A stretch of DNA of 51,182 nt from Myxococcales bacterium (lineage in GTDB: Bacteria; Myxococcota_A; Polyangia; Polyangiales; Polyangiaceae): positions 1-51,182 of the forward strand of contig JAHFDZ010000005.1 of assembly GCA_023248745.1 (NCBI GenBank), in the 5' to 3' direction. The notes below the pieces were generated by a model. The model ran no database searches. It was not told the DNA's origin and saw nothing but the letters and a program-made list of their open reading frames with translations. Of the stretch, positions 1 to 51,182 are shown piece by piece (position 1 is the stretch's first letter; each line of letters begins with the position of its first letter). The translations under genes and the position numbers were made by a program.

Positions 1-296
1 ACAGAATGCATCGCCACCTTCGACGGCGTTATCGCGAGCAAAGACGACAGTGGTTCCCGTTTTGAACGAGGCCTCTGCAAGTTTGCAAATAAGGACGGTG
101 CAGGATCGTCGGAAGACTTGAAGCACGCCCTCGAACTTGATCCGAAGCTCGCGCTTGGACACTACTGGCTTGGCGTCATTGCGATGGGCGAAAGAACACG
201 ACTGAGGCCAAGACTCGGCTCCAAAAGTACCTCGAACTCGAGCCGAGCGGCTCAAAGGCAAAAGAAGCGCAAGCGCGCCTCAAGTCGATTCAGTAG
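1..296 (+). pseudogene. TPR-repeat protein, 3' end, apparent frameshift
   Basis: The 5' end lies outside the window. Frame 1 reads through a TPR-like helix pair (residues DLKHALELDPKLALGHYWLG) up to about position 192. It then loses sense, while frame 3 continues with KTRLQKYLELEPSG and KEAQARLKSIQ, a typical TPR-protein C-terminus, and stops at 294-296. One missing A in the A-run near 191-194 would join the two halves into one reading frame. It could be a real mutation or a sequencing or assembly error. The 3' end overlaps the convergent truB end by 17 bases. The partner and function of the protein are unknown. Confidence 0.6.
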
Positions 297-1233
297 GTTT
301 CGATGCACTTCGCGACGGATGGGCGAACCCACGCCGCACGCGGCCTTCGCCTGTCGTCGAAACGTCAACCATCGCAACGAGCCGCCCGAGTGAGTCGAAG
401 CACCCGACGGTTCCTTCAACGCGCTCGCAAAAGTGAGTCGGCAAGAGAGGTTTGCCCTGCAGCGCGAAGAGCGTCCCTTCTTCGGTGAGTTCGCAGGTCG
501 GAAGTGCCAGCCGAATCGCGGAACCGAGAGGAATTACGGCAGCTTCGATGGCCTCACGCGTGTCGATTGGAGAGACGCTGCTGCTCAGCGTGAAATCGCC
601 TGAACGCGCGCGATGCAATGCGGACAAATGCCCGACCGTTCCAAGCGCGACTGCGAGGTCACGTGCGAAGGAGCGCACGTAGTAGCCTTTTGATACTGTT
701 ATTGTTACAAATAATGTTGGCGCCGGCGATAGCGTCGCTCCCGTTGCGATGATCGCTCGAACTTGAACGGCCCTTGGCGCCAACGTAACGCTCTCGCCTC
801 GTCGCGCCAGATCGTAAGCGCGCTCGCCGCTCACGTGTATCGCGGACACGGCCGGCGGTACTTGCTCAGTGCGTGCGAGTTCTTCTGCGAGCGCTCTTTG
901 GAGAAGAACGGATTCACCAAGTTTGGCTGGCTCAGCAAGCGCGGCCAAGAGAGCATCCGGAACGGGTACGGTCTTTGTGACTGGCGACATCTTGTCGAGT
1001 GAAACGGTTTCGTTGCCGAAAACGATCGCTGCTTGATACGTTTTATCCGCTGCGGTCAAATGCTCAACGAGTTTCGTTGCCTCACCCAGTGCAACGACTA
1101 GTACGCCTGTCGCCATGGGATCAAGCGTTCCGGTGTGACCAACACTCCGAGTTCGAAGAACGCCGCGGATCTTGGCAACGACATCGAAGCTGGTCCATCC
1201 GTCAGGTTTATTGACTACAACGATCCCATCCAT
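280..1233 (-). CDS. truB: tRNA pseudouridine(55) synthase TruB
   Basis: TruB isomerises U55 to pseudouridine in the T-loop of tRNAs in the cytoplasm. The 317-residue protein has the family length. It shows the N-terminal NKPDGWTS block and the catalytic GHTGTLDPMATG motif with Asp38 as nucleophile, followed by the KGYYVRSFARDLA block. The ATG shares one base with the stop codon of the upstream acyltransferase gene (TAATG arrangement), so it is probably the last gene of a three-gene minus-strand operon. Its C-terminus runs convergently into the broken TPR gene. Confidence 0.97.
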   Translation of the reverse strand: MDGIVVVNKPDGWTSFDVVAKIRGVLRTRSVGHTGTLDPMATGVLVVALGEATKLVEHLTAADKTYQAAIVFGNETVSLDKMSPVTKTVPVPDALLAALAEPAKLGESVLLQRALAEELARTEQVPPAVSAIHVSGERAYDLARRGESVTLAPRAVQVRAIIATGATLSPAPTLFVTITVSKGYYVRSFARDLAVALGTVGHLSALHRARSGDFTLSSSVSPIDTREAIEAAVIPLGSAIRLALPTCELTEEGTLFALQGKPLLPTHFCERVEGTVGCFDSLGRLVAMVDVSTTGEGRVRRGFAHPSRSASKPTEST

Positions 1234-2429
1234 TAGCCGAAAAAGACGCTCTGGCGCTCCGCGACCGCGCGATCAAGCATGCTTTGAATCGTGCTTCGCA
1301 CGCGTTCGCTCAGCCGTCCGATCGCGACGTCGTCTTCGAGAACGTCGTTTCCGTACGAGCCGAAATCAATCGCCTCGCCAAACGAGATTTTCCACTTCGT
1401 TGGGGCTGGCAGTAGACCCGCAGGGCCGAGCAGTGGAAAACCAGGCGTTATTGGAAAAAATGGAATGCCGAGTACTTTGCTCGCGCCCTCAATTCGAAAC
1501 AATAGCGGATTCATTTCTTCGGCGCCGACGATCGCAACAGGAACGATCGGCGTGCGGGTACGAATTGCGAGCTTCACGAACCCTCCGCGACCGAAACGTT
1601 GAAGGCGATAGCGCTCTTTGAACAACTTGCCGACGCCCTTGATGCCCTCTGGAAACACGGCGACAAGTTCGCCGCGATCGAGGAGTCGCTCCGCGTTTTC
1701 TTGGCAAGCTCGCACCGCTCCGAGACGCGTTGCTAGCGTTCCGACGTAGGGAAAGTGCACAATGAAGTCTTCGACGAGCCAACGCAGATCGCGAGCTCGT
1801 TGTGTTTCGCGGTTGACGGCCATTCGCAGCATGAGGCCATCCCACGGTGGTTGCCCCGAGTGATTCGCCACGAGTAAACAACGCCCCTCGAGTGGCAGGT
1901 GCTCCATGCCTTCGACGGAAACGCGAAAATAGCGATCGTAAATTAAGTTGAGCAAAGGCGCGACGCGCTTGTCCCAAACGGGATCGTAGCCAAAGTCGTC
2001 ATGCATCCCCGCGCGATCACGCAAGCCGACGCGCCCCCAACGGTGGAGGTAAAACTGCGTGTCGTGAACCTCGGTTTCTGCGTCAAATGGTTCTTCGACG
2101 AGCGCCGCGCTCGGAAGGGATGGCGGGACCACGCTCATGGGGACGGTCGATGATGGTGGCGACTCAACGGGCTCTGCCTTCGCTGCTCTTTGTTTTGCGC
2201 GCGCCTTAGACTTTCGGGCCTTCTTTGCGATCTTTGGCGCTGCGGATTGCCGAACGTCAAGCGGCTTACCTTTCGGTTTCGAGCTTCGCTTCACTTTGAG
2301 CTTCACGCCCTTCTTTGACGTCGCGATCGTCGCCGTTTTCTTTTGCGGCTCGCGCGGCGCAGTCTTTGTGGGCTTCTTGACGGCCTTGGCCTTGAGCTTC
2401 GTCTGCTTATGTTTGATCGACTTGCTCAT
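1233..2429 (-). CDS. PlsC-like lysophospholipid acyltransferase with Lys-rich N-terminus
   Basis: This is a 398-residue protein. Residues 1-90 are a Lys/Ala-rich tail with no recognisable fold. Residues 150-390 form a glycerolipid acyltransferase domain: NHSGQPPWD (His190, Asp197) as the catalytic block and FPEGIKG plus VPVAIVGAEE downstream. The spacing between catalytic His and Asp is six residues rather than the classic four, as I recall for MGAT-like acyltransferases in bacteria. It probably acylates a lysolipid at the inner membrane, with the acceptor unknown. Its ATG overlaps the stop of the upstream SDR gene (ATGA), which points to translational coupling. Confidence 0.85.
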   Translation of the reverse strand: MSKSIKHKQTKLKAKAVKKPTKTAPREPQKKTATIATSKKGVKLKVKRSSKPKGKPLDVRQSAAPKIAKKARKSKARAKQRAAKAEPVESPPSSTVPMSVVPPSLPSAALVEEPFDAETEVHDTQFYLHRWGRVGLRDRAGMHDDFGYDPVWDKRVAPLLNLIYDRYFRVSVEGMEHLPLEGRCLLVANHSGQPPWDGLMLRMAVNRETQRARDLRWLVEDFIVHFPYVGTLATRLGAVRACQENAERLLDRGELVAVFPEGIKGVGKLFKERYRLQRFGRGGFVKLAIRTRTPIVPVAIVGAEEMNPLLFRIEGASKVLGIPFFPITPGFPLLGPAGLLPAPTKWKISFGEAIDFGSYGNDVLEDDVAIGRLSERVRSTIQSMLDRAVAERQSVFFG

Positions 2430-3466
2430 CGTGATGCCTCTTGCAGGAGCTGCACGTCGCGCAAGCGTTGTGCGCTGGTGAAATCGAGGACGGCTTCGCG
2501 TGAGGTGTAAGCCGGAATGAAGCCAAGTACGTCGCGCGCGCGTTCGCCATCAGCGATGAAGAGGTAGCGAAGATATCGAATGAAACTGGCCGGGGCGTCA
2601 GCGAGCTGCAACGGCCAACTGATGCGCGTGACGGCCTCGGCGATCGGTTGCGGAATCGGAACTGCAATGCGTCCGGCGAGACGAACGACTGTCGAGATTG
2701 GGAGCACGCCATCACTCACGATGTTGAAGATTCCGGATGCGTTGCGGTGGATGGCGACCATGAATGCAGTGATCGCGTCAATTTCGTGAAGGAACTGAAC
2801 CAATGGATCAAATCCCATCAGCGTGGGGACGAGTCTTCTGGCGAGGTAGCGCGTGACGGAGTTCAACACTGTCGGACCCAAGATTGGTGCGGTTCGCAAG
2901 ATCGTCACCTTGGTTGCCGGATTCTTCTGCGCAAATTTCAGTGCCTCGCTTTCGGCGGCAATTTTGTCCGCGAAGAAGGGCTCCCGCGTCGTCGCACGAA
3001 GCGGATGATCTTCGGTGAGAAAGTTTGGGTTGGTTGCGTGAGCGCCATACAGAAGCGTCTGCGACCAAAGGACCAGCTTCTTGATGCGCGCCTGTCTCGA
3101 AGCGACAAGCGCGTGCATGGTGCCAACGCTCTCAAGTTCATGCGCCCAAGCTGACGCGGTCGTTGGAGAGGGGAGAAACGCAAGGTGCACGAGAGTGTCG
3201 GCGCGCTCGGCTTGCAGAATTTCTCCAAGACGAGCCTCCGCCGTAGATTGCGTCAGGTCGACTTGATACAGCCGGGTTTTCGATCCAGCAGTCGGCGGTG
3301 GCTCCGTATCGATGGCGACAATGCGACCAATGCGCTCGTCCTCTTGCATCAAACCGATGAGGTTCGTTCCCAAAAATGACGCCGCGCCTGTGAGGGCAAT
3401 CACCCGCGGGCGAGTTGTTTTCGTCTCGAGTGGGGACCGATTCGTGTGCGAGATCGGAGCAGTCAT
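2426..3466 (-). CDS. NAD(P)-dependent epimerase/dehydratase family (extended SDR)
   Basis: This is a 346-residue Rossmann protein. The nucleotide-binding motif TGAASFLG is at residues 26-33, followed by an acidic residue after the second strand (AIDTEPPP), which favours NAD. LYGAHATNPNFLTEDHPLR is typical of atypical or extended SDRs. Where the catalytic YxxxK is expected the sequence reads FFADK, so the Tyr may be a Phe. I chose the internal ATG at 3466 because the upstream 21 residues do not look like protein and the Rossmann fold begins shortly after. It is the first gene of the operon with the acyltransferase and truB, and is divergent from the kinase gene. The substrate is unknown. Confidence 0.85.
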   Translation of the reverse strand: MTAPISHTNRSPLETKTTRPRVIALTGAASFLGTNLIGLMQEDERIGRIVAIDTEPPPTAGSKTRLYQVDLTQSTAEARLGEILQAERADTLVHLAFLPSPTTASAWAHELESVGTMHALVASRQARIKKLVLWSQTLLYGAHATNPNFLTEDHPLRATTREPFFADKIAAESEALKFAQKNPATKVTILRTAPILGPTVLNSVTRYLARRLVPTLMGFDPLVQFLHEIDAITAFMVAIHRNASGIFNIVSDGVLPISTVVRLAGRIAVPIPQPIAEAVTRISWPLQLADAPASFIRYLRYLFIADGERARDVLGFIPAYTSREAVLDFTSAQRLRDVQLLQEASR

Positions 3467-3602
3467 GCGCACGCGAAAGTAACACCAGTTCCATGAAATG
3501 CCGAAGTTCGAGGCCTCTCTATGTTCCATTGGGGGTCACAGGCGCATCAACGCACACACGGTGCGAGGGGCGGGATAGTTACCCAAGTGGGTCAGCTCCA
3601 GT

Positions 3603-3608
3603 TACAAT
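3603..3608 (+). promoter_or_regulatory. Candidate -10 box (TACAAT) of the kinase gene
   Basis: TACAAT lies eight bases before the proposed kinase start, so transcription would begin almost at the ATG and give a nearly leaderless mRNA. The -35 region is poor (GTTACC near 3578). No Shine-Dalgarno sequence precedes the ATG, which agrees with leaderless initiation. This is a suggestion only. Confidence 0.3.
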
Positions 3609-3616
3609 TTACGAGA

Positions 3617-5659
3617 ATGCGGAACCCGCCTGACTCCGCGCCACACCGACTTGGGCCATACGAGCTCGTAAGACGACTCGCAACCGGCGGGATGGCGGAG
3701 GTGTATCTCGCGCGACGAGAAGGTCCGCGAGGGTTTGCCAAGAGTGTGGCCCTCAAGCGCATTTTGCCCCAGTTCGCAGCAGACAGCGATTTCGTGGCGA
3801 TGTTCGTCGACGAAGCGCGTGTGTGTGCGCGACTCGCGCATCCGAACATCGTGCAAGTGTTCGACTTCGGAGATGAAGACGGCGAACTCTACATGGCGAT
3901 GGAGTTTGTCGACGGCACGACGACAGCGCGCCTGTTGCGAACCTCGTTCACACGAGGTGAAGAAATTCCTCTCGAGGTTACGCTGCATATCTGTCTAAGC
4001 ATGGCGCGTGCGCTCGACTACGCGCACCATGCGCGCGATGATCTTGGGCGTCCGCTAGCGCTCGTGCATCGCGACGTGTCGCCAGGCAATGTGCTTATTG
4101 ACCGTGCGGGAGCCGTCAAGTTAACTGACTTTGGGATCGCACGTGCCGCCGAGATCGAACGTCGCACGGACGTCGGCCACTTGAAGGGCAAGATGGGGTA
4201 CATGTCGCCCGAGCAGGTGCTTGGTCGCGAGCTTGATGCGCGCAGCGATCTCTTTTCGCTTGGCATTGTGCTTGCCGAGATGATCATTCGCAGGCCGCTC
4301 TTTGCAGGTGGTCGCGAACTTGACGTACTCATGCGCATTCGCGATTCGGATTTGTCGGCAATCGATCGCGCACCTGTTCGCGTGCCCGATGACGTGCGCG
4401 CCATCCTCTTTCGTGCGCTCACAAAAGAACCTCAGCAGAGATTCGCGACCGCTGGGCTTTTCGCGGAAGCGATCGAGGAAGTGCTCAGGCGCAGACGGAT
4501 GCAAGTCACGCCGGCGCAACTTGCGCAGCTCATCGAGAAGTGGAATTTGTGCGAACGACCGAGCGCAAGTGAGATGCCTCCTTCGAGCGGATCGAGCTTC
4601 GGCGCGTTTGGCGACGATGAAGAGAACACGACGCGCAAAGCCCTCAAGCGACCGGATGAACTTCCCGACTCGACGAAGCATAGTTACCGTGTTCGCGCCG
4701 ACGACGGCACGAACATCGGTCCTCTTTCGTATCCAAATTTGATCGAATTGTTTGCCACCGGACGAGCGGCAGTAAAATCGCAGATTTCGCGCGACGAAGG
4801 TCGATTTCGCGCAGCCGCCGAGTATCCTGAGCTCACACGTTTTGTGACGAGCCCGGCGCTTCGTTGGGACGAGCAAATTCCGCGTGATGCGAGCGATCGA
4901 GGCAGGCTCGATCGTTCACGCTTCGTTGCCACGTTCTTCCGACTTGCGGTGAGGCGCGAGACGGGCGTGCTCATCCTGCGAGAAGGGCTAAGGCAAAAGA
5001 AGATTTATCTGGTCGACGGTACCCCAGAGTTCGTGGCGTCGACCGAGAAGAAGGAGTTGCTCGGCGAATATCTGGTGACACGCGGCCAAGTGCTTCGGAT
5101 GGAGGTCGACATGGCACTTGCGATGTTGCCTCGCTTCGGTGGTCGCTTGGGTGCTGCGCTCGTAGGTCTCAGTATTTTGCGCCCGATCGAACTCTTTCGC
5201 GCGATTCATGATCAGATGATCGAACGCGTGGTCGAAGCGTTCTCGTGGCAGACAGCCGAGATGGGGTTCGTAAGAGCCGCAAGATCGCAAGAAGAGACGT
5301 TTCCGTTGGGGGTCGATCCCTTCGAACTCATCGCGCGTGGCTTTCGAGCAGGTTACGCATCAGCCGAATTGGAACTCTTGCTCCGTCCTCTGCACGAAGA
5401 AGTCATTGAGCCAGTGCACGTTCCGCCGGTGCGCCTCGAGACATTTCGTTTGCCTGATGCTGAGCAAGCCGTCATCGAGCTTGTCACCGAGAAGACGACG
5501 TTGTCGGCCTTGGTGGCAAAGGCATCTGTCAAGAAACTTGCCGATCCGGATGACGTGTTACGGGCTGTGTTTTTGGGGCTCTCGTGCGAGTTGCTCAAGT
5601 CGCCGAAGTGGGTGCTGCCGCCTTCGTACAAGCCGAGACTCATTGCCGACGGCGGGTAG
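3617..5659 (+). CDS. Ser/Thr protein kinase with GYF_2-like and DUF4388-like tail
   Basis: This is a 680-residue Hanks-type kinase. The Gly-rich loop and VALK Lys47 are followed by HRDVSPGN (151-158), DFG (171-173) and MGYMSPEQ in the activation segment; the kinase domain spans about 14-290. Residues 355-410 (YRVRADDGTNIGPLSY) resemble a GYF_2 domain. Residues 430-590 resemble a DUF4388/PATAN-type domain, with RETGVLILREG and RGQVLRMEVDMALAML. No transmembrane segment is apparent, so it is likely cytoplasmic. The ATG at 3617 is preferred to an upstream start because the 32 extra residues are low-quality sequence. Such architectures are common in Myxococcota signalling; the target is unknown. 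Confidence 0.92.
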   Translation: MRNPPDSAPHRLGPYELVRRLATGGMAEVYLARREGPRGFAKSVALKRILPQFAADSDFVAMFVDEARVCARLAHPNIVQVFDFGDEDGELYMAMEFVDGTTTARLLRTSFTRGEEIPLEVTLHICLSMARALDYAHHARDDLGRPLALVHRDVSPGNVLIDRAGAVKLTDFGIARAAEIERRTDVGHLKGKMGYMSPEQVLGRELDARSDLFSLGIVLAEMIIRRPLFAGGRELDVLMRIRDSDLSAIDRAPVRVPDDVRAILFRALTKEPQQRFATAGLFAEAIEEVLRRRRMQVTPAQLAQLIEKWNLCERPSASEMPPSSGSSFGAFGDDEENTTRKALKRPDELPDSTKHSYRVRADDGTNIGPLSYPNLIELFATGRAAVKSQISRDEGRFRAAAEYPELTRFVTSPALRWDEQIPRDASDRGRLDRSRFVATFFRLAVRRETGVLILREGLRQKKIYLVDGTPEFVASTEKKELLGEYLVTRGQVLRMEVDMALAMLPRFGGRLGAALVGLSILRPIELFRAIHDQMIERVVEAFSWQTAEMGFVRAARSQEETFPLGVDPFELIARGFRAGYASAELELLLRPLHEEVIEPVHVPPVRLETFRLPDAEQAVIELVTEKTTLSALVAKASVKKLADPDDVLRAVFLGLSCELLKSPKWVLPPSYKPRLIADGG

Positions 5660-5686
5660 GACGCAGCTTGCTCAGATGCCTAGCGA

Positions 5687-6265
5687 CTACTTTGCAGCGG
5701 CAGGTGTCGCCGCCTGGCTCTTCTCCGCGATCGCCTTGATGCTTGCGAGGCCTTTTTCGAAATCGCCGCCGACCTGCTTATCCATGTTCATAAAGAGGCC
5801 AAACACCTTCATGCCAAGGTTGTTGTGACCATCCATGCTCCAGGTGAGCTTCACAGCCTTGTCACCATCAGGAGCGATGGCGAACATCGTCTTGTTCGTG
5901 GCCTCAAACGGCTTGATGAACTCGAGCTTCTGAACAATGCGTGCGCCGGGTACTGCTTCCGTGATCGTCATGCGACCTTGGCCGACGTCTTTGTTGCCTT
6001 CCCATTCATAGATCGCGCCGACGCCTTTGGGGGCCCCGCTAAACGATCGCTTCATTGTGGGGTCGAGCTTCTCCCAAGGTGACCATGCGGCCCAGGCGTG
6101 CATGTCTTCAATCTGAGCGTAAACCGTAGCCGAGCTGGCTTCGATGCGCTGCACGCGCTCGATGTGGAAGTCGCTCGGGCGCGTTGATGCGTACGCGACA
6201 ATGATTGCGCCAGGTGTAACGACGGCGGCGACAACGCCGCCCATGATCTTCTTCCAGTTGGCCAT
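5687..6265 (-). CDS. SRPBCC/polyketide-cyclase-like membrane-anchored protein
   Basis: This is a 192-residue protein with an N-terminal hydrophobic segment (VVAAVVTPGAIIVAYA) that should act as a membrane anchor or uncleaved signal. A Polyketide_cyc2/SRPBCC domain follows (RIEASSATVYAQIED, WAAWSPWEKLDP, VKLTWSMDGHNN). SRPBCC proteins form a cavity that binds hydrophobic ligands; no ligand can be named here. The start MANWKK at 6265 is chosen over the upstream ATG at 6301 because the hydrophobic segment follows it directly. It is transcribed convergently to the kinase gene, 27 bases away. Confidence 0.82.
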   Translation of the reverse strand: MANWKKIMGGVVAAVVTPGAIIVAYASTRPSDFHIERVQRIEASSATVYAQIEDMHAWAAWSPWEKLDPTMKRSFSGAPKGVGAIYEWEGNKDVGQGRMTITEAVPGARIVQKLEFIKPFEATNKTMFAIAPDGDKAVKLTWSMDGHNNLGMKVFGLFMNMDKQVGGDFEKGLASIKAIAEKSQAATPAAAK

Positions 6266-6315
6266 GGGGCGGTGCCTATACGCAACCTTCGGGCGAGACA
6301 AGGTCTGTTGGGCCG

Positions 6316-6891
6316 TTACGCGCGAAGTACCTTTCGATAGACAGGGTATGCGACATCGCCGAAAACGCGCTCAAAGCCGCATGCTTCGTAGGTAGAAACG
6401 CGGCCCATGAACGCCTGCTCGTCGTGAACTTCGTGGGCGACAGCGTGCGGGTAGGCCTCGACCGCGCGAACTCCCAGTCGCTCGGCCTCGGCAACAGCAC
6501 CTTGCACGAGCGCGAGTGCGACGCCGCGTCGGCGATAGTCGGGGTGAACAAGTAAGCACCCCACGATGAGGACGTGGTCGCTCTCGAGTTCCAGCTTTCG
6601 GTATATCGATTGATTCCGTAGCTTGACGAGTTGCTGCGCGGGCGCGAGCTTTATCCAGCCAACGCACTTGCCGTCTGAACGCGCGATGAGACCCGTAAAT
6701 TGCCCATCGTTGAGCGATTGTTCAGCTAATTGACGATTTGCGCTCGGCTCGAAAGCGCAACGTGCGAGCCATGCGTTCTTGTCCCCACTGAAGTGCCAGA
6801 ACTGGCAGAAGCAACTCGAATGCGAGTCAGCGAAAAGATTGCTCCAGGCTTCGAAATGGTCCGGGGTGAGGCGCTCGAGCGAGAGAGTCAC
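6316..6891 (-). CDS. GNAT family N-acetyltransferase
   Basis: This is a 191-residue GNAT protein. The acetyl-CoA-binding region is visible as VGCLLVHPDYRRRGVALAL, followed by EAERLGVRAVEAYP and the C-terminal EACGFERV block. The N-terminal Trp/Cys-rich stretch (SSCFCQFWHFSGDKNAW) is unusual and could form part of the acceptor site. The GTG at 6891 overlaps the gatA stop (GTGA), so it is read as the third gene of gatC-gatA-GNAT. The acceptor is unknown. Confidence 0.85.
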   Translation of the reverse strand: MTLSLERLTPDHFEAWSNLFADSHSSCFCQFWHFSGDKNAWLARCAFEPSANRQLAEQSLNDGQFTGLIARSDGKCVGWIKLAPAQQLVKLRNQSIYRKLELESDHVLIVGCLLVHPDYRRRGVALALVQGAVAEAERLGVRAVEAYPHAVAHEVHDEQAFMGRVSTYEACGFERVFGDVAYPVYRKVLRA

Positions 6892-8342
6892 TGAACCTCG
6901 GCGGGGAAGGCCGGAGCGCACGCGCTTTCGACTGCGCTGGCGATGGTAAACAATCTTGACTCTTGAAGCGCAGGCGCAATGATCTGTAAACCGATTGGCA
7001 AGCCATCTTGTCCGATTGCGCAGGGGACGCTGAGCGCAGGCACTCCAGCCAAGCTTGCAGGCAACGTGTAGATGTCGCTCAAGTACATCGAGAGGGGATC
7101 GTTGGCCTTCTCGCCAAGCTTGAACGCTGTAGTCGGAGCGGTTGGGGAAGCGATGACGTCGACGTCTTTGAATGCCGCGTCGAAGTCGCGCCGAATAAGG
7201 GTGCGCATCTTTTGAGCGCGAAGATAGTAGGCTTCGTAATAGCCCGCCGACAGGACGAAGGTGCCAAGCAAGATGCGTCGCTTGACCTCGCGTCCGAAGC
7301 CCGCGTCGCGCGTTGCGCCGTACATCTCGCCAAGTGATTGCGCAGCTTTGCGTAGCCCGTAGCGAACGCCGTCGAAGCGCGCGAGGTTGCTCGAGGCCTC
7401 CGCCGTCGCGATCACGTAGTAGGTCGCTACCGCAAAGCGCGTATGCGGCAACTTGATCGGTCGAAGGACGCAGCCTTCGCGCTCGAGCCTTGCCAAAGTC
7501 GCGCGTACGGATCTTCCGACGTCATCGGAAAGGCCGTCCGCAAAGTACTCCTCGGGGATGCCGATTCGAAGCCCCTTGATCGCGGCGTCGCATGCCGATT
7601 CGTAACCGCCAATGGGTACATTGAGAGACGTTGCGTCATGCGCATCGTGGCCAGCAATCACCTCGAGCAAACGAGCGCTGCCACGAATGTCGGTCGCGAA
7701 GGGGCCAATTTGATCGAGGCTCGACGCAAATGCGATGAGCCCGTACCGCGAGACGCGGCCGTACGTGGGCTTCACGCCGACGGTGCCGGTAAGTGAAGCA
7801 GGTTGACGAATCGATCCGCCGGTGTCGCTGCCAAGCGCGGCAAGTGCGATGCGCGAAGCGACCGCTACCGCGCTACCGCCGGATGAGCCGCCGGGTGTGC
7901 GTGTGTTGTCCCATGGGTTTTTGGTGGCGCCATACGCGCTGTTCTCGGTCGAGGAGCCCATTGCGAACTCGTCCATATTCGCCTTGCCCGTGAGAAGTGC
8001 ATCGGCGGCTCGCAGGCGAGAAATGACGGTTGCGTCGTAGGGAGGTTCGTAGCCGCTCAATATCTTCGAGCCGGAGGTGGTGCTCTCGCCCTTTGTGCAT
8101 ATTGCATCTTTGATGGCGACGGGGACGCCCGCGAGCGTACCGAGGACTTCGCCGCGTGCGCGCTTGTCATCAATCGCTTTTGCCTGCGCGAGGATGCGCA
8201 CAGGATCGGCATGGAGCAATGCGTTCAAGCGGCCGTTGTGGCGATCGATGCGTGCGATAACGTCTCGCGCGACTTCCGTTGCCGACAGTGCGCCGCTTTG
8301 CACTTTGCTTGCGAGATCTGTGATGTGGAACGCCTCGATCAC
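6888..8342 (-). CDS. gatA: Asp-tRNA(Asn)/Glu-tRNA(Gln) amidotransferase subunit A
   Basis: GatA is the glutaminase subunit of GatCAB. It releases ammonia from glutamine for amidation of misacylated Glu-tRNA(Gln) or Asp-tRNA(Asn). The 484-residue protein carries the amidase-signature triad: Lys78 (VAIKDAIC), cis-Ser153 (GGSSGGS) and nucleophile Ser177 (DTGGSIRQPA). The ATG overlaps the gatC stop by four bases. gatB is not in this window, so the complex is split between loci. Confidence 0.97.
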   Translation of the reverse strand: MIEAFHITDLASKVQSGALSATEVARDVIARIDRHNGRLNALLHADPVRILAQAKAIDDKRARGEVLGTLAGVPVAIKDAICTKGESTTSGSKILSGYEPPYDATVISRLRAADALLTGKANMDEFAMGSSTENSAYGATKNPWDNTRTPGGSSGGSAVAVASRIALAALGSDTGGSIRQPASLTGTVGVKPTYGRVSRYGLIAFASSLDQIGPFATDIRGSARLLEVIAGHDAHDATSLNVPIGGYESACDAAIKGLRIGIPEEYFADGLSDDVGRSVRATLARLEREGCVLRPIKLPHTRFAVATYYVIATAEASSNLARFDGVRYGLRKAAQSLGEMYGATRDAGFGREVKRRILLGTFVLSAGYYEAYYLRAQKMRTLIRRDFDAAFKDVDVIASPTAPTTAFKLGEKANDPLSMYLSDIYTLPASLAGVPALSVPCAIGQDGLPIGLQIIAPALQESRLFTIASAVESACAPAFPAEVQ

Positions 8343-8644
8343 GATGCACCTTCGACGAACACCGGGACCGCAAAACCCTCGTGTTCAACTTGTGGCGCAG
8401 ATGAAAGCGCTTGGTCGCGTGTGAGACCGACAACGACTTCGTCTTCGCGCCAGAGAGACGCCTCGAATTGAACTTGCGTCGTTGGCGGCACATCAGACAT
8501 GTCGACCTCGGCCAACTCGTCAACATATTTGACAATTGCGTTCAGGTCGCTCGCAAGTTGGTCAACTTCGTTTTCGTGTAGCGATAGTGCAGACAGTTTT
8601 GCGATGTGCAGGACGCGCGTTCGATCGATGGCCGGGGCGCTCAT
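8339..8644 (-). CDS. gatC: Asp-tRNA(Asn)/Glu-tRNA(Gln) amidotransferase subunit C
   Basis: GatC is the small belt subunit that stabilises the GatA-GatB interface. The 101-residue product beginning MSAPAIDRTRVLHIAKLSAL has the family length and pattern: helical N-terminus, ASDLNAIVKYVDELAEVD, then the extended segment with PPTTQV and the C-terminal region with APQVEHEGFAVP. The ATG at 8644 is chosen because the upstream 39 residues have no similarity to the family. It is the first gene of the gatC-gatA-GNAT operon and is divergent from a lipoprotein gene. Confidence 0.93.
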   Translation of the reverse strand: MSAPAIDRTRVLHIAKLSALSLHENEVDQLASDLNAIVKYVDELAEVDMSDVPPTTQVQFEASLWREDEVVVGLTRDQALSSAPQVEHEGFAVPVFVEGAS

Positions 8645-8752
8645 GCGGCGACAATACCGAAGGAACGCGCGCGAAGGAATGGAGACAACCTCGCTCGCAT
8701 CGCGCGTACCATCAGAAAACGTCGGTTCGGCGTACCAAGACGGGAGGACCTG

Positions 8753-9202
8753 GTGAACCATTTTTCGGTCGCGGTGTTTGCCGTTTTTACGCTGGGCGCT
8801 TGCAAGGGAGGGGGGGGAGGATCCTCGACATCGGTCGCGCCTCCGCCTTCAAACGTGCCCGCGAAGCTTGAGAACGCGTCGCTTACTTCAGAGTCGATGA
8901 CGGTCAACGGCCTCAAAGCGGAAGCCTTTCAGTGCGCGGGCGGCGGCGGATTTACGGCGTTTTTCGGTGAGATGGGAGGTTTGGTAACCCAACGAGCCGC
9001 CATTCGCGCGTGCTCAAAGGACGCGATCAAGCCACGAGTCCATTGGACGATTAAGAAGGGTGTCGTCAGCGACGTGCGGGTAGCCGGCATTTCCGATGCA
9101 AAAACGGCTCGTTGCGTTGCAGATGCCATTGGAAAAATCACGCTGGCGGACTTCGACGCCACGTGCATTGCGACGCTTCCGCTCGATGCTGTCGCAAAGT
9201 GA
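8753..9202 (+). CDS. Lipoprotein with AgmX/TonB-C-like domain
   Basis: This is a 149-residue secreted protein. A short signal peptide (NHFSVAVFAVFTLGAC) ends in a lipobox with Cys near residue 16, followed by a Gly/Pro-rich linker. The C-terminal 80 residues (RAAIRACSKDAIKPRVHWTI, VSDVRVAGISDAKTARCVAD) resemble the AgmX/PglI C-terminal domain often seen in Myxococcota. That family packs two Cys around a beta-hairpin. The GTG start is set by the Shine-Dalgarno GGGAGGA at 8742-8748, five bases upstream, and by the signal peptide. It is divergent from gatC. A role in the cell envelope is likely but undefined. Confidence 0.82.
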   Translation: MNHFSVAVFAVFTLGACKGGGGGSSTSVAPPPSNVPAKLENASLTSESMTVNGLKAEAFQCAGGGGFTAFFGEMGGLVTQRAAIRACSKDAIKPRVHWTIKKGVVSDVRVAGISDAKTARCVADAIGKITLADFDATCIATLPLDAVAK

Positions 9203-9352
9203 GCCCCTGCGAAGGCGACTTTTGTGGCGTCCCATTGCGTTTGGCGCAGTTCTTGATTACAACGGCGCTCCCCCAAAGGTGGATGTTCTGCTGAGGGATT
9301 TCAACGTCACACGTTCTGCAGCGCAAACTCGCAGCGGGTGCTGTCTCCAAGC

Positions 9353-9367
9353 GTGAACTCAGTTCAC
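9353..9367. promoter_or_regulatory. 15-base near-palindrome upstream of rpsB
   Basis: GTGAACT-C-AGTTCAC is a perfect 7-bp inverted repeat around one central base. It lies 60 bases before the rpsB start, just before a possible -35 box (TTGACG at 9372). It could be an operator or a leader hairpin. No convincing -10 box was seen. Confidence 0.35.
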
Positions 9368-9426
9368 AAAGTTGACGGTCTCTGTGGGAGCAGAACGGCG
9401 GCCTAACCCGAAAGGAAGCGCGAAAC

Positions 9427-10275
9427 ATGCAAACCGAAACGACCTCAGGCGCGGTCCCCGTGATGCGCGGTGACATGCCTCTTCCAGTCAAAGCCTTGCT
9501 CGACGCAGGCGTGCACTTCGGTCATCAGACCAAGCGCTGGAACCCAAAAATGCGCCCGTTCATCTACGGCGCACGCAACGGCATTCACATCATCGACCTC
9601 GACCAAACGTCGCGCCTCTTTAAGCGCGCGTTCGACTTTATCGAAGAGATAGTGGGCCGCGGCGGAAGCTTGCTCATGGTGGGAACGAAGCGCCAAGCGC
9701 AAGAGATCATCCAAGAGGAAGCGACCCGTGCAGGTGCCTTCTATGTCGTCAACCGTTGGCTCGGCGGCACGCTCACGAACTTCCGCACGATCAAGCAAGG
9801 CCTCGATCGCATGCGATCGATTGAGCGCATGCGCGACGACGGCACCTACCAATCGCTTCACAAGAAAGAGATCGTGAAGCTCGAGAAAGAGCACGAACGC
9901 TTCGAGAAATACGTTGGTGGCTTGAAGACGATGTCATCGCTCCCAAGCGCCATCTTCGTGATCGATCCCTCGAAGGAGCTCATCGCAGTTCAAGAGGCAA
10001 AGCGCCTCAATATTCCAGTCATCGCGATCACGGACACAAACTGTGATCCCGATTTTGTCGACTTCGTGATCCCAGGAAACGACGACGCAATTCGGTCAAT
10101 TAAGTTGATTACATCGCGCGTCGCTGACGCTGTGATCAATGGCAGCCAGCGCCGTAAGGAATTTGCGGGTCGCGATCGCGAAGAGGGTGGCGGTGGACAC
10201 CGTCCGTCGAGCGCTCCTGCCGCGGAAGTTTTGCAAAGCCGCCGAGGCCCGCGCAACAGCGACCGCCCGAACTGA
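9427..10275 (+). CDS. rpsB: 30S ribosomal protein S2
   Basis: S2 is a late-assembling protein of the 30S head-body junction. The 282-residue protein contains the signature stretches [45 protein letters not shown] and [11 protein letters not shown]. The last 45 residues are a Gly/Arg-rich tail beyond the usual S2 end. AAGGAAG precedes the ATG. It is followed by tsf, the widespread rpsB-tsf pair, with 173 bases between them that hold two hairpins. Confidence 0.98.
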
Positions 10276-10289
10276 GTTTTTGCGTTTCG

Positions 10290-10311
10290 AGGAGGGAGCG
10301 AGCTTCCTCCT
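10290..10311 (+). other. Strong hairpin after rpsB
   Basis: A near-perfect 10-bp inverted repeat (AGGAGGGAGC / GCTTCCTCCT, one G-U pair) lies 15 bases after the rpsB stop. It lacks a downstream U-run, so it fits an RNA-processing or attenuation element better than a full intrinsic terminator. Confidence 0.5.
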
Positions 10312-10377
10312 TGAGACTCCCATACTTCACGGTTCATTTTCGCGCCTGTCATCCGAAGTGCGCGTCGCGAAGGCCCC

Positions 10378-10409
10378 TCAGGAGTGCGAGGTGCGTTAGC
10401 CCCTCCTGA
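10378..10409 (+). other. Second rpsB-tsf intergenic hairpin
   Basis: TCAGGAG at 10378-10384 pairs with CTCCTGA at 10403-10409 around an 18-base loop, and is followed by an A/T-rich stretch. It sits 39 bases before tsf. Together with the hairpin at 10290 it could tune tsf relative to rpsB expression. Confidence 0.4.
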
Positions 10410-10448
10410 AAATATGATTTCGTTTGTTACCAATTAGGAGAAGTTGTC

Positions 10449-11375
10449 ATGGCCGATATCACCGCATCGATGGTGAAAGAGCTCCGCGAGCGCACGCAAG
10501 CGGGGATGAGTGACTGCAAGAACGCATTGGTCGAGGCCAATGGTGATCTCGACGCTGCTGTCGAAGTGATCTTGAAGAAGGGCATCGTCAAGGCCGCTTC
10601 GCGTACCGGTCGCATCGCCACCGAAGGCGAAGTGCGCACTTGGGTTTCGGCGGACGGACTGTCGGGTTTGATTGCTGAGATCAATTGCCAAACCGACTTC
10701 GTCGCGCGTGGTGACGAATTCCGAACCTTCGTGGGCAACATCGTTGACGTCGCAAGCAAGCTTCCAAAAGGCGCCGACGTTGCGACCCAGAAGTACCCAG
10801 GTGGCGATCGCACCGTTGACGAAGTTCGCCAAGAAATGATCGCAAAGACCGGCGAGAACATGCTCCTCCGTCGCTGGGATCGCATTGACACCAAGGGCAA
10901 CGGCATCGTTCACGCCTACATCCACGCGGGTGGCAAACTCGCCGTGCTCCTTCACGCCGAAGCGCCAAGCGCACCAGCGCGCAGCAACGCTGACTTCGTC
11001 TCCTTCCTTGACAACTGCGCAATGCAAGTTGCCGCGATGAGTCCGATCGTCGCCAAGAAAGAACAAGTCGCGCCTGCTGATCTCGAGAAGCAAAAGGAGA
11101 TTTTCGCAGCGCAGCTCAAGGAAGAAGGAAAGCCCGAGCAAGCCTGGCCGAAAATCATCGAAGGCAAGGTTGCCAAGTGGTTCACCGAAGTGACGCTCCT
11201 CGGTCAACAAAACGTTTGGGACTCAGAGAAGGGGACCATCGAGTCCATTCGCCAAGATCTCTCCAAGAAGCTCGAAGGCGAAGTCGTGATTCATACGTTC
11301 TTCCGCTTCGGTCTGGGCGAAGGTATCGAAAAGAAAGTTGATGATCTTGCGGCCGAAGTCGCAAAGATGATGTGA
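10449..11375 (+). CDS. tsf: Translation elongation factor Ts
   Basis: EF-Ts is the GDP/GTP exchange factor of EF-Tu. The 308-residue protein has the N-terminal UBA-like domain (MVKELRERTQAGMSDCKNAL), the exchange motif with Asp-Phe (INCQTDFVARGDEF) and the core domain. AGGAG lies eight bases before the ATG. It follows rpsB in the standard order. The next gene begins only four bases after the stop. Confidence 0.98.
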   Translation: MADITASMVKELRERTQAGMSDCKNALVEANGDLDAAVEVILKKGIVKAASRTGRIATEGEVRTWVSADGLSGLIAEINCQTDFVARGDEFRTFVGNIVDVASKLPKGADVATQKYPGGDRTVDEVRQEMIAKTGENMLLRRWDRIDTKGNGIVHAYIHAGGKLAVLLHAEAPSAPARSNADFVSFLDNCAMQVAAMSPIVAKKEQVAPADLEKQKEIFAAQLKEEGKPEQAWPKIIEGKVAKWFTEVTLLGQQNVWDSEKGTIESIRQDLSKKLEGEVVIHTFFRFGLGEGIEKKVDDLAAEVAKMM

Positions 11376-11378
11376 ACC

Positions 11379-12296
11379 ATGCTTGCTGCTGTCAGCGTCG
11401 ACCTCGACGAGATCGGGAATTACTTCGCGATCCATGGGCTCGAAGCTGGGAGCCGTAGCAATCTGGTTTACGACGTTGCGATAGCGCGTCTGCTCGATTG
11501 GGCAGGCGCGCATTCCATTCCATTGACTCTATTTGCTGTTGGAGAGGATCTCGAACGCTTGCAGAGCGCCGCTACGTTAAGGAGCGCGCATCGCTGTGGG
11601 CATGAGATCGCGAATCATTCGTACTCGCACAAGTACGATTTGGTGCGTCGCGACTATAGCGAGCAGATTGAGGAGATCACGAAGGGTGCGAACGCGATTC
11701 AGCGAGCGGTGGGAACGCGACCTATTGGATTCCGTGCGCCTGGATACACGGTGAGCGACGCGCTCTTTGCAGCGATGAAAGAGTGCGATGTCAGTTACGA
11801 TTCATCCGTCTTCCCGTGCCCTGCGTACTATGGTGCAAAGACCAGCGCCATAGCTGCGATCGCACTTCGAGGTCGGAAAAGTCGCTCGATCGTCGACGAT
11901 CTCAGAGTGCTCACCGCGCCAACAAGCCCGTACAACATCGGCGCTCCGTATTGGCGCCGAGGCGGCGGAATGCGTGAGTTGCCCATCCAAGTGACGCGCG
12001 GACTGCGGCTGCCGTACATCGGAACTACACTCACGCTAGCGGGACCTATCGGTGCGCGATGGCTCACGCGCATGTGCTTGGGCGAGCCGCTCGTGAACCT
12101 TGAGCTTCACGGCATTGATGTTCTCGACGCTAGCGATGGTCTTGAGGCACTCGTGCCGCATCAGCCAGACGTGCGTGTGCAATTGCAGACGAAGCTTGAT
12201 GCGCTTTCAGAAGCGGTCACAATGATGAGCAAACGTGGTTACCAATTTGTGACGCTAAGCGAGGCGGCCCAAAAGTCTAGCCGCCGACCGGCGTGA
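11379..12296 (+). CDS. Polysaccharide deacetylase (NodB-like, CE4)
   Basis: This is a 305-residue protein without an evident signal peptide. CE4 metal-site motifs are visible: SVDLDE at the N-terminus, HEIANHSYSH (His80, His84), FRAPGY and a late NLELHGIDV. These enzymes deacetylate N- or O-acetylated glycans using Zn2+ or similar. The long insert between the RAPG motif and the C-terminal His is typical of cytosolic sugar-deacetylase subgroups, so the substrate may be a cell-wall or O-antigen precursor. It starts four bases after tsf and probably shares its transcript. Its end overlaps the convergent ATPase gene by 20 bases. Confidence 0.88.
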   Translation: MLAAVSVDLDEIGNYFAIHGLEAGSRSNLVYDVAIARLLDWAGAHSIPLTLFAVGEDLERLQSAATLRSAHRCGHEIANHSYSHKYDLVRRDYSEQIEEITKGANAIQRAVGTRPIGFRAPGYTVSDALFAAMKECDVSYDSSVFPCPAYYGAKTSAIAAIALRGRKSRSIVDDLRVLTAPTSPYNIGAPYWRRGGGMRELPIQVTRGLRLPYIGTTLTLAGPIGARWLTRMCLGEPLVNLELHGIDVLDASDGLEALVPHQPDVRVQLQTKLDALSEAVTMMSKRGYQFVTLSEAAQKSSRRPA

Positions 12297-13050
12297 TCCC
12301 ATTCACGTTGACGCCCGATTTTTCGATGAACTCACGCGCAACTTCGCCGGCGTTTGTGGCGAGCTCTCTCGGCGAACCGCACGCAGCGACTTGCCCGTTG
12401 ATGAGCAACACAGCTTTGTGCGCAATGCGAAAGCAGCTCGCGATGTCGTGCGAGATGACGATGCTCGTCACGCCGAAGCGCTCGCGCATCTGCTCGATCA
12501 GGTCGTCAACTAACCTGCTCGTCAATGGATCGAGACCGCTCGTGGGTTCGTCGTATACGAGTATCTTCGGCTCGAGCATCAGTGCGCGCGCAAGACCGAC
12601 GCGCTTTCGCATACCGCCCGACAACTCCGCAGGGAACTTCTTCGCCGCCGATGCGTCGAGCCCCAAGATGTGAAGCTTCTCCATCACGCGATCGCGGATC
12701 TCAGACTTCTTTAGCTTGGTATGTTCGACAAGCGGAAACGCGATGTTGTCGAACACGTTGATCGAATCAAGCAGCGCGGCGTATTGGTAGACGACGCCAA
12801 ACTTGCGCCTTATGTCGTTCAGCTGGCGCTCTGACAACGGCACAATATTTTGACCGTCGATGTAGATCTCGCCACTTGTTGGTTTCTCGAGGGCTACGAT
12901 GTGACGCAGCAGGGTTGTCTTGCCGGCGCCGGATCCGCCGATAATGACCGTCGTCTCGTTGCGTCGCGCGACAAAATCGATTCCTTTTAGAACTTCTTGA
13001 GTTCCAAATTGCTTTCGAAGGTTCTTCACGACAACGATGTCATCGCTCAT
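12277..13050 (-). CDS. ABC transporter ATP-binding protein, MlaF/Ttg2A type
   Basis: This is a 257-residue ATPase. Walker A GGSGAGKTT is at 38-46, followed by the signature LSGGMRKRVGLARAL and Walker B KILVYDEPTSGLDP. The MRKRV form after LSGG and the segment EHTKLKKSEIRDRV are typical of MlaF-like ATPases, which energise phospholipid transport between the inner and outer membrane. The start at 13050 (MSDDIVVVKNLRKQFG) is chosen over the ATG at 13098, which would add 16 hydrophobic residues. The usual permease (MlaE) and MCE-domain (MlaD) partners are not adjacent. Confidence 0.9.
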   Translation of the reverse strand: MSDDIVVVKNLRKQFGTQEVLKGIDFVARRNETTVIIGGSGAGKTTLLRHIVALEKPTSGEIYIDGQNIVPLSERQLNDIRRKFGVVYQYAALLDSINVFDNIAFPLVEHTKLKKSEIRDRVMEKLHILGLDASAAKKFPAELSGGMRKRVGLARALMLEPKILVYDEPTSGLDPLTSRLVDDLIEQMRERFGVTSIVISHDIASCFRIAHKAVLLINGQVAACGSPRELATNAGEVAREFIEKSGVNVNGITPVGG

Positions 13051-13097
13051 GATTGGGGCCACCAAGACTACGGAAATCACGATAGTATCTCGCATCA

Positions 13098-13373
13098 ATG
13101 AAACCCGAGCACTTTGCGGCAGCCCTAACTCAACTTGGAGCCAAGAACGTCAAAGACGAGTGGAAGCTCGAGGAAGGCTCGTTGACGCTCTACGTTGCGC
13201 ACGGCGGCGTTACCCTCACGGTTTCACGTGTCGAAACAATGCGTGTGAGTGGCGACCTTGTGCTCGCGAAGACCCAAAAGGGCGAAGCGTACTCGGTCGC
13301 ACGCGAAGACGTGTTTGCCTTGGCTGCTGATGCCAGCCCTGGGCAAGCCTCGCGTCGCGCAGGCTTCGTATGA
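13098..13373 (+). CDS. Conserved-looking small protein of unknown function
   Basis: This is a 91-residue soluble protein with no signal peptide or membrane segment. It has a predicted beta-rich core ([24 protein letters not shown]). I do not recognise the family. It starts 47 bases from the divergent MlaF-type gene and ends 28 bases before thiG on the same strand, so it may head the thiG-thiE operon. It does not end in Gly-Gly and is therefore not the sulfur carrier ThiS. Confidence 0.6.
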
Positions 13374-13401
13374 ACACGATCGTGAAGTAGGATCGCCCAC
13401 C

Positions 13402-14190
13402 ATGGTTTCTCCGATGCATACGGATCCGCTCGTCATCGCCGGTCGGCATTTGAGTAGCCGGCTTATCGTCGGCACCGGCAAGTACAAGAGCGTGGCCGAG
13501 ACCGAAGCCGCGATTGATGCTTCTGGCGCCGAGATTGTGACGGTCGCGCTGCGCCGTGTCGATTTGAGCGATCGGTCAGAAGGCTCGCTGATGACCCTGC
13601 TTGCACGCAAGCCGTGGATCATTTTGCCGAACACCGCTGGTTGCTACACCGCGGACGAAGCCGTTCGAACGCTCCGGCTCGCGCGCGAGTTAGGCATTGG
13701 AGATATCGTAAAGCTCGAAGTGATCGGCGATCCAAAAACGCTCTACCCCGACAACGAGCAAACACTCGAAGCCGCAAAAATTCTCGTCAAAGAGGGTTTC
13801 ACGGTAATGCCTTACTGCATCGACGACCCGATCATCTGCCGCAAGCTCGAAGACGTCGGTTGCGCGGCAGTTATGCCGCTTGCTGCGCCGATCGGAAGTG
13901 GTCTCGGGATTCGCAATCCGCACAACCTGTCGATCATTCTCGAGAACGCAAAAGTTCCGGTTCTTGTCGATGCGGGTGTCGGCACCGCAAGCGACGCTGC
14001 AATTGCGATGGAGCTCGGCTGCGACGGTGTGCTCATGAATACGGCCATCGCTCATGCACGCGATCCGGTACTTATGGCGCACGCGATGCGCGAAGCTGTT
14101 TCGGCAGGACGGACCGCCTTCTGTGCGGGACGAATGGAAAAGCGTCGGTACGCCAATGCGTCGAGTCCAACAGCGGGGTTGATCGAATAA
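13402..14190 (+). CDS. thiG: Thiazole synthase ThiG
   Basis: ThiG forms the thiazole phosphate half of thiamine from 1-deoxy-D-xylulose 5-phosphate, dehydroglycine and ThiS thiocarboxylate. The 262-residue TIM-barrel protein contains the Schiff-base Lys104 ([10 protein letters not shown]), the start block [23 protein letters not shown] and the phosphate-binding [14 protein letters not shown] plus GVLMNTAIA. The ATG at 13402 begins [10 protein letters not shown], directly before the family core. A TPR-like gene and thiE follow with overlapping starts. No thiS was found nearby. Confidence 0.96.
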
Positions 14191-14480
14191 TGCGAGCACT
14201 AATTACATTTGCGATTGGCGCGTCGTTTTTGGGATCGCAAGCGCCCATGCAGTGCAGCCGCACGCCAGACCCAACGCTTCGCCACGAAGAGACTGCTGGC
14301 GATGCGCTCTACGAGCTCGCGCAGCGCTTCAAGCAAGAGGGCAACACCACAGGGGCCAAGCGCACGCTCGAATATTTGGTGGAGCGCTACCCATCCAGTC
14401 GGCACTTCGCATCGGCCCAGGATGAACTGCGCGAGTTGGGCGGCGCATCACCGGCGCCTGTCGCTTCGCAGAAGCCGTGA
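14190..14480 (+). CDS. Small exported TPR-like protein
   Basis: This is a 96-residue product with an N-terminal hydrophobic segment ([17 protein letters not shown]) and Cys22. The residues before the Cys (APMQC) are not a good lipobox, so a lipoprotein is possible but unproven. The rest forms a TPR-like helix pair, DALYELAQRFKQEGNTTGAK and EYLVERYPSS, resembling BamD/CpoB-type TPRs. The ATG overlaps the thiG stop (TAATG), and the stop overlaps the thiE GTG, so it is coupled on both sides. Its place between two thiamine genes is odd. Confidence 0.7.
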   Translation: MRALITFAIGASFLGSQAPMQCSRTPDPTLRHEETAGDALYELAQRFKQEGNTTGAKRTLEYLVERYPSSRHFASAQDELRELGGASPAPVASQKP

Positions 14481-15148
14481 CGTGCCCGTTTCGGCTGCAG
14501 CTGATTACGTCAGAGGAGACTTCCGACGACGAGCTTGTTGAACGTGCTCGTATCGTGCTTGCGAGTGTTCCAAAAGGATCGGTGTCGATTCATGTGCGAA
14601 GGCGTTCGCACGAATATCAAGATGTAAAGAAACTTGCCGAACGCATGGCCGAGGTATGTGCTTTGTCGGGGGCATTTCTTGTCGTCAATCGCCATGTCGA
14701 TTTGGCTGCAGAGCTTGGCGCAGGCCTTCATCTTGGCAAGCCAGACGGAGCAATGCGCCAGACGATCGATCAGGCACGCGCTGCGAATGTAGACTGGATC
14801 TCGCTGAGCACGCACGCGGACGAGGAGGTTGAGCTCGCGCTTAGCGTCGGCGTCTCTGCCGCGATGGTGAGCCCCATTTTTGCCACGCAGTCTGGAGCGC
14901 GTACGAACAAGGTTGGCGACGCCGTACTGAAGACGCCGCGTGGCTTGTCGGCGCTCACACGTGCTTCGGCGATCGGCGGGGGCGATCTGGCGTACATCGC
15001 GCTCGGTGGTGTTGATGCGTTGCTCGCTCGGCAGTGTTTTGAGAGCGAAGCGAGCGCCGTGGCTTTGATGCATCGGTGGAACGAAATGCAAATAGACAAT
15101 TTTGTTGACGAATGGGCGCCGCTTCTTTCGCCGGGCACGCGCTTATAG
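14477..15148 (+). CDS. thiE: Thiamine-phosphate synthase family protein (ThiE/TenI)
   Basis: ThiE joins hydroxymethylpyrimidine-PP and thiazole phosphate to make thiamine phosphate. The 223-residue protein keeps the barrel pattern: LITSEE, FLVVNRHVDLAAELGAGLHLGK, SLSTHADEEVELAL, VSPIFAT and YIALGGVDALL. The core motif that normally reads NDR is NRH here, and other positions are divergent, so a TenI-like or less typical member cannot be excluded. The GTG start overlaps the previous stop (GTGA). With thiG upstream, a thiamine role is likely. Confidence 0.8.
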   Translation: MTCPFRLQLITSEETSDDELVERARIVLASVPKGSVSIHVRRRSHEYQDVKKLAERMAEVCALSGAFLVVNRHVDLAAELGAGLHLGKPDGAMRQTIDQARAANVDWISLSTHADEEVELALSVGVSAAMVSPIFATQSGARTNKVGDAVLKTPRGLSALTRASAIGGGDLAYIALGGVDALLARQCFESEASAVALMHRWNEMQIDNFVDEWAPLLSPGTRL

Positions 15149-15160
15149 AGGTCACCGATT

Positions 15161-15442
15161 TCAAATCGGATTGTAAGGATTCAGCAGCGCGTGCACGCCA
15201 GTATAGAGACCCAGAAGTACAACCGGGATGGCGACGAGAAGCCATAGGACCCACATGATCTGCACCGTTGAGCTCGCGGGTTTTTTGGTGCGGAGCAATA
15301 CGACACCGAACACGGGAATGACCTGAAGCAGCCCAATCGCGAGAACGAAAATGAGCACGATTGCGCCCATATCCACCACGTGCGCACGGAAAGTGCCGAC
15401 GACGCACATGACAGCGGCAAGCACACCAAGAGCGGCCGTCAA
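15161..15442 (-). CDS. Small three-helix membrane protein
   Basis: This is a 93-residue protein with three hydrophobic segments (about residues 1-20, 25-50 and 62-84) separated by a short basic loop (LRTKKPASS). The family is not recognised. The start is a TTG at 15442. It is convergent with thiE, with 12 bases between the two stops. Confidence 0.65.
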   Translation of the reverse strand: MTAALGVLAAVMCVVGTFRAHVVDMGAIVLIFVLAIGLLQVIPVFGVVLLRTKKPASSTVQIMWVLWLLVAIPVVLLGLYTGVHALLNPYNPI

Positions 15443-15703
15443 TCAAATTGATTGTCTCATGTCACGCTGAACGCCGGAAGGGGGATGTGCGATTCCTGCT
15501 GTATTTACTCGATCGTATCCACGTTGTGGATGAGGTCGCACCATACGTCTACAAGTCGGCAGGTGCGTCGAGCTCAACAGGTGGAAAGCAGCATTCCTCT
15601 AGAAGGCACCGCGCTCTCGGCGCAAAGCGTACATTGACAAGTTAGGGGTGAGCATGGCCTTACAGTTCCCGTCAGCATCCAAGCGGTAGCGCCACCTGCC
15701 GCC
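15443..15703. other. Intergenic stretch without a supported gene
   Basis: No ORF here has convincing protein character. AGGGGTGAGC before an ATG at 15654 looks like a ribosome binding site, but that frame stops at 15687. A neighbouring frame would run with LTVPVSIQAVAPPAALA into the next ORF, as though a signal peptide had been frameshifted. Confidence 0.4.
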
Positions 15704-16015
15704 TTGGCAACCGAAGCATCTGACGCGCCTTGCGGTGACGAGTGCAGAGCATCGCTCGCCTCTGATGCCGACGAAATGGACCTGTATGGACATCTGCTTG
15801 ATTATCGCTTGAATGAGGTCGTCTTTCACGCCGATGGCTTTACGGTCGCTGCACGGGTACGTCCTGACAATACCGACCACCTTCGGTCCGTGTTGTTAGG
15901 AACGGTGCGCGGCGGCGGAGGCTTCATCTACGGGCTCCACCTGCGTCGTGATTCGGACGGAGCCTTCCACGTTGACCGCGTGACGGTTCCTTCGTGGCCG
16001 ATTCCTGAGCAGTAG
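15704..16015 (+). CDS. Hypothetical protein, start uncertain
   Basis: This is an ORF of 103 codons from a TTG. The upstream frame is open back to about 15638 and encodes a hydrophobic Ala/Pro/Val stretch ending ALA before TEASDAP, which resembles a signal peptidase I site. A good ribosome site and ATG (15654) sit in a different frame, so one indel near 15655-15660 may have broken the start. The body (DLYGHLLDYRLNEVVFHADG, RSVLLGTVRGGGGFIYG) has gene-like codon use. The family is unknown. Confidence 0.45.
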   Translation: MATEASDAPCGDECRASLASDADEMDLYGHLLDYRLNEVVFHADGFTVAARVRPDNTDHLRSVLLGTVRGGGGFIYGLHLRRDSDGAFHVDRVTVPSWPIPEQ

Positions 16016-16051
16016 ATAGTAAATTAAATTTATAATGTTGTTGCATGCGCC

Positions 16052-16579
16052 TTAGAAGTCGCCACCCGTGCGCGTCGACAAACGTGTGAGCGTGCGGATG
16101 TTGTTGGTGGGCGTCGAATCAGATGCGATGGATGCGCGCCCGACAACCGCAACAAGATGCCCGCTACCGGGCAACGTGAGCACGACCGTATTGAATCGAT
16201 CATCCTCAAGCGTGTTGAACGAGACCGTTGTAGAGTACACGCGCGCGCTCGCGGGGAGGGTAAACGCGCCGGCTGCATCGAGGTAGCTGCTTCTTGCGTT
16301 CTCCTCGTTGGGTAGCTGGTAAACCTCGACGGTCGTGGATGCGCTCTTGAGAAAACCTGTCCAGTAGGTTGATAGTTGTAGAGTCACCGTAACTGTTCCG
16401 TCGGCGTTGCGCCTGGTCGACGAAGCCTGCGAGAGGCCGTAGTTGTTCGCGAACAAGACCAACGACGACTCGTCGCTTTCGGTTCTCGACTGCGTATCGG
16501 AAGTCACGTCCTCTTCGTGGGCAACGCCACCACAAGCCACTGCCAACAACGAGGCTACGCAAACGACGAGACGCTTCAT
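16052..16579 (-). CDS. Lipoprotein of unknown function
   Basis: This is a 175-residue lipoprotein. The signal peptide MKRLVVCVASLLAVAC has a lipobox-like AVAC, followed by an acidic, Ser/Thr-rich linker (HEEDVTSDTQSRTESDESS). The rest is beta-rich (TVTVTLQLSTYW, ARVYSTTVSFN, VVLTLPGSGHLVAVVG). The ATG at 16579 is fixed by GGAGGG seven bases upstream and by the signal peptide. No family was recognised. Confidence 0.78.
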   Translation of the reverse strand: MKRLVVCVASLLAVACGGVAHEEDVTSDTQSRTESDESSLVLFANNYGLSQASSTRRNADGTVTVTLQLSTYWTGFLKSASTTVEVYQLPNEENARSSYLDAAGAFTLPASARVYSTTVSFNTLEDDRFNTVVLTLPGSGHLVAVVGRASIASDSTPTNNIRTLTRLSTRTGGDF

Positions 16580-16695
16580 GATGAGACCCTCCAGGTGCCG
16601 CGCCCTTGCGACGACATTCACCCTAGGTCGACTTGTTCATTGTGCATGTCGCCACGATGGGTGACGCAGACGAGCATCGCCCAAATACGTGCGGT

Positions 16696-16774
16696 CACAA
16701 TGTTGCGCTTGCAACGCCTTCTCGTCGTCACCACGCCGAGTACGAAGAACGCCTCGCCGTAGCTCTTGAGGAGA
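16696..16774 (-). pseudogene. Relic copy of the alpha-oxoamine synthase 3' end
   Basis: Read on the minus strand, this segment repeats the last ~28 codons of the synthase gene at 18112-19356. It begins with LLKSYGEAFFVLG, then falls out of frame through small indels, and ends with the equivalent of ASATL plus a stop (TGA where the intact gene has TAA). The first 39 bases differ at only two positions. It lies directly downstream of the M15-like gene. Homology ends abruptly at both edges. It looks like the leftover of a duplication or of an integration by homologous recombination. Confidence 0.75.
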
Positions 16775-16809
16775 GCCCCCAAATGTTCGAACGCGGTGCT
16801 CCCTACCGC

Positions 16810-17958
16810 TCACCACTCGAGGTGCAAGTGGTTCGTTATCCTTCCGACGTGCTTCAGATAAATCTGCTTCGCGGCCCACAGAAGCTTCTCCTTCTGCGCG
16901 TCTGACAGACCATTGGTGCGCAAGTCGACATTGTGTCCTCCCATATGATCGCTGTTGAACGCGCCCTTCTTCTGCAAGCGTTCGACAACCGCGAGGTACG
17001 AGGCATGGTCGCGAGGCACGTCGGCGAATGCCTTCTCAACCGCGTCGTCATACGCCGAAAGCGACGGTAGTCCGAGCAACGCCTTTGCCTGTTGCGAGGC
17101 CGTGCGATCGCCGCTCGTTGCGTGAACTGGCACTCCATGGGGTTTGAGGAGTGCGGCAAGCTGATCAAGCTTGGTCCAGCCTTCACGCGAGAGCACGACG
17201 CTTGAATTCCACGTTGCGATCGCGCCGTTGAACGGTTCGCGCGGCGCTGGAGGCGGGTCCTTTGAAAAGGTTAGCGTCACTCTCGGGCCAGTGGTCGCCT
17301 CTATCGCGGCGCGCGGCATGGTTGGTGCCACAGACTCATCGACCAACGAGGACCAAACCACCATTGCAAAAACGGATTTTTCTCCCGAGGTGTCGAATCT
17401 GTAAACAAGATCGGTGTCACCGCCGCCACTGACGACCTGCGCACCTTTGATGCCTTTCGCATCAACGCGCAGACCGTCGGACCCAACGTCGTAGCTGCAT
17501 ACGGTTGCGGACAGGTTGTACTTGGGTTGCTTTTTCCCCCAAGTCTCACTCCAAAAAATGTCATCAAAATGCACCCGGAACTCGCCCGTGCGGCCTTCCT
17601 CAACGCGGCTCGTGACGAAGACCTTGCCTGCAGTCATGTTCGCTGTCGCGCGCAACACGATGATGGCGCGCTCGTAACTTGGGTTTCCGTTGCGCAGTTT
17701 GGGCAAGCCCGCCGCCTGAAGCAAACGACCCCCAACCGCGATCGCGGTGCTTGGGGGCAACGCGTTTTGGTTCAAGGCAAAATTTGTCTTCTCCACAATC
17801 CCCTGAACGTTGGATGCATCGGTGACCGCGTGAATCAATCCCAGGTCTGCACAGTTTGGAGCCTGATTCAGTACCTTATGGCCGCGCGCCAGCTCGACCG
17901 CGAATGCACTCGAACTCGCCAACGAAAAAAGGCACCCAATGGCTAGTGTGCTGCGCAT
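16810..17958 (-). CDS. Secreted M15-like zinc peptidase
   Basis: This is a 382-residue protein with signal peptide MRSTLAIGCLFSLASSSAFA. The C-terminal ~115 residues match the LAS/M15 zinc-peptidase pattern (D-alanyl-D-alanine carboxypeptidase type): SDHMGGHNVD gives His338 and Asp345, and NHLHLEW at the very end gives His377 and His379. The N-terminal 240 residues are beta-rich and unrecognised, perhaps a binding domain. Such enzymes usually cut peptidoglycan stem peptides in the periplasm. The gene lies between the intact oxoamine synthase gene and a relic of its 3' end. Confidence 0.72.
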   Translation of the reverse strand: MRSTLAIGCLFSLASSSAFAVELARGHKVLNQAPNCADLGLIHAVTDASNVQGIVEKTNFALNQNALPPSTAIAVGGRLLQAAGLPKLRNGNPSYERAIIVLRATANMTAGKVFVTSRVEEGRTGEFRVHFDDIFWSETWGKKQPKYNLSATVCSYDVGSDGLRVDAKGIKGAQVVSGGGDTDLVYRFDTSGEKSVFAMVVWSSLVDESVAPTMPRAAIEATTGPRVTLTFSKDPPPAPREPFNGAIATWNSSVVLSREGWTKLDQLAALLKPHGVPVHATSGDRTASQQAKALLGLPSLSAYDDAVEKAFADVPRDHASYLAVVERLQKKGAFNSDHMGGHNVDLRTNGLSDAQKEKLLWAAKQIYLKHVGRITNHLHLEW

Positions 17959-18111
17959 AGCGTCTCTCCATTTCTTCTTGCCTATGGAAACGGCTTGGAT
18001 GGGGGCGCACTGAAGGGGTGGTCTATCGCCTTCCCTGAGCCGAACCAGGTCGCAACGTGCTGAATTCAGCGGGCAGTCGCGGCATTGACGGGCTCGCCTG
18101 AGCCTCGCCCG

Positions 18112-19356
18112 TTACAACGTTGCGCTTGCAGCTGGCGCGTGAGGTTCTTCGTCACCGCCAAGTACGAAGAACGCCTCACCGTAGCTCTTGAGGAGATCGA
18201 TTGCGGTATCGAGATCTTCCCGCGTATGCCCACGGGTCACGTTCAATCGCAACCGCTCCTCGCCTTGCTTCACGGCAGGGTAGGTGATGGGCACAAGCAA
18301 CACGCCGCACTCGAGAAGTGCGATGTGCATGAACAGCGTGCGCCGTTCTTCGCGGCACATGATCGGCATGATGTGCGTTGTGCTTGCTCCCAAGTCGAAC
18401 CCGGCTCGCACGAGGCTGTCGCGCATGTAGTGCGCCTTTTGATGTAGCTCGGCGACGAGCTTCGGGCCGTCCTCAATCATCATGTCCAGAATGGTCGACG
18501 CGGCGGCGACGACGGGAATGGGCAACGAAGCGCTAAACAGGAACGAGCGCGCCGTGTGTTTAATGAAGTCGACCACTTCGCTCGAGCCGAGCAAGATGCC
18601 GCCAATGCCGCCGAACGTTTTCGAGAACGTTGAGATGACGATTGGCACCTTTCCGTGAAGCCCCATCTCTTCGATGATGCCCGTGCCGCGCGTTCCTAGC
18701 GTGCCGCTGCCGTGCGCATCGTCGACGATGAGTGTTGCGTCGTGTCGAGCGCAAATCTCAACAAATTCCTTGAGAAAAGCGCGGTCACCGTCGAGTGAAT
18801 AGATGCCCTCTACGACGACAAGTGCGTTCTTCCGTTCGCGTGTTTTGAGGATGCGCTCAAGACTCTTTGCTGAGTTGTGATTGAAGAAGCGAACCTCGGG
18901 CGTCTTGCCAGGAATGCCGGCTGCCAAAAAAGTGCCATCGAGAATGCAGGCGTGACTAAAGCTGTCGAGGATGATCGTGGTGTCTTGATCGGCGAGCGAC
19001 ATGAGTGTGCCGACCATCGCTTGGTAGCCGGTCGTGAACAGCAGACATTTGTCGAAACCGAACCACTCGGCGAAGCGTTGCTCGAGTTCAACGTGTTCGG
19101 TCGTAGTGGCTTGAACGCGTGAGCTGCTCAGCCCGCAACCATACTTGTCGACGGCTTTGCGTGCGGCTTCCTTAACGCGCGGGTGCATCGTCAAGCCGAG
19201 GTAGTCGTTAGAGCTGAAGTTAATGATCTTCTTACCCGCAATCTGCGTGTGCAAACCGCCAGCCTCGAACTCGCGAAAGTACGGATAAACTTGAGCTGTT
19301 TGCGCCTCACGGACGCGTGCCAATTCTCTCGTCGCCTTCTCTTCGATCCAGCTCAT
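18112..19356 (-). CDS. PLP-dependent alpha-oxoamine synthase (KBL/AONS/SPT family)
   Basis: This enzyme class condenses an acyl thioester with an amino acid, losing CO2, to give an alpha-amino ketone. The 414-residue protein has NFSSNDYLGL at the start, SHACILDG (His135, stacks on PLP), DDAHGSG (Asp213, His215) and the PLP Lys246 in STFSKTFGG. The known branches are Kbl (glycine + acetyl-CoA), BioF (alanine + pimeloyl) and SPT (serine + palmitoyl); I cannot assign one from sequence alone. The ATG overlaps the stop of the degenerate ketosynthase gene (ATGA) and has GAGGA upstream. The neighbours, two ketosynthase-fold proteins and two ACPs, suggest an ACP-bound acyl donor rather than a CoA ester. 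Confidence 0.88.
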   Translation of the reverse strand: MSWIEEKATRELARVREAQTAQVYPYFREFEAGGLHTQIAGKKIINFSSNDYLGLTMHPRVKEAARKAVDKYGCGLSSSRVQATTTEHVELEQRFAEWFGFDKCLLFTTGYQAMVGTLMSLADQDTTIILDSFSHACILDGTFLAAGIPGKTPEVRFFNHNSAKSLERILKTRERKNALVVVEGIYSLDGDRAFLKEFVEICARHDATLIVDDAHGSGTLGTRGTGIIEEMGLHGKVPIVISTFSKTFGGIGGILLGSSEVVDFIKHTARSFLFSASLPIPVVAAASTILDMMIEDGPKLVAELHQKAHYMRDSLVRAGFDLGASTTHIMPIMCREERRTLFMHIALLECGVLLVPITYPAVKQGEERLRLNVTRGHTREDLDTAIDLLKSYGEAFFVLGGDEEPHAPAASATL

Positions 19357-20480
19357 GATTTCCTCGTGTTCAGTCGTACGACGCATGCCGTCGCGTTGCC
19401 GTGCAGGCCGAGCGCCGTAATCAGTAACATCTTTGGTTGCGAACAAGACCCGCGCACAATTGCGGCGGCAGGCACGCCGTCCCGCCAAGCGATTCCGCTC
19501 GCGATCGCAAAGGAGGCCGCCGCGCCGAAGGTCTCTCCAAGGTATCTCTTGGGTGCGGCGACAGGCGTTACAGGAAGGACAGCGTCGATTGCGGCAAGCT
19601 CGATCGTGCCACCTTTTGAGAACGCGCCAAGGCCACTGATGACAAGGTCAATCTCGTTGACAGAAGCGCCCGCGTCTTGAAGCGCGAGCTCAATCGCGTC
19701 TTTGAGCGCTGTGGTTGAAGGCGCAACAACTGAGACTTGGTCCGTAAAGTGCGTTGACGAACCAAAGCCCAAAATTGTTGCGATAGCGTCTGCTCCGCGT
19801 GCTGTGGCATTTGCCTGAGACTCGAGTGCGAAAAGCGCAGCGCCTTCACCTGCCGTGATTTGCGACCCGGTGAGTCCGATTGCCGCTATGAGCGCCGGCG
19901 TCAGTGAGTCCGCGCCGCCTACGACGATTGCTTTTGCGCGGCCGGTTGCGAGAAACGATTCGGCAAGCGACATTGCATCGAGCCCACCGGTGTTACCCGT
20001 TGAGACTGTCGCGTTGAGTGCGCGATAGCCCTCCCAAATGCTCGCGTAGCCTGCAGGTGTATTGCTCACCGTGTTCGGAAATTGATTCGGGTTGATGTAG
20101 CGCGGCTCTTCGAGAATGAAGACGCGCACGAGGTCGTGGATGGCTTCGAGGTTCGGGTACGCCGTCGAAAGAATGAAGCCCGTAGTGTCGGCGTCGCCAT
20201 TGCGCCACGTTGCGTCTTGCTTGAGGCCACTGTCGTGGAGTGCGAGCCGTGAAGCCGCAAGGACGAGCTTTGTTTGCTGATCGAGTGAGCGGAGCCCTTT
20301 GTCGCCAAGGTACGCTTTTGGATCAAAGTTACTCGCGTGCGCGATGAGGGCATCGGCGTCGAACCCGGCGTCGCGCGCAGAACCGAATGCAGGAGGTGCT
20401 CCTTGCATGCCTCGTTCGAACTCGCGTGCGCCGATTCCGACGCGGCTCACAATTCCGTAACCCGTGATGACACATTTCAT
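19353..20480 (-). CDS. Degenerate ketosynthase-fold protein (chain-length-factor-like)
   Basis: This is a 375-residue thiolase-fold protein related to FabF. The catalytic Cys position reads Asn163 (TVSTGNTGGLDAM), the HGTGT loop is replaced by GLGAFSKGG (283-291), and the LGH histidine is Glu316 (YLGETFGAA). Lys311 is kept. It therefore cannot catalyse Claisen condensation alone and resembles chain-length factors, which pair with an active ketosynthase. GGAGGTG precedes the ATG, which overlaps the stop of the active ketosynthase gene (ATGA). Expression next to the active enzyme at a fixed ratio fits a heterodimer. Confidence 0.85.
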   Translation of the reverse strand: MKCVITGYGIVSRVGIGAREFERGMQGAPPAFGSARDAGFDADALIAHASNFDPKAYLGDKGLRSLDQQTKLVLAASRLALHDSGLKQDATWRNGDADTTGFILSTAYPNLEAIHDLVRVFILEEPRYINPNQFPNTVSNTPAGYASIWEGYRALNATVSTGNTGGLDAMSLAESFLATGRAKAIVVGGADSLTPALIAAIGLTGSQITAGEGAALFALESQANATARGADAIATILGFGSSTHFTDQVSVVAPSTTALKDAIELALQDAGASVNEIDLVISGLGAFSKGGTIELAAIDAVLPVTPVAAPKRYLGETFGAAASFAIASGIAWRDGVPAAAIVRGSCSQPKMLLITALGLHGNATACVVRLNTRKS

Positions 20481-21724
20481 GCGTTCACCTCCATTGCGAG
20501 TGGCGCAGGCAGAGCTCCGGGCTTAGCGAAACATGTGACGGCGTTGTAGCCGCCGAACGCGAGCGCGTTGTTGAGCAGTATGTCGACCTTCGCCGCTCTC
20601 GCGACGTTTGCAACGATGTCGACGTCGCACTCGGGATCAGCGGTTTCATAATTGATCGTCGGTGGTATCATTTGGGTTTCGAGCGTAACTAAGCACGAGA
20701 CGCCTTCGAGCAGGCTTGCCGCGCCCATGCAATGACCAAGCGCACTCTTGTTGCTCGTTACAGGGACGCGCCGATCTCCGAAGATGTCGCGCATCACGAT
20801 CGCTTCGGCGAGGTCGTTATATTTGGTCCCTGTTCCATGGGCGTTGACGAAATCGATCGCTGACGGATCGATATTAGAACGCGCGATTGCGTCCCGCATC
20901 GCGACGATGCTTCCGGTCGCTTCGGGATGTGGGCGCGTTACGTGGTAGGCATCGCACGAGAGACCCCAACCGCCCAGCTCTGCGAGTGGAACAGCACCGC
21001 GCGCGTTCGCATGGGCCTCTGACTCGATCACGAAAACAGCGGCACCTTCGCCGAGAAGGATTCCCTGCCGGTTTGCGTCGAACGGTCGACACAAGTCGGG
21101 CGACATCGCGGCGAGCCTTACGAAACCTGCATACTGCAGCGGTGCAATGACTTCGGAAGCGCCGACGATGATCACGTCGGCTTTGCCGCGCGCGATCATG
21201 TCGCGTGCAACGCCCAGCGCGTAGTTGCCGGCAGCGCACGCAGCGTTGAGAGTAAGAGACGTGCCGCGAGCGCCAATGCTTCGCGCGACTTCTGTCGAAA
21301 GCCGGCTCGCGCTGTATCGCTTGACGTCAAGCGGGTTTACCGATGCGAGCCCTTTCGTGATCCACGTCGCCTCGAGGTTGCTGAGGAGCACAGCGTCGCC
21401 CATCGTCGTACCCATGATGGTTGCTGCGTTCTCGGCGGTGGGAAGTCGCGCGTCTTCGACTGCTTGACGTGTCGCTGCGACCGCCATGGCTGCACAGCGA
21501 TCGAGTCTTGCAAACTCGTCGCGCGTGAGCGCTGATGCGGCATCAAAGTTGTGGGCTTCTCCCGCGTAGTGCCGGCCTATTCGTTCAGTATCGAAGGCCC
21601 TTACGCGTGAAATGCCAGATTCTCCGGCGAGGAGTGCCTTGCCAAACGCCTTGCGGCCGATGCCAAGCGAGCTCACGACGCCGGCGCCAGTTACCCAAAC
21701 TCGATGTGGACCCACCCGATGCAC
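20477..21724 (-). CDS. Beta-ketoacyl-ACP synthase (FabF-like, active)
   Basis: This is a 415-residue condensing enzyme. The Cys-His-His triad is complete: Cys163 in NAACAAGNY, His296 in NAHGTGT and His331 in ALGHCMGA, with Lys326 (TSNKSALGH). It would extend an acyl-ACP with malonyl-ACP. I read the GTG at 21724 as the start; GTG codons at 21715 and 21700 are alternatives before the VWVTGAG strand. It is the first gene of a coupled three-gene operon with the chain-length-factor-like protein and the oxoamine synthase, and is divergent from two ACP genes. Confidence 0.92.
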   Translation of the reverse strand: MHRVGPHRVWVTGAGVVSSLGIGRKAFGKALLAGESGISRVRAFDTERIGRHYAGEAHNFDAASALTRDEFARLDRCAAMAVAATRQAVEDARLPTAENAATIMGTTMGDAVLLSNLEATWITKGLASVNPLDVKRYSASRLSTEVARSIGARGTSLTLNAACAAGNYALGVARDMIARGKADVIIVGASEVIAPLQYAGFVRLAAMSPDLCRPFDANRQGILLGEGAAVFVIESEAHANARGAVPLAELGGWGLSCDAYHVTRPHPEATGSIVAMRDAIARSNIDPSAIDFVNAHGTGTKYNDLAEAIVMRDIFGDRRVPVTSNKSALGHCMGAASLLEGVSCLVTLETQMIPPTINYETADPECDVDIVANVARAAKVDILLNNALAFGGYNAVTCFAKPGALPAPLAMEVNA

Positions 21725-21770
21725 TTAACTGTCTCGTCGTGCGCTGACAACGCGTCCGGCCCTAAAATCC

Positions 21771-21792
21771 AGCGCGAATCGGCATTCGCGCT
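21771..21792. promoter_or_regulatory. Perfect 9-bp inverted repeat in the divergent promoter
   Basis: AGCGCGAAT-CGGC-ATTCGCGCT is a perfect inverted repeat in the 143-base gap between the ketosynthase operon and the first ACP gene. Its symmetry and position fit an operator for a dimeric repressor controlling both directions. A transcribed hairpin is the alternative. Confidence 0.5.
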
Positions 21793-21867
21793 TAAATCGC
21801 TTCGCAACGCTTTGCCAGAATTGTGCCCTTGCTCATGGGCCCGCGCCGCGGTACTTCCTCGCAGGCG

Positions 21868-22113
21868 ATGAGCAACGATCAGATGCTTTCACTGTTTCGC
21901 AAGCTTGCGACCGATATCGTCGAGAGAGACTTTTCTCACGTTTCGGCCGGTACCCCCATTTCAGAGTTAGGAATCGACTCACTCGGCTTGCTCGAGATTA
22001 TCGGGTCGATGGAGCGCGAGTTTCACGTTCAAATCCCTGATGAGAGCTTGGGTGGCGTCCAAACAATTTCTGATCTGATCTCGCTCGTCGAGGCGCAGAG
22101 GGCACGAACCTAA
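21868..22113 (+). CDS. Acyl carrier protein 1
   Basis: This is an 81-residue ACP. The phosphopantetheine attachment site is Ser38 in ELGIDSLGLLEI. The four-helix pattern is complete and acidic around helix II. The ATG at 21868 (MSNDQMLSLF) is preferred to a GTG at 21823 because ACPs start just before helix I. It lies 13 bases before ACP2 and is divergent from the ketosynthase operon. It likely carries the growing acyl chain. Confidence 0.9.
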   Translation: MSNDQMLSLFRKLATDIVERDFSHVSAGTPISELGIDSLGLLEIIGSMEREFHVQIPDESLGGVQTISDLISLVEAQRART

Positions 22114-22126
22114 GAGGAGAAGAATC

Positions 22127-22375
22127 ATGGCCAACTTGAAGGAAGAGCTACGTGCGCTTGTGAGCGAAGTTTCAGAGATCGACAACATTCCTGATGGTGC
22201 GAGTTTCAAAGACTTGGGCATCGACTCAATGATGGGTGTCGAAATCGTCGCCGCCGTTGAGCGCAAGTATCAGATCAAGATTAGCGACAACGAGCTCGCG
22301 CAGTTCGAGACGCTCGACAAGGCGTATGACCTCGTGTCGAAAAAGGTCGACGGCGGTCTCTCGGCCAGCGCCTAA
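22127..22375 (+). CDS. Acyl carrier protein 2
   Basis: This is an 82-residue ACP with Ser34 in DLGIDSMMGVEI. A strong ribosome site (AGAGGAGAAG) precedes the ATG. It differs clearly from ACP1, including Met-Met after the attachment Ser, so the two probably serve different steps, for example loading and chain extension or donor delivery to the oxoamine synthase. No phosphopantetheinyl transferase gene is visible nearby. Confidence 0.92.
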   Translation: MANLKEELRALVSEVSEIDNIPDGASFKDLGIDSMMGVEIVAAVERKYQIKISDNELAQFETLDKAYDLVSKKVDGGLSASA

Positions 22376-22499
22376 GAAAGCGCCGCCCAAAAAACGCTAC
22401 GCGACTCTATTGCGCAGCTAAGAACGTGGCAAGACGAGCGGCCGTTTCAGTCGGTCGCTTAGTCGACGAGCAACGCCGCGTTGTGAGTGCGACTTCGTT

Positions 22500-23198
22500 T
22501 CAACGAGCGGCTATTCGAGCATTCGCGCCGAGATTTGCCGCGAATGCTTCGGCGCACTTTTCTTTCGGGCCGTTGAAGTCGACGCCACGAAACCAGTTAG
22601 AAGCTTGCTCGCTCAAGATCACCGATGCGTGAGGCGTTGTCTCTGATACGTCGATGACGACGGGTACTTCGAACGAGATTCGTTGCGAACCCTCGAGGGT
22701 CAAGTTTCTTTTCGATGTGCCGCTCGCGATCGTGAGTTCGAGGTTGAACGTCTTGCCGACCACCACAGCGTCGTTGGGCAGACTGCGCGCGTCAGAATCC
22801 GCCGGTCCGAAATGTCCCTTGACGCTGCAATAGCGGGCTGGCGGAGGCGTTAGCGTGCCCATCGCAAGTTGCGTGTCGCTCAGAACGTTCCAGACGGCGG
22901 GAGCGCCGATCTTCGTGGGCGATGACGTTGTGTGCGCCTGAGCTTCGGAAATCAGTGACGGCCAACGCCATCGTGCCACGGACTGTTCACACTTGACGAT
23001 TTCGAGATCGCTCAACGAAATGTAGCCACGTACGATACGAATAGTTTCGCCGCTGTCGCCTGTCCAGGCTCGATCGGCGGCTTCGACACCGGCGGCGTAT
23101 ACCGAGACTGAGAGACCCTCTTCGTGCTGATGCGCCGAACACGCAACGCACACGCTAGCGATCACCCAAGAGAATGTTGTGCGATTCACGGACTCCAT
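22500..23198 (-). CDS. Lipoprotein of unknown function
   Basis: This is a 232-residue lipoprotein: the signal peptide ends in VCVAC at about Cys20, followed by SAHQHEEG. The mature part is beta-rich (FNLELTIASGTSKRNLTLEG, ISFEVPVVIDV) with three further Cys (KCEQS, RYCSVKG, KEKCAEA). The family is not recognised. It is convergent with the ACP pair, 124 bases away, and so probably not part of that cluster. Confidence 0.75.
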   Translation of the reverse strand: MESVNRTTFSWVIASVCVACSAHQHEEGLSVSVYAAGVEAADRAWTGDSGETIRIVRGYISLSDLEIVKCEQSVARWRWPSLISEAQAHTTSSPTKIGAPAVWNVLSDTQLAMGTLTPPPARYCSVKGHFGPADSDARSLPNDAVVVGKTFNLELTIASGTSKRNLTLEGSQRISFEVPVVIDVSETTPHASVILSEQASNWFRGVDFNGPKEKCAEAFAANLGANARIAAR

Positions 23199-23265
23199 TT
23201 CTAAGGTGATCGCCCGAAAAAAGTCGACGCGGCAAACGGTCGCAGGCGACGCCCCACGCTGGGGC

Positions 23266-24330
23266 TTACCGAGGCAGGATCACGGCCTGGCTGTTGTATT
23301 GCGTTTTCCAAACTTTCAGCGCGTCGGGCACGGTGATCCACACAAGGTTGCCAGCAGCGACGTCGGCGGTATGTGCTGCGATCGTGCTCTTTGCTTTTTC
23401 GGTGAGCGTCGCGTCGCGGTGCAGGTTGCACTGTGGCGACATGAGCGTGATCGTGTACATGCGATTTTTCTCGAGCTTGTTGCTCTTCAGCATGTCGAGC
23501 AACGACGTCAGCTGCGTCGCGTAGTCGTCCTTGGAGATGTCGGCGTAGCCTCCGATGTTCGGAAGGGTGCCCGCCGGATCGTCGACGAGAAACTCCGTTG
23601 GAGACTTGGGGCGCCACAGTCCGGACGCTTTCGGATCGTCAACGTGATTGCCGGAGCCTCCTCCCCAAAGGAGGGTTGCTGTCAATGAGAAGCTCGAACG
23701 TACGGCTTTCAGTGGACTACGAAGTCGCGTCCAGTTCTCATCCGCTGCCGGATTGGCGATGAAGCCACCAACGACGCCGTTGGGTGGCACGCCTAGCTTG
23801 TCGAGGGCTTCTGCAACGTCCGCGCTGTTGAATCCACCCAAGCCCGACTTCTCGTGGCTATGCATGTCGATCGTGACCTTGCCCGGCGCGAATTCGTTCA
23901 GGTACTTGAACAAATTTTTTCCGCCTGTTGCATTGAGCACGGCTCCTTTGTCGAAGCGGTTGATTTGCTCGATGTACGTCATGTCGCTCATCAAATCGTA
24001 AGCGCCGCCGGCGTCTGCGATTGCCTTTGCGAACGCAATCGTGGCCGTGCGATTGCTTTGGTATTCGCTCTCTTTGTTCTCATCGACAACGTCTTTGCAT
24101 GGAAGGTTGTTGCTCTGCTCGTTGTGCGTGACGAACGTTGCGTAGATGCGCGTTGGAGCGAGCGCTCCTCCGTCGGATGTACTGGCGTCAGTTCCGCTAT
24201 CGGTTCCGCCGCCATCAGCGGTGGACACGGGCGAGTCGGCTCCGGCATCCGCAGCAGCATCACCGGGTGATGCGCTCGGACCCGAACAGGCAACGGCAAG
24301 ACAAACCAAGGGTAAGGAAAAGCGATTCAT
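23266..24330 (-). CDS. Lipoprotein with Asp/Ala/Gly linker, possible hydrolase
   Basis: This is a 354-residue lipoprotein. MNRFSLPLVCLAVAC gives the lipobox, followed by a 45-residue Asp/Ala/Ser/Gly linker typical of Polyangiales surface proteins. The globular part contains ATFVTHNEQ, VTIDMHSHEKSG and GNHVDDP, a His/Asp pattern that could be a metal site like that of polysaccharide deacetylases, but I cannot place the family. The ATG at 24330 follows GGAGG, which sits inside a small hairpin. A role at the cell surface is inferred. Confidence 0.75.
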   Translation of the reverse strand: MNRFSLPLVCLAVACSGPSASPGDAAADAGADSPVSTADGGGTDSGTDASTSDGGALAPTRIYATFVTHNEQSNNLPCKDVVDENKESEYQSNRTATIAFAKAIADAGGAYDLMSDMTYIEQINRFDKGAVLNATGGKNLFKYLNEFAPGKVTIDMHSHEKSGLGGFNSADVAEALDKLGVPPNGVVGGFIANPAADENWTRLRSPLKAVRSSFSLTATLLWGGGSGNHVDDPKASGLWRPKSPTEFLVDDPAGTLPNIGGYADISKDDYATQLTSLLDMLKSNKLEKNRMYTITLMSPQCNLHRDATLTEKAKSTIAAHTADVAAGNLVWITVPDALKVWKTQYNSQAVILPR

Positions 24331-24339
24331 AGGCAGCAA

Positions 24340-24357
24340 CCTCCGAAGCGAGGTTCG
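24340..24357 (-). promoter_or_regulatory. Hairpin holding the ribosome binding site
   Basis: On the minus strand AACCTC-GCTTCG-GAGGTT forms a 6-bp stem that contains the GGAGG ribosome site, nine bases before the ATG at 24330. Translation of the lipoprotein may thus be damped by the fold. Confidence 0.4.
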
Positions 24358-24510
24358 CAAGCATCAGGCCAAGTGGCCAAGCTTCCCGTAGCCTAACAAT
24401 TGCGACGTTTCCGCATCGGTACGCTGCTCCTCGATGGTCTTGGGTAGGTTCAGGTGAATCAGCGCTCGACCACCGATTCCCGGCTTCTCTGTGATAGAAC
24501 GCGTCTCCGT

Positions 24511-27500
24511 ATGAGTGGCGCATTCGAACCGGTTGAAACCGATCTCAACTTTCCACGAGACGAGCGCAAGATCCTCGATTTCTGGAAGGAGAGTCGCATC
24601 TTCGAAAAGTCAATCGAAGCACGCAAGGGCAAACCCACCTTTGTGTTCTACGAGGGACCACCCACCGCAAACGGCTTGCCTCACAACGGCAGTGTGCTCA
24701 CGCGCGTGCTCAAAGATCTCTTCCCACGTTACAAAACGATGCGTGGCTACTACGTACCCCGAAAAGCGGGTTGGGACACGCACGGCTTGCCAGTCGAAGT
24801 TGAGGTCGAGAAAGAGCTCCACATCCACGGTAAAGCCGCAATCGAAGCGTATGGCGTCGAACCCTTCGTCAAGCGATGCATCGAGTCGGTCTTTCGCTAC
24901 ACCAAAGAGTGGGAAGACCTCACCGCCCGGGTCGCCTTCTGGTGCGATCTCGATCAGGCCTATGTCACGTTCCATCAGAGTTACATCGAAAGCGTCTGGT
25001 GGGCACTTAGCCACTTGTTCAAAAAGGGACTGCTCTATCAGGGGCACAAGGTTGTCTGGTGGTGGGCTCAAGGCGGTACCGCGCTCAGCTCCGCCGAAGT
25101 CGGACAAGGATACAAAACGGTCGACGACCCGAGCGTGTTCGTTGCATTTCAATTAGTCAACGAACCTGACGTTTCGCTTCTCGTGTGGACGACGACGCCG
25201 TGGACTTTGCCGTCGAATATGTACGCGGCCGTGCATCCAAATTTTGAGTACGCAGTCGTGCAAGCTGGCGATCGCAAGCTCATCGTGGCCAAGGAGCTTT
25301 GCGAGCCGCTTGCGAAGAAGCTTGGCGTCGAGCTCACGATCCTTCGCACGATGAAGGGGACCGAATTGGCTGGGGCGGAATATGTGCCTCCGTTTGATCT
25401 CTATTCATCGAAGCAAAAGATGGTCGCCATGCGGTCGGGCGAAAAATTGCCTGCATACTGGCGCATTATCGCTGCGGACTTCGTTCTCAAGGATGCGAGC
25501 GGCATCGTTCACGTTGCGCCTGCGTTCGGTGAAGACGACCATGTTGCCCATCGCAAAGAGAGTGCGCGACTCGCGAATCCTGAGGACGTCGAGTTGCTAT
25601 GCGCCGTAAAGCCCGACGGAACATTTATTCCGGAACTTGACCGTTATGCCGGTCGCTGGGTTAAAGAGTGCGACAAAGATATTCAGGCCGAGTTGAAGCA
25701 ACGCGGCGTGCTGGTTCACGCTGAAATCTACCGCCACGAGTATCCTTTCTGTTGGCGCGCCGATAGCGACCCGCTCATCCAGTTTGCACGCCCGGCTTGG
25801 TACATCCGCACAACGCAGTTGATCGACAAGGCGATCGAAAATAACCGCGCAATTCAGTGGCTTCCAGAGCACATCAAAGAAGGGCGCTTCGGCGACTTTT
25901 TGCAAAACAACGTGGACTGGGCACTGTCGCGCGAACGTTATTGGGGCACGCCACTCAACATTTGGATCAACGACGTGAGCGGCAACATGGAGGCTCCTTC
26001 GTCGGTCGCCGAGATCGTTACGAAAAATCCGCACGCGTTCGATCACTTCCAGGAGGCAAAGAAAGCCGATCCATCGCTCAGCGAGCACCTCATGGTCCAC
26101 AAGCCGTGGGTGGATCAAGTCACGTGGCAAAATCCAGGTGAGCCCGGCACGTATCGACGCGTGCCCGAAGTGATCGATTGCTGGTTCGATTCAGGATGCA
26201 TGCCCTTCGCGCAGTGGGGCTTTCCCCATCAAGGGCACGAAGAATTCAAGCAAGCGTTTCCAGCCGACTACATCTCAGAAGGGATCGATCAGACGCGCGG
26301 TTGGTTCTACTCGCTGCTCATGATTTCAACGCTGCTCTTCGATGAAGAGAATCAGCGAGCGCTTGGACTCGAGCCCGTTCGTCAACTGCCTTACCCATTT
26401 AGGACGTGCATTGTGCTCGGTCATGTGTGCGACAAAGAGGGCAAGAAGGAGTCAAAGTCCAAGGGCAATTACACCCCACCTGAGGTCATTCTTGACCGGG
26501 TCCAGATGGACTTCGCCTTGGTCGAAGGTGCGGCTCAGCCAGGTGTTGCGCTCATCGGTCGCGAGGATCTTGAAGGCCTCGATGTTCAGGAGGGCGCGAA
26601 GCTCAAGCTGTATCGCCCTGGAAGCGAAGCTGGGGCGCGAACACTCGAGCTGCGCGTCGACAAGAAGTTGAAACGTCGTGTCATCGTGATGCATGAGGCC
26701 GATCGCAATGCACTCGGATTGCGCGTTGCCTCTGCGCAAGACGTCAAGCCGGCCGACGTCCCACGCCTTCCGGTAGAAGAGCGGGTCACCGTTGAAGATG
26801 CGTCATCGTCTGCACCCGGCGCCGATGCATTCCGCTGGTTCTTTTACGCTTCAAGCCCACCCTGGAGTCAAACCCGTCACTCGCTCTCCAACGTGCGCGC
26901 GCTTCAGAAGGAGTTCGCGGTCAAGTTGCGGAACGTTTATTCGTTCTTCGTTATCTACGCGAATATCGACGGGTTTCACCCATACACGAGCGCCGGGCGC
27001 GACGCAGAGCGCACCGAGCTCGACCGGTGGATTCTGAGTGAACTCAATGACACCATCGCCACGGTCACTCGTAACATGGATGGTTACGATGTGTACTCAT
27101 CAACCGAAAGGCTGACATCGTTCGTCGACGCGCTTTCGAATTGGTATGTGCGCCGCAGCCGCGATCGCTTCTGGAAGAGTGGCTGGGATGACGACAAGGC
27201 TGCTGCCTACTTCACGCTGTACGAATGCCTCTCAAAGCTGAGCAGCACCATCGCACCATTCGTTCCGTATGCGGCAGAGGCGATGTACCTCAATTTGGTC
27301 GCGCGTCCGGCGAAGGACAAGCAAATTGACGTTCCTGAAAGTGTGCATCTTGCATTCTTTCCTGAGGCCGATCTTTCGGCGATCGATGATGCGCTCAGCA
27401 AGAAGATCGCGGCCGTGCGTGAGGTCGTCAGCTTAGGCCTGCAAGTCCGCACGCACCACAAGCTGAAGGTGCGTCAGCCACTTCGCGTCGCACACGTGAT

Positions 27501-28140
27501 TCTTGCCAGTGAGGCGCTAATGCCGGCGCTCCGCGCATGCGGCGACATGATTCGCGATGAGCTCAACGTGCTTGAGCTCAGCTTCGTTGGCCCAGAGGAA
27601 GCGAGGCGTTTTGTTGACTATAAGTTGAAGGCGAACTTTCGTTCGCTCGGTCAAAAAGGTTTGGGCAAAGAGGCGCAAGTGCTCAAAAAGGTGTTGGGCG
27701 ACCTTGGGTCAGAGATGGCGTTTTCGCTTTACCGTAAGCTTGTGTCTGGCGAGGCGGCCATTGTCTCCGGTGTTTCGCTCGAACTTGCCGACGTCGAAGT
27801 TTCGTTCGAGACGAAGCCAGGTTTTGCGGCGGCCGGCAATCGCGTGGGTGTTGTGGCACTTGCCACTGAGCTCGATGACGAGCTTCGCGATCTCGCTTTT
27901 GCGCGCGAGTTTCAGAATCGGGTCCAAACCGCACGCAAAGAGCTCGCCCTCGCTTATACCGATCGCATCCAGATACGATTTGCAGGGAGCGCTCGCGCGG
28001 TGGACGTCATTGCAAGACATCGCGAGACACTGGCGGCCGAGGTGCTCGCTACTGACATTCGCCCCGACAACGACGCTTCATATGACCGTGTCGTTGAGGT
28101 GGAAGGAGAAGAGCTCAAGCTTCTCGTCACGCGTTGCTAG
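24511..28140 (+). CDS. ileS: Isoleucyl-tRNA synthetase
   Basis: IleS charges tRNA(Ile). The 1209-residue protein begins MSGAFEPVETDLNFPRDERK and contains GWDTHGLPVEVEVEK, WTTTPWTLPSN (editing domain), the SxxxW/HxxYW region SRERYWGTPL and a long C-terminal tRNA-binding part. The HIGH-type motif reads HNGS (58-61) and the KMSKS motif reads KESKS (646-650). About 90-100 extra residues lie between KSKGN (653) and DAFRWFF (about 772). These look like a lineage type of IleS, of the eukaryote-like class. The ATG at 24511 is set by the conserved N-terminus. No T-box leader was seen. Confidence 0.95.
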   Translation: MSGAFEPVETDLNFPRDERKILDFWKESRIFEKSIEARKGKPTFVFYEGPPTANGLPHNGSVLTRVLKDLFPRYKTMRGYYVPRKAGWDTHGLPVEVEVEKELHIHGKAAIEAYGVEPFVKRCIESVFRYTKEWEDLTARVAFWCDLDQAYVTFHQSYIESVWWALSHLFKKGLLYQGHKVVWWWAQGGTALSSAEVGQGYKTVDDPSVFVAFQLVNEPDVSLLVWTTTPWTLPSNMYAAVHPNFEYAVVQAGDRKLIVAKELCEPLAKKLGVELTILRTMKGTELAGAEYVPPFDLYSSKQKMVAMRSGEKLPAYWRIIAADFVLKDASGIVHVAPAFGEDDHVAHRKESARLANPEDVELLCAVKPDGTFIPELDRYAGRWVKECDKDIQAELKQRGVLVHAEIYRHEYPFCWRADSDPLIQFARPAWYIRTTQLIDKAIENNRAIQWLPEHIKEGRFGDFLQNNVDWALSRERYWGTPLNIWINDVSGNMEAPSSVAEIVTKNPHAFDHFQEAKKADPSLSEHLMVHKPWVDQVTWQNPGEPGTYRRVPEVIDCWFDSGCMPFAQWGFPHQGHEEFKQAFPADYISEGIDQTRGWFYSLLMISTLLFDEENQRALGLEPVRQLPYPFRTCIVLGHVCDKEGKKESKSKGNYTPPEVILDRVQMDFALVEGAAQPGVALIGREDLEGLDVQEGAKLKLYRPGSEAGARTLELRVDKKLKRRVIVMHEADRNALGLRVASAQDVKPADVPRLPVEERVTVEDASSSAPGADAFRWFFYASSPPWSQTRHSLSNVRALQKEFAVKLRNVYSFFVIYANIDGFHPYTSAGRDAERTELDRWILSELNDTIATVTRNMDGYDVYSSTERLTSFVDALSNWYVRRSRDRFWKSGWDDDKAAAYFTLYECLSKLSSTIAPFVPYAAEAMYLNLVARPAKDKQIDVPESVHLAFFPEADLSAIDDALSKKIAAVREVVSLGLQVRTHHKLKVRQPLRVAHVILASEALMPALRACGDMIRDELNVLELSFVGPEEARRFVDYKLKANFRSLGQKGLGKEAQVLKKVLGDLGSEMAFSLYRKLVSGEAAIVSGVSLELADVEVSFETKPGFAAAGNRVGVVALATELDDELRDLAFAREFQNRVQTARKELALAYTDRIQIRFAGSARAVDVIARHRETLAAEVLATDIRPDNDASYDRVVEVEGEELKLLVTRC

Positions 28141-28234
28141 TCCCTTGACCGGCACCCGCCAGATGCGTTGAGCTCTTCCCGTCAAAGAACGCACGATCAA
28201 GAATCGTCCGCGTCGTCGTCGACGGGACTTTCAA

Positions 28235-28272
28235 CGGGCCCGCGCTTTGCTACCGTACTGCGCGAGGGCCCG
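28235..28272 (+). other. Hairpin between ileS and the next gene
   Basis: CGGGCCC at 28235-28241 pairs with GGGCCCG at 28266-28272, and GCGC pairs with GCGC inside. It lies 95 bases after ileS and ends 18 bases before the ribosome site of the next gene. No U-run follows. It could act on termination or on translation of the downstream gene. Confidence 0.4.
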
Positions 28273-28299
28273 GGGGGGCACTCGTGTTTAAGGAGCCGG

Positions 28300-29535
28300 A
28301 TGATTCATGTTGGCGACAAGGACAAAGCGCGTCCCGCTTTGGGTCGCGCAATACGCGAGCGCGTTGAGCACGAGCTAGAGCAGGCGCTCAAAAGGAGGCC
28401 GCTCGAAGAGACTATTCTCGCGGGAGTCGTGCGTTCGCTCAGTCCGTACAACGCCAAAGTGCGCGCGGCGGCGCGTAATGCGCTTCATGTGTTGGCGAAG
28501 AGGCGATCGTTCGACCGTCCATTGTATCACGCGCTGTTACGAACGATGGGCGACCTGTCTGACGTCGCCGCGTGTACGATTTTACAAGGTGCACTCAATC
28601 AAGTCGCAACCGTTGGCTATTCACCGCTCGCTGCTGCATGCGGATGTGCGAATCCTGCCGTCGTTGCCGAACTCACAAAGGCAGCAGGGCGCGAACGAGC
28701 CCACGCAGCATTCGCCGCAGAGTTGGCACTGGCTTGTCACACGACGGCACGACCTGCGCACCTCGTGCATCTTGCGCCAATGATCAAAGAGGCACATCGT
28801 ATCACCTTCTGTTACGAATTTTTGCCCGCGCTCATGAGACGGCAAGCAATTCCAGCGGCGGTAGGGCCTGCGCTTCGCGTGCTTCGAGCGGCCGAACGTC
28901 ATCTCGGAAGGTGGCTCGCGCTTGCAGAGATCGAAGTGCGCGCTGGCGAGTATGCGGCGCTCGATGAGGCGAAAAGCCGACTCGATTCTGCGAGCGCGAG
29001 TGGTCGAGGATCGTGGCAGCTTATGGTGTGGGCGCTTGAGCACGCAAAGAACCCAACGCGCGACCCATCACTTCCGCGCGTTTCTGTCGACGCGATCTCG
29101 CGCCTCGCTGAACGTGCCGATCGGGAGTCTCACTTTGCATTTCGTCTCGCTGCTGCACGCGAAAAGGCCGTTGAGCAAGTGTTGGGTCAGCTGGCCACAC
29201 ACCCTGCTCGAACCGCGGGTTCCATTCGCGCGGCGATGCACCTTGGGCGCGACTTAGGACGCGCGCAGGTTCGCGATACGCTGGCCAACGTCTGCGACGA
29301 TCAAGCACTCGACCAGGACCTTCGCGGCTTCGCAGTCGCTTCGCTCTACGATGTCGGCGAGTGCGAGAGCGCACTCGAACGAGCCGAAGAGTTGGAATCA
29401 TCGCGTTCGCTCAAGTCTGCGGCCTGGGCGTCGCTCGTTCGATTCAACGTTCGAGAGCGCGCCTTCAGTGGATGTTCGTCGCCCGTCGTGACGGAATCGC
29501 GGTATCGTTGGATTCAATGCGGCTGGCTCGAGTAG
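28300..29535 (+). CDS. Helical-repeat (HEAT-like) protein of unknown function
   Basis: This is a 411-residue Ala/Arg/Leu-rich protein without signal or membrane segments. The pattern of paired helices (VRAAARNALHVLAKRR, AVGPALRVLRAAERHLGRW, LRGFAVASLYDVGE) resembles a HEAT or TPR solenoid. AGGAG precedes the ATG at 28300, which is why I reject the TTG start at 28168. Its 3' end overlaps the start of the following protease gene by 19 bases. The partner is unknown. Confidence 0.72.
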   Translation: MIHVGDKDKARPALGRAIRERVEHELEQALKRRPLEETILAGVVRSLSPYNAKVRAAARNALHVLAKRRSFDRPLYHALLRTMGDLSDVAACTILQGALNQVATVGYSPLAAACGCANPAVVAELTKAAGRERAHAAFAAELALACHTTARPAHLVHLAPMIKEAHRITFCYEFLPALMRRQAIPAAVGPALRVLRAAERHLGRWLALAEIEVRAGEYAALDEAKSRLDSASASGRGSWQLMVWALEHAKNPTRDPSLPRVSVDAISRLAERADRESHFAFRLAAAREKAVEQVLGQLATHPARTAGSIRAAMHLGRDLGRAQVRDTLANVCDDQALDQDLRGFAVASLYDVGECESALERAEELESSRSLKSAAWASLVRFNVRERAFSGCSSPVVTESRYRWIQCGWLE

Positions 29536-31370
29536 CGACACTCTCGTCCTTGCGACTGGTTGGCGTTTCTACATTTGCGCTGCTTCTCGTGACGAGTGCG
29601 CGTGCGGAAGATGCTCTCGAACTTTGGGCTGACCGCGATGACGATGATTTCAACGGAATCGCGGACGGCGTGCAGCCAGAATTGAGCCTCGAAGCGTCGA
29701 GTGCGTTTGCGGGAGTCTCGAAGGAACTTCGGAACGGGATCCTACGGCTCGAAGGTTCTACAAGCTGCGCGCGCCTTCTCGTTGAAGGAAAACCGTTTCC
29801 ATGGGGAAAAATTCCGGGCCCCCAAGTGCGTATTCAAGGGGTCTCGGCGTGCGAGGCCCGCATGGTGAGCAAGAACCGCGGGACCACTTCGTCAACGCGC
29901 TTGATTGTTCGCGAACTTCACGTTTTCGGCGCAGACGGGAAGCCCATTCTTCCAGTTGGCGATCATCTCGCGCTCACAAGGTTGCCGCCACAGCCGCTCA
30001 ACGAGATCGTGCCCTCGGCCGATAACGAGGATGCGACGTTCGTTGTGCGCGGCCCTCTGCCGCTTCCGTCGGAATTGTCGCTCGATTCGATTACGTGGTT
30101 CGGGCAACGCGTGGACGTGCTCAAACACGTTCAGCTTAAGAGCGCGCCGTGTCCAGCGGAGCTCGGTGAGTCGTTACCGTGCGCCACCACGGTCCCGATT
30201 CGTTTGGCAATCGATGAAGTCGACCGCCAGCACGCGATGCTCAAAGATCGCGCTCTTGTTGCTGCGCTCGGCGGCGCGATCGTGGCGCGCATTGATGGCA
30301 TGCGACAAGTGATGCGGGTGCTTGGTCCAAGGCACACGCTCGTGGGTTCGGTCGGAAGATTGCGAGCGACACTGCGACCGTTCGTGCTTCGTGTTGCTCA
30401 CGCCAGTACGCCTGCGGTTGGCTCGTCCGACGCTGGGGCTGTCGCGCAGGTGAGAGCAGAGCTTGCTGCGGCCGCAAACATTTGGGCACAGTGCGGCATC
30501 TCGTTTGGTGACACGCGCACGCTCAATGTCGCTGTCGTCGATCCTCCAGCGCCGCATCTCCTTTCGATCGGTGACGGATCGGGCATGCCCGCAAGCGGTG
30601 GCGAGATTGCGATGACCGTCGATAAGCATCAAGTTCGCGTCGCGATTCGAAAGGGCATGAGTCCCACCGAGGTTGCAGCGCAGGTGGTTCTTGCGCTGTC
30701 TAAGGCGGGTATTGTGGGGATCATTTCGCCCAATGCGCGCACCGCAGCGGGCGCGATGGGAAGCGTTGACGTCCTCATTCGTCGAAAAAATGGTCAAATT
30801 CCTGTACTAGCGGGAGCGCTTGCGGGAGGACGCATCTCGAACGACGCCACGCTGGCCGTTGCAACGGGCATCGTCGATCTCGAAGACGGTTTGGAGCACT
30901 TTAGCGACGTGAACGCTGCCGCGGGCACGCTTGAAGAGCGAACGTTGCTCAAGGCGCTTGACGATGGCGATCCGACGACGATCGAAGTCGTCGTCGTCCC
31001 ATTTTTCTCGGGAGGCGGCCGCATTGGAGAGTCTTTCATCGCGAGCGATCGCTCAAGCTTACGAAACATGGTGGTTACCGATCGCGCGGGTGTACGGGCT
31101 CGAAGAAGCAGCCTGACGTTGGCTCACGAGCTTGGCCACGTCCTTCTCGATATGCCTGGGCACCCGGATGACTACGGCTCAGACACGCCTACCCAACTGA
31201 TGGACTCGGATGCATCAGACGCGTCACCGTTCGGTCCGCGGCGTTTGTCGGTGAATGAGTGCCTTCGGGCGTATCGTCAATCAGGACCCACGAGCGCGCA
31301 GCCCATGTTGCGCGAGTGGCCACTTACCGCGGTTCCTGTTGACGAAAAATTGCCGACGCTCGTTCGGTAG
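29517..31370 (+). CDS. Secreted zincin-like metalloprotease
   Basis: This is a 617-residue protein with signal peptide ending TSARA. Asp-rich LWADRDDDDFNGIADG follows, resembling a calcium-binding loop. The zinc motif is HELGHVLLDMPGH, with His537, Glu538, His541 and a third His at 549, followed by TQLMDSD, which could supply the Met-turn. The gap to the third His is two residues longer than in classic metzincins (HExxHxxGxxH). It is probably an exported peptidase acting on proteins outside the cell. The substrate is unknown. It is convergent with the surface lipoprotein pair. Confidence 0.75.
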   Translation: MRLARVATLSSLRLVGVSTFALLLVTSARAEDALELWADRDDDDFNGIADGVQPELSLEASSAFAGVSKELRNGILRLEGSTSCARLLVEGKPFPWGKIPGPQVRIQGVSACEARMVSKNRGTTSSTRLIVRELHVFGADGKPILPVGDHLALTRLPPQPLNEIVPSADNEDATFVVRGPLPLPSELSLDSITWFGQRVDVLKHVQLKSAPCPAELGESLPCATTVPIRLAIDEVDRQHAMLKDRALVAALGGAIVARIDGMRQVMRVLGPRHTLVGSVGRLRATLRPFVLRVAHASTPAVGSSDAGAVAQVRAELAAAANIWAQCGISFGDTRTLNVAVVDPPAPHLLSIGDGSGMPASGGEIAMTVDKHQVRVAIRKGMSPTEVAAQVVLALSKAGIVGIISPNARTAAGAMGSVDVLIRRKNGQIPVLAGALAGGRISNDATLAVATGIVDLEDGLEHFSDVNAAAGTLEERTLLKALDDGDPTTIEVVVVPFFSGGGRIGESFIASDRSSLRNMVVTDRAGVRARRSSLTLAHELGHVLLDMPGHPDDYGSDTPTQLMDSDASDASPFGPRRLSVNECLRAYRQSGPTSAQPMLREWPLTAVPVDEKLPTLVR

Positions 31371-31375
31371 CTGAG

Positions 31376-33325
31376 CTACGGAACGATGAGTTCGGCGAGC
31401 TCTGTTCCGCCGGCGTAGCCGTAGCTCACGAACGAATCGAACCCATAGACCATGATGCCAACGGGCTTGTCGGCGATGACGCGATGAACGCCGTCGTTTT
31501 GAATTCCGGGCAATACGTTGTCGGGAGCCGCTTTGTTCGGATCGATCGTGGGGAAGGAGAGCTGGCATCGATAGCTGATGAACGCAGGTTGCTTGCCGCC
31601 TCGCTCGCTATCGGACAGGCCATCGCCGGGTGCAATTTCGCATCCGCCGAGTGGCGCGCCATCCATGAAAACTCTCGCGTCGGCAGGTGCAGTGATGACC
31701 ACGAAGTCGAACGCATACTTGTCAGGCGTTAGAAATACGTACTCCGATCGAAATTGCTCATTCGGTGGAATGAACGTGAGGCTGGGATCACCGCCAGGCA
31801 GTCCGCGCGCGATGCCCGCCGCTTCTTGGCTCGACTGAATCTGTGTGACGAACACGGGTTGCGACGCGCTGAGTGTGAAGTTGCGAGTTGCAGTGATCGT
31901 GACGAATGCGCCTTCGCCGTCGAGCGTAAGTGTCTTGTTGGGGGCAGGCAGCGAAGTGGTGAGCACAGTTTTTCCGGGAAGCACGCTCATCACGCGTACG
32001 TATTCGGGTTCGGCAACCTTCGTCATTTTTGCGCCGGCCGCGATGATCACTTCACTTCGATTTGGAGCTCGAGCAAGTACAAATTCTTTGCCGGCGGTTC
32101 GCAGCGGAGGAGACTGCTCCTCAAGATGGTCCGCGCAGCACGAGCGTTCGGACAGCGAACTGAAGAACGGAGCGTCGGACGCCTCGCTTCCGGTGAAAAC
32201 CGCGACGGGGCCGTCGGCGTCGATGAGCGTGCCGGTGAAATCTGCATTGAAACCGCCGGACTCAAGGTTCAGCACGTCAAACGGTTCGAGCGTGAGGCTT
32301 ACCTCTTCGCCCTTTTCGATTCCATTGTTGAAGGGGCCGCCCGAAATCACGCGCGTCGCTGGGCGCACCTTGACGTTTGTCTTCGTACTCGTACCTACTA
32401 TCGTTACGAATGCGCGAAGATCTTGGCCAAAGTTCTGATTCGGAATTGAACTTGTTGCAATCGTTTGCGGCCAGCCTGAGACGACGTAAGCACGCCCCGA
32501 CCCACCACCAAGCGCACTCCGCGGAAGGAGTTGCGACGCGTCGTTTGAAAATACGTTCGCGTTTTCGAGCGGATTAAATTGGTACGCAACGATGGGCACC
32601 GTAGAGCGCACACGAAAGGCCGCTCGTGTGAGGGCTGTGCCGGTTCCTGTGTTGAACGTTCCTTCTTCCGAGCCATCAACCTCGCGCGGGCCCAACTTGA
32701 ACACCTCAAGGTTGTTCGGCGTCACCGTGGCTGATGCGACGGTGCGTATCTTTGCGGGCTGACCCGGGAGTGCATCGTCTTGCTCAATTGTAACGTGCGC
32801 GGGTACGTTTGTAACCGCGTTGGAAACCACGACCGCGAACTGCTGCGCAGCTGCGTTGGTTGATGCACCAACGTTTGCGTTATCGAGATCGACCGCCCAG
32901 TATTCGCAACCAACGTTCGATCGAACTTTCTCGGCTTGCGCGCACAAGTTGACGCAAAGGCCAGCGGCGCACACCTCTCCCACGGCCGCATTGCAGGTGG
33001 CACTTTGTTCGTAACCACTACCGTCGTCTTTGCAACGCACGACTGCCGTACCGTCGCATTGCGCCGAGCCCGGCTTGCATCGCGTGCATGCGTAGAGCCC
33101 CGGCGCGCAAGTCAAACCGGTGGCGCTGCAGTCCTCGACCGTCTTCCACGTGCGAGCCGTGCATTGTTCGAGGGACGTGCCGTTGCACCGCTTCTCGCCC
33201 GACGTGCATCCCCCGCCAGCGTCGAGGTTTACGTTTCGGTATGATGGATCAAATCGGCAAGCGACCACGCTGACGATTGTAAGGGTACTGACAGCGCTAA
33301 GAGTCGTTAGCGCCCGAAGTTTCAT
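31376..33325 (-). CDS. Surface lipoprotein, IgGFc-binding family
   Basis: This is a 649-residue lipoprotein. Signal MKLRALTTLS...SVVAC and a Cys-rich segment (CTSGEKRCNG, CTRCKPGSAQC, CNAAVGEVCAAGLC) are followed by a large domain with the IgGFc_binding pattern: VPIVAYQFNPLEN, GPVAVFTGSEA and SCCADHLEEQSPP. The family name comes from a mucin-associated protein; the bacterial function is undefined, and adhesion is a guess. The ATG overlaps the stop of the upstream IPT/TIG lipoprotein gene (ATGA), so the two are co-translated. Confidence 0.85.
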   Translation of the reverse strand: MKLRALTTLSAVSTLTIVSVVACRFDPSYRNVNLDAGGGCTSGEKRCNGTSLEQCTARTWKTVEDCSATGLTCAPGLYACTRCKPGSAQCDGTAVVRCKDDGSGYEQSATCNAAVGEVCAAGLCVNLCAQAEKVRSNVGCEYWAVDLDNANVGASTNAAAQQFAVVVSNAVTNVPAHVTIEQDDALPGQPAKIRTVASATVTPNNLEVFKLGPREVDGSEEGTFNTGTGTALTRAAFRVRSTVPIVAYQFNPLENANVFSNDASQLLPRSALGGGSGRAYVVSGWPQTIATSSIPNQNFGQDLRAFVTIVGTSTKTNVKVRPATRVISGGPFNNGIEKGEEVSLTLEPFDVLNLESGGFNADFTGTLIDADGPVAVFTGSEASDAPFFSSLSERSCCADHLEEQSPPLRTAGKEFVLARAPNRSEVIIAAGAKMTKVAEPEYVRVMSVLPGKTVLTTSLPAPNKTLTLDGEGAFVTITATRNFTLSASQPVFVTQIQSSQEAAGIARGLPGGDPSLTFIPPNEQFRSEYVFLTPDKYAFDFVVITAPADARVFMDGAPLGGCEIAPGDGLSDSERGGKQPAFISYRCQLSFPTIDPNKAAPDNVLPGIQNDGVHRVIADKPVGIMVYGFDSFVSYGYAGGTELAELIVP

Positions 33326-35358
33326 TCGTAGTTGCTCGAAAACGTTTCGCCCGCGTATGCGGACCAAGCGTTTGAGTACAACTGTCCATAGCGAATTTTG
33401 CCGTATTCGAATGGGGCGATTTGCGCGGTGTAGACCACAATATCGAGGGCTCCCTTAACGAGCGATACCTTCGCTCCGACCGCCGCCAAATCTGGAAGGT
33501 TAAGTGACTTGACAGAACCGGGAACGACGATCGTCCAACCCACAAGCCCGCCGCCCGAGGAGACAGTCACGACCGCCAAATCGGTCGTTGCGGCTGGATC
33601 GAACGAGACCAGCTTGCCGTTCCACTTCGTTGTGCTTGGAGAGGTGAGCTTGGGAATTGGGAGAAAGCCAGAGACGGTCGCCTTGCTTGTGCGCACGAGA
33701 TAGCGATTGAGGCCGCTCATCGGAAAGTTCACGTACGGACCTGACGATGCGAGAAGCGTCAGCGCGTAGGATTCGGCTGACAGATCGTCGGTCAGGGAAG
33801 GCAGTCCCGAGAACGAAACGCTTGTCGGCGAAGGCAGCGCCGACATTTTTGAACTCGATGGCAATATTGCAAACGTGTTTGGACCGACGGTGAGAGCGAC
33901 CTGCGTTGTGGCGCGGTCTGGGCCCCGAAGCGTCTGCGCAGGCGGTGTGAGATCGAGCGCGAGCCCATGATCGAAGACGCTCTTCATCGGAATATCGACC
34001 GACTTGGTGACGGCGCCGGCACCCACGCTCACGCCTCGCGCAACTCCCATGACGTAAGCGGTGAAAAGTGGAGGGCTGAGCGAACGATCTTCGATGCCTG
34101 CAAGCGCATAGAGTGTCTGCGTTCCGGTATAGGTTGTGTACGTGTACGCGTAGCCCGATTGGCCCGTTGAAGACGGTGTGACGCCTGCTGTTTCGGCGGG
34201 GAGGTAGAACTCTTCGTTCGCGTAGTTGGACGCAGTAAATACGTAAGCAACTTGACGTTCTGTCGAACGCGTCGGCTTTGGCACGCTGAACCACGGCGAA
34301 CGCTTAAACTCGACCGACGGCCACACGAGCTCGCCGCTCACGTCGCCGTTAAGTCGCGGCGTGTAGTTGCCTGTTGAGGCCGGGTCACCGTCCGCACATT
34401 CGGGCGACATGATCGGGAAGAGCAGGGCACTCACCGTTTCGACGGGAACGTCAACAAATGTAATCGGCTGAAAGCACTTTGCCGTTACCGTTACGGAAAT
34501 CTTAGTTCCGAAGCTTCCGGTAATTGAGGCCACGCCTCCGGCACTTGTGGTGCCCGTTACGGCGGTCGCAGCGTCGCTACCGGCGATGACCAATGCGCCA
34601 GGAATCGGTGTCCCACCGATCGCGCTAAACGCAAAGACGTTGAGCTTGCCTGCAAGTGCGCCGCCCGATAGTCCGCCGCGGTATCCATCTGGACCGTCGC
34701 TGTAGATGAACGCGTCGCGCGCTTGGGTGGTGACCGTGCCAGTGGTGACCGTGACCTCTTTGCTGCCAGCCGTGTTGGCGGGCGTGATGCAAGAGATGTG
34801 AGTTGTGTCCTCGAGCGAAACGCCCTCGCACGTCTTTCCGTCGATCGTGACCGATGTGGACGACGAGAAAGTGAGTCCGTCTGTCGTGATCCGAATGCGC
34901 GTTCCGCCGACGGTTGAGCCGCTTGCGGGTTCGACATAGAAACTGTCGTAGAAGAATGCCTTGTCGACGGTCCGTCGTTGCCCGGAGCTTGGGTCGACAA
35001 CGGCGATTGATGCGTAGCCGCTTTTGCCAGGAGGCATGATGACTGTTGCCCGTTGTGGTTCGCTCGCCGTGACGTCTGCGCTGGCAACGTCAACATTATT
35101 GACGATCACTTTGAGGTTCGACGGAAAGCCACGTCCGGTGAGTTGGACGCGCGTTCCGCCGTTGTATGGACCGTGCGAAGGTGTGGCGCCGAACAAGTCG
35201 AACGCCAACGAAGCGCCAACGTCGCGTCCATCACCGGCATCGCTTGCGCCTGGGCCGATTGCGCCCGATGGCGTTGCGTCGATGTCGTAGAACGTGCTCG
35301 AAGAACTCGGCAGGCAAGAAACCACGAAGAAAGCTCCAAGCGCCGCAAGTTGCCGCAT
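33322..35358 (-). CDS. Surface lipoprotein with IPT/TIG domains
   Basis: This is a 678-residue lipoprotein (signal ending FFVVSC). Two IPT/TIG beta-sandwich domains follow: ATPSHGPYNGGTRVQLTGRG and VEPASGSTVGGTRIRITTDG. Next comes a carboxypeptidase-regulatory-like stretch (GTPIPGALVIAGSDA). The remaining 400 residues are beta-rich and unrecognised. It is the first gene of a two-gene operon with the IgGFc-binding-type lipoprotein. Both may assemble as one surface complex; this is inferred from coupling only. Confidence 0.82.
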   Translation of the reverse strand: MRQLAALGAFFVVSCLPSSSSTFYDIDATPSGAIGPGASDAGDGRDVGASLAFDLFGATPSHGPYNGGTRVQLTGRGFPSNLKVIVNNVDVASADVTASEPQRATVIMPPGKSGYASIAVVDPSSGQRRTVDKAFFYDSFYVEPASGSTVGGTRIRITTDGLTFSSSTSVTIDGKTCEGVSLEDTTHISCITPANTAGSKEVTVTTGTVTTQARDAFIYSDGPDGYRGGLSGGALAGKLNVFAFSAIGGTPIPGALVIAGSDAATAVTGTTSAGGVASITGSFGTKISVTVTAKCFQPITFVDVPVETVSALLFPIMSPECADGDPASTGNYTPRLNGDVSGELVWPSVEFKRSPWFSVPKPTRSTERQVAYVFTASNYANEEFYLPAETAGVTPSSTGQSGYAYTYTTYTGTQTLYALAGIEDRSLSPPLFTAYVMGVARGVSVGAGAVTKSVDIPMKSVFDHGLALDLTPPAQTLRGPDRATTQVALTVGPNTFAILPSSSKMSALPSPTSVSFSGLPSLTDDLSAESYALTLLASSGPYVNFPMSGLNRYLVRTSKATVSGFLPIPKLTSPSTTKWNGKLVSFDPAATTDLAVVTVSSGGGLVGWTIVVPGSVKSLNLPDLAAVGAKVSLVKGALDIVVYTAQIAPFEYGKIRYGQLYSNAWSAYAGETFSSNYE

Positions 35359-35476
35359 CCGCTCAGCCTATATCGATGCCGGGTCGGTGGCGACATCCGT
35401 GCGCCGATAATCAAACGGCGAGCTCGAGCGGAAACGTTCCTTGCGCGCCACCTACCTTCGGCTACACCTTCAAGCG

Positions 35477-35854
35477 ATGCTCGAACAACTCAAGCCGAAG
35501 AAGAGTCTGCGCGCGTACATGAAGCAGTACAAAGAGGAGCATCAGCACCCGGGCACCAAGATCACCCACATGATTGGCATCCCGATGATTCTTGCTTCGC
35601 TCCCCGTTGCAGTCGTATCGCCTCCAGTGGGCGGTGCGCTCTTCGTCGGTGGGTGGGCGCTGCAGTTTATTGGCCACGGCATGTTCGAGAAGAGCAAGCC
35701 TTCGTTTGCAAATGACCCCTATTACCTCGGCGTTGGCGCGGTCTGGGTTACGGTTGAGTATATGGAGCTGCTCGGATTGCCCATTCCAGAGGCGCTCCAG
35801 CCTGAAGCGGACGAACCCAAGTTGACGAACGGCGCCGCCGTCGCGTTGAGCTAA
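35477..35854 (+). CDS. Mpo1-like (DUF962/YGL010w) membrane protein
   Basis: This is a 125-residue protein with two hydrophobic hairpins (MIGIPMILASLPVAVVSPPV, LFVGGWALQFIGH). It has the family's His motifs EEHQHPGTKITH and QFIGHGMFEKSKP. Yeast Mpo1 is an Fe(II)-dependent dioxygenase that alpha-oxidises 2-hydroxy fatty acids during phytosphingosine breakdown; bacterial members are less studied. The start at 35477 is chosen because the family begins near there. A link to lipid metabolism is plausible. Confidence 0.8.
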   Translation: MLEQLKPKKSLRAYMKQYKEEHQHPGTKITHMIGIPMILASLPVAVVSPPVGGALFVGGWALQFIGHGMFEKSKPSFANDPYYLGVGAVWVTVEYMELLGLPIPEALQPEADEPKLTNGAAVALS

Positions 35855-35932
35855 AGTCTCGTTTTGGTTCCGACACGACTGATTTGGGCCGCGCGCGTGA
35901 CAGATCCCTTTTCGCAAAGTAAGCGATTCCGG

Positions 35933-36775
35933 ATGAAACTCACGCTAGCTCCGCTTGCCTTCGGGGCTCTCTCGATCGTCGTTGGCGCAGCAGCGTGTTC
36001 TTCGGCCGAGGACGGCACTCCTTGTAGCGGAACAACCTGCGCCGACGGCGGCACGAAGACGTCCACAAAGCAGCCCACGTCATCCAAGACACAAGACGCA
36101 TCGGCACCGCAAGCCGATAGCGGATCGCCTCAAGACAGCGGCACTCCCGTCGACAGCGGCGGCAAGGATTCCGGCAAGGTCGATGCCTCACCGCCGACGA
36201 ACAGTGAGCTGAATCCGTACGGTGTTGCCTATCCGATCAAAGGGCTCGGCAAGGCTGCGCGCAAGGGCACCACGCCTGGCAGCGTAATGGCGAACCTCAA
36301 GTTCAGCGGCTACCCAAATGGCGATGGCTCAAAGGGTCTTCAGACCATTTCGCTCGCCAATTTTTTCGATCCGCAGATGAAGCAATTCAAGATCCTCATC
36401 ATCGCCGGAACGGCGAATTGGTGTGGGTACTGTAAAAAAGAAATTCCAGAGATCGTCAGCGCCTACACCCAATATCAAGCGCAAAAAATCGGCGTCCTCA
36501 ATCCCGTGATGGAGGCCACGACGGGTCAGGCGTCCACCCAAACCGATCTCGACATTTGGGTGAAGGCTTACAAGCACAATTTCACTGCAGCACTTGATCC
36601 CGCAGGTCAGAATCTGGGTTCGTACGGCCTTAGCGGGTACCCGTTCAACGTCATCCTCGATGCACGCTCAATGGAAATCCTTGCAGTGATTAACGGCAGT
36701 CCTTCTGAGGGCATGCTCACGCGTGCAAAGACGTACACCAGCTGGGTCGACAAGAATTTGGCAACGACGTACTGA
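35933..36775 (+). CDS. Thioredoxin-like lipoprotein
   Basis: This is a 280-residue lipoprotein. MKLTLAPLAFGALSIVVGAAAC gives the lipobox, followed by a ~60-residue Ser/Asp/Gly/Lys linker. The C-terminal domain is a TlpA/AhpC-type thioredoxin fold: ILIIAGTANWCGYCKKE with the CxxC redox pair, and GLSGYPFNVILDA with the cis-Pro loop. It should work as an extracytoplasmic thiol oxidoreductase. The ATG at 35933 is fixed by the signal peptide. Confidence 0.87.
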   Translation: MKLTLAPLAFGALSIVVGAAACSSAEDGTPCSGTTCADGGTKTSTKQPTSSKTQDASAPQADSGSPQDSGTPVDSGGKDSGKVDASPPTNSELNPYGVAYPIKGLGKAARKGTTPGSVMANLKFSGYPNGDGSKGLQTISLANFFDPQMKQFKILIIAGTANWCGYCKKEIPEIVSAYTQYQAQKIGVLNPVMEATTGQASTQTDLDIWVKAYKHNFTAALDPAGQNLGSYGLSGYPFNVILDARSMEILAVINGSPSEGMLTRAKTYTSWVDKNLATTY

Positions 36776-36809
36776 CGTCGCGCACCGGAGGCCCGCCATC
36801 GAATAGGCG

Positions 36810-39269
36810 CTATCGAATGGGAATGATTTGCGCGCCCTGATTTTCTGGCGCTCGCGGCTTTTGCCTGTTTGACTTCATGTGCGTTTGGCGAAGCAAATGG
36901 ACTGCAACACTCTTTCGCGAGTAGCTGCGCCCATCGCCGCCAAGACCAGTTTGTGACTGTTCGCCGGGACCCACGCACGTTGGGCAACCGGCGATGCACG
37001 GGCACCCTTCGATGAGTTGAAGCGCTCGAGTGAGAAGGGTTTCGCGCTCTTCGAAGATGCGTTCGGCAAGGCCAATGCCGCCTGGCGTGTGCTCGTAGAC
37101 GAAAAGCGTTGGGCTGTAGCCAGGTTTCGGGCCACCGCGAATTTTTCGAGGGATCGCCGCTGCGTGATCTGTTTCGACGATTTCGGTGTCGCCCATCGTT
37201 GTTCCGAGGTCGCGCGGATCACACATGAGGGCGAGTGTCGAAACGGTTTCGAGTGCGATGCCGATGCCGCGGAGTGCGTCGATGGCCGCTGCACGTCCTT
37301 CGGGAACGCGTTGGCAAATGGCCTCTGGAATCGTGAGCCAGAAACCCGTTGTGTGCATCTGCATCTCGGGCAAACGAACTTCGCCGAAGCCCGTATTTTC
37401 GTGGGTATAGAACTTGATCTTTTTGTAGCCAATGACCTTTTCGACGATGGCAAGTTCGCCCCAACCGCTCTCCCACGATTGGTTAAGAATTTTACCGGTT
37501 TCGCTCTCCTCGAGGACACTGACCTGCACGTAGGTCATCGCGTCGGTGTAGTAGTCGGGCTTTACCTTCCGGACGAAGGCCTTGTGGTTGTCGTAGTCGA
37601 GCTTCTCGACCTGGAAGCACTCGCTATCGTGCTGATAGATCGCTTGCTCGTGCAGCATGGTGTGTGCGGCGCGCCAGTCGAGCTCGCCAATGGACTTGTC
37701 GCGTTCGACATCGATAATCACAACGTTGTCCCAGCCTATGCTTCGCAGCGAAACGTTACTGGCAGGGTAGGCGTCTGATGCCCAATGAAACGTGCCGCCA
37801 TTTTCGTGCACGACATTGTGTTCTTTGAGATAGTTCAACGCGTCGACGGTTTCAGACTCGGTCAAGTTGCTGAACGTTTCGCCGCGACGAAATGGCAGCT
37901 CGAACGCCGCGCACTTGAGGTGCTGCACAAGGACTTCGACATTGTGCGGATCGATGCGTGCTTGCTCAATGGGCGCGCCGAGCAAGAAGCCTGGCTCGCG
38001 CGCTAAGTATTGATCGAGCGGCGCACTCGAGGTGACGAGCACGGCAATGCTTCGCCCGTTGCGACGCCCCGCTCGCCCAAATCGTTGCCACATGGATGCG
38101 ATCGACCCTGGATATCCAGCGCAAATCACCGCATCGAGCTCACCAATGTCGATGCCAAGCTCGAGCGCGTTGGTGGCGACGACGCCTAAAATTTCACCGT
38201 TGCGGAGTCGTTGCTCGATGTCTCTTCGTTGAGCAGGAAGATAGCCACCGCGATAGGCCATCACCTGATCGGGCGCGATCAATCCATCTCTTGTTACGGC
38301 GTCGCGCAAGTATCGAAGCATCACCTCGACGTTGTTGCGGGACTGACCGAATACGATGGTGGGCACTTTGGCGCGCACAAGATCGGTGGCGAGCATGACA
38401 GCTTGCTTTACGTAGCTTGCGCGAATGCCGAGCTCTGCGTTGACGACTGGCGGGTTGTAGACAAAGACACGACGCTCTCCTCGACCGGCGCCGTTGTCGT
38501 CAACCAAGTTGACCGATGCCTCGGGTGTGCCAAAGAGCCTTGCCGCATGCTCTTTCGGATTTCCGATAGTGGCCGTCGCCCCAATAATCACAGGCCTTGA
38601 TCCATGGAACGCTGCGATGCGCATCAACCGCGCGATGACGTTGGCAACGTGCGAACCGAAGACGCCTTTGTACGTATGTAACTCGTCGAGTACAATATAG
38701 CGAAGGTGCTGCAGCGTTCGCGCCCACGCCGTGTGATGCGGCAAGATGCCCGTGTGAAGCATGTCGGGATTCGTCAAGATGACACCCGCACGTTCGCGCC
38801 CAACTCGTCTTGCATCGCCAGGCGTATCGCCGTCGTAGACGAGCGCTGACGAAGAAGCGCCAGAGTCCTTCATGAGGGCGCGGAGGTTGACCTCTTGATC
38901 GCGTGAGAGAGCCTTGGTCGGAAACAGGTACAACGCGCGCGCGTCAGGATCGGCGAGCATCGTGTTGAGCACGGGTAAGTGGAAGCAGAAACTCTTTCCG
39001 CTCGCCGTCGGAGTTGCGACGACGACGTGCTCACCACGTGAGGCTGCCTCGAACGCGCGATGTTGATGAGAGTAAAGATGATTGACGTTTCGCTGCCGCA
39101 ACGCCGCAATCAAGCTGGGGTGAAGCCCACGCGGAAACTCAGCGTACGAAGGTTGCTTCTCGGCAAGCGTTTCGTCTGCGGTTACGCAGGGCCGAACGCG
39201 ATTGCTCCGTTGCCAAGAATCGACAACGGCATCGACACCTGAAGGCTGGGACCATGGTGGGGCAGGCAT
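36810..39269 (-). CDS. DEAD/DEAH-box helicase, MrfA/YprA type
   Basis: This is an 819-residue superfamily-2 helicase. Walker A VATPTASGKS, Walker B VLDELHTYKG, motif III GATATIG, motif VI QRFGRAGRRNGRS and the C-terminal DUF1998-type region with the Cys cluster CPCIAGCPTC (likely Zn) are all visible. Relatives such as B. subtilis MrfA are 3'-5' helicases that repair mitomycin-type DNA damage. MrfB, the usual nuclease partner, is not adjacent. The N-terminal 40 residues have no family match. Confidence 0.93.
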   Translation of the reverse strand: MPAPPWSQPSGVDAVVDSWQRSNRVRPCVTADETLAEKQPSYAEFPRGLHPSLIAALRQRNVNHLYSHQHRAFEAASRGEHVVVATPTASGKSFCFHLPVLNTMLADPDARALYLFPTKALSRDQEVNLRALMKDSGASSSALVYDGDTPGDARRVGRERAGVILTNPDMLHTGILPHHTAWARTLQHLRYIVLDELHTYKGVFGSHVANVIARLMRIAAFHGSRPVIIGATATIGNPKEHAARLFGTPEASVNLVDDNGAGRGERRVFVYNPPVVNAELGIRASYVKQAVMLATDLVRAKVPTIVFGQSRNNVEVMLRYLRDAVTRDGLIAPDQVMAYRGGYLPAQRRDIEQRLRNGEILGVVATNALELGIDIGELDAVICAGYPGSIASMWQRFGRAGRRNGRSIAVLVTSSAPLDQYLAREPGFLLGAPIEQARIDPHNVEVLVQHLKCAAFELPFRRGETFSNLTESETVDALNYLKEHNVVHENGGTFHWASDAYPASNVSLRSIGWDNVVIIDVERDKSIGELDWRAAHTMLHEQAIYQHDSECFQVEKLDYDNHKAFVRKVKPDYYTDAMTYVQVSVLEESETGKILNQSWESGWGELAIVEKVIGYKKIKFYTHENTGFGEVRLPEMQMHTTGFWLTIPEAICQRVPEGRAAAIDALRGIGIALETVSTLALMCDPRDLGTTMGDTEIVETDHAAAIPRKIRGGPKPGYSPTLFVYEHTPGGIGLAERIFEERETLLTRALQLIEGCPCIAGCPTCVGPGEQSQTGLGGDGRSYSRKSVAVHLLRQTHMKSNRQKPRAPENQGAQIIPIR

Positions 39270-39356
39270 CCGACTGATACTAAACGGATGTTAAGTATCG
39301 GGCAACTCCGCGCTCTAAGCTTCCTTCTGTCTTTTCTCCGGCTCCGGTTTTCGAAA

Positions 39357-40010
39357 TTAGGCAGTTTTTGCCTCGTTTCGCGCCTTCCACCATTCGAAGA
39401 TCATCGGCATGACGCTGATGAAAATGATGCCAAGAACGACGATCTCGAAGTTCTTCTTTACGATTTCCATTCGACCGAAAATGATCCCGGCACCCATCAT
39501 CGAGGACACCCAAGCGATGCCGCCAACGATGTTGTAGACGATGAATTTCCGATAATTCATCGCGCCTGCGCCCGCGACGAAGGGAGCGAACGTTCGGACG
39601 ATCGGCACGAAGCGCGCGAGGATGATGGTCTTTCCACCGTATTTTTCGAAGAACGCGTGCGTCCTTTCGAGGTGCTTCTTGTTGAGGAACTTTGACGTTT
39701 CGCTCTTCATCACCCGTGGGCCGATGGCCTTGCCCACGTGGTAATTCACGGTGTCGCCAGCGATTGCACACACGATGAGCAGAGCGCCCAACGCGTATGG
39801 ATTGAGACCCGAGTCGTCGCGCATCGCGACGGCGCCGCAAGCGAAGAGCAGGGAGTCGCCCGGCAAAAAGGGCAGAACCACAAGGCCTGTCTCGCAAAAA
39901 ATGATCAACGCCAGGATCGCGTACGTCCACGTGCCGTAGTCGCGCGTGATTTGATCGAGGTATTTGTCGAGGTGGCGAACGATATCGACGAACTTTAGAA
40001 ATAGCGCCAT
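39357..40010 (-). CDS. DedA family membrane protein
   Basis: This is a 217-residue integral membrane protein. Hallmarks are CETGLVVLPFLPGDSLLFACG, NYHVGKAIGP and ILARFVPIVRTFAPFVAGAGAM. DedA proteins are proposed lipid scramblases or undecaprenyl-phosphate flippases of the inner membrane. The last ~30 residues form a final helix and a short charged tail. The gene stands alone next to the insertion hotspot. Confidence 0.94.
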   Translation of the reverse strand: MALFLKFVDIVRHLDKYLDQITRDYGTWTYAILALIIFCETGLVVLPFLPGDSLLFACGAVAMRDDSGLNPYALGALLIVCAIAGDTVNYHVGKAIGPRVMKSETSKFLNKKHLERTHAFFEKYGGKTIILARFVPIVRTFAPFVAGAGAMNYRKFIVYNIVGGIAWVSSMMGAGIIFGRMEIVKKNFEIVVLGIIFISVMPMIFEWWKARNEAKTA

Positions 40011-40057
40011 GCGAAGGCTGTCGCTTTAGTTTGCAATCGTTTCGGGGTCCAGCGCTC

Positions 40058-40069
40058 GATCGGTCTATC
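40058..40069 (+). repeat. Left copy of 12-base direct repeat GATCGGTCTATC
   Basis: An exact copy occurs at 41333-41344. The two copies enclose the transposase relics and the orphan gene, as a target-site duplication would. Confidence 0.5.
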
Positions 40070-40152
40070 TAGGGCCAGCGCGCCTGTGGCGGTTGGCTGG
40101 GCGCAGCTGCGAAGCGGTAGCAACCACGACATCGAAGGGTGGTTGTCCCTCG

Positions 40153-40242
40153 CAGTACCTCGCCGTCGTCCTCGACCTGTTCTCACGAAAGATCGTTGGC
40201 TGGCAGCAAGCGCCCAAGATGACCCACGCCGACGCGCCGATC
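40153..40242 (+). mobile_element. Relic of an IS3-type transposase (integrase core)
   Basis: In frame 1 the sequence reads QYLAVVLDLFSRKIVGW, then MTHADAPIA. This is the D-containing strand of the rve/IS3 OrfB core, in which YLAVVLDLFSRKVVGW is nearly invariant. Flanking sequence in all frames no longer matches a transposase, so only about 30 codons survive. Confidence 0.75.
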
Positions 40243-40316
40243 GCGACAGGAGAAGCGCCGTCACCCCGGTTCGTCTCGCCACGCGCGTGCCGCCTTCTGC
40301 GGTAACCTCTTTGGCG

Positions 40317-40898
40317 ATGATCGCGAAGAGGAGAGTCGCTTCGACTGAGACAGCCGCGAAGAAAACGGCTGCGCCGACCAAGGCGCACGCGAAGACGAAG
40401 CGCGGGAAGTGGCGCGTCTCACGCCCACGTCGGTCGGCGTTCGCCGGGGCGACGGGCGATCCGACGGAATATCGCGTGCGCATGCTCGACGTCCCCGACA
40501 CCGACGAGGGACGCGTGCGCGAGGCCCTTGCGGACGTGGTCGCTGTCGCCCTCCGGCTCGCGCCTCGCAACCTCACGCGCAAGCGTCGTTTCGTTCTGTT
40601 CGCGTGGGATCCGGTCTACACACGACTCACCGTCACGTTCACCGACCCGCAGCGCCGTGACGAAGGCCCCGACGTCCTGAAAGTGTCGTGCACCGGCTGG
40701 GACGCCGAGCTCCAGAAGCTGGGCGACCGAAAGGCGGTGGCGAGGGGCAGCCGCCTCGGCGACGCGGTCTTCAAGTGGATTCACGAGCACGTACTGCAAG
40801 CTCGCGAGGTCGTCGCGCGGCTCGCACGCGAGCTTGGCTTCAAGATCGTGTTCGCCATCTCCGACGATCCCGAGGGCGGGTGGGTCCAGCGGCTCTGA
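40317..40898 (+). CDS. Orphan hypothetical protein in the insertion hotspot
   Basis: This is a 193-residue basic protein. The N-terminus is Lys/Ala-rich (TAAKKTAAPTKAHAKTKRGK), then a soluble alpha/beta domain (RFVLFAWDPVYTRLTVTFTD, GFKIVFAISDDPEGGW). There are no signal or membrane segments and the family is not recognised. Third codon positions are visibly richer in G and C than in neighbouring genes, which suggests horizontal origin. Residues upstream of the ATG at 40317 are not protein-like and overlap the transposase relic in another frame. Confidence 0.6.
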   Translation: MIAKRRVASTETAAKKTAAPTKAHAKTKRGKWRVSRPRRSAFAGATGDPTEYRVRMLDVPDTDEGRVREALADVVAVALRLAPRNLTRKRRFVLFAWDPVYTRLTVTFTDPQRRDEGPDVLKVSCTGWDAELQKLGDRKAVARGSRLGDAVFKWIHEHVLQAREVVARLARELGFKIVFAISDDPEGGWVQRL

Positions 40899-41000
40899 CG
40901 GAAGATCCGACGTGCGCCTCACGCCAATCGACGAAACGACCATGCCGGCCCGGAAGCTCGACGAGTGCGGTTTGGGCGCATAGGTGCCTTCCGCGCAAAC

Positions 41001-41029
41001 TGATCACACAAAACGCGCCATCGTGATCA
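41001..41029. repeat. Inverted repeat TGATCAC/GTGATCA, IS21-end-like
   Basis: TGATCAC at 41001-41007 and GTGATCA at 41023-41029 surround GCGCCATC. The combination resembles terminal repeats of IS21-family elements as I remember them, and an IstB relic lies 90 bases downstream. Confidence 0.4.
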
Positions 41030-41111
41030 CTCGGAGCTTCGATCCGGATGGCTCTCAGACTGGGTTACGGCTCGATGGCTGAAGCGGACTCCTTTCGTTT
41101 CGAAGGGCCCT

Positions 41112-41270
41112 GCAAGGCGGCTCCTTATCGATCCGACTGTCGCCGATGCCATCTGCGACCGCCTGCTACACAACGCCCACAGGTCGGGCAGAGGCGTCAG
41201 CGCTCAATCGTCAAGTATCGGTACATCCACTTTGGCGAGTCGAGCAAACGATCCGTCGGCATGAGCGATC
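41112..41270 (+). mobile_element. Relic of an IS21-type IstB helper ATPase
   Basis: Frame 3 reads LLIDPTVADAICDRLLHNAHR, the well-known IstB C-terminal signature (DPTIADAILDRLVHNAHR-like), then drifts to a stop. Upstream sequence in this frame is not IstB, so only the 3' end survives. With the IS3 relic it marks this intergenic region as an insertion hotspot. Confidence 0.7.
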
Positions 41271-41332
41271 GTCATTTCTTCGAGCAGCCTTGGGACGCGT
41301 CGGTAGAGTGCCCGCTGGGGTGAGCTCGAGGG

Positions 41333-41344
41333 GATCGGTCTATC
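41333..41344 (+). repeat. Right copy of 12-base direct repeat GATCGGTCTATC
   Basis: Identical to the copy at 40058-40069. The TAG stop of the adjacent minus-strand lipoprotein gene lies within it (41340-41342). Confidence 0.5.
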
Positions 41345-41807
41345 GATGATTCACCTGAATCTGCTTAACCAATTCACCCGCTCGGGGCGTGACGTCTGTT
41401 GCCGTTGCGGTGACGAATTCGAATCGAGTGCAGCGGCGACTCGGGTTGCAATCTGTGATCGCTCCACTCTTTGCTTCGCCACGCGCGGAGCTTTCGATCC
41501 AACGATTAACCGCTGGATGTAGCGGCGCGTCGAGATTGATGATGACCGACAGGATCCGCGTACGTGAAGTGCCAGCGTCGACGGAGCCGGGTTCACTGAC
41601 GACTTCGGCTTTGATCGAGCCATCGTCAATAGACTTGATGAATCCAGCGGGCGACCCATCGATCTCGAGCGCAAAGTGCCCGGTTGTCGTTTCGCGCTCG
41701 CCTGTTGCTAGCGCAGAGTCAGTATGCTCGACCGCATCGTCACTTTGAAACGGTACGCCGCAGTTAACGAGAGCGACAAAGACGAGAGCATGGATGCGAT
41801 GGTTCAT
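41340..41807 (-). CDS. Small lipoprotein with phage-tail-tube-like domain
   Basis: This is a 155-residue lipoprotein; the signal peptide ends ALVNC at about Cys16. The mature part has [28 protein letters not shown] and [16 protein letters not shown]. This layout recalls T4 gp19/tail-tube-like proteins (FxLEIDGxxxGFxxSxxG, then a helix with WI). Contractile-tail proteins carry no lipid anchor, so this would be a re-used fold. AGGAG precedes the ATG. The similarity is by eye only. Confidence 0.65.
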
Positions 41808-42071
41808 TCGCGAACTCCTGTTACCTGCGACTCGCGTCGCGGTGTGTATCGAAGCTTTATCTTAGAGAGCGATCGCTCCTTCGCAACTCAGCCGTAGTGC
41901 GCTTGGTGCGTGTGGGTGGGAGAGGGGCCGCGACCTTAGGGCTTGAGCACAGCCGATCCATCCGAGAAGGCAAGAAAACAAACAGACTACCGAATCGCGC
42001 CGCAACGGAAACAAATCTCGACGGCCCTGGGTTGATGCGATACCTCAGAATCCCCACTTGCGGCAGAGATC
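41808..42071. other. Intergenic region between lipoprotein and lspA
   Basis: A 264-base divergent gap. I see no ORF with protein character, no strong hairpin and no clear promoter, though it must hold promoters for both sides. Confidence 0.5.
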
Positions 42072-42737
42072 ATGACCGATTCGACCAACGATTCGCCTGT
42101 CGCAGACAGGCCCGCACCCCCTCAAACCCCTGTCGAACCAGGCCCCCATGCCGGCCTGGTTGAGGGAAACCGCCTCACAGCTCCAGCAGGCGCAGCCAGC
42201 ACAGCGCTCGATCCAACCGCACCGGTTCCATCCCGCATCTTCTTTGGCACTATCGCCACGCTCTCGCTCGTGGCCGACCTTTGGACCAAGGCATGGGCCG
42301 AAAAGCGCCTGGGCGATTTCTCTACGCTCGAGGTCGTGAAGAACTACTTCTCATTCAGCCTTGCCAAAAATCGCGGCGGCGCTTGGGGCGTGTTTCAGAA
42401 CCAGCGCGAAGACTATCGGCGTGCCTTTTTCCTTCTTGTGAGCGGGTTGGCAATCCTCTTCATTGCGGGCATGTATCGTCGATCCTACCCGCACCAGACC
42501 GCGCTCAAGTGGGGCTTACCGCTCGTACTTGGCGGCGCTCTCGGCAACGCGTTCGACCGCATTCGCTACGGGTACGTCATCGATTTTGTCGATTTTTACA
42601 TAATCAGAAATGGACAAACGCATCACTGGCCAACGTTCAACATCGCCGACGTGTGCATTTGTGTCGGCGTGGTTCTGATGGCGATCGACATGCTCTTCAC
42701 AAAGAAGCCAGGCTTCGTTCCTGCTAAGTTTGCGTAG
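42072..42737 (+). CDS. lspA: Lipoprotein signal peptidase (signal peptidase II)
   Basis: LspA removes signal peptides from diacylglyceryl-modified prolipoproteins in the inner membrane. The 221-residue protein has catalytic Asp162 (LGNAFDRIRYGYVIDF) and Asp193 (FNIADVC), the NRGGAWGVF loop and four membrane helices. The first ~53 residues are a Pro/Ala-rich cytoplasmic extension absent from typical LspA (about 160 residues). lgt follows at once, putting two steps of lipoprotein maturation together. Many lipoproteins in this window are its expected substrates. Confidence 0.96.
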   Translation: MTDSTNDSPVADRPAPPQTPVEPGPHAGLVEGNRLTAPAGAASTALDPTAPVPSRIFFGTIATLSLVADLWTKAWAEKRLGDFSTLEVVKNYFSFSLAKNRGGAWGVFQNQREDYRRAFFLLVSGLAILFIAGMYRRSYPHQTALKWGLPLVLGGALGNAFDRIRYGYVIDFVDFYIIRNGQTHHWPTFNIADVCICVGVVLMAIDMLFTKKPGFVPAKFA

Positions 42738-42771
42738 CGAAAGAGCGGTTTCCAAGAGCACGAAGAAGCAG

Positions 42772-43695
42772 ATGCGGCCCGAGCTATTTCGACTCTTCGA
42801 CTTCGGCTTTCCGTCCTATTTCGTTCTGCTCGTGACCGGTTTCATGTTTGCGATCGCGTCGGCGACCGCAGGCGCACGCAAGCAAGGGTTGAATCCAGAC
42901 GTCGTGGTCGACCTCGGCATCGCGATGCTCATCGCCGGCGTCATTGGTGGTCGTATTCTCCATGTGATCGCTGACGGTTACTTTTGGGACTACGTGCACA
43001 TGTGCACCGACCCTTCGAAAGTCAATTGGCCGCTCGACCCAGCGGAGTGCGTTTCGAGTACGTACAACGGTCGCTGGGACCCGGTTCAGAAGTTGTGTCA
43101 TCCGAGCGGAACCGACTGCTTCGCTTGGGCGAAGTTCTGGGCGGGCGGCCTCACGTACTATGGGGGCTTCATCGGCGCGAGTGGCGTTGCCGTTTGGATC
43201 CTGCGACGCGACAAATTTCCGCTCGGTACGATGGCGGACTTTTCGGGTTTTGCCATTCCGATGGGTCTCGTTTTCGGTCGCCTCGGGTGCTTGCTCGCGG
43301 GATGCTGCTTCGGAGCCGAATGCAATTTGCCATGGGCTCTTTCTTTTCCAAGTCGCAGCGGCGCGAGTGAAACGCAGGCCAAGGCGCACCTCATTGCGTC
43401 GAAGTTCTTGCCAAGCCTTCATGTGCATCCCACGCAGGTGTACGAATCGCTTGCATGCCTTGCCATCACGGGCTTCTGCCTCCTCTACGTCTACCCGCGC
43501 AAGCGATACGCGGGACACGTCTTTGTCGTCTTTGCCACGCTCTACGCGGTCGCGCGTTTCTTGCTCGAGTTCCTTCGCCGCGACGATCGAGGCGGCCTTC
43601 TCGGGCTCTCGACTTCGCAGCTGATCGGCGTCGCAATCGTTTTCGTTATGGCCTTCTTGCACAAGAAGCTTCGGCCCGTCGCCCAACAATCGTAA
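42772..43695 (+). CDS. lgt: Prolipoprotein diacylglyceryl transferase
   Basis: Lgt transfers diacylglycerol from phosphatidylglycerol to the lipobox Cys. The 307-residue integral membrane protein has [14 protein letters not shown], the signature [17 protein letters not shown] and HPTQVYESL. In E. coli the corresponding YYGG reads FHGG with essential His103; Tyr here is, as I recall, common in other phyla. A ~45-residue loop inserted before GGLTYYGG contains four Cys (HMC, AEC, KLC, TDC) and should be periplasmic. I prefer the ATG at 42772; a TTG at 42730 overlapping the lspA end is possible. Confidence 0.93.
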
Positions 43696-43732
43696 GCCCC
43701 AAACGGTCCAGCGTGCCGTATGCTCTCGCGCA

Positions 43733-44638
43733 ATGTTGAACGGTAAGGTGCTTGACGGTAAGGCGCTCGCGGCCATAGTTCGCGAAGAGGTCAAAGCTAA
43801 AGTGACGGCGTTCGAAGCCCGCCATGGCCGTGCCCCAGGGCTCGACGTGATTCTGGTCGGCGAGAACCCAGCAAGCGTCGTCTACACACGCAACAAAGAA
43901 AAGTCGGCCAAAGAGGTTGGCATTCGCGGCGCGCTGCACACGATGCCCGCTACGACAACGGAAGCCGAGTTGCTAAAGAAAATTGACGGACTCAACCGCG
44001 ATTCGAACGTCGACGGCATTCTCGTTCAGCTCCCATTGCCGAAGCACATCGACGAGATGCGAGTGCTCGATGCCATCGATGCACGTAAGGACGTTGACGG
44101 CTTTCATCACGTGAACGCTGGCCTTCTGTCGTCAGGACGCTCTGCGCTCGTTCCATGCACGCCCGTTGGGTGTATGCGGCTCCTTGAGGCGGCAGGTATA
44201 TCCCTAGATGGCGCGCACGCGGTTGTCATTGGTCGAAGCAATATTGTCGGTAAGCCGGTTGCTCAATTGCTTCTCAAGCAAAATGCCACGGTCACCATTG
44301 CGCACTCGCGCACCCGTGATTTGCCTACCCTTTGTCGCACCGCAGACGTTCTCGTCGCCGCCGTTGGAAGGCCCGAATTTGTGCGCGGTGATTGGGTGAA
44401 GCCAGGAGCCGTTGTGATCGACGTCGGCATCAATCGCATCGAGCGCGACGGAAAGTCCATCCTTGTCGGTGACGTATCGTTCGAAGAAGTCAAGGAAGTT
44501 GCCGGTGCGATCACGCCCGTTCCCGGTGGCGTGGGACCGATGACGATCGCGTACCTCTTGAGCAACACGGTCGACGCCGCGGTCGCACGCTTGGCACGGC
44601 ACAAGGAAGTATTTCTTGAAGCCGCGCTGAGGACCTAG
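43733..44638 (+). CDS. folD: Methylenetetrahydrofolate dehydrogenase/cyclohydrolase FolD
   Basis: FolD interconverts 5,10-methylene-, 5,10-methenyl- and 10-formyl-tetrahydrofolate with NADP+. The 301-residue protein has the catalytic [11 protein letters not shown] (Tyr and Lys), [41 protein letters not shown] and [14 protein letters not shown]. It follows lgt by 37 bases on the same strand. Confidence 0.98.
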
Positions 44639-44696
44639 CGCACCGATTGCATGTCGCTCCGACTACGTTGTTGCGCTTGGTTGTGGCCCCAGCGTC

Positions 44697-45374
44697 TTAT
44701 GATGAACGCGCCGCAAGCTTTAACAAGACCGGCGTCTCGGCATACCGTCCAAGTTTTTGACTGCGAGAGAGAGCTTGCGGCGTTGGTTTCACGTCCTCCA
44801 TCGATTCCACACGCAGGCCGACGTGCTCGCAAGCGTGTGCAAGATTCGCCGCCGTATGTCGAAAGCTGGGCAAGCGGACTTCACGATCGCCCACGCGAAA
44901 ATTCGCCCCGACGCCAGCCTCGTGCAGGGATGGGTGAAGCTCGATCAAAACGAGTTGTCCGCCAGAAACCAGGGCTGATGCCGTAGTGGCCAACGCGGAT
45001 TGCACCTCGTCGAGATGCTCGAGTACGAGGCAAATGAGCGCTACGTCAAAGCGCTCGTTCAGCGCGTACGTGTCGAAATTTCCACTGATCCAACGTGCGC
45101 GCGGATCGGCCATCCGTGCCCGAGCACGCGCAAGCATTCCGGGTGAAGGATCAATGCCGACATAGGCCAGCGCTCCAGCATCGAGGCAAATCTGCGCGTT
45201 GCGCCCGGTGCCGCAACCGAATTCGATCACGCGAGCGTTTGCAAATACAGATGACGATCGTGCCAGAACCTCGCGCGACTCGGCGATGAGAGGGTTATCG
45301 ATGACGTCGTAACTTGGTGCCCAAAGATCGTAGGCTTCACGGCAATCTGCACGATGGGTTGAATCAACGCTCAT
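44697..45374 (-). CDS. Class I SAM-dependent methyltransferase
   Basis: This is a 225-residue Rossmann methyltransferase. Motif I is VIEFGCGTGRN, followed by VGIDPSPGML (motif II), FDVALICLVLEHL and GGQLVLIELHPS. The substrate is unknown. The ATG at 45374 (MSVDSTHRAD) is chosen over an ATG at 45395. It is convergent with folD (58 bases) and lies downstream of parB on the same strand. Confidence 0.88.
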   Translation of the reverse strand: MSVDSTHRADCREAYDLWAPSYDVIDNPLIAESREVLARSSSVFANARVIEFGCGTGRNAQICLDAGALAYVGIDPSPGMLARARARMADPRARWISGNFDTYALNERFDVALICLVLEHLDEVQSALATTASALVSGGQLVLIELHPSLHEAGVGANFRVGDREVRLPSFRHTAANLAHACEHVGLRVESMEDVKPTPQALSRSQKLGRYAETPVLLKLAARSS

Positions 45375-45492
45375 GAAAGGCTCCACTGCGGCCACTTACC
45401 CGGGCCGAGAGGCAGCACTTCGCGTCCGCCAGACAGCCTGAATCTTAGTGCGCGAAAGGGGATTTGGGAAGCACCGTTCCCGTCGCGCCCTC

Positions 45493-46356
45493 TCACATCA
45501 ACTTGTCGATGATGCGATCCAACTGATCCAGATCGACGTAAGGAATCACAATTTCGCCCTTGTTCCCTTGATCGCGCACTTCCACCTTGGTGCCGAGAGC
45601 ACGTGACAGCCTCGCTTCAAGGTCGCGAACCGACGCGCTCTTCGACTTCTCCGCTGCAGCGCCCTTGGCTTTCGCACCACCGCCCTTTACGAGCTGCTCG
45701 GTCGCACGCACGCTCAATCGACCACGCACGATGCGCTCGGCAAGGCCTTCGATTTTCGATGCGTCCTTCGTGCCGAGAAGCGCGCGCGCGTGACCTTCGC
45801 TCAGCTCGCCCGTGATCACTTGGTTGCGAACACTTGGCGGAAGTTTAAGTAGCCGCAACGTATTCGTAATCGTCGTGCGGTCTTTGCCCAGCCGCTCCGC
45901 AAGCTTCTCTTGTGTGTACCCGTGCTCACGTACAAGTCGGTCGAGTGACTCGGCGAGCTCCACGGGATTCAGATCCTCGCGCTGCACATTTTCGATGAGC
46001 GCGAGCTCAAATGCACTCGATGGAGTTACATCTTTGACGACAACAAGTGCTTCGAGCACGCCCGCCTTTTGAAGCGCGCGCCAACGGCGTTCGCCAGCGA
46101 TGAGCTCGAACTTATCGCTCCCGCTCACGCGCCGAACGACGAGCGGCTCGAGCAGGCCGTGCTCGCGAATTGAACTCGCGAGCTCTTCAAGTTTGTCTGC
46201 GTCGAAGTGCTGCCGTGGCTGTCCTTTTTGCGGCGTGATCTTTTCGATCGGGCACGAGAAAACGCTCTTATCTCCGTACGAAGGTGGAGGCGTGCTTGCA
46301 GGCAGGAGCGCTTCGAGTCCACGACCCAACGCTCGTCGCTTCGGGTCGTGGGTCAC
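45493..46356 (-). CDS. parB: Chromosome partitioning protein ParB
   Basis: ParB binds parS sites near the origin and spreads as a CTP-switched clamp, directing chromosome segregation with ParA. The 287-residue protein has QPRQHFDADKLEELASSIREHG, the CTP-binding boxes GERRWRA and ENVQREDLNPVE, the helix-turn-helix TQEKLAERLGKDRTTITNTL and the C-terminal dimer domain. The ATG overlaps the parA stop (ATGA). No perfect parS was seen in the window. Confidence 0.97.
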   Translation of the reverse strand: MTHDPKRRALGRGLEALLPASTPPPSYGDKSVFSCPIEKITPQKGQPRQHFDADKLEELASSIREHGLLEPLVVRRVSGSDKFELIAGERRWRALQKAGVLEALVVVKDVTPSSAFELALIENVQREDLNPVELAESLDRLVREHGYTQEKLAERLGKDRTTITNTLRLLKLPPSVRNQVITGELSEGHARALLGTKDASKIEGLAERIVRGRLSVRATEQLVKGGGAKAKGAAAEKSKSASVRDLEARLSRALGTKVEVRDQGNKGEIVIPYVDLDQLDRIIDKLM

Positions 46357-47135
46357 AACGCGTCCTGCGTGATGAGCTCGCGTGCGAGAGAGAGGTACCC
46401 CTGAGCGCCCTTCGACTGCACATCGTAAAGAAGCGCAGGCTTTCCGTGCGACGGCGCTTCTGACAATCGAATGTTGCGCGGGATAATCGAATCGAACACG
46501 TGAAAGTGTCCACGCACTTCGCTTGCTACTTGATGCGCGAGGTTGTTGCGCGGGTCGAACATCGTCAGCACGACGCCGCGCACATCAATATTCGGATTCA
46601 ATCCGCCACGTACGCGATCAATCGTCGCCATGAGATGCGTGAGACCTTCGAGCGCGTAGTACTCGCACTGCAGGGGTACGATGACCTCGTTCGCGGCAAC
46701 GAGGGCGTTGAGCGTGAGAAGCCCAAGCGAAGGCGGACAGTCGAAAAGAACGTAATCGACTTTGTTCTTCGCCAAGTGTGCGCTGACGGCCTCGCGAAGA
46801 CGAAGTGCGCGATCCGTTGCGTCGACGAGTTCGATTTCAGCTGCGACGAGATCCTGAGTCGCGGGCACAAGCGTCAAGTTGCGAACTTCGGTTGCGATGC
46901 TTGCTTCGGCCAAAGTTGCTCGGCCGATCATCACATCGTAAATGCTCTTACCGAATGCCTCTTTGCGAATTCCAAGGCCGCTTGTTGCGTTGCCTTGCGG
47001 ATCGATGTCGACAAGCAAAGTTTGTCGCTCGGCCGCGGCCAAGCTGGCCGCAAGATTGACGGCGGTTGTCGTCTTTCCGACGCCACCTTTTTGATTCACG
47101 ACCGCAACAACATGACAGGCCTTAGACACACTCAT
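46353..47135 (-). CDS. parA: Chromosome partitioning ATPase ParA
   Basis: ParA forms ATP-dependent gradients on the nucleoid that move ParB-parS complexes. The 260-residue protein has the deviant Walker A KGGVGKTT, LVDIDPQGNATSG, the Walker B-like FDCPPSLGLLTLNAL and IRLSEAPSHGKP near the end. It has no N-terminal DNA-binding extension, so it is the chromosomal (type Ib-like length) form. rsmG and mnmG, often upstream of parA, are not in the window. Confidence 0.97.
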   Translation of the reverse strand: MSVSKACHVVAVVNQKGGVGKTTTAVNLAASLAAAERQTLLVDIDPQGNATSGLGIRKEAFGKSIYDVMIGRATLAEASIATEVRNLTLVPATQDLVAAEIELVDATDRALRLREAVSAHLAKNKVDYVLFDCPPSLGLLTLNALVAANEVIVPLQCEYYALEGLTHLMATIDRVRGGLNPNIDVRGVVLTMFDPRNNLAHQVASEVRGHFHVFDSIIPRNIRLSEAPSHGKPALLYDVQSKGAQGYLSLARELITQDAL

Positions 47136-47291
47136 CGAGGCCGAGACTTCTAACGGATCGTGGCTCGCGCTCCATTACGAATCGTGCGCGAAGAAATTCG
47201 TTGCACTTTTTTTCGCGCTGCGCAACCCACGTAGTACGTTGTCGGAAGATGTAGGACATTGTGAGTCTCTGGCGAACAAACGAAGGTCAGG

Positions 47292-47450
47292 ATGCGCAAT
47301 CACAGAGTCAATAAATCGTGGTGGATCGACGAAGCATCGGAAGCGAGCGATCGGATTCAACGCGAGCAGTTTTGGAAGAGCGACCGTCCTCAAATGGACG
47401 GTCAGTTGATCGATTTGAGAGCTCGTAGAGAAGCGCGACTCGGACGCTAA
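47292..47450 (+). CDS. Possible small ORF, 52 residues
   Basis: The ORF runs from ATG 47292 to TAA 47448-47450. The product would be charged and Arg/Glu/Asp-rich (KSWWIDEASEASDR, QFWKSDRPQMDG). The ribosome site (AAGGTCAGG) is fair. Codon use is neither clearly for nor against it. The hairpin at 47382-47403 lies inside it. It has no recognised family. Confidence 0.3.
   Translation: MRNHRVNKSWWIDEASEASDRIQREQFWKSDRPQMDGQLIDLRARREARLGR
47382..47403 (+). other. 8-bp perfect hairpin upstream of the small acidic gene
   Basis: GACCGTCC-TCAAAT-GGACGGTC. There is no U-run after it. It lies 150 bases before the 60-residue gene, perhaps as part of a leader RNA. Confidence 0.4.
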
Positions 47451-47553
47451 CGCGCAACGCGAGCTGCACACGAGGGGTCGAGAACACGTTTGCGTGCACA
47501 GGGCGCGCAGCGCGGGGTCGGGTTTGTCAGGGTTTCCGAAACGAGGACACAAC

Positions 47554-47736
47554 ATGGGTTTTCCCAAGAGCTACCGCAGCATTGAAGAGTTTGAACGCGA
47601 AGAGTTGCGACCGGGGAACAAGGTCGGCTTCACGCTCGAAGATCTCGTCCAAGAAACAATGATGGGTCAGAGCGATCTTCTCTTTGACGACACGCACGAT
47701 GAGTACGATCCGGATCAAAAGGAAGACAAATACTAA
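47554..47736 (+). CDS. Small acidic protein, 60 residues
   Basis: The product MGFPKSYRSIEEFERE... is strongly acidic at its C-terminus (LFDDTHDEYDPDQKEDKY). GAGGA lies seven bases before the ATG at 47554; an in-frame upstream start at 47494 would add 20 poor residues. The protein has no signal or membrane segment and looks partly disordered. An intrinsic terminator follows. A strong ribosome site plus its own terminator makes it a likely real, possibly abundant, gene. The function is unknown. Confidence 0.7.
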   Translation: MGFPKSYRSIEEFEREELRPGNKVGFTLEDLVQETMMGQSDLLFDDTHDEYDPDQKEDKY

Positions 47737-47819
47737 ATGAACGGACGGTGCCTTAAACTCTAAGAACACCGCCCAAATTCCGTCAACTAACTTGCCGATT
47801 GTCCTCCCGGTCAGTCGGC

Positions 47820-47858
47820 GCCCGCGCCTCCGCCTCGAGTGCGCGGGCATTTCGTTTT
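47820..47858 (+). terminator. Intrinsic terminator after the small acidic gene
   Basis: GCCCGCGC (47820-47827) pairs with GCGCGGGC (47841-47848), and a T-rich tract (ATTTCGTTTT) follows. It stands between the convergent small acidic gene and the SDR gene. Confidence 0.7.
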
Positions 47859-47890
47859 GTGCACTGGAGCCTCGCAAGCGTCAGCCGGTC

Positions 47891-48682
47891 TTAGCCCGCA
47901 TCGCCGGCGAGAGGTGGCGTAACAGTTCCCTTTGCTTTTGGAACAAAGTGCTCAGCGATGAACCGGCCGATGCCAGGCAAGTACCAGCCAATTGCGTAGA
48001 AGCTCGGATAGATGACGCGCGCCTGCTTTTTCCTCACAGCACGCAGCACGAGTTTGGCCAATACGTCGGCGTCTCCCACCGGAGCAAGCTGCGTTGCCGA
48101 GGATTCCTTTACTTGAGCAAAATTGCGATCCGCCATCGGCGTTTTGACCGGACCTGGATAGATCGTCGCTACGTGAACACCCTCGCGCGACACTTCCATT
48201 CTGAGGCTCTCGGAGAAATTGCCGAGAGCACCTTTGGTGGCTGTGTAGTGAGCAAAGTACGGCGCCGGCTGAAACGCGGCATTGCTCGCAATGTTTACAA
48301 TGCACCCACTCTTTCTCGCGAGCATCGCTGGAAGCACATGGTGAATTGCGGCGATGGGGGTGTGCACGTTGATTTGAAAAATCCGCCTCACGCGCTCCGC
48401 ATCGACTTGAGCGGAAGGCTCAACGTACGAAGTACCAGCGTTGTTGATAAGCACGTCTGAAGGACCGAAAGTCTCCTCGGCACGAACGAGCCAGCCGATG
48501 GGATCTTCGGCGTTTGACAGGTCGGCAACGATCGCCTGTGATTCGCACCTGAGTTCCGCTTGAAGCTGGCGGAGTTCGACTTTTCGTCGCGCGACAAGCG
48601 AGAGTCGGTTGCCCGGCACGTCGAAAGCTTTCGCAATCGCCAGGCCAATCCCGCTCGAAGCGCCCGTGATGACTACGTGCAT
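47891..48682 (-). CDS. Short-chain dehydrogenase/reductase
   Basis: This is a 263-residue classical SDR. TGASSGIG (6-13), NNAG, the catalytic Ser in IASN and YTATK (YxxxK) are all present, so it should be an active NAD(P)-dependent oxidoreductase. The C-terminal part is hydrophobic (FYAIGWYLPGIGRFIAEHF), suggesting membrane association or a lipid-like substrate. It is divergent from tig. Confidence 0.92.
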   Translation of the reverse strand: MHVVITGASSGIGLAIAKAFDVPGNRLSLVARRKVELRQLQAELRCESQAIVADLSNAEDPIGWLVRAEETFGPSDVLINNAGTSYVEPSAQVDAERVRRIFQINVHTPIAAIHHVLPAMLARKSGCIVNIASNAAFQPAPYFAHYTATKGALGNFSESLRMEVSREGVHVATIYPGPVKTPMADRNFAQVKESSATQLAPVGDADVLAKLVLRAVRKKQARVIYPSFYAIGWYLPGIGRFIAEHFVPKAKGTVTPPLAGDAG

Positions 48683-48716
48683 CGCCGGAGGCTAGCTCCG
48701 TGGAGCAGGGTTGCCC

Positions 48717-48731
48717 TTACCCCTCGGGTAA
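48717..48731. promoter_or_regulatory. Inverted repeat TTACCC-CTC-GGGTAA in the SDR-tig gap
   Basis: A perfect 6-bp inverted repeat with a 3-base spacer, 21 bases before the candidate tig -35 box. Possible operator. Confidence 0.3.
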
Positions 48732-48751
48732 CAATCCTTCGACAACGCTTC

Positions 48752-48779
48752 TTGACGTCTTTCCGCCGCACTGTAACTT
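48752..48779 (+). promoter_or_regulatory. Candidate sigma-70-type promoter of tig
   Basis: TTGACG (48752-48757), a 16-base spacer and TAACTT (48774-48779). The start codon follows 11 bases later, so the 5' leader would be very short. Confidence 0.4.
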
Positions 48780-48789
48780 CGCACGCCCC

Positions 48790-50163
48790 ATGCAAGTCAC
48801 CGTCCAGCGCATTTCTTCAGTTGTAATGGAGCTCGAAGTCGCCGTTCCGGCCGATACCGTGAAGGCAGAGCTCGAAAAAGCCTATACCGATCTTGCTAAG
48901 AAAGCGCAGATCAAAGGCTTTCGCCAGGGCAAGGCGCCGCGAAACATCCTTCAGAAGATGTTTGCACCGCAAGTGCAACGCGACGTCGTCAACCAACTTG
49001 TCAATGACACGCTCCCCAAGGCGCTTGAGGAAAAGTCGGTCACGCCGATCAATCAGCCGCAAGTGGAACCACTCAAGTTCGAGGCGAATTCAGACTTTCA
49101 ATACAAGGCCCGCTTCGAAGTGCAGCCCGAGGTCGAGAAAGTCGATTTCGAAGGGTTCGCCCTTTCGCGCTCCACAAAGGTCGCCGATGAAAAGAGCGTC
49201 GAAGAGCAATTGGCCGGATTGCAGCAACGCCTCATCGAACTGAAATCCCCAGAACCCATGCGCGCCGCAAAAACGGACGATGTGCTCACGATCGATTTCA
49301 CCGTTGAGGTCGAAGGGAAGGTTCGAAAAGACGCCGAAGGCAAGAGCGTGCAGGTCGAACTTGGCTCAGCTCAACTGTTGTCTGAGGTCGATTCGGCACT
49401 CGTTGGGAAGAGCGTTGGCGAAAACGTATCTGTAGATGTCACATTTCCGGAGCAGCATCCTCAGAGCGAAATTCGCGGTAAGAAGGGCAAACTCCACGTC
49501 ACGCTCGTTGAGGTAAAAGAGAAGATGCTCCCTGTCCTCGACGACGCTTTTGCGAAGAAGGTCGCCAACTTCGAAACGCTCGTCGAGTTACGTGCCGACA
49601 TTCACACGAAGCTCGAAAAAGCGATCAAAGAGCAATGCGAAATTGCCCTCGCCGAACAGATTGTGTCGTGCCTTAATGACAAGAATCCAATCGAGGTCCC
49701 GCAGAGCTTGGTCGTGCAGCAGGCGAACATGATGCTGCAAGAGATCGGTCAGCAGGCGACCCGTTCGCGTGCGCAATTCACCGAAGAGCAAGTGAAGAAT
49801 ATTCAAGAGAATGTTCTGAAGGATGCGGAACGCAAAGTCCGCGCGGGTCTCCTGATGGCGGCCATCGCAAAGCTCAACGGGTTCAAAGTAACCGAGGAAG
49901 ACATCGAAAAAGGCCTCGTCGAGCTTGCGGAAGAAACCGGGAAGAACGTCGCGAAGTTGAAGGTTGAATATCGAGACCCAAATCGCCGTAACATCCTTAT
50001 CGGGATGATTCTCGAAGACAAAATCTTGGACTTTATCGAGAGCAAGTCGATCATCACCGACGCGCCTGCAGAAGAGGCTGTCGCTGCCGAGGCAAGCGAG
50101 AGCCCCAAACCCGCAAAGGCGGGAGAGAAAAGCGCGAGCAAAAAGACCGAAGACGAGACCTAA
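48790..50163 (+). CDS. tig: Trigger factor
   Basis: Trigger factor is the ribosome-bound chaperone and prolyl isomerase that meets nascent chains. The 457-residue protein contains the ribosome-docking signature GFRQGKAPR, a FKBP-type domain around residues 150-245 (KTDDVLTIDFTVEVEGK, GKKGKLHVTLVEVK) and the long helical C-terminal domain, with an Ala/Glu/Lys-rich tail. The ATG at 48790 (MQVTVQRISS) is the family start. It is followed by clpP and clpX, the common tig-clpP-clpX order. Confidence 0.97.
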   Translation: MQVTVQRISSVVMELEVAVPADTVKAELEKAYTDLAKKAQIKGFRQGKAPRNILQKMFAPQVQRDVVNQLVNDTLPKALEEKSVTPINQPQVEPLKFEANSDFQYKARFEVQPEVEKVDFEGFALSRSTKVADEKSVEEQLAGLQQRLIELKSPEPMRAAKTDDVLTIDFTVEVEGKVRKDAEGKSVQVELGSAQLLSEVDSALVGKSVGENVSVDVTFPEQHPQSEIRGKKGKLHVTLVEVKEKMLPVLDDAFAKKVANFETLVELRADIHTKLEKAIKEQCEIALAEQIVSCLNDKNPIEVPQSLVVQQANMMLQEIGQQATRSRAQFTEEQVKNIQENVLKDAERKVRAGLLMAAIAKLNGFKVTEEDIEKGLVELAEETGKNVAKLKVEYRDPNRRNILIGMILEDKILDFIESKSIITDAPAEEAVAAEASESPKPAKAGEKSASKKTEDET

Positions 50164-50202
50164 GCAGAGACCTAATCAGTCACGAACCAATATGAGGTCA
50201 TG

Positions 50203-50871
50203 ATGTCCAGCAAGCGGCCCGAGAACCGAATTCAAGCCGTTCAGCTTCTTGAGCGCGCCCGCGACTTCATTCCGTACCCAACGATCGTCGAGAGCACCCA
50301 TCGCGGCGAGCGCAGTTGGGACATTTTCAGCCGCTTGTTGAAGGACCGCATCGTCTTTCTAGGCACTGAGATCAATGACGACGTTGCCAACATCATCACG
50401 GCACAGTTTCTCTTTCTCGAGAGCGAAGATCCCGACAAAGAGATCATGCTCTACATCAACAGTCCTGGCGGCGTCGTCTACAGCGGCCTCCAGATTTACG
50501 ACACGATGCAATACGTCCGGGCACCTGTCTCGACCACATGCCTTGGTCTTGCGGCATCGATGGCTTCCGTCATTCTCGCTGCTGGCGAGAAGGGAAAGCG
50601 TCGCGCCTTGCCCAATGCCCGCATCATGATCCACCAGCCCCATGGTGGCGCCCGCGGTCAGGCGACCGACATCGAGATTCAAGCGCGAGAAATTCGGTAC
50701 CTTAAAGACCGCCTGACCGACATTTTGGCCGGAGCATCTGGCAAGCCGCGCGACCAGGTCATGAAAGACCTCGATCGCGACTTCTATATGGGTGCAGGAG
50801 AAGCCAAGGAATACGGCATTCTCGACGAAGTGTTGCCCGCACGTAAGAAGCTGGGCGAGCCCAAGAAGTAA
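50203..50871 (+). CDS. clpP: ATP-dependent Clp protease proteolytic subunit
   Basis: ClpP forms the tetradecameric serine-protease barrel fed by ClpX. The 222-residue protein has the triad Ser119 (GLAASMAS), His144 (IMIHQPHGG) and Asp193 (LDRDFYM), and the N-terminal [10 protein letters not shown]. The Ser-motif flanks GLAASMAS differ slightly from the usual GQAASMGA. Of two adjacent ATGs, the one at 50203 has the better spacing (five bases) to GAGG. Confidence 0.97.
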
Positions 50872-50901
50872 CGCCCTTTCGCGCCTGCTTCACACAGCCG
50901 C

Positions 50902-50931
50902 ATTGAGGCGCATCATGAAATGCGCCTCAAT
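50902..50931 (+). other. 12-bp perfect hairpin between clpP and clpX
   Basis: ATTGAGGCGCAT (50902-50913) pairs fully with ATGCGCCTCAAT (50920-50931) around CATGAA. It lies 31 bases after the clpP stop. No U-run follows, so it may be a processing, stabilising or attenuation element between tig-clpP and clpX. Confidence 0.6.
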
Positions 50932-51013
50932 CGACAGCGCGCGACTTGCGGGTTTACGGTGGCTGGCCTTAACCTCAACAAGTTGGCGCGCGTAACCTTC
51001 AAGAGAGGCAGCC

Positions 51014-51182
51014 GTGGAACGTAGACGAGACGACAACCAAAACGGCAACCTCAGTTGCTCCTTCTGCGGCAAGTCGCAAAAAGAAGTCAAGAAGCTCATC
51101 GCAGGCCCTACGGTCTACATTTGCGATGAGTGCATTGGCCTCTGCAACGACATCATCGCCGAAGAGGTCGAAAAAGAAGAGC
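51014..51182 (+). CDS. clpX: ClpX, N-terminal part (cut by window end)
   Basis: ClpX is the AAA+ unfoldase of ClpXP. Only the first 56 codons lie in the window. They show the zinc-binding domain: [18 protein letters not shown] and [12 protein letters not shown] with its four Cys, which dimerises and binds adaptors and substrates. The start is a GTG at 51014, with AGAGAGG upstream. It follows clpP by 142 bases that contain a strong hairpin. Confidence 0.95.

Follow-up and report, generated by a model that had tools for sequence, protein, structure and literature searches.

A conserved ketosynthase-oxoamine synthase cluster as a probable variant first step of myxobacterial sphingolipid synthesis

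The window analysed here, a stretch of 51,182 nucleotides from a Myxococcales bacterium, carries a compact cluster of five genes that bring together a ketosynthase, a dead ketosynthase-fold partner, an alpha-oxoamine synthase (AOS) and two ACPs. This combination raises the question of what such a cluster makes and which metabolic route it serves. Based on sequence comparison across the bacterial order, we propose, with a probability of roughly 70%, that the cluster makes the sphingoid base of sphingolipids and replaces the classical serine palmitoyltransferase (SPT).

The five-gene locus and its conservation in the order

Three genes lie on the minus strand. The AOS (18112..19356) is a 414 aa SPT-like protein with the motif STFSKTF and catalytic Lys246 (protein numbering). 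In coordinate order it is followed by a dead ketosynthase resembling chain-length factors (CLF; 19353..20480; 375 aa), in which Cys is replaced by Asn and both His are lost while Lys is kept, and by a FabF-type ketosynthase (KS; 20477..21724; 415 aa) with an intact Cys-His-His set. The genes are joined by 4-bp ATGA overlaps at 19353-19356 (AOS/CLF) and 20477-20480 (CLF/KS). Two ACP genes are found on the plus strand, ACP1 (21868..22113, phosphopantetheine site LGIDSLG) and ACP2 (22127..22375, site LGIDSMM), the latter being the proposed acyl donor for the AOS. The ACP1 reading frame is open from GTG 21823, and ATG 21868, which matches the starts of relatives, is the more likely start. Pfam and NCBIfam confirm the AOS, ketosynthase and ACP identities and, together with the open reading frames, bear out the five genes and their divergent arrangement as first described in an earlier note on this DNA. 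KS and ACP1 are separated by a divergent 143-bp intergenic region (21725..21867), a putative shared promoter; the gap itself is present but a sigma-70 scan finds no site in it, and the region has no excess of sites (2 versus 1.1 expected).

The window's cluster contains no gene for a reductase (a ketoreductase included) or a dehydratase and lacks an acyl-AMP ligase, a YbgC-type thioesterase and an acyl-ACP desaturase. Acyl-AMP ligase homologues are present elsewhere in the genome. The statement that no acyltransferase is nearby needs qualification: the window does encode a PlsC-type acyltransferase, but 16 kb away and together with an NAD-dependent epimerase (1236-3535). This epimerase (2429-3535) was considered as a CerR candidate and rejected, being absent among the matches to E. 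coli CerR in the genome search. Housekeeping genes surround the locus.

The five-gene set is conserved in most of the window's order, spanning 10 families and mostly contiguous. Other genomes carry it at more than 30 loci, with protein identities of 33-94%, indicating that the gene set is not due to chance and that the neighbours are conserved in relatives, a point on which the earlier note had made its proposal depend. Among 379 sampled genomes of the phylum, many of them fragmented and counted as a sample, the CLF (E <= 1e-25) is found in 40, AOS orthologues (60-94% identity) in 47 and both together in 39, with all CLF and AOS occurrences falling within the window's order. The AOS occurs without a CLF in 8 genomes, 7 of which belong to one genus (g38). 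In the three g38 genomes whose loci were read (L108, L109 and L120), the divergent ACP2/AOS pair alone remains, which points to ACP2 as the partner of the AOS and to KS-CLF as an added module. ACP1 accompanies KS-CLF in many relatives, but variably, and in some genomes (G045, G051, G274 and G202) AOS and KS-CLF are located on separate contigs. In 15 loci, about half of those with KS-CLF, the ACP genes have a fatty acyl-AMP ligase (36% to E. coli AasR) next to them. A YbgC-type thioesterase is also found in several related loci, and an acyl-ACP desaturase in one.

The oxoamine synthase and its link to sphingolipid synthesis

An enzyme akin to serine palmitoyltransferase is the best reading of the cluster AOS. 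We placed it in a tree together with the order's own Kbls and with reference sequences from annotated records, namely Spt of E. coli and Roseomonas, SPT of Bacteroides, Kbl, BioF, ALAS and capnine-type synthases. The cluster AOSs form one clade (100/100) with a small sister clade, and their branch is provisionally placed as sister to SPTs and capnine synthases (97/94), apart from BioF. E. coli and Roseomonas Spt constitute a separate 100/100 clade without cluster AOSs. The Kbls of the same order and Klebsiella Kbl likewise form a 100/100 clade with the cluster AOSs outside it, whereas the earlier note had named a place inside the Kbl clade, with threonine dehydrogenase elsewhere in the genome, as refuting its proposal; an AU test disfavours a grouping of cluster AOSs with Kbl only marginally (p = 0.051, borderline). 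A clade of SPTs and cluster AOSs excluding the capnine synthases is not rejected (p 0.29). The lysine motif of the cluster type is mostly [ST]TFSK[TS], one position off the GTFSKS of SPT, while Kbl and the BioF-like protein of the window's genome carry [GS]TLGKA. On the tree, the motif and the presence of this separate BioF-like AOS, we reject a Kbl or BioF paralogue. In the small sister clade (L096-L098 and L118), the scanned neighbours are unrelated genes encoding an MMPL transporter, a DUF4442 protein and a histidine kinase.

The best PDB match of the AOS is the SPT of S. multivorum, whose PLP- and serine-contacting residues have been described (PMC10196870). SPT residues N52, S81, H138, D210, H213, T241, K244 and S273 correspond to N50, S79, H135, D212, H215, T243, K246 and S275 of the AOS (numbers in that paper are those of the chain plus one), and the sole changed contact residue is M271, which is L273 in the AOS. 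The AOS does not reach the NCBIfam SPT equivalog cut-offs (322/640, 294/500 and 230/670 bits), and the order's classical SPTs likewise fall under these cut-offs. On the BioF equivalog, cluster AOS scores 323.5/426 bits and the separate BioF-like protein 293/426 bits. Described bacterial SPTs comprise two subgroups (PMC9386255); since its scores are far under the SPT cut-offs, we do not file the AOS in either.

The distribution of AOS types in the order links the cluster to sphingolipid synthesis. Out of 106 genomes of the order, 79 encode the cluster type, 20 a classical SPT-like AOS and 7 neither. No genome encodes both, compared with about 15 expected under independence. The classical types are confined to two families, so the mutual exclusion is partly phylogenetic; within one family (f1), 14 genomes have one type and 16 the other. 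The CLF accompanies only the cluster type and never the classical type, which scores best on the NCBIfam SPT model NF047600 (437-456 bits). The classical gene forms a three-gene row with a YghO family gene and a CerR homologue in two loci (L086 and L158) and adjoins YghO in two more (L090 and L092). Members of the YghO family occur in 96 of the 106 genomes, alongside the one AOS type or the other; one of them, a cerS in G045 (locus L112), adjoins the cluster-type AOS. The window's genome encodes a YghO-type cerS (3366-4445), 65% to the order's copy, and an adjacent cerR (2366-3325), both on the minus strand of another contig (C135). Because these later ceramide genes are present and the only other AOS of the genome is BioF-like, the cluster is the one candidate for the first step. 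Taken together, the exclusion with classical SPT and the CerS/CerR genes point to ordinary sphingolipid or ceramide synthesis with a variant first step. Of the products suggested earlier, a sphingoid-base-like compound made from an ACP-bound chain is thus retained as the best explanation, while there is no indication of a signal or of a novel lipid standing by itself.

The proposed route would begin with the transfer of an acyl group to a carrier protein, by the acyl-AMP ligase where one is clustered or from FAS II. KS-CLF may then extend the acyl group with malonyl-ACP, with general FAS-II reductases completing each round. In the AOS reaction acyl-ACP2 would be condensed, most likely with serine, under loss of CO2 to give a 3-keto base, as suggested by the family, active-site residues and gene linkage of the enzyme. 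Lastly, the YghO-type N-acyltransferase CerS and the reductase CerR, whose genes are present, would yield ceramide. The amino acid, chain length and reduction state of the product are those we infer from sequence; besides serine, the probable substrate, alanine, glycine or cysteate could be used. Points that speak against a sphingoid base are the position of the AOS outside the clade that holds the hitherto tested SPTs, its scores far under the SPT cut-offs, the lack of KS-CLF in g38, the separate contigs of AOS and KS-CLF in some genomes, the absence of an acyl-AMP ligase from the window's cluster, the fact that ACP2 is no more like E. coli AcpR than ACP1 is, and the partly phylogenetic nature of the exclusion.

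The choice of amino acid defines one alternative, that the AOS makes another aminolipid base that is not derived from serine, for instance capnine, made from cysteate, or 1-deoxy bases, made from alanine or glycine. Capnine-synthase-like AOSs fall within the same large clade (L134, beside a phosphosulfolactate synthase gene, and L138) and the best PDB matches include the cysteate acyltransferase 28eh. We nevertheless consider this alternative unlikely: the top PDB match is an SPT, the serine contacts are mostly conserved, the motif is TFSK and not the TFAK of L134 and L138, and the cluster AOS excludes an SPT-type AOS, not a capnine synthase.

The ketosynthase pair and fatty-acid elongation

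The KS retains Cys, His, Lys and His in 32 of 32 sequences. In its partner, Cys is replaced by Asn (28), Pro (3) or Arg (1), the first His by Ser, Gly or Ala and the second by Glu or Asp in all 32, whereas Lys is kept in 31. The partner had been described as lacking all catalytic residues, which applies to Cys and both His but not to Lys. The best PDB matches of KS (333 bits) and partner (123 bits) are two different chains of one solved complex, 9s5h, which supports a KS/chain-length-factor heterodimer; 9s5i is the same complex with ACP. Our literature search found no paper for either entry. Setting of chain length by KS-CLF is plausible but would not be obligatory, as g38 keeps AOS and ACP2 without it. 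What exactly the pair contributes, whether it sets chain length, supplies chains or provides a special acyl group, is less certain than sphingoid-base synthesis itself.

The window's genus seems to have lost its housekeeping fabF. Searched with the KS, the window's genome yields no matches beyond the KS, the partner and a PfaA-type PUFA synthase. Scores of 534-610 bits mark a canonical FabF in 9 of the 13 genomes searched with the FabF model; the four that belong to the window's genus lack one, setting aside a fragment and a single 419-bit homologue in G002. The operon reads fabG-acpP-nrdR-ribD in G000 and G003 and fabG-acpP-fabF-nrdR-ribD in their relative G013, leaving a clean gap between acpP and nrdR, for which loss is the simplest reading. 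The cluster KS thus seems to be the only FabF-type ketosynthase of the window's genome, which suggests that it can serve ordinary fatty-acid elongation. The apparent loss of fabF favours FAS-like use of the KS, and a chain that is fully reduced rather than left as beta-ketoacyl. If real, it would make the cluster KS a rare case of a specialised ketosynthase taking over core fatty-acid synthesis. A more far-reaching proposal, which we advance tentatively and rate as rather improbable, is that KS-CLF provides the AOS with an acyl-ACP2 beyond the reach of ordinary FAS II (beta-keto, specially long or specially branched), leading to an undescribed sphingoid base or a cyclised hydroxypyrrole lipid, and that in the window's genus the KS also runs primary elongation after the loss of fabF.

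A prodigiosin-like pathway was also considered, in which KS-CLF would deliver an unreduced beta-ketoacyl-ACP and the AOS would add serine or another amino acid, the resulting amino-diketone closing to a 3-hydroxypyrrole or pyrrolinone. The functions match those of PigJ (ketosynthase), PigH (carrier domains and oxoamine synthase) and a PigI-like AMP ligase (PMC6667630), and the cluster contains no reductase. However, the PigJ model gives the KS just 82/900 bits, PigJ is not among the partner's listed matches and the locus is placed among housekeeping genes. AOS and ACP2 persist without KS-CLF in g38, and classical SPT never shares a genome with the AOS, which is found alongside CerS/CerR; given this persistence and exclusion, we regard the prodigiosin-type model as a rival with little chance of being correct. 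A secondary-metabolite locus for an unrelated aminoketone is very improbable. In its favour, type II polyketide clusters typically contain KS-CLF pairs and the CLF diverges between families (33-48% identity outside the window's genus). Against it, the cluster is near-universal, single-copy and vertically conserved in the order, AOS identity across families is 60-77%, an ileS-type ORF is a shared neighbour in several relatives and no tailoring or transport genes recur beside it.

Comparison with known systems

If the sphingoid-base reading is correct, the cluster would represent a third route to the first step of bacterial sphingolipid synthesis, in which an ACP-dependent SPT-like enzyme is fed by its own KS-CLF, and most families of a myxobacterial order, where the recognised SPT is missing, would rely on it. 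Sphingolipid producers that searches with known SPTs may score as other oxoamine synthases would become recognisable. The order would additionally allow the replacement of one enzyme by another among relatives to be tested, and the cluster would provide a compact five-gene system for long-chain amino ketones.

The classical SPT of Bacteroidetes, Myxococcus and Sorangium (NF047600 type) shares with the cluster AOS the proposed product, the active-site residues and the TFSK motif; genomes of the window's order encode it as well, next to YghO and CerR. It differs in being 35-39% identical to the cluster AOS and in not being encoded with KS-CLF or the cluster's ACPs, and it never shares a genome with the cluster type (106 genomes).

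The rhodobacterial Spt/AcpR/AasR system combines an AOS with a dedicated ACP and an acyl-AMP ligase (PMC9386255, PMC11324152). The E. coli genes aasR, epi, acpR, spt and aca are required for dihydroceramide synthesis (PMC9386255). The E. coli plasmid locus, read directly, consists of acyl-AMP ligase, epimerase, ACP and AOS genes with yghO divergent. As in the AasR-AcpR-Spt-CerR and CerS/YghO sets of Caulobacter (CC_1165/1163/1162/1164/1154) and E. coli B, the cluster has an SPT-like AOS with an adjacent dedicated ACP, CerR and a YghO-type CerS are encoded in the genome, and an AasR-kind acyl-AMP ligase is present in about half of the related loci. In contrast, the cluster AOS is of another lineage and the cluster adds KS, CLF and a second ACP; the window's cluster has no ligase and its CerS-CerR genes occupy a separate locus. 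ACP2 is no closer to E. coli AcpR than is ACP1.

The likeness to PigJ/PigH of prodigiosin synthesis, where the work of a ketosynthase is followed by that of carrier proteins and an oxoamine synthase, is one of logic only. PigH unites carrier and synthase in one protein, the cluster KS is far from the PigJ model, and a product of the kind that PigJ/PigH make (4-hydroxy-2,2'-bipyrrole-5-methanol, PMC6667630) would need an unreduced beta-ketothioester, which is not indicated for the cluster. Type II PKS-like KS-CLF pairs (6kxd, 9s5h) similarly combine a KS with a dead KS-fold partner, but the cluster's pair is joined by overlapping genes to an AOS and comes without ketoreductase or dehydratase.

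The view that no described system has exactly this set therefore stands for the discrete KS-CLF-AOS-ACP-ACP combination, which is absent from both Spt/AcpR/AasR and PigJ/PigH, with the qualification that each of these has part of it. In a literature search covering few subscription journals, neither a dedicated KS-CLF with an ACP-dependent SPT-like enzyme nor this AOS lineage was found described. The component parts are of known kinds, while the coupling of KS-CLF to an SPT-like AOS and the particular SPT lineage of this AOS look new.

Housekeeping fabF in the window's genus

The housekeeping elongating ketosynthase appears, on gene content, to have been lost from the window's genus. Canonical FabF was found in none of four members, and in two genomes of the genus, the window's own (L183, G000:C191:3610-6131) and that of locus L184, the order is fabG-acpP-nrdR-ribD without fabF. 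The counterpart in relative G013 reads fabG-acpP-fabF-nrdR-ribD.

Other genes of the window and its genome

The window's genome also encodes a PfaA-type polyunsaturated fatty acid synthase (L166:7851-14186, contig G000:C35; 1415 bits, above the cut-off). In the window, a PlsC-type acyltransferase (PF01553) adjoins an NAD-dependent epimerase/dehydratase (PF01370) on the minus strand (1236-3535), 16 kb away from the cluster. A TIG-domain protein neighbours an IgGFc-binding domain protein (PF17517; 31379-33454, minus strand) in this environmental myxobacterium.

Related clusters and AOS loci

In one relative's cluster (L032), an acyl-ACP desaturase-type gene (PF03405; 5176-6003, minus strand) sits between both ACP genes and possibly yields an unsaturated sphingoid or acyl chain. 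The AOSs of loci L096, L097, L098 and L118 form a sister clade with 42-47% identity to the window AOS, sporadic within the class and also present in genomes G400 and G410. KS-CLF is mostly absent beside them; an ACP-like stretch adjoins the AOS in L118.

Two further AOS loci are plasmid-borne. On a Streptomyces plasmid (L129:7769-12295), AOS, a YghO-type GNAT, an epimerase and a condensation-domain protein share one operon, apparently a plasmid-encoded ceramide pathway in an actinobacterium. On a Legionella lytica plasmid (L134:2887-7074), AOS adjoins phosphosulfolactate synthase and 2-phosphosulfolactate phosphatase, a gene set that suggests sulfonolipid (capnine) synthesis in a gammaproteobacterium.
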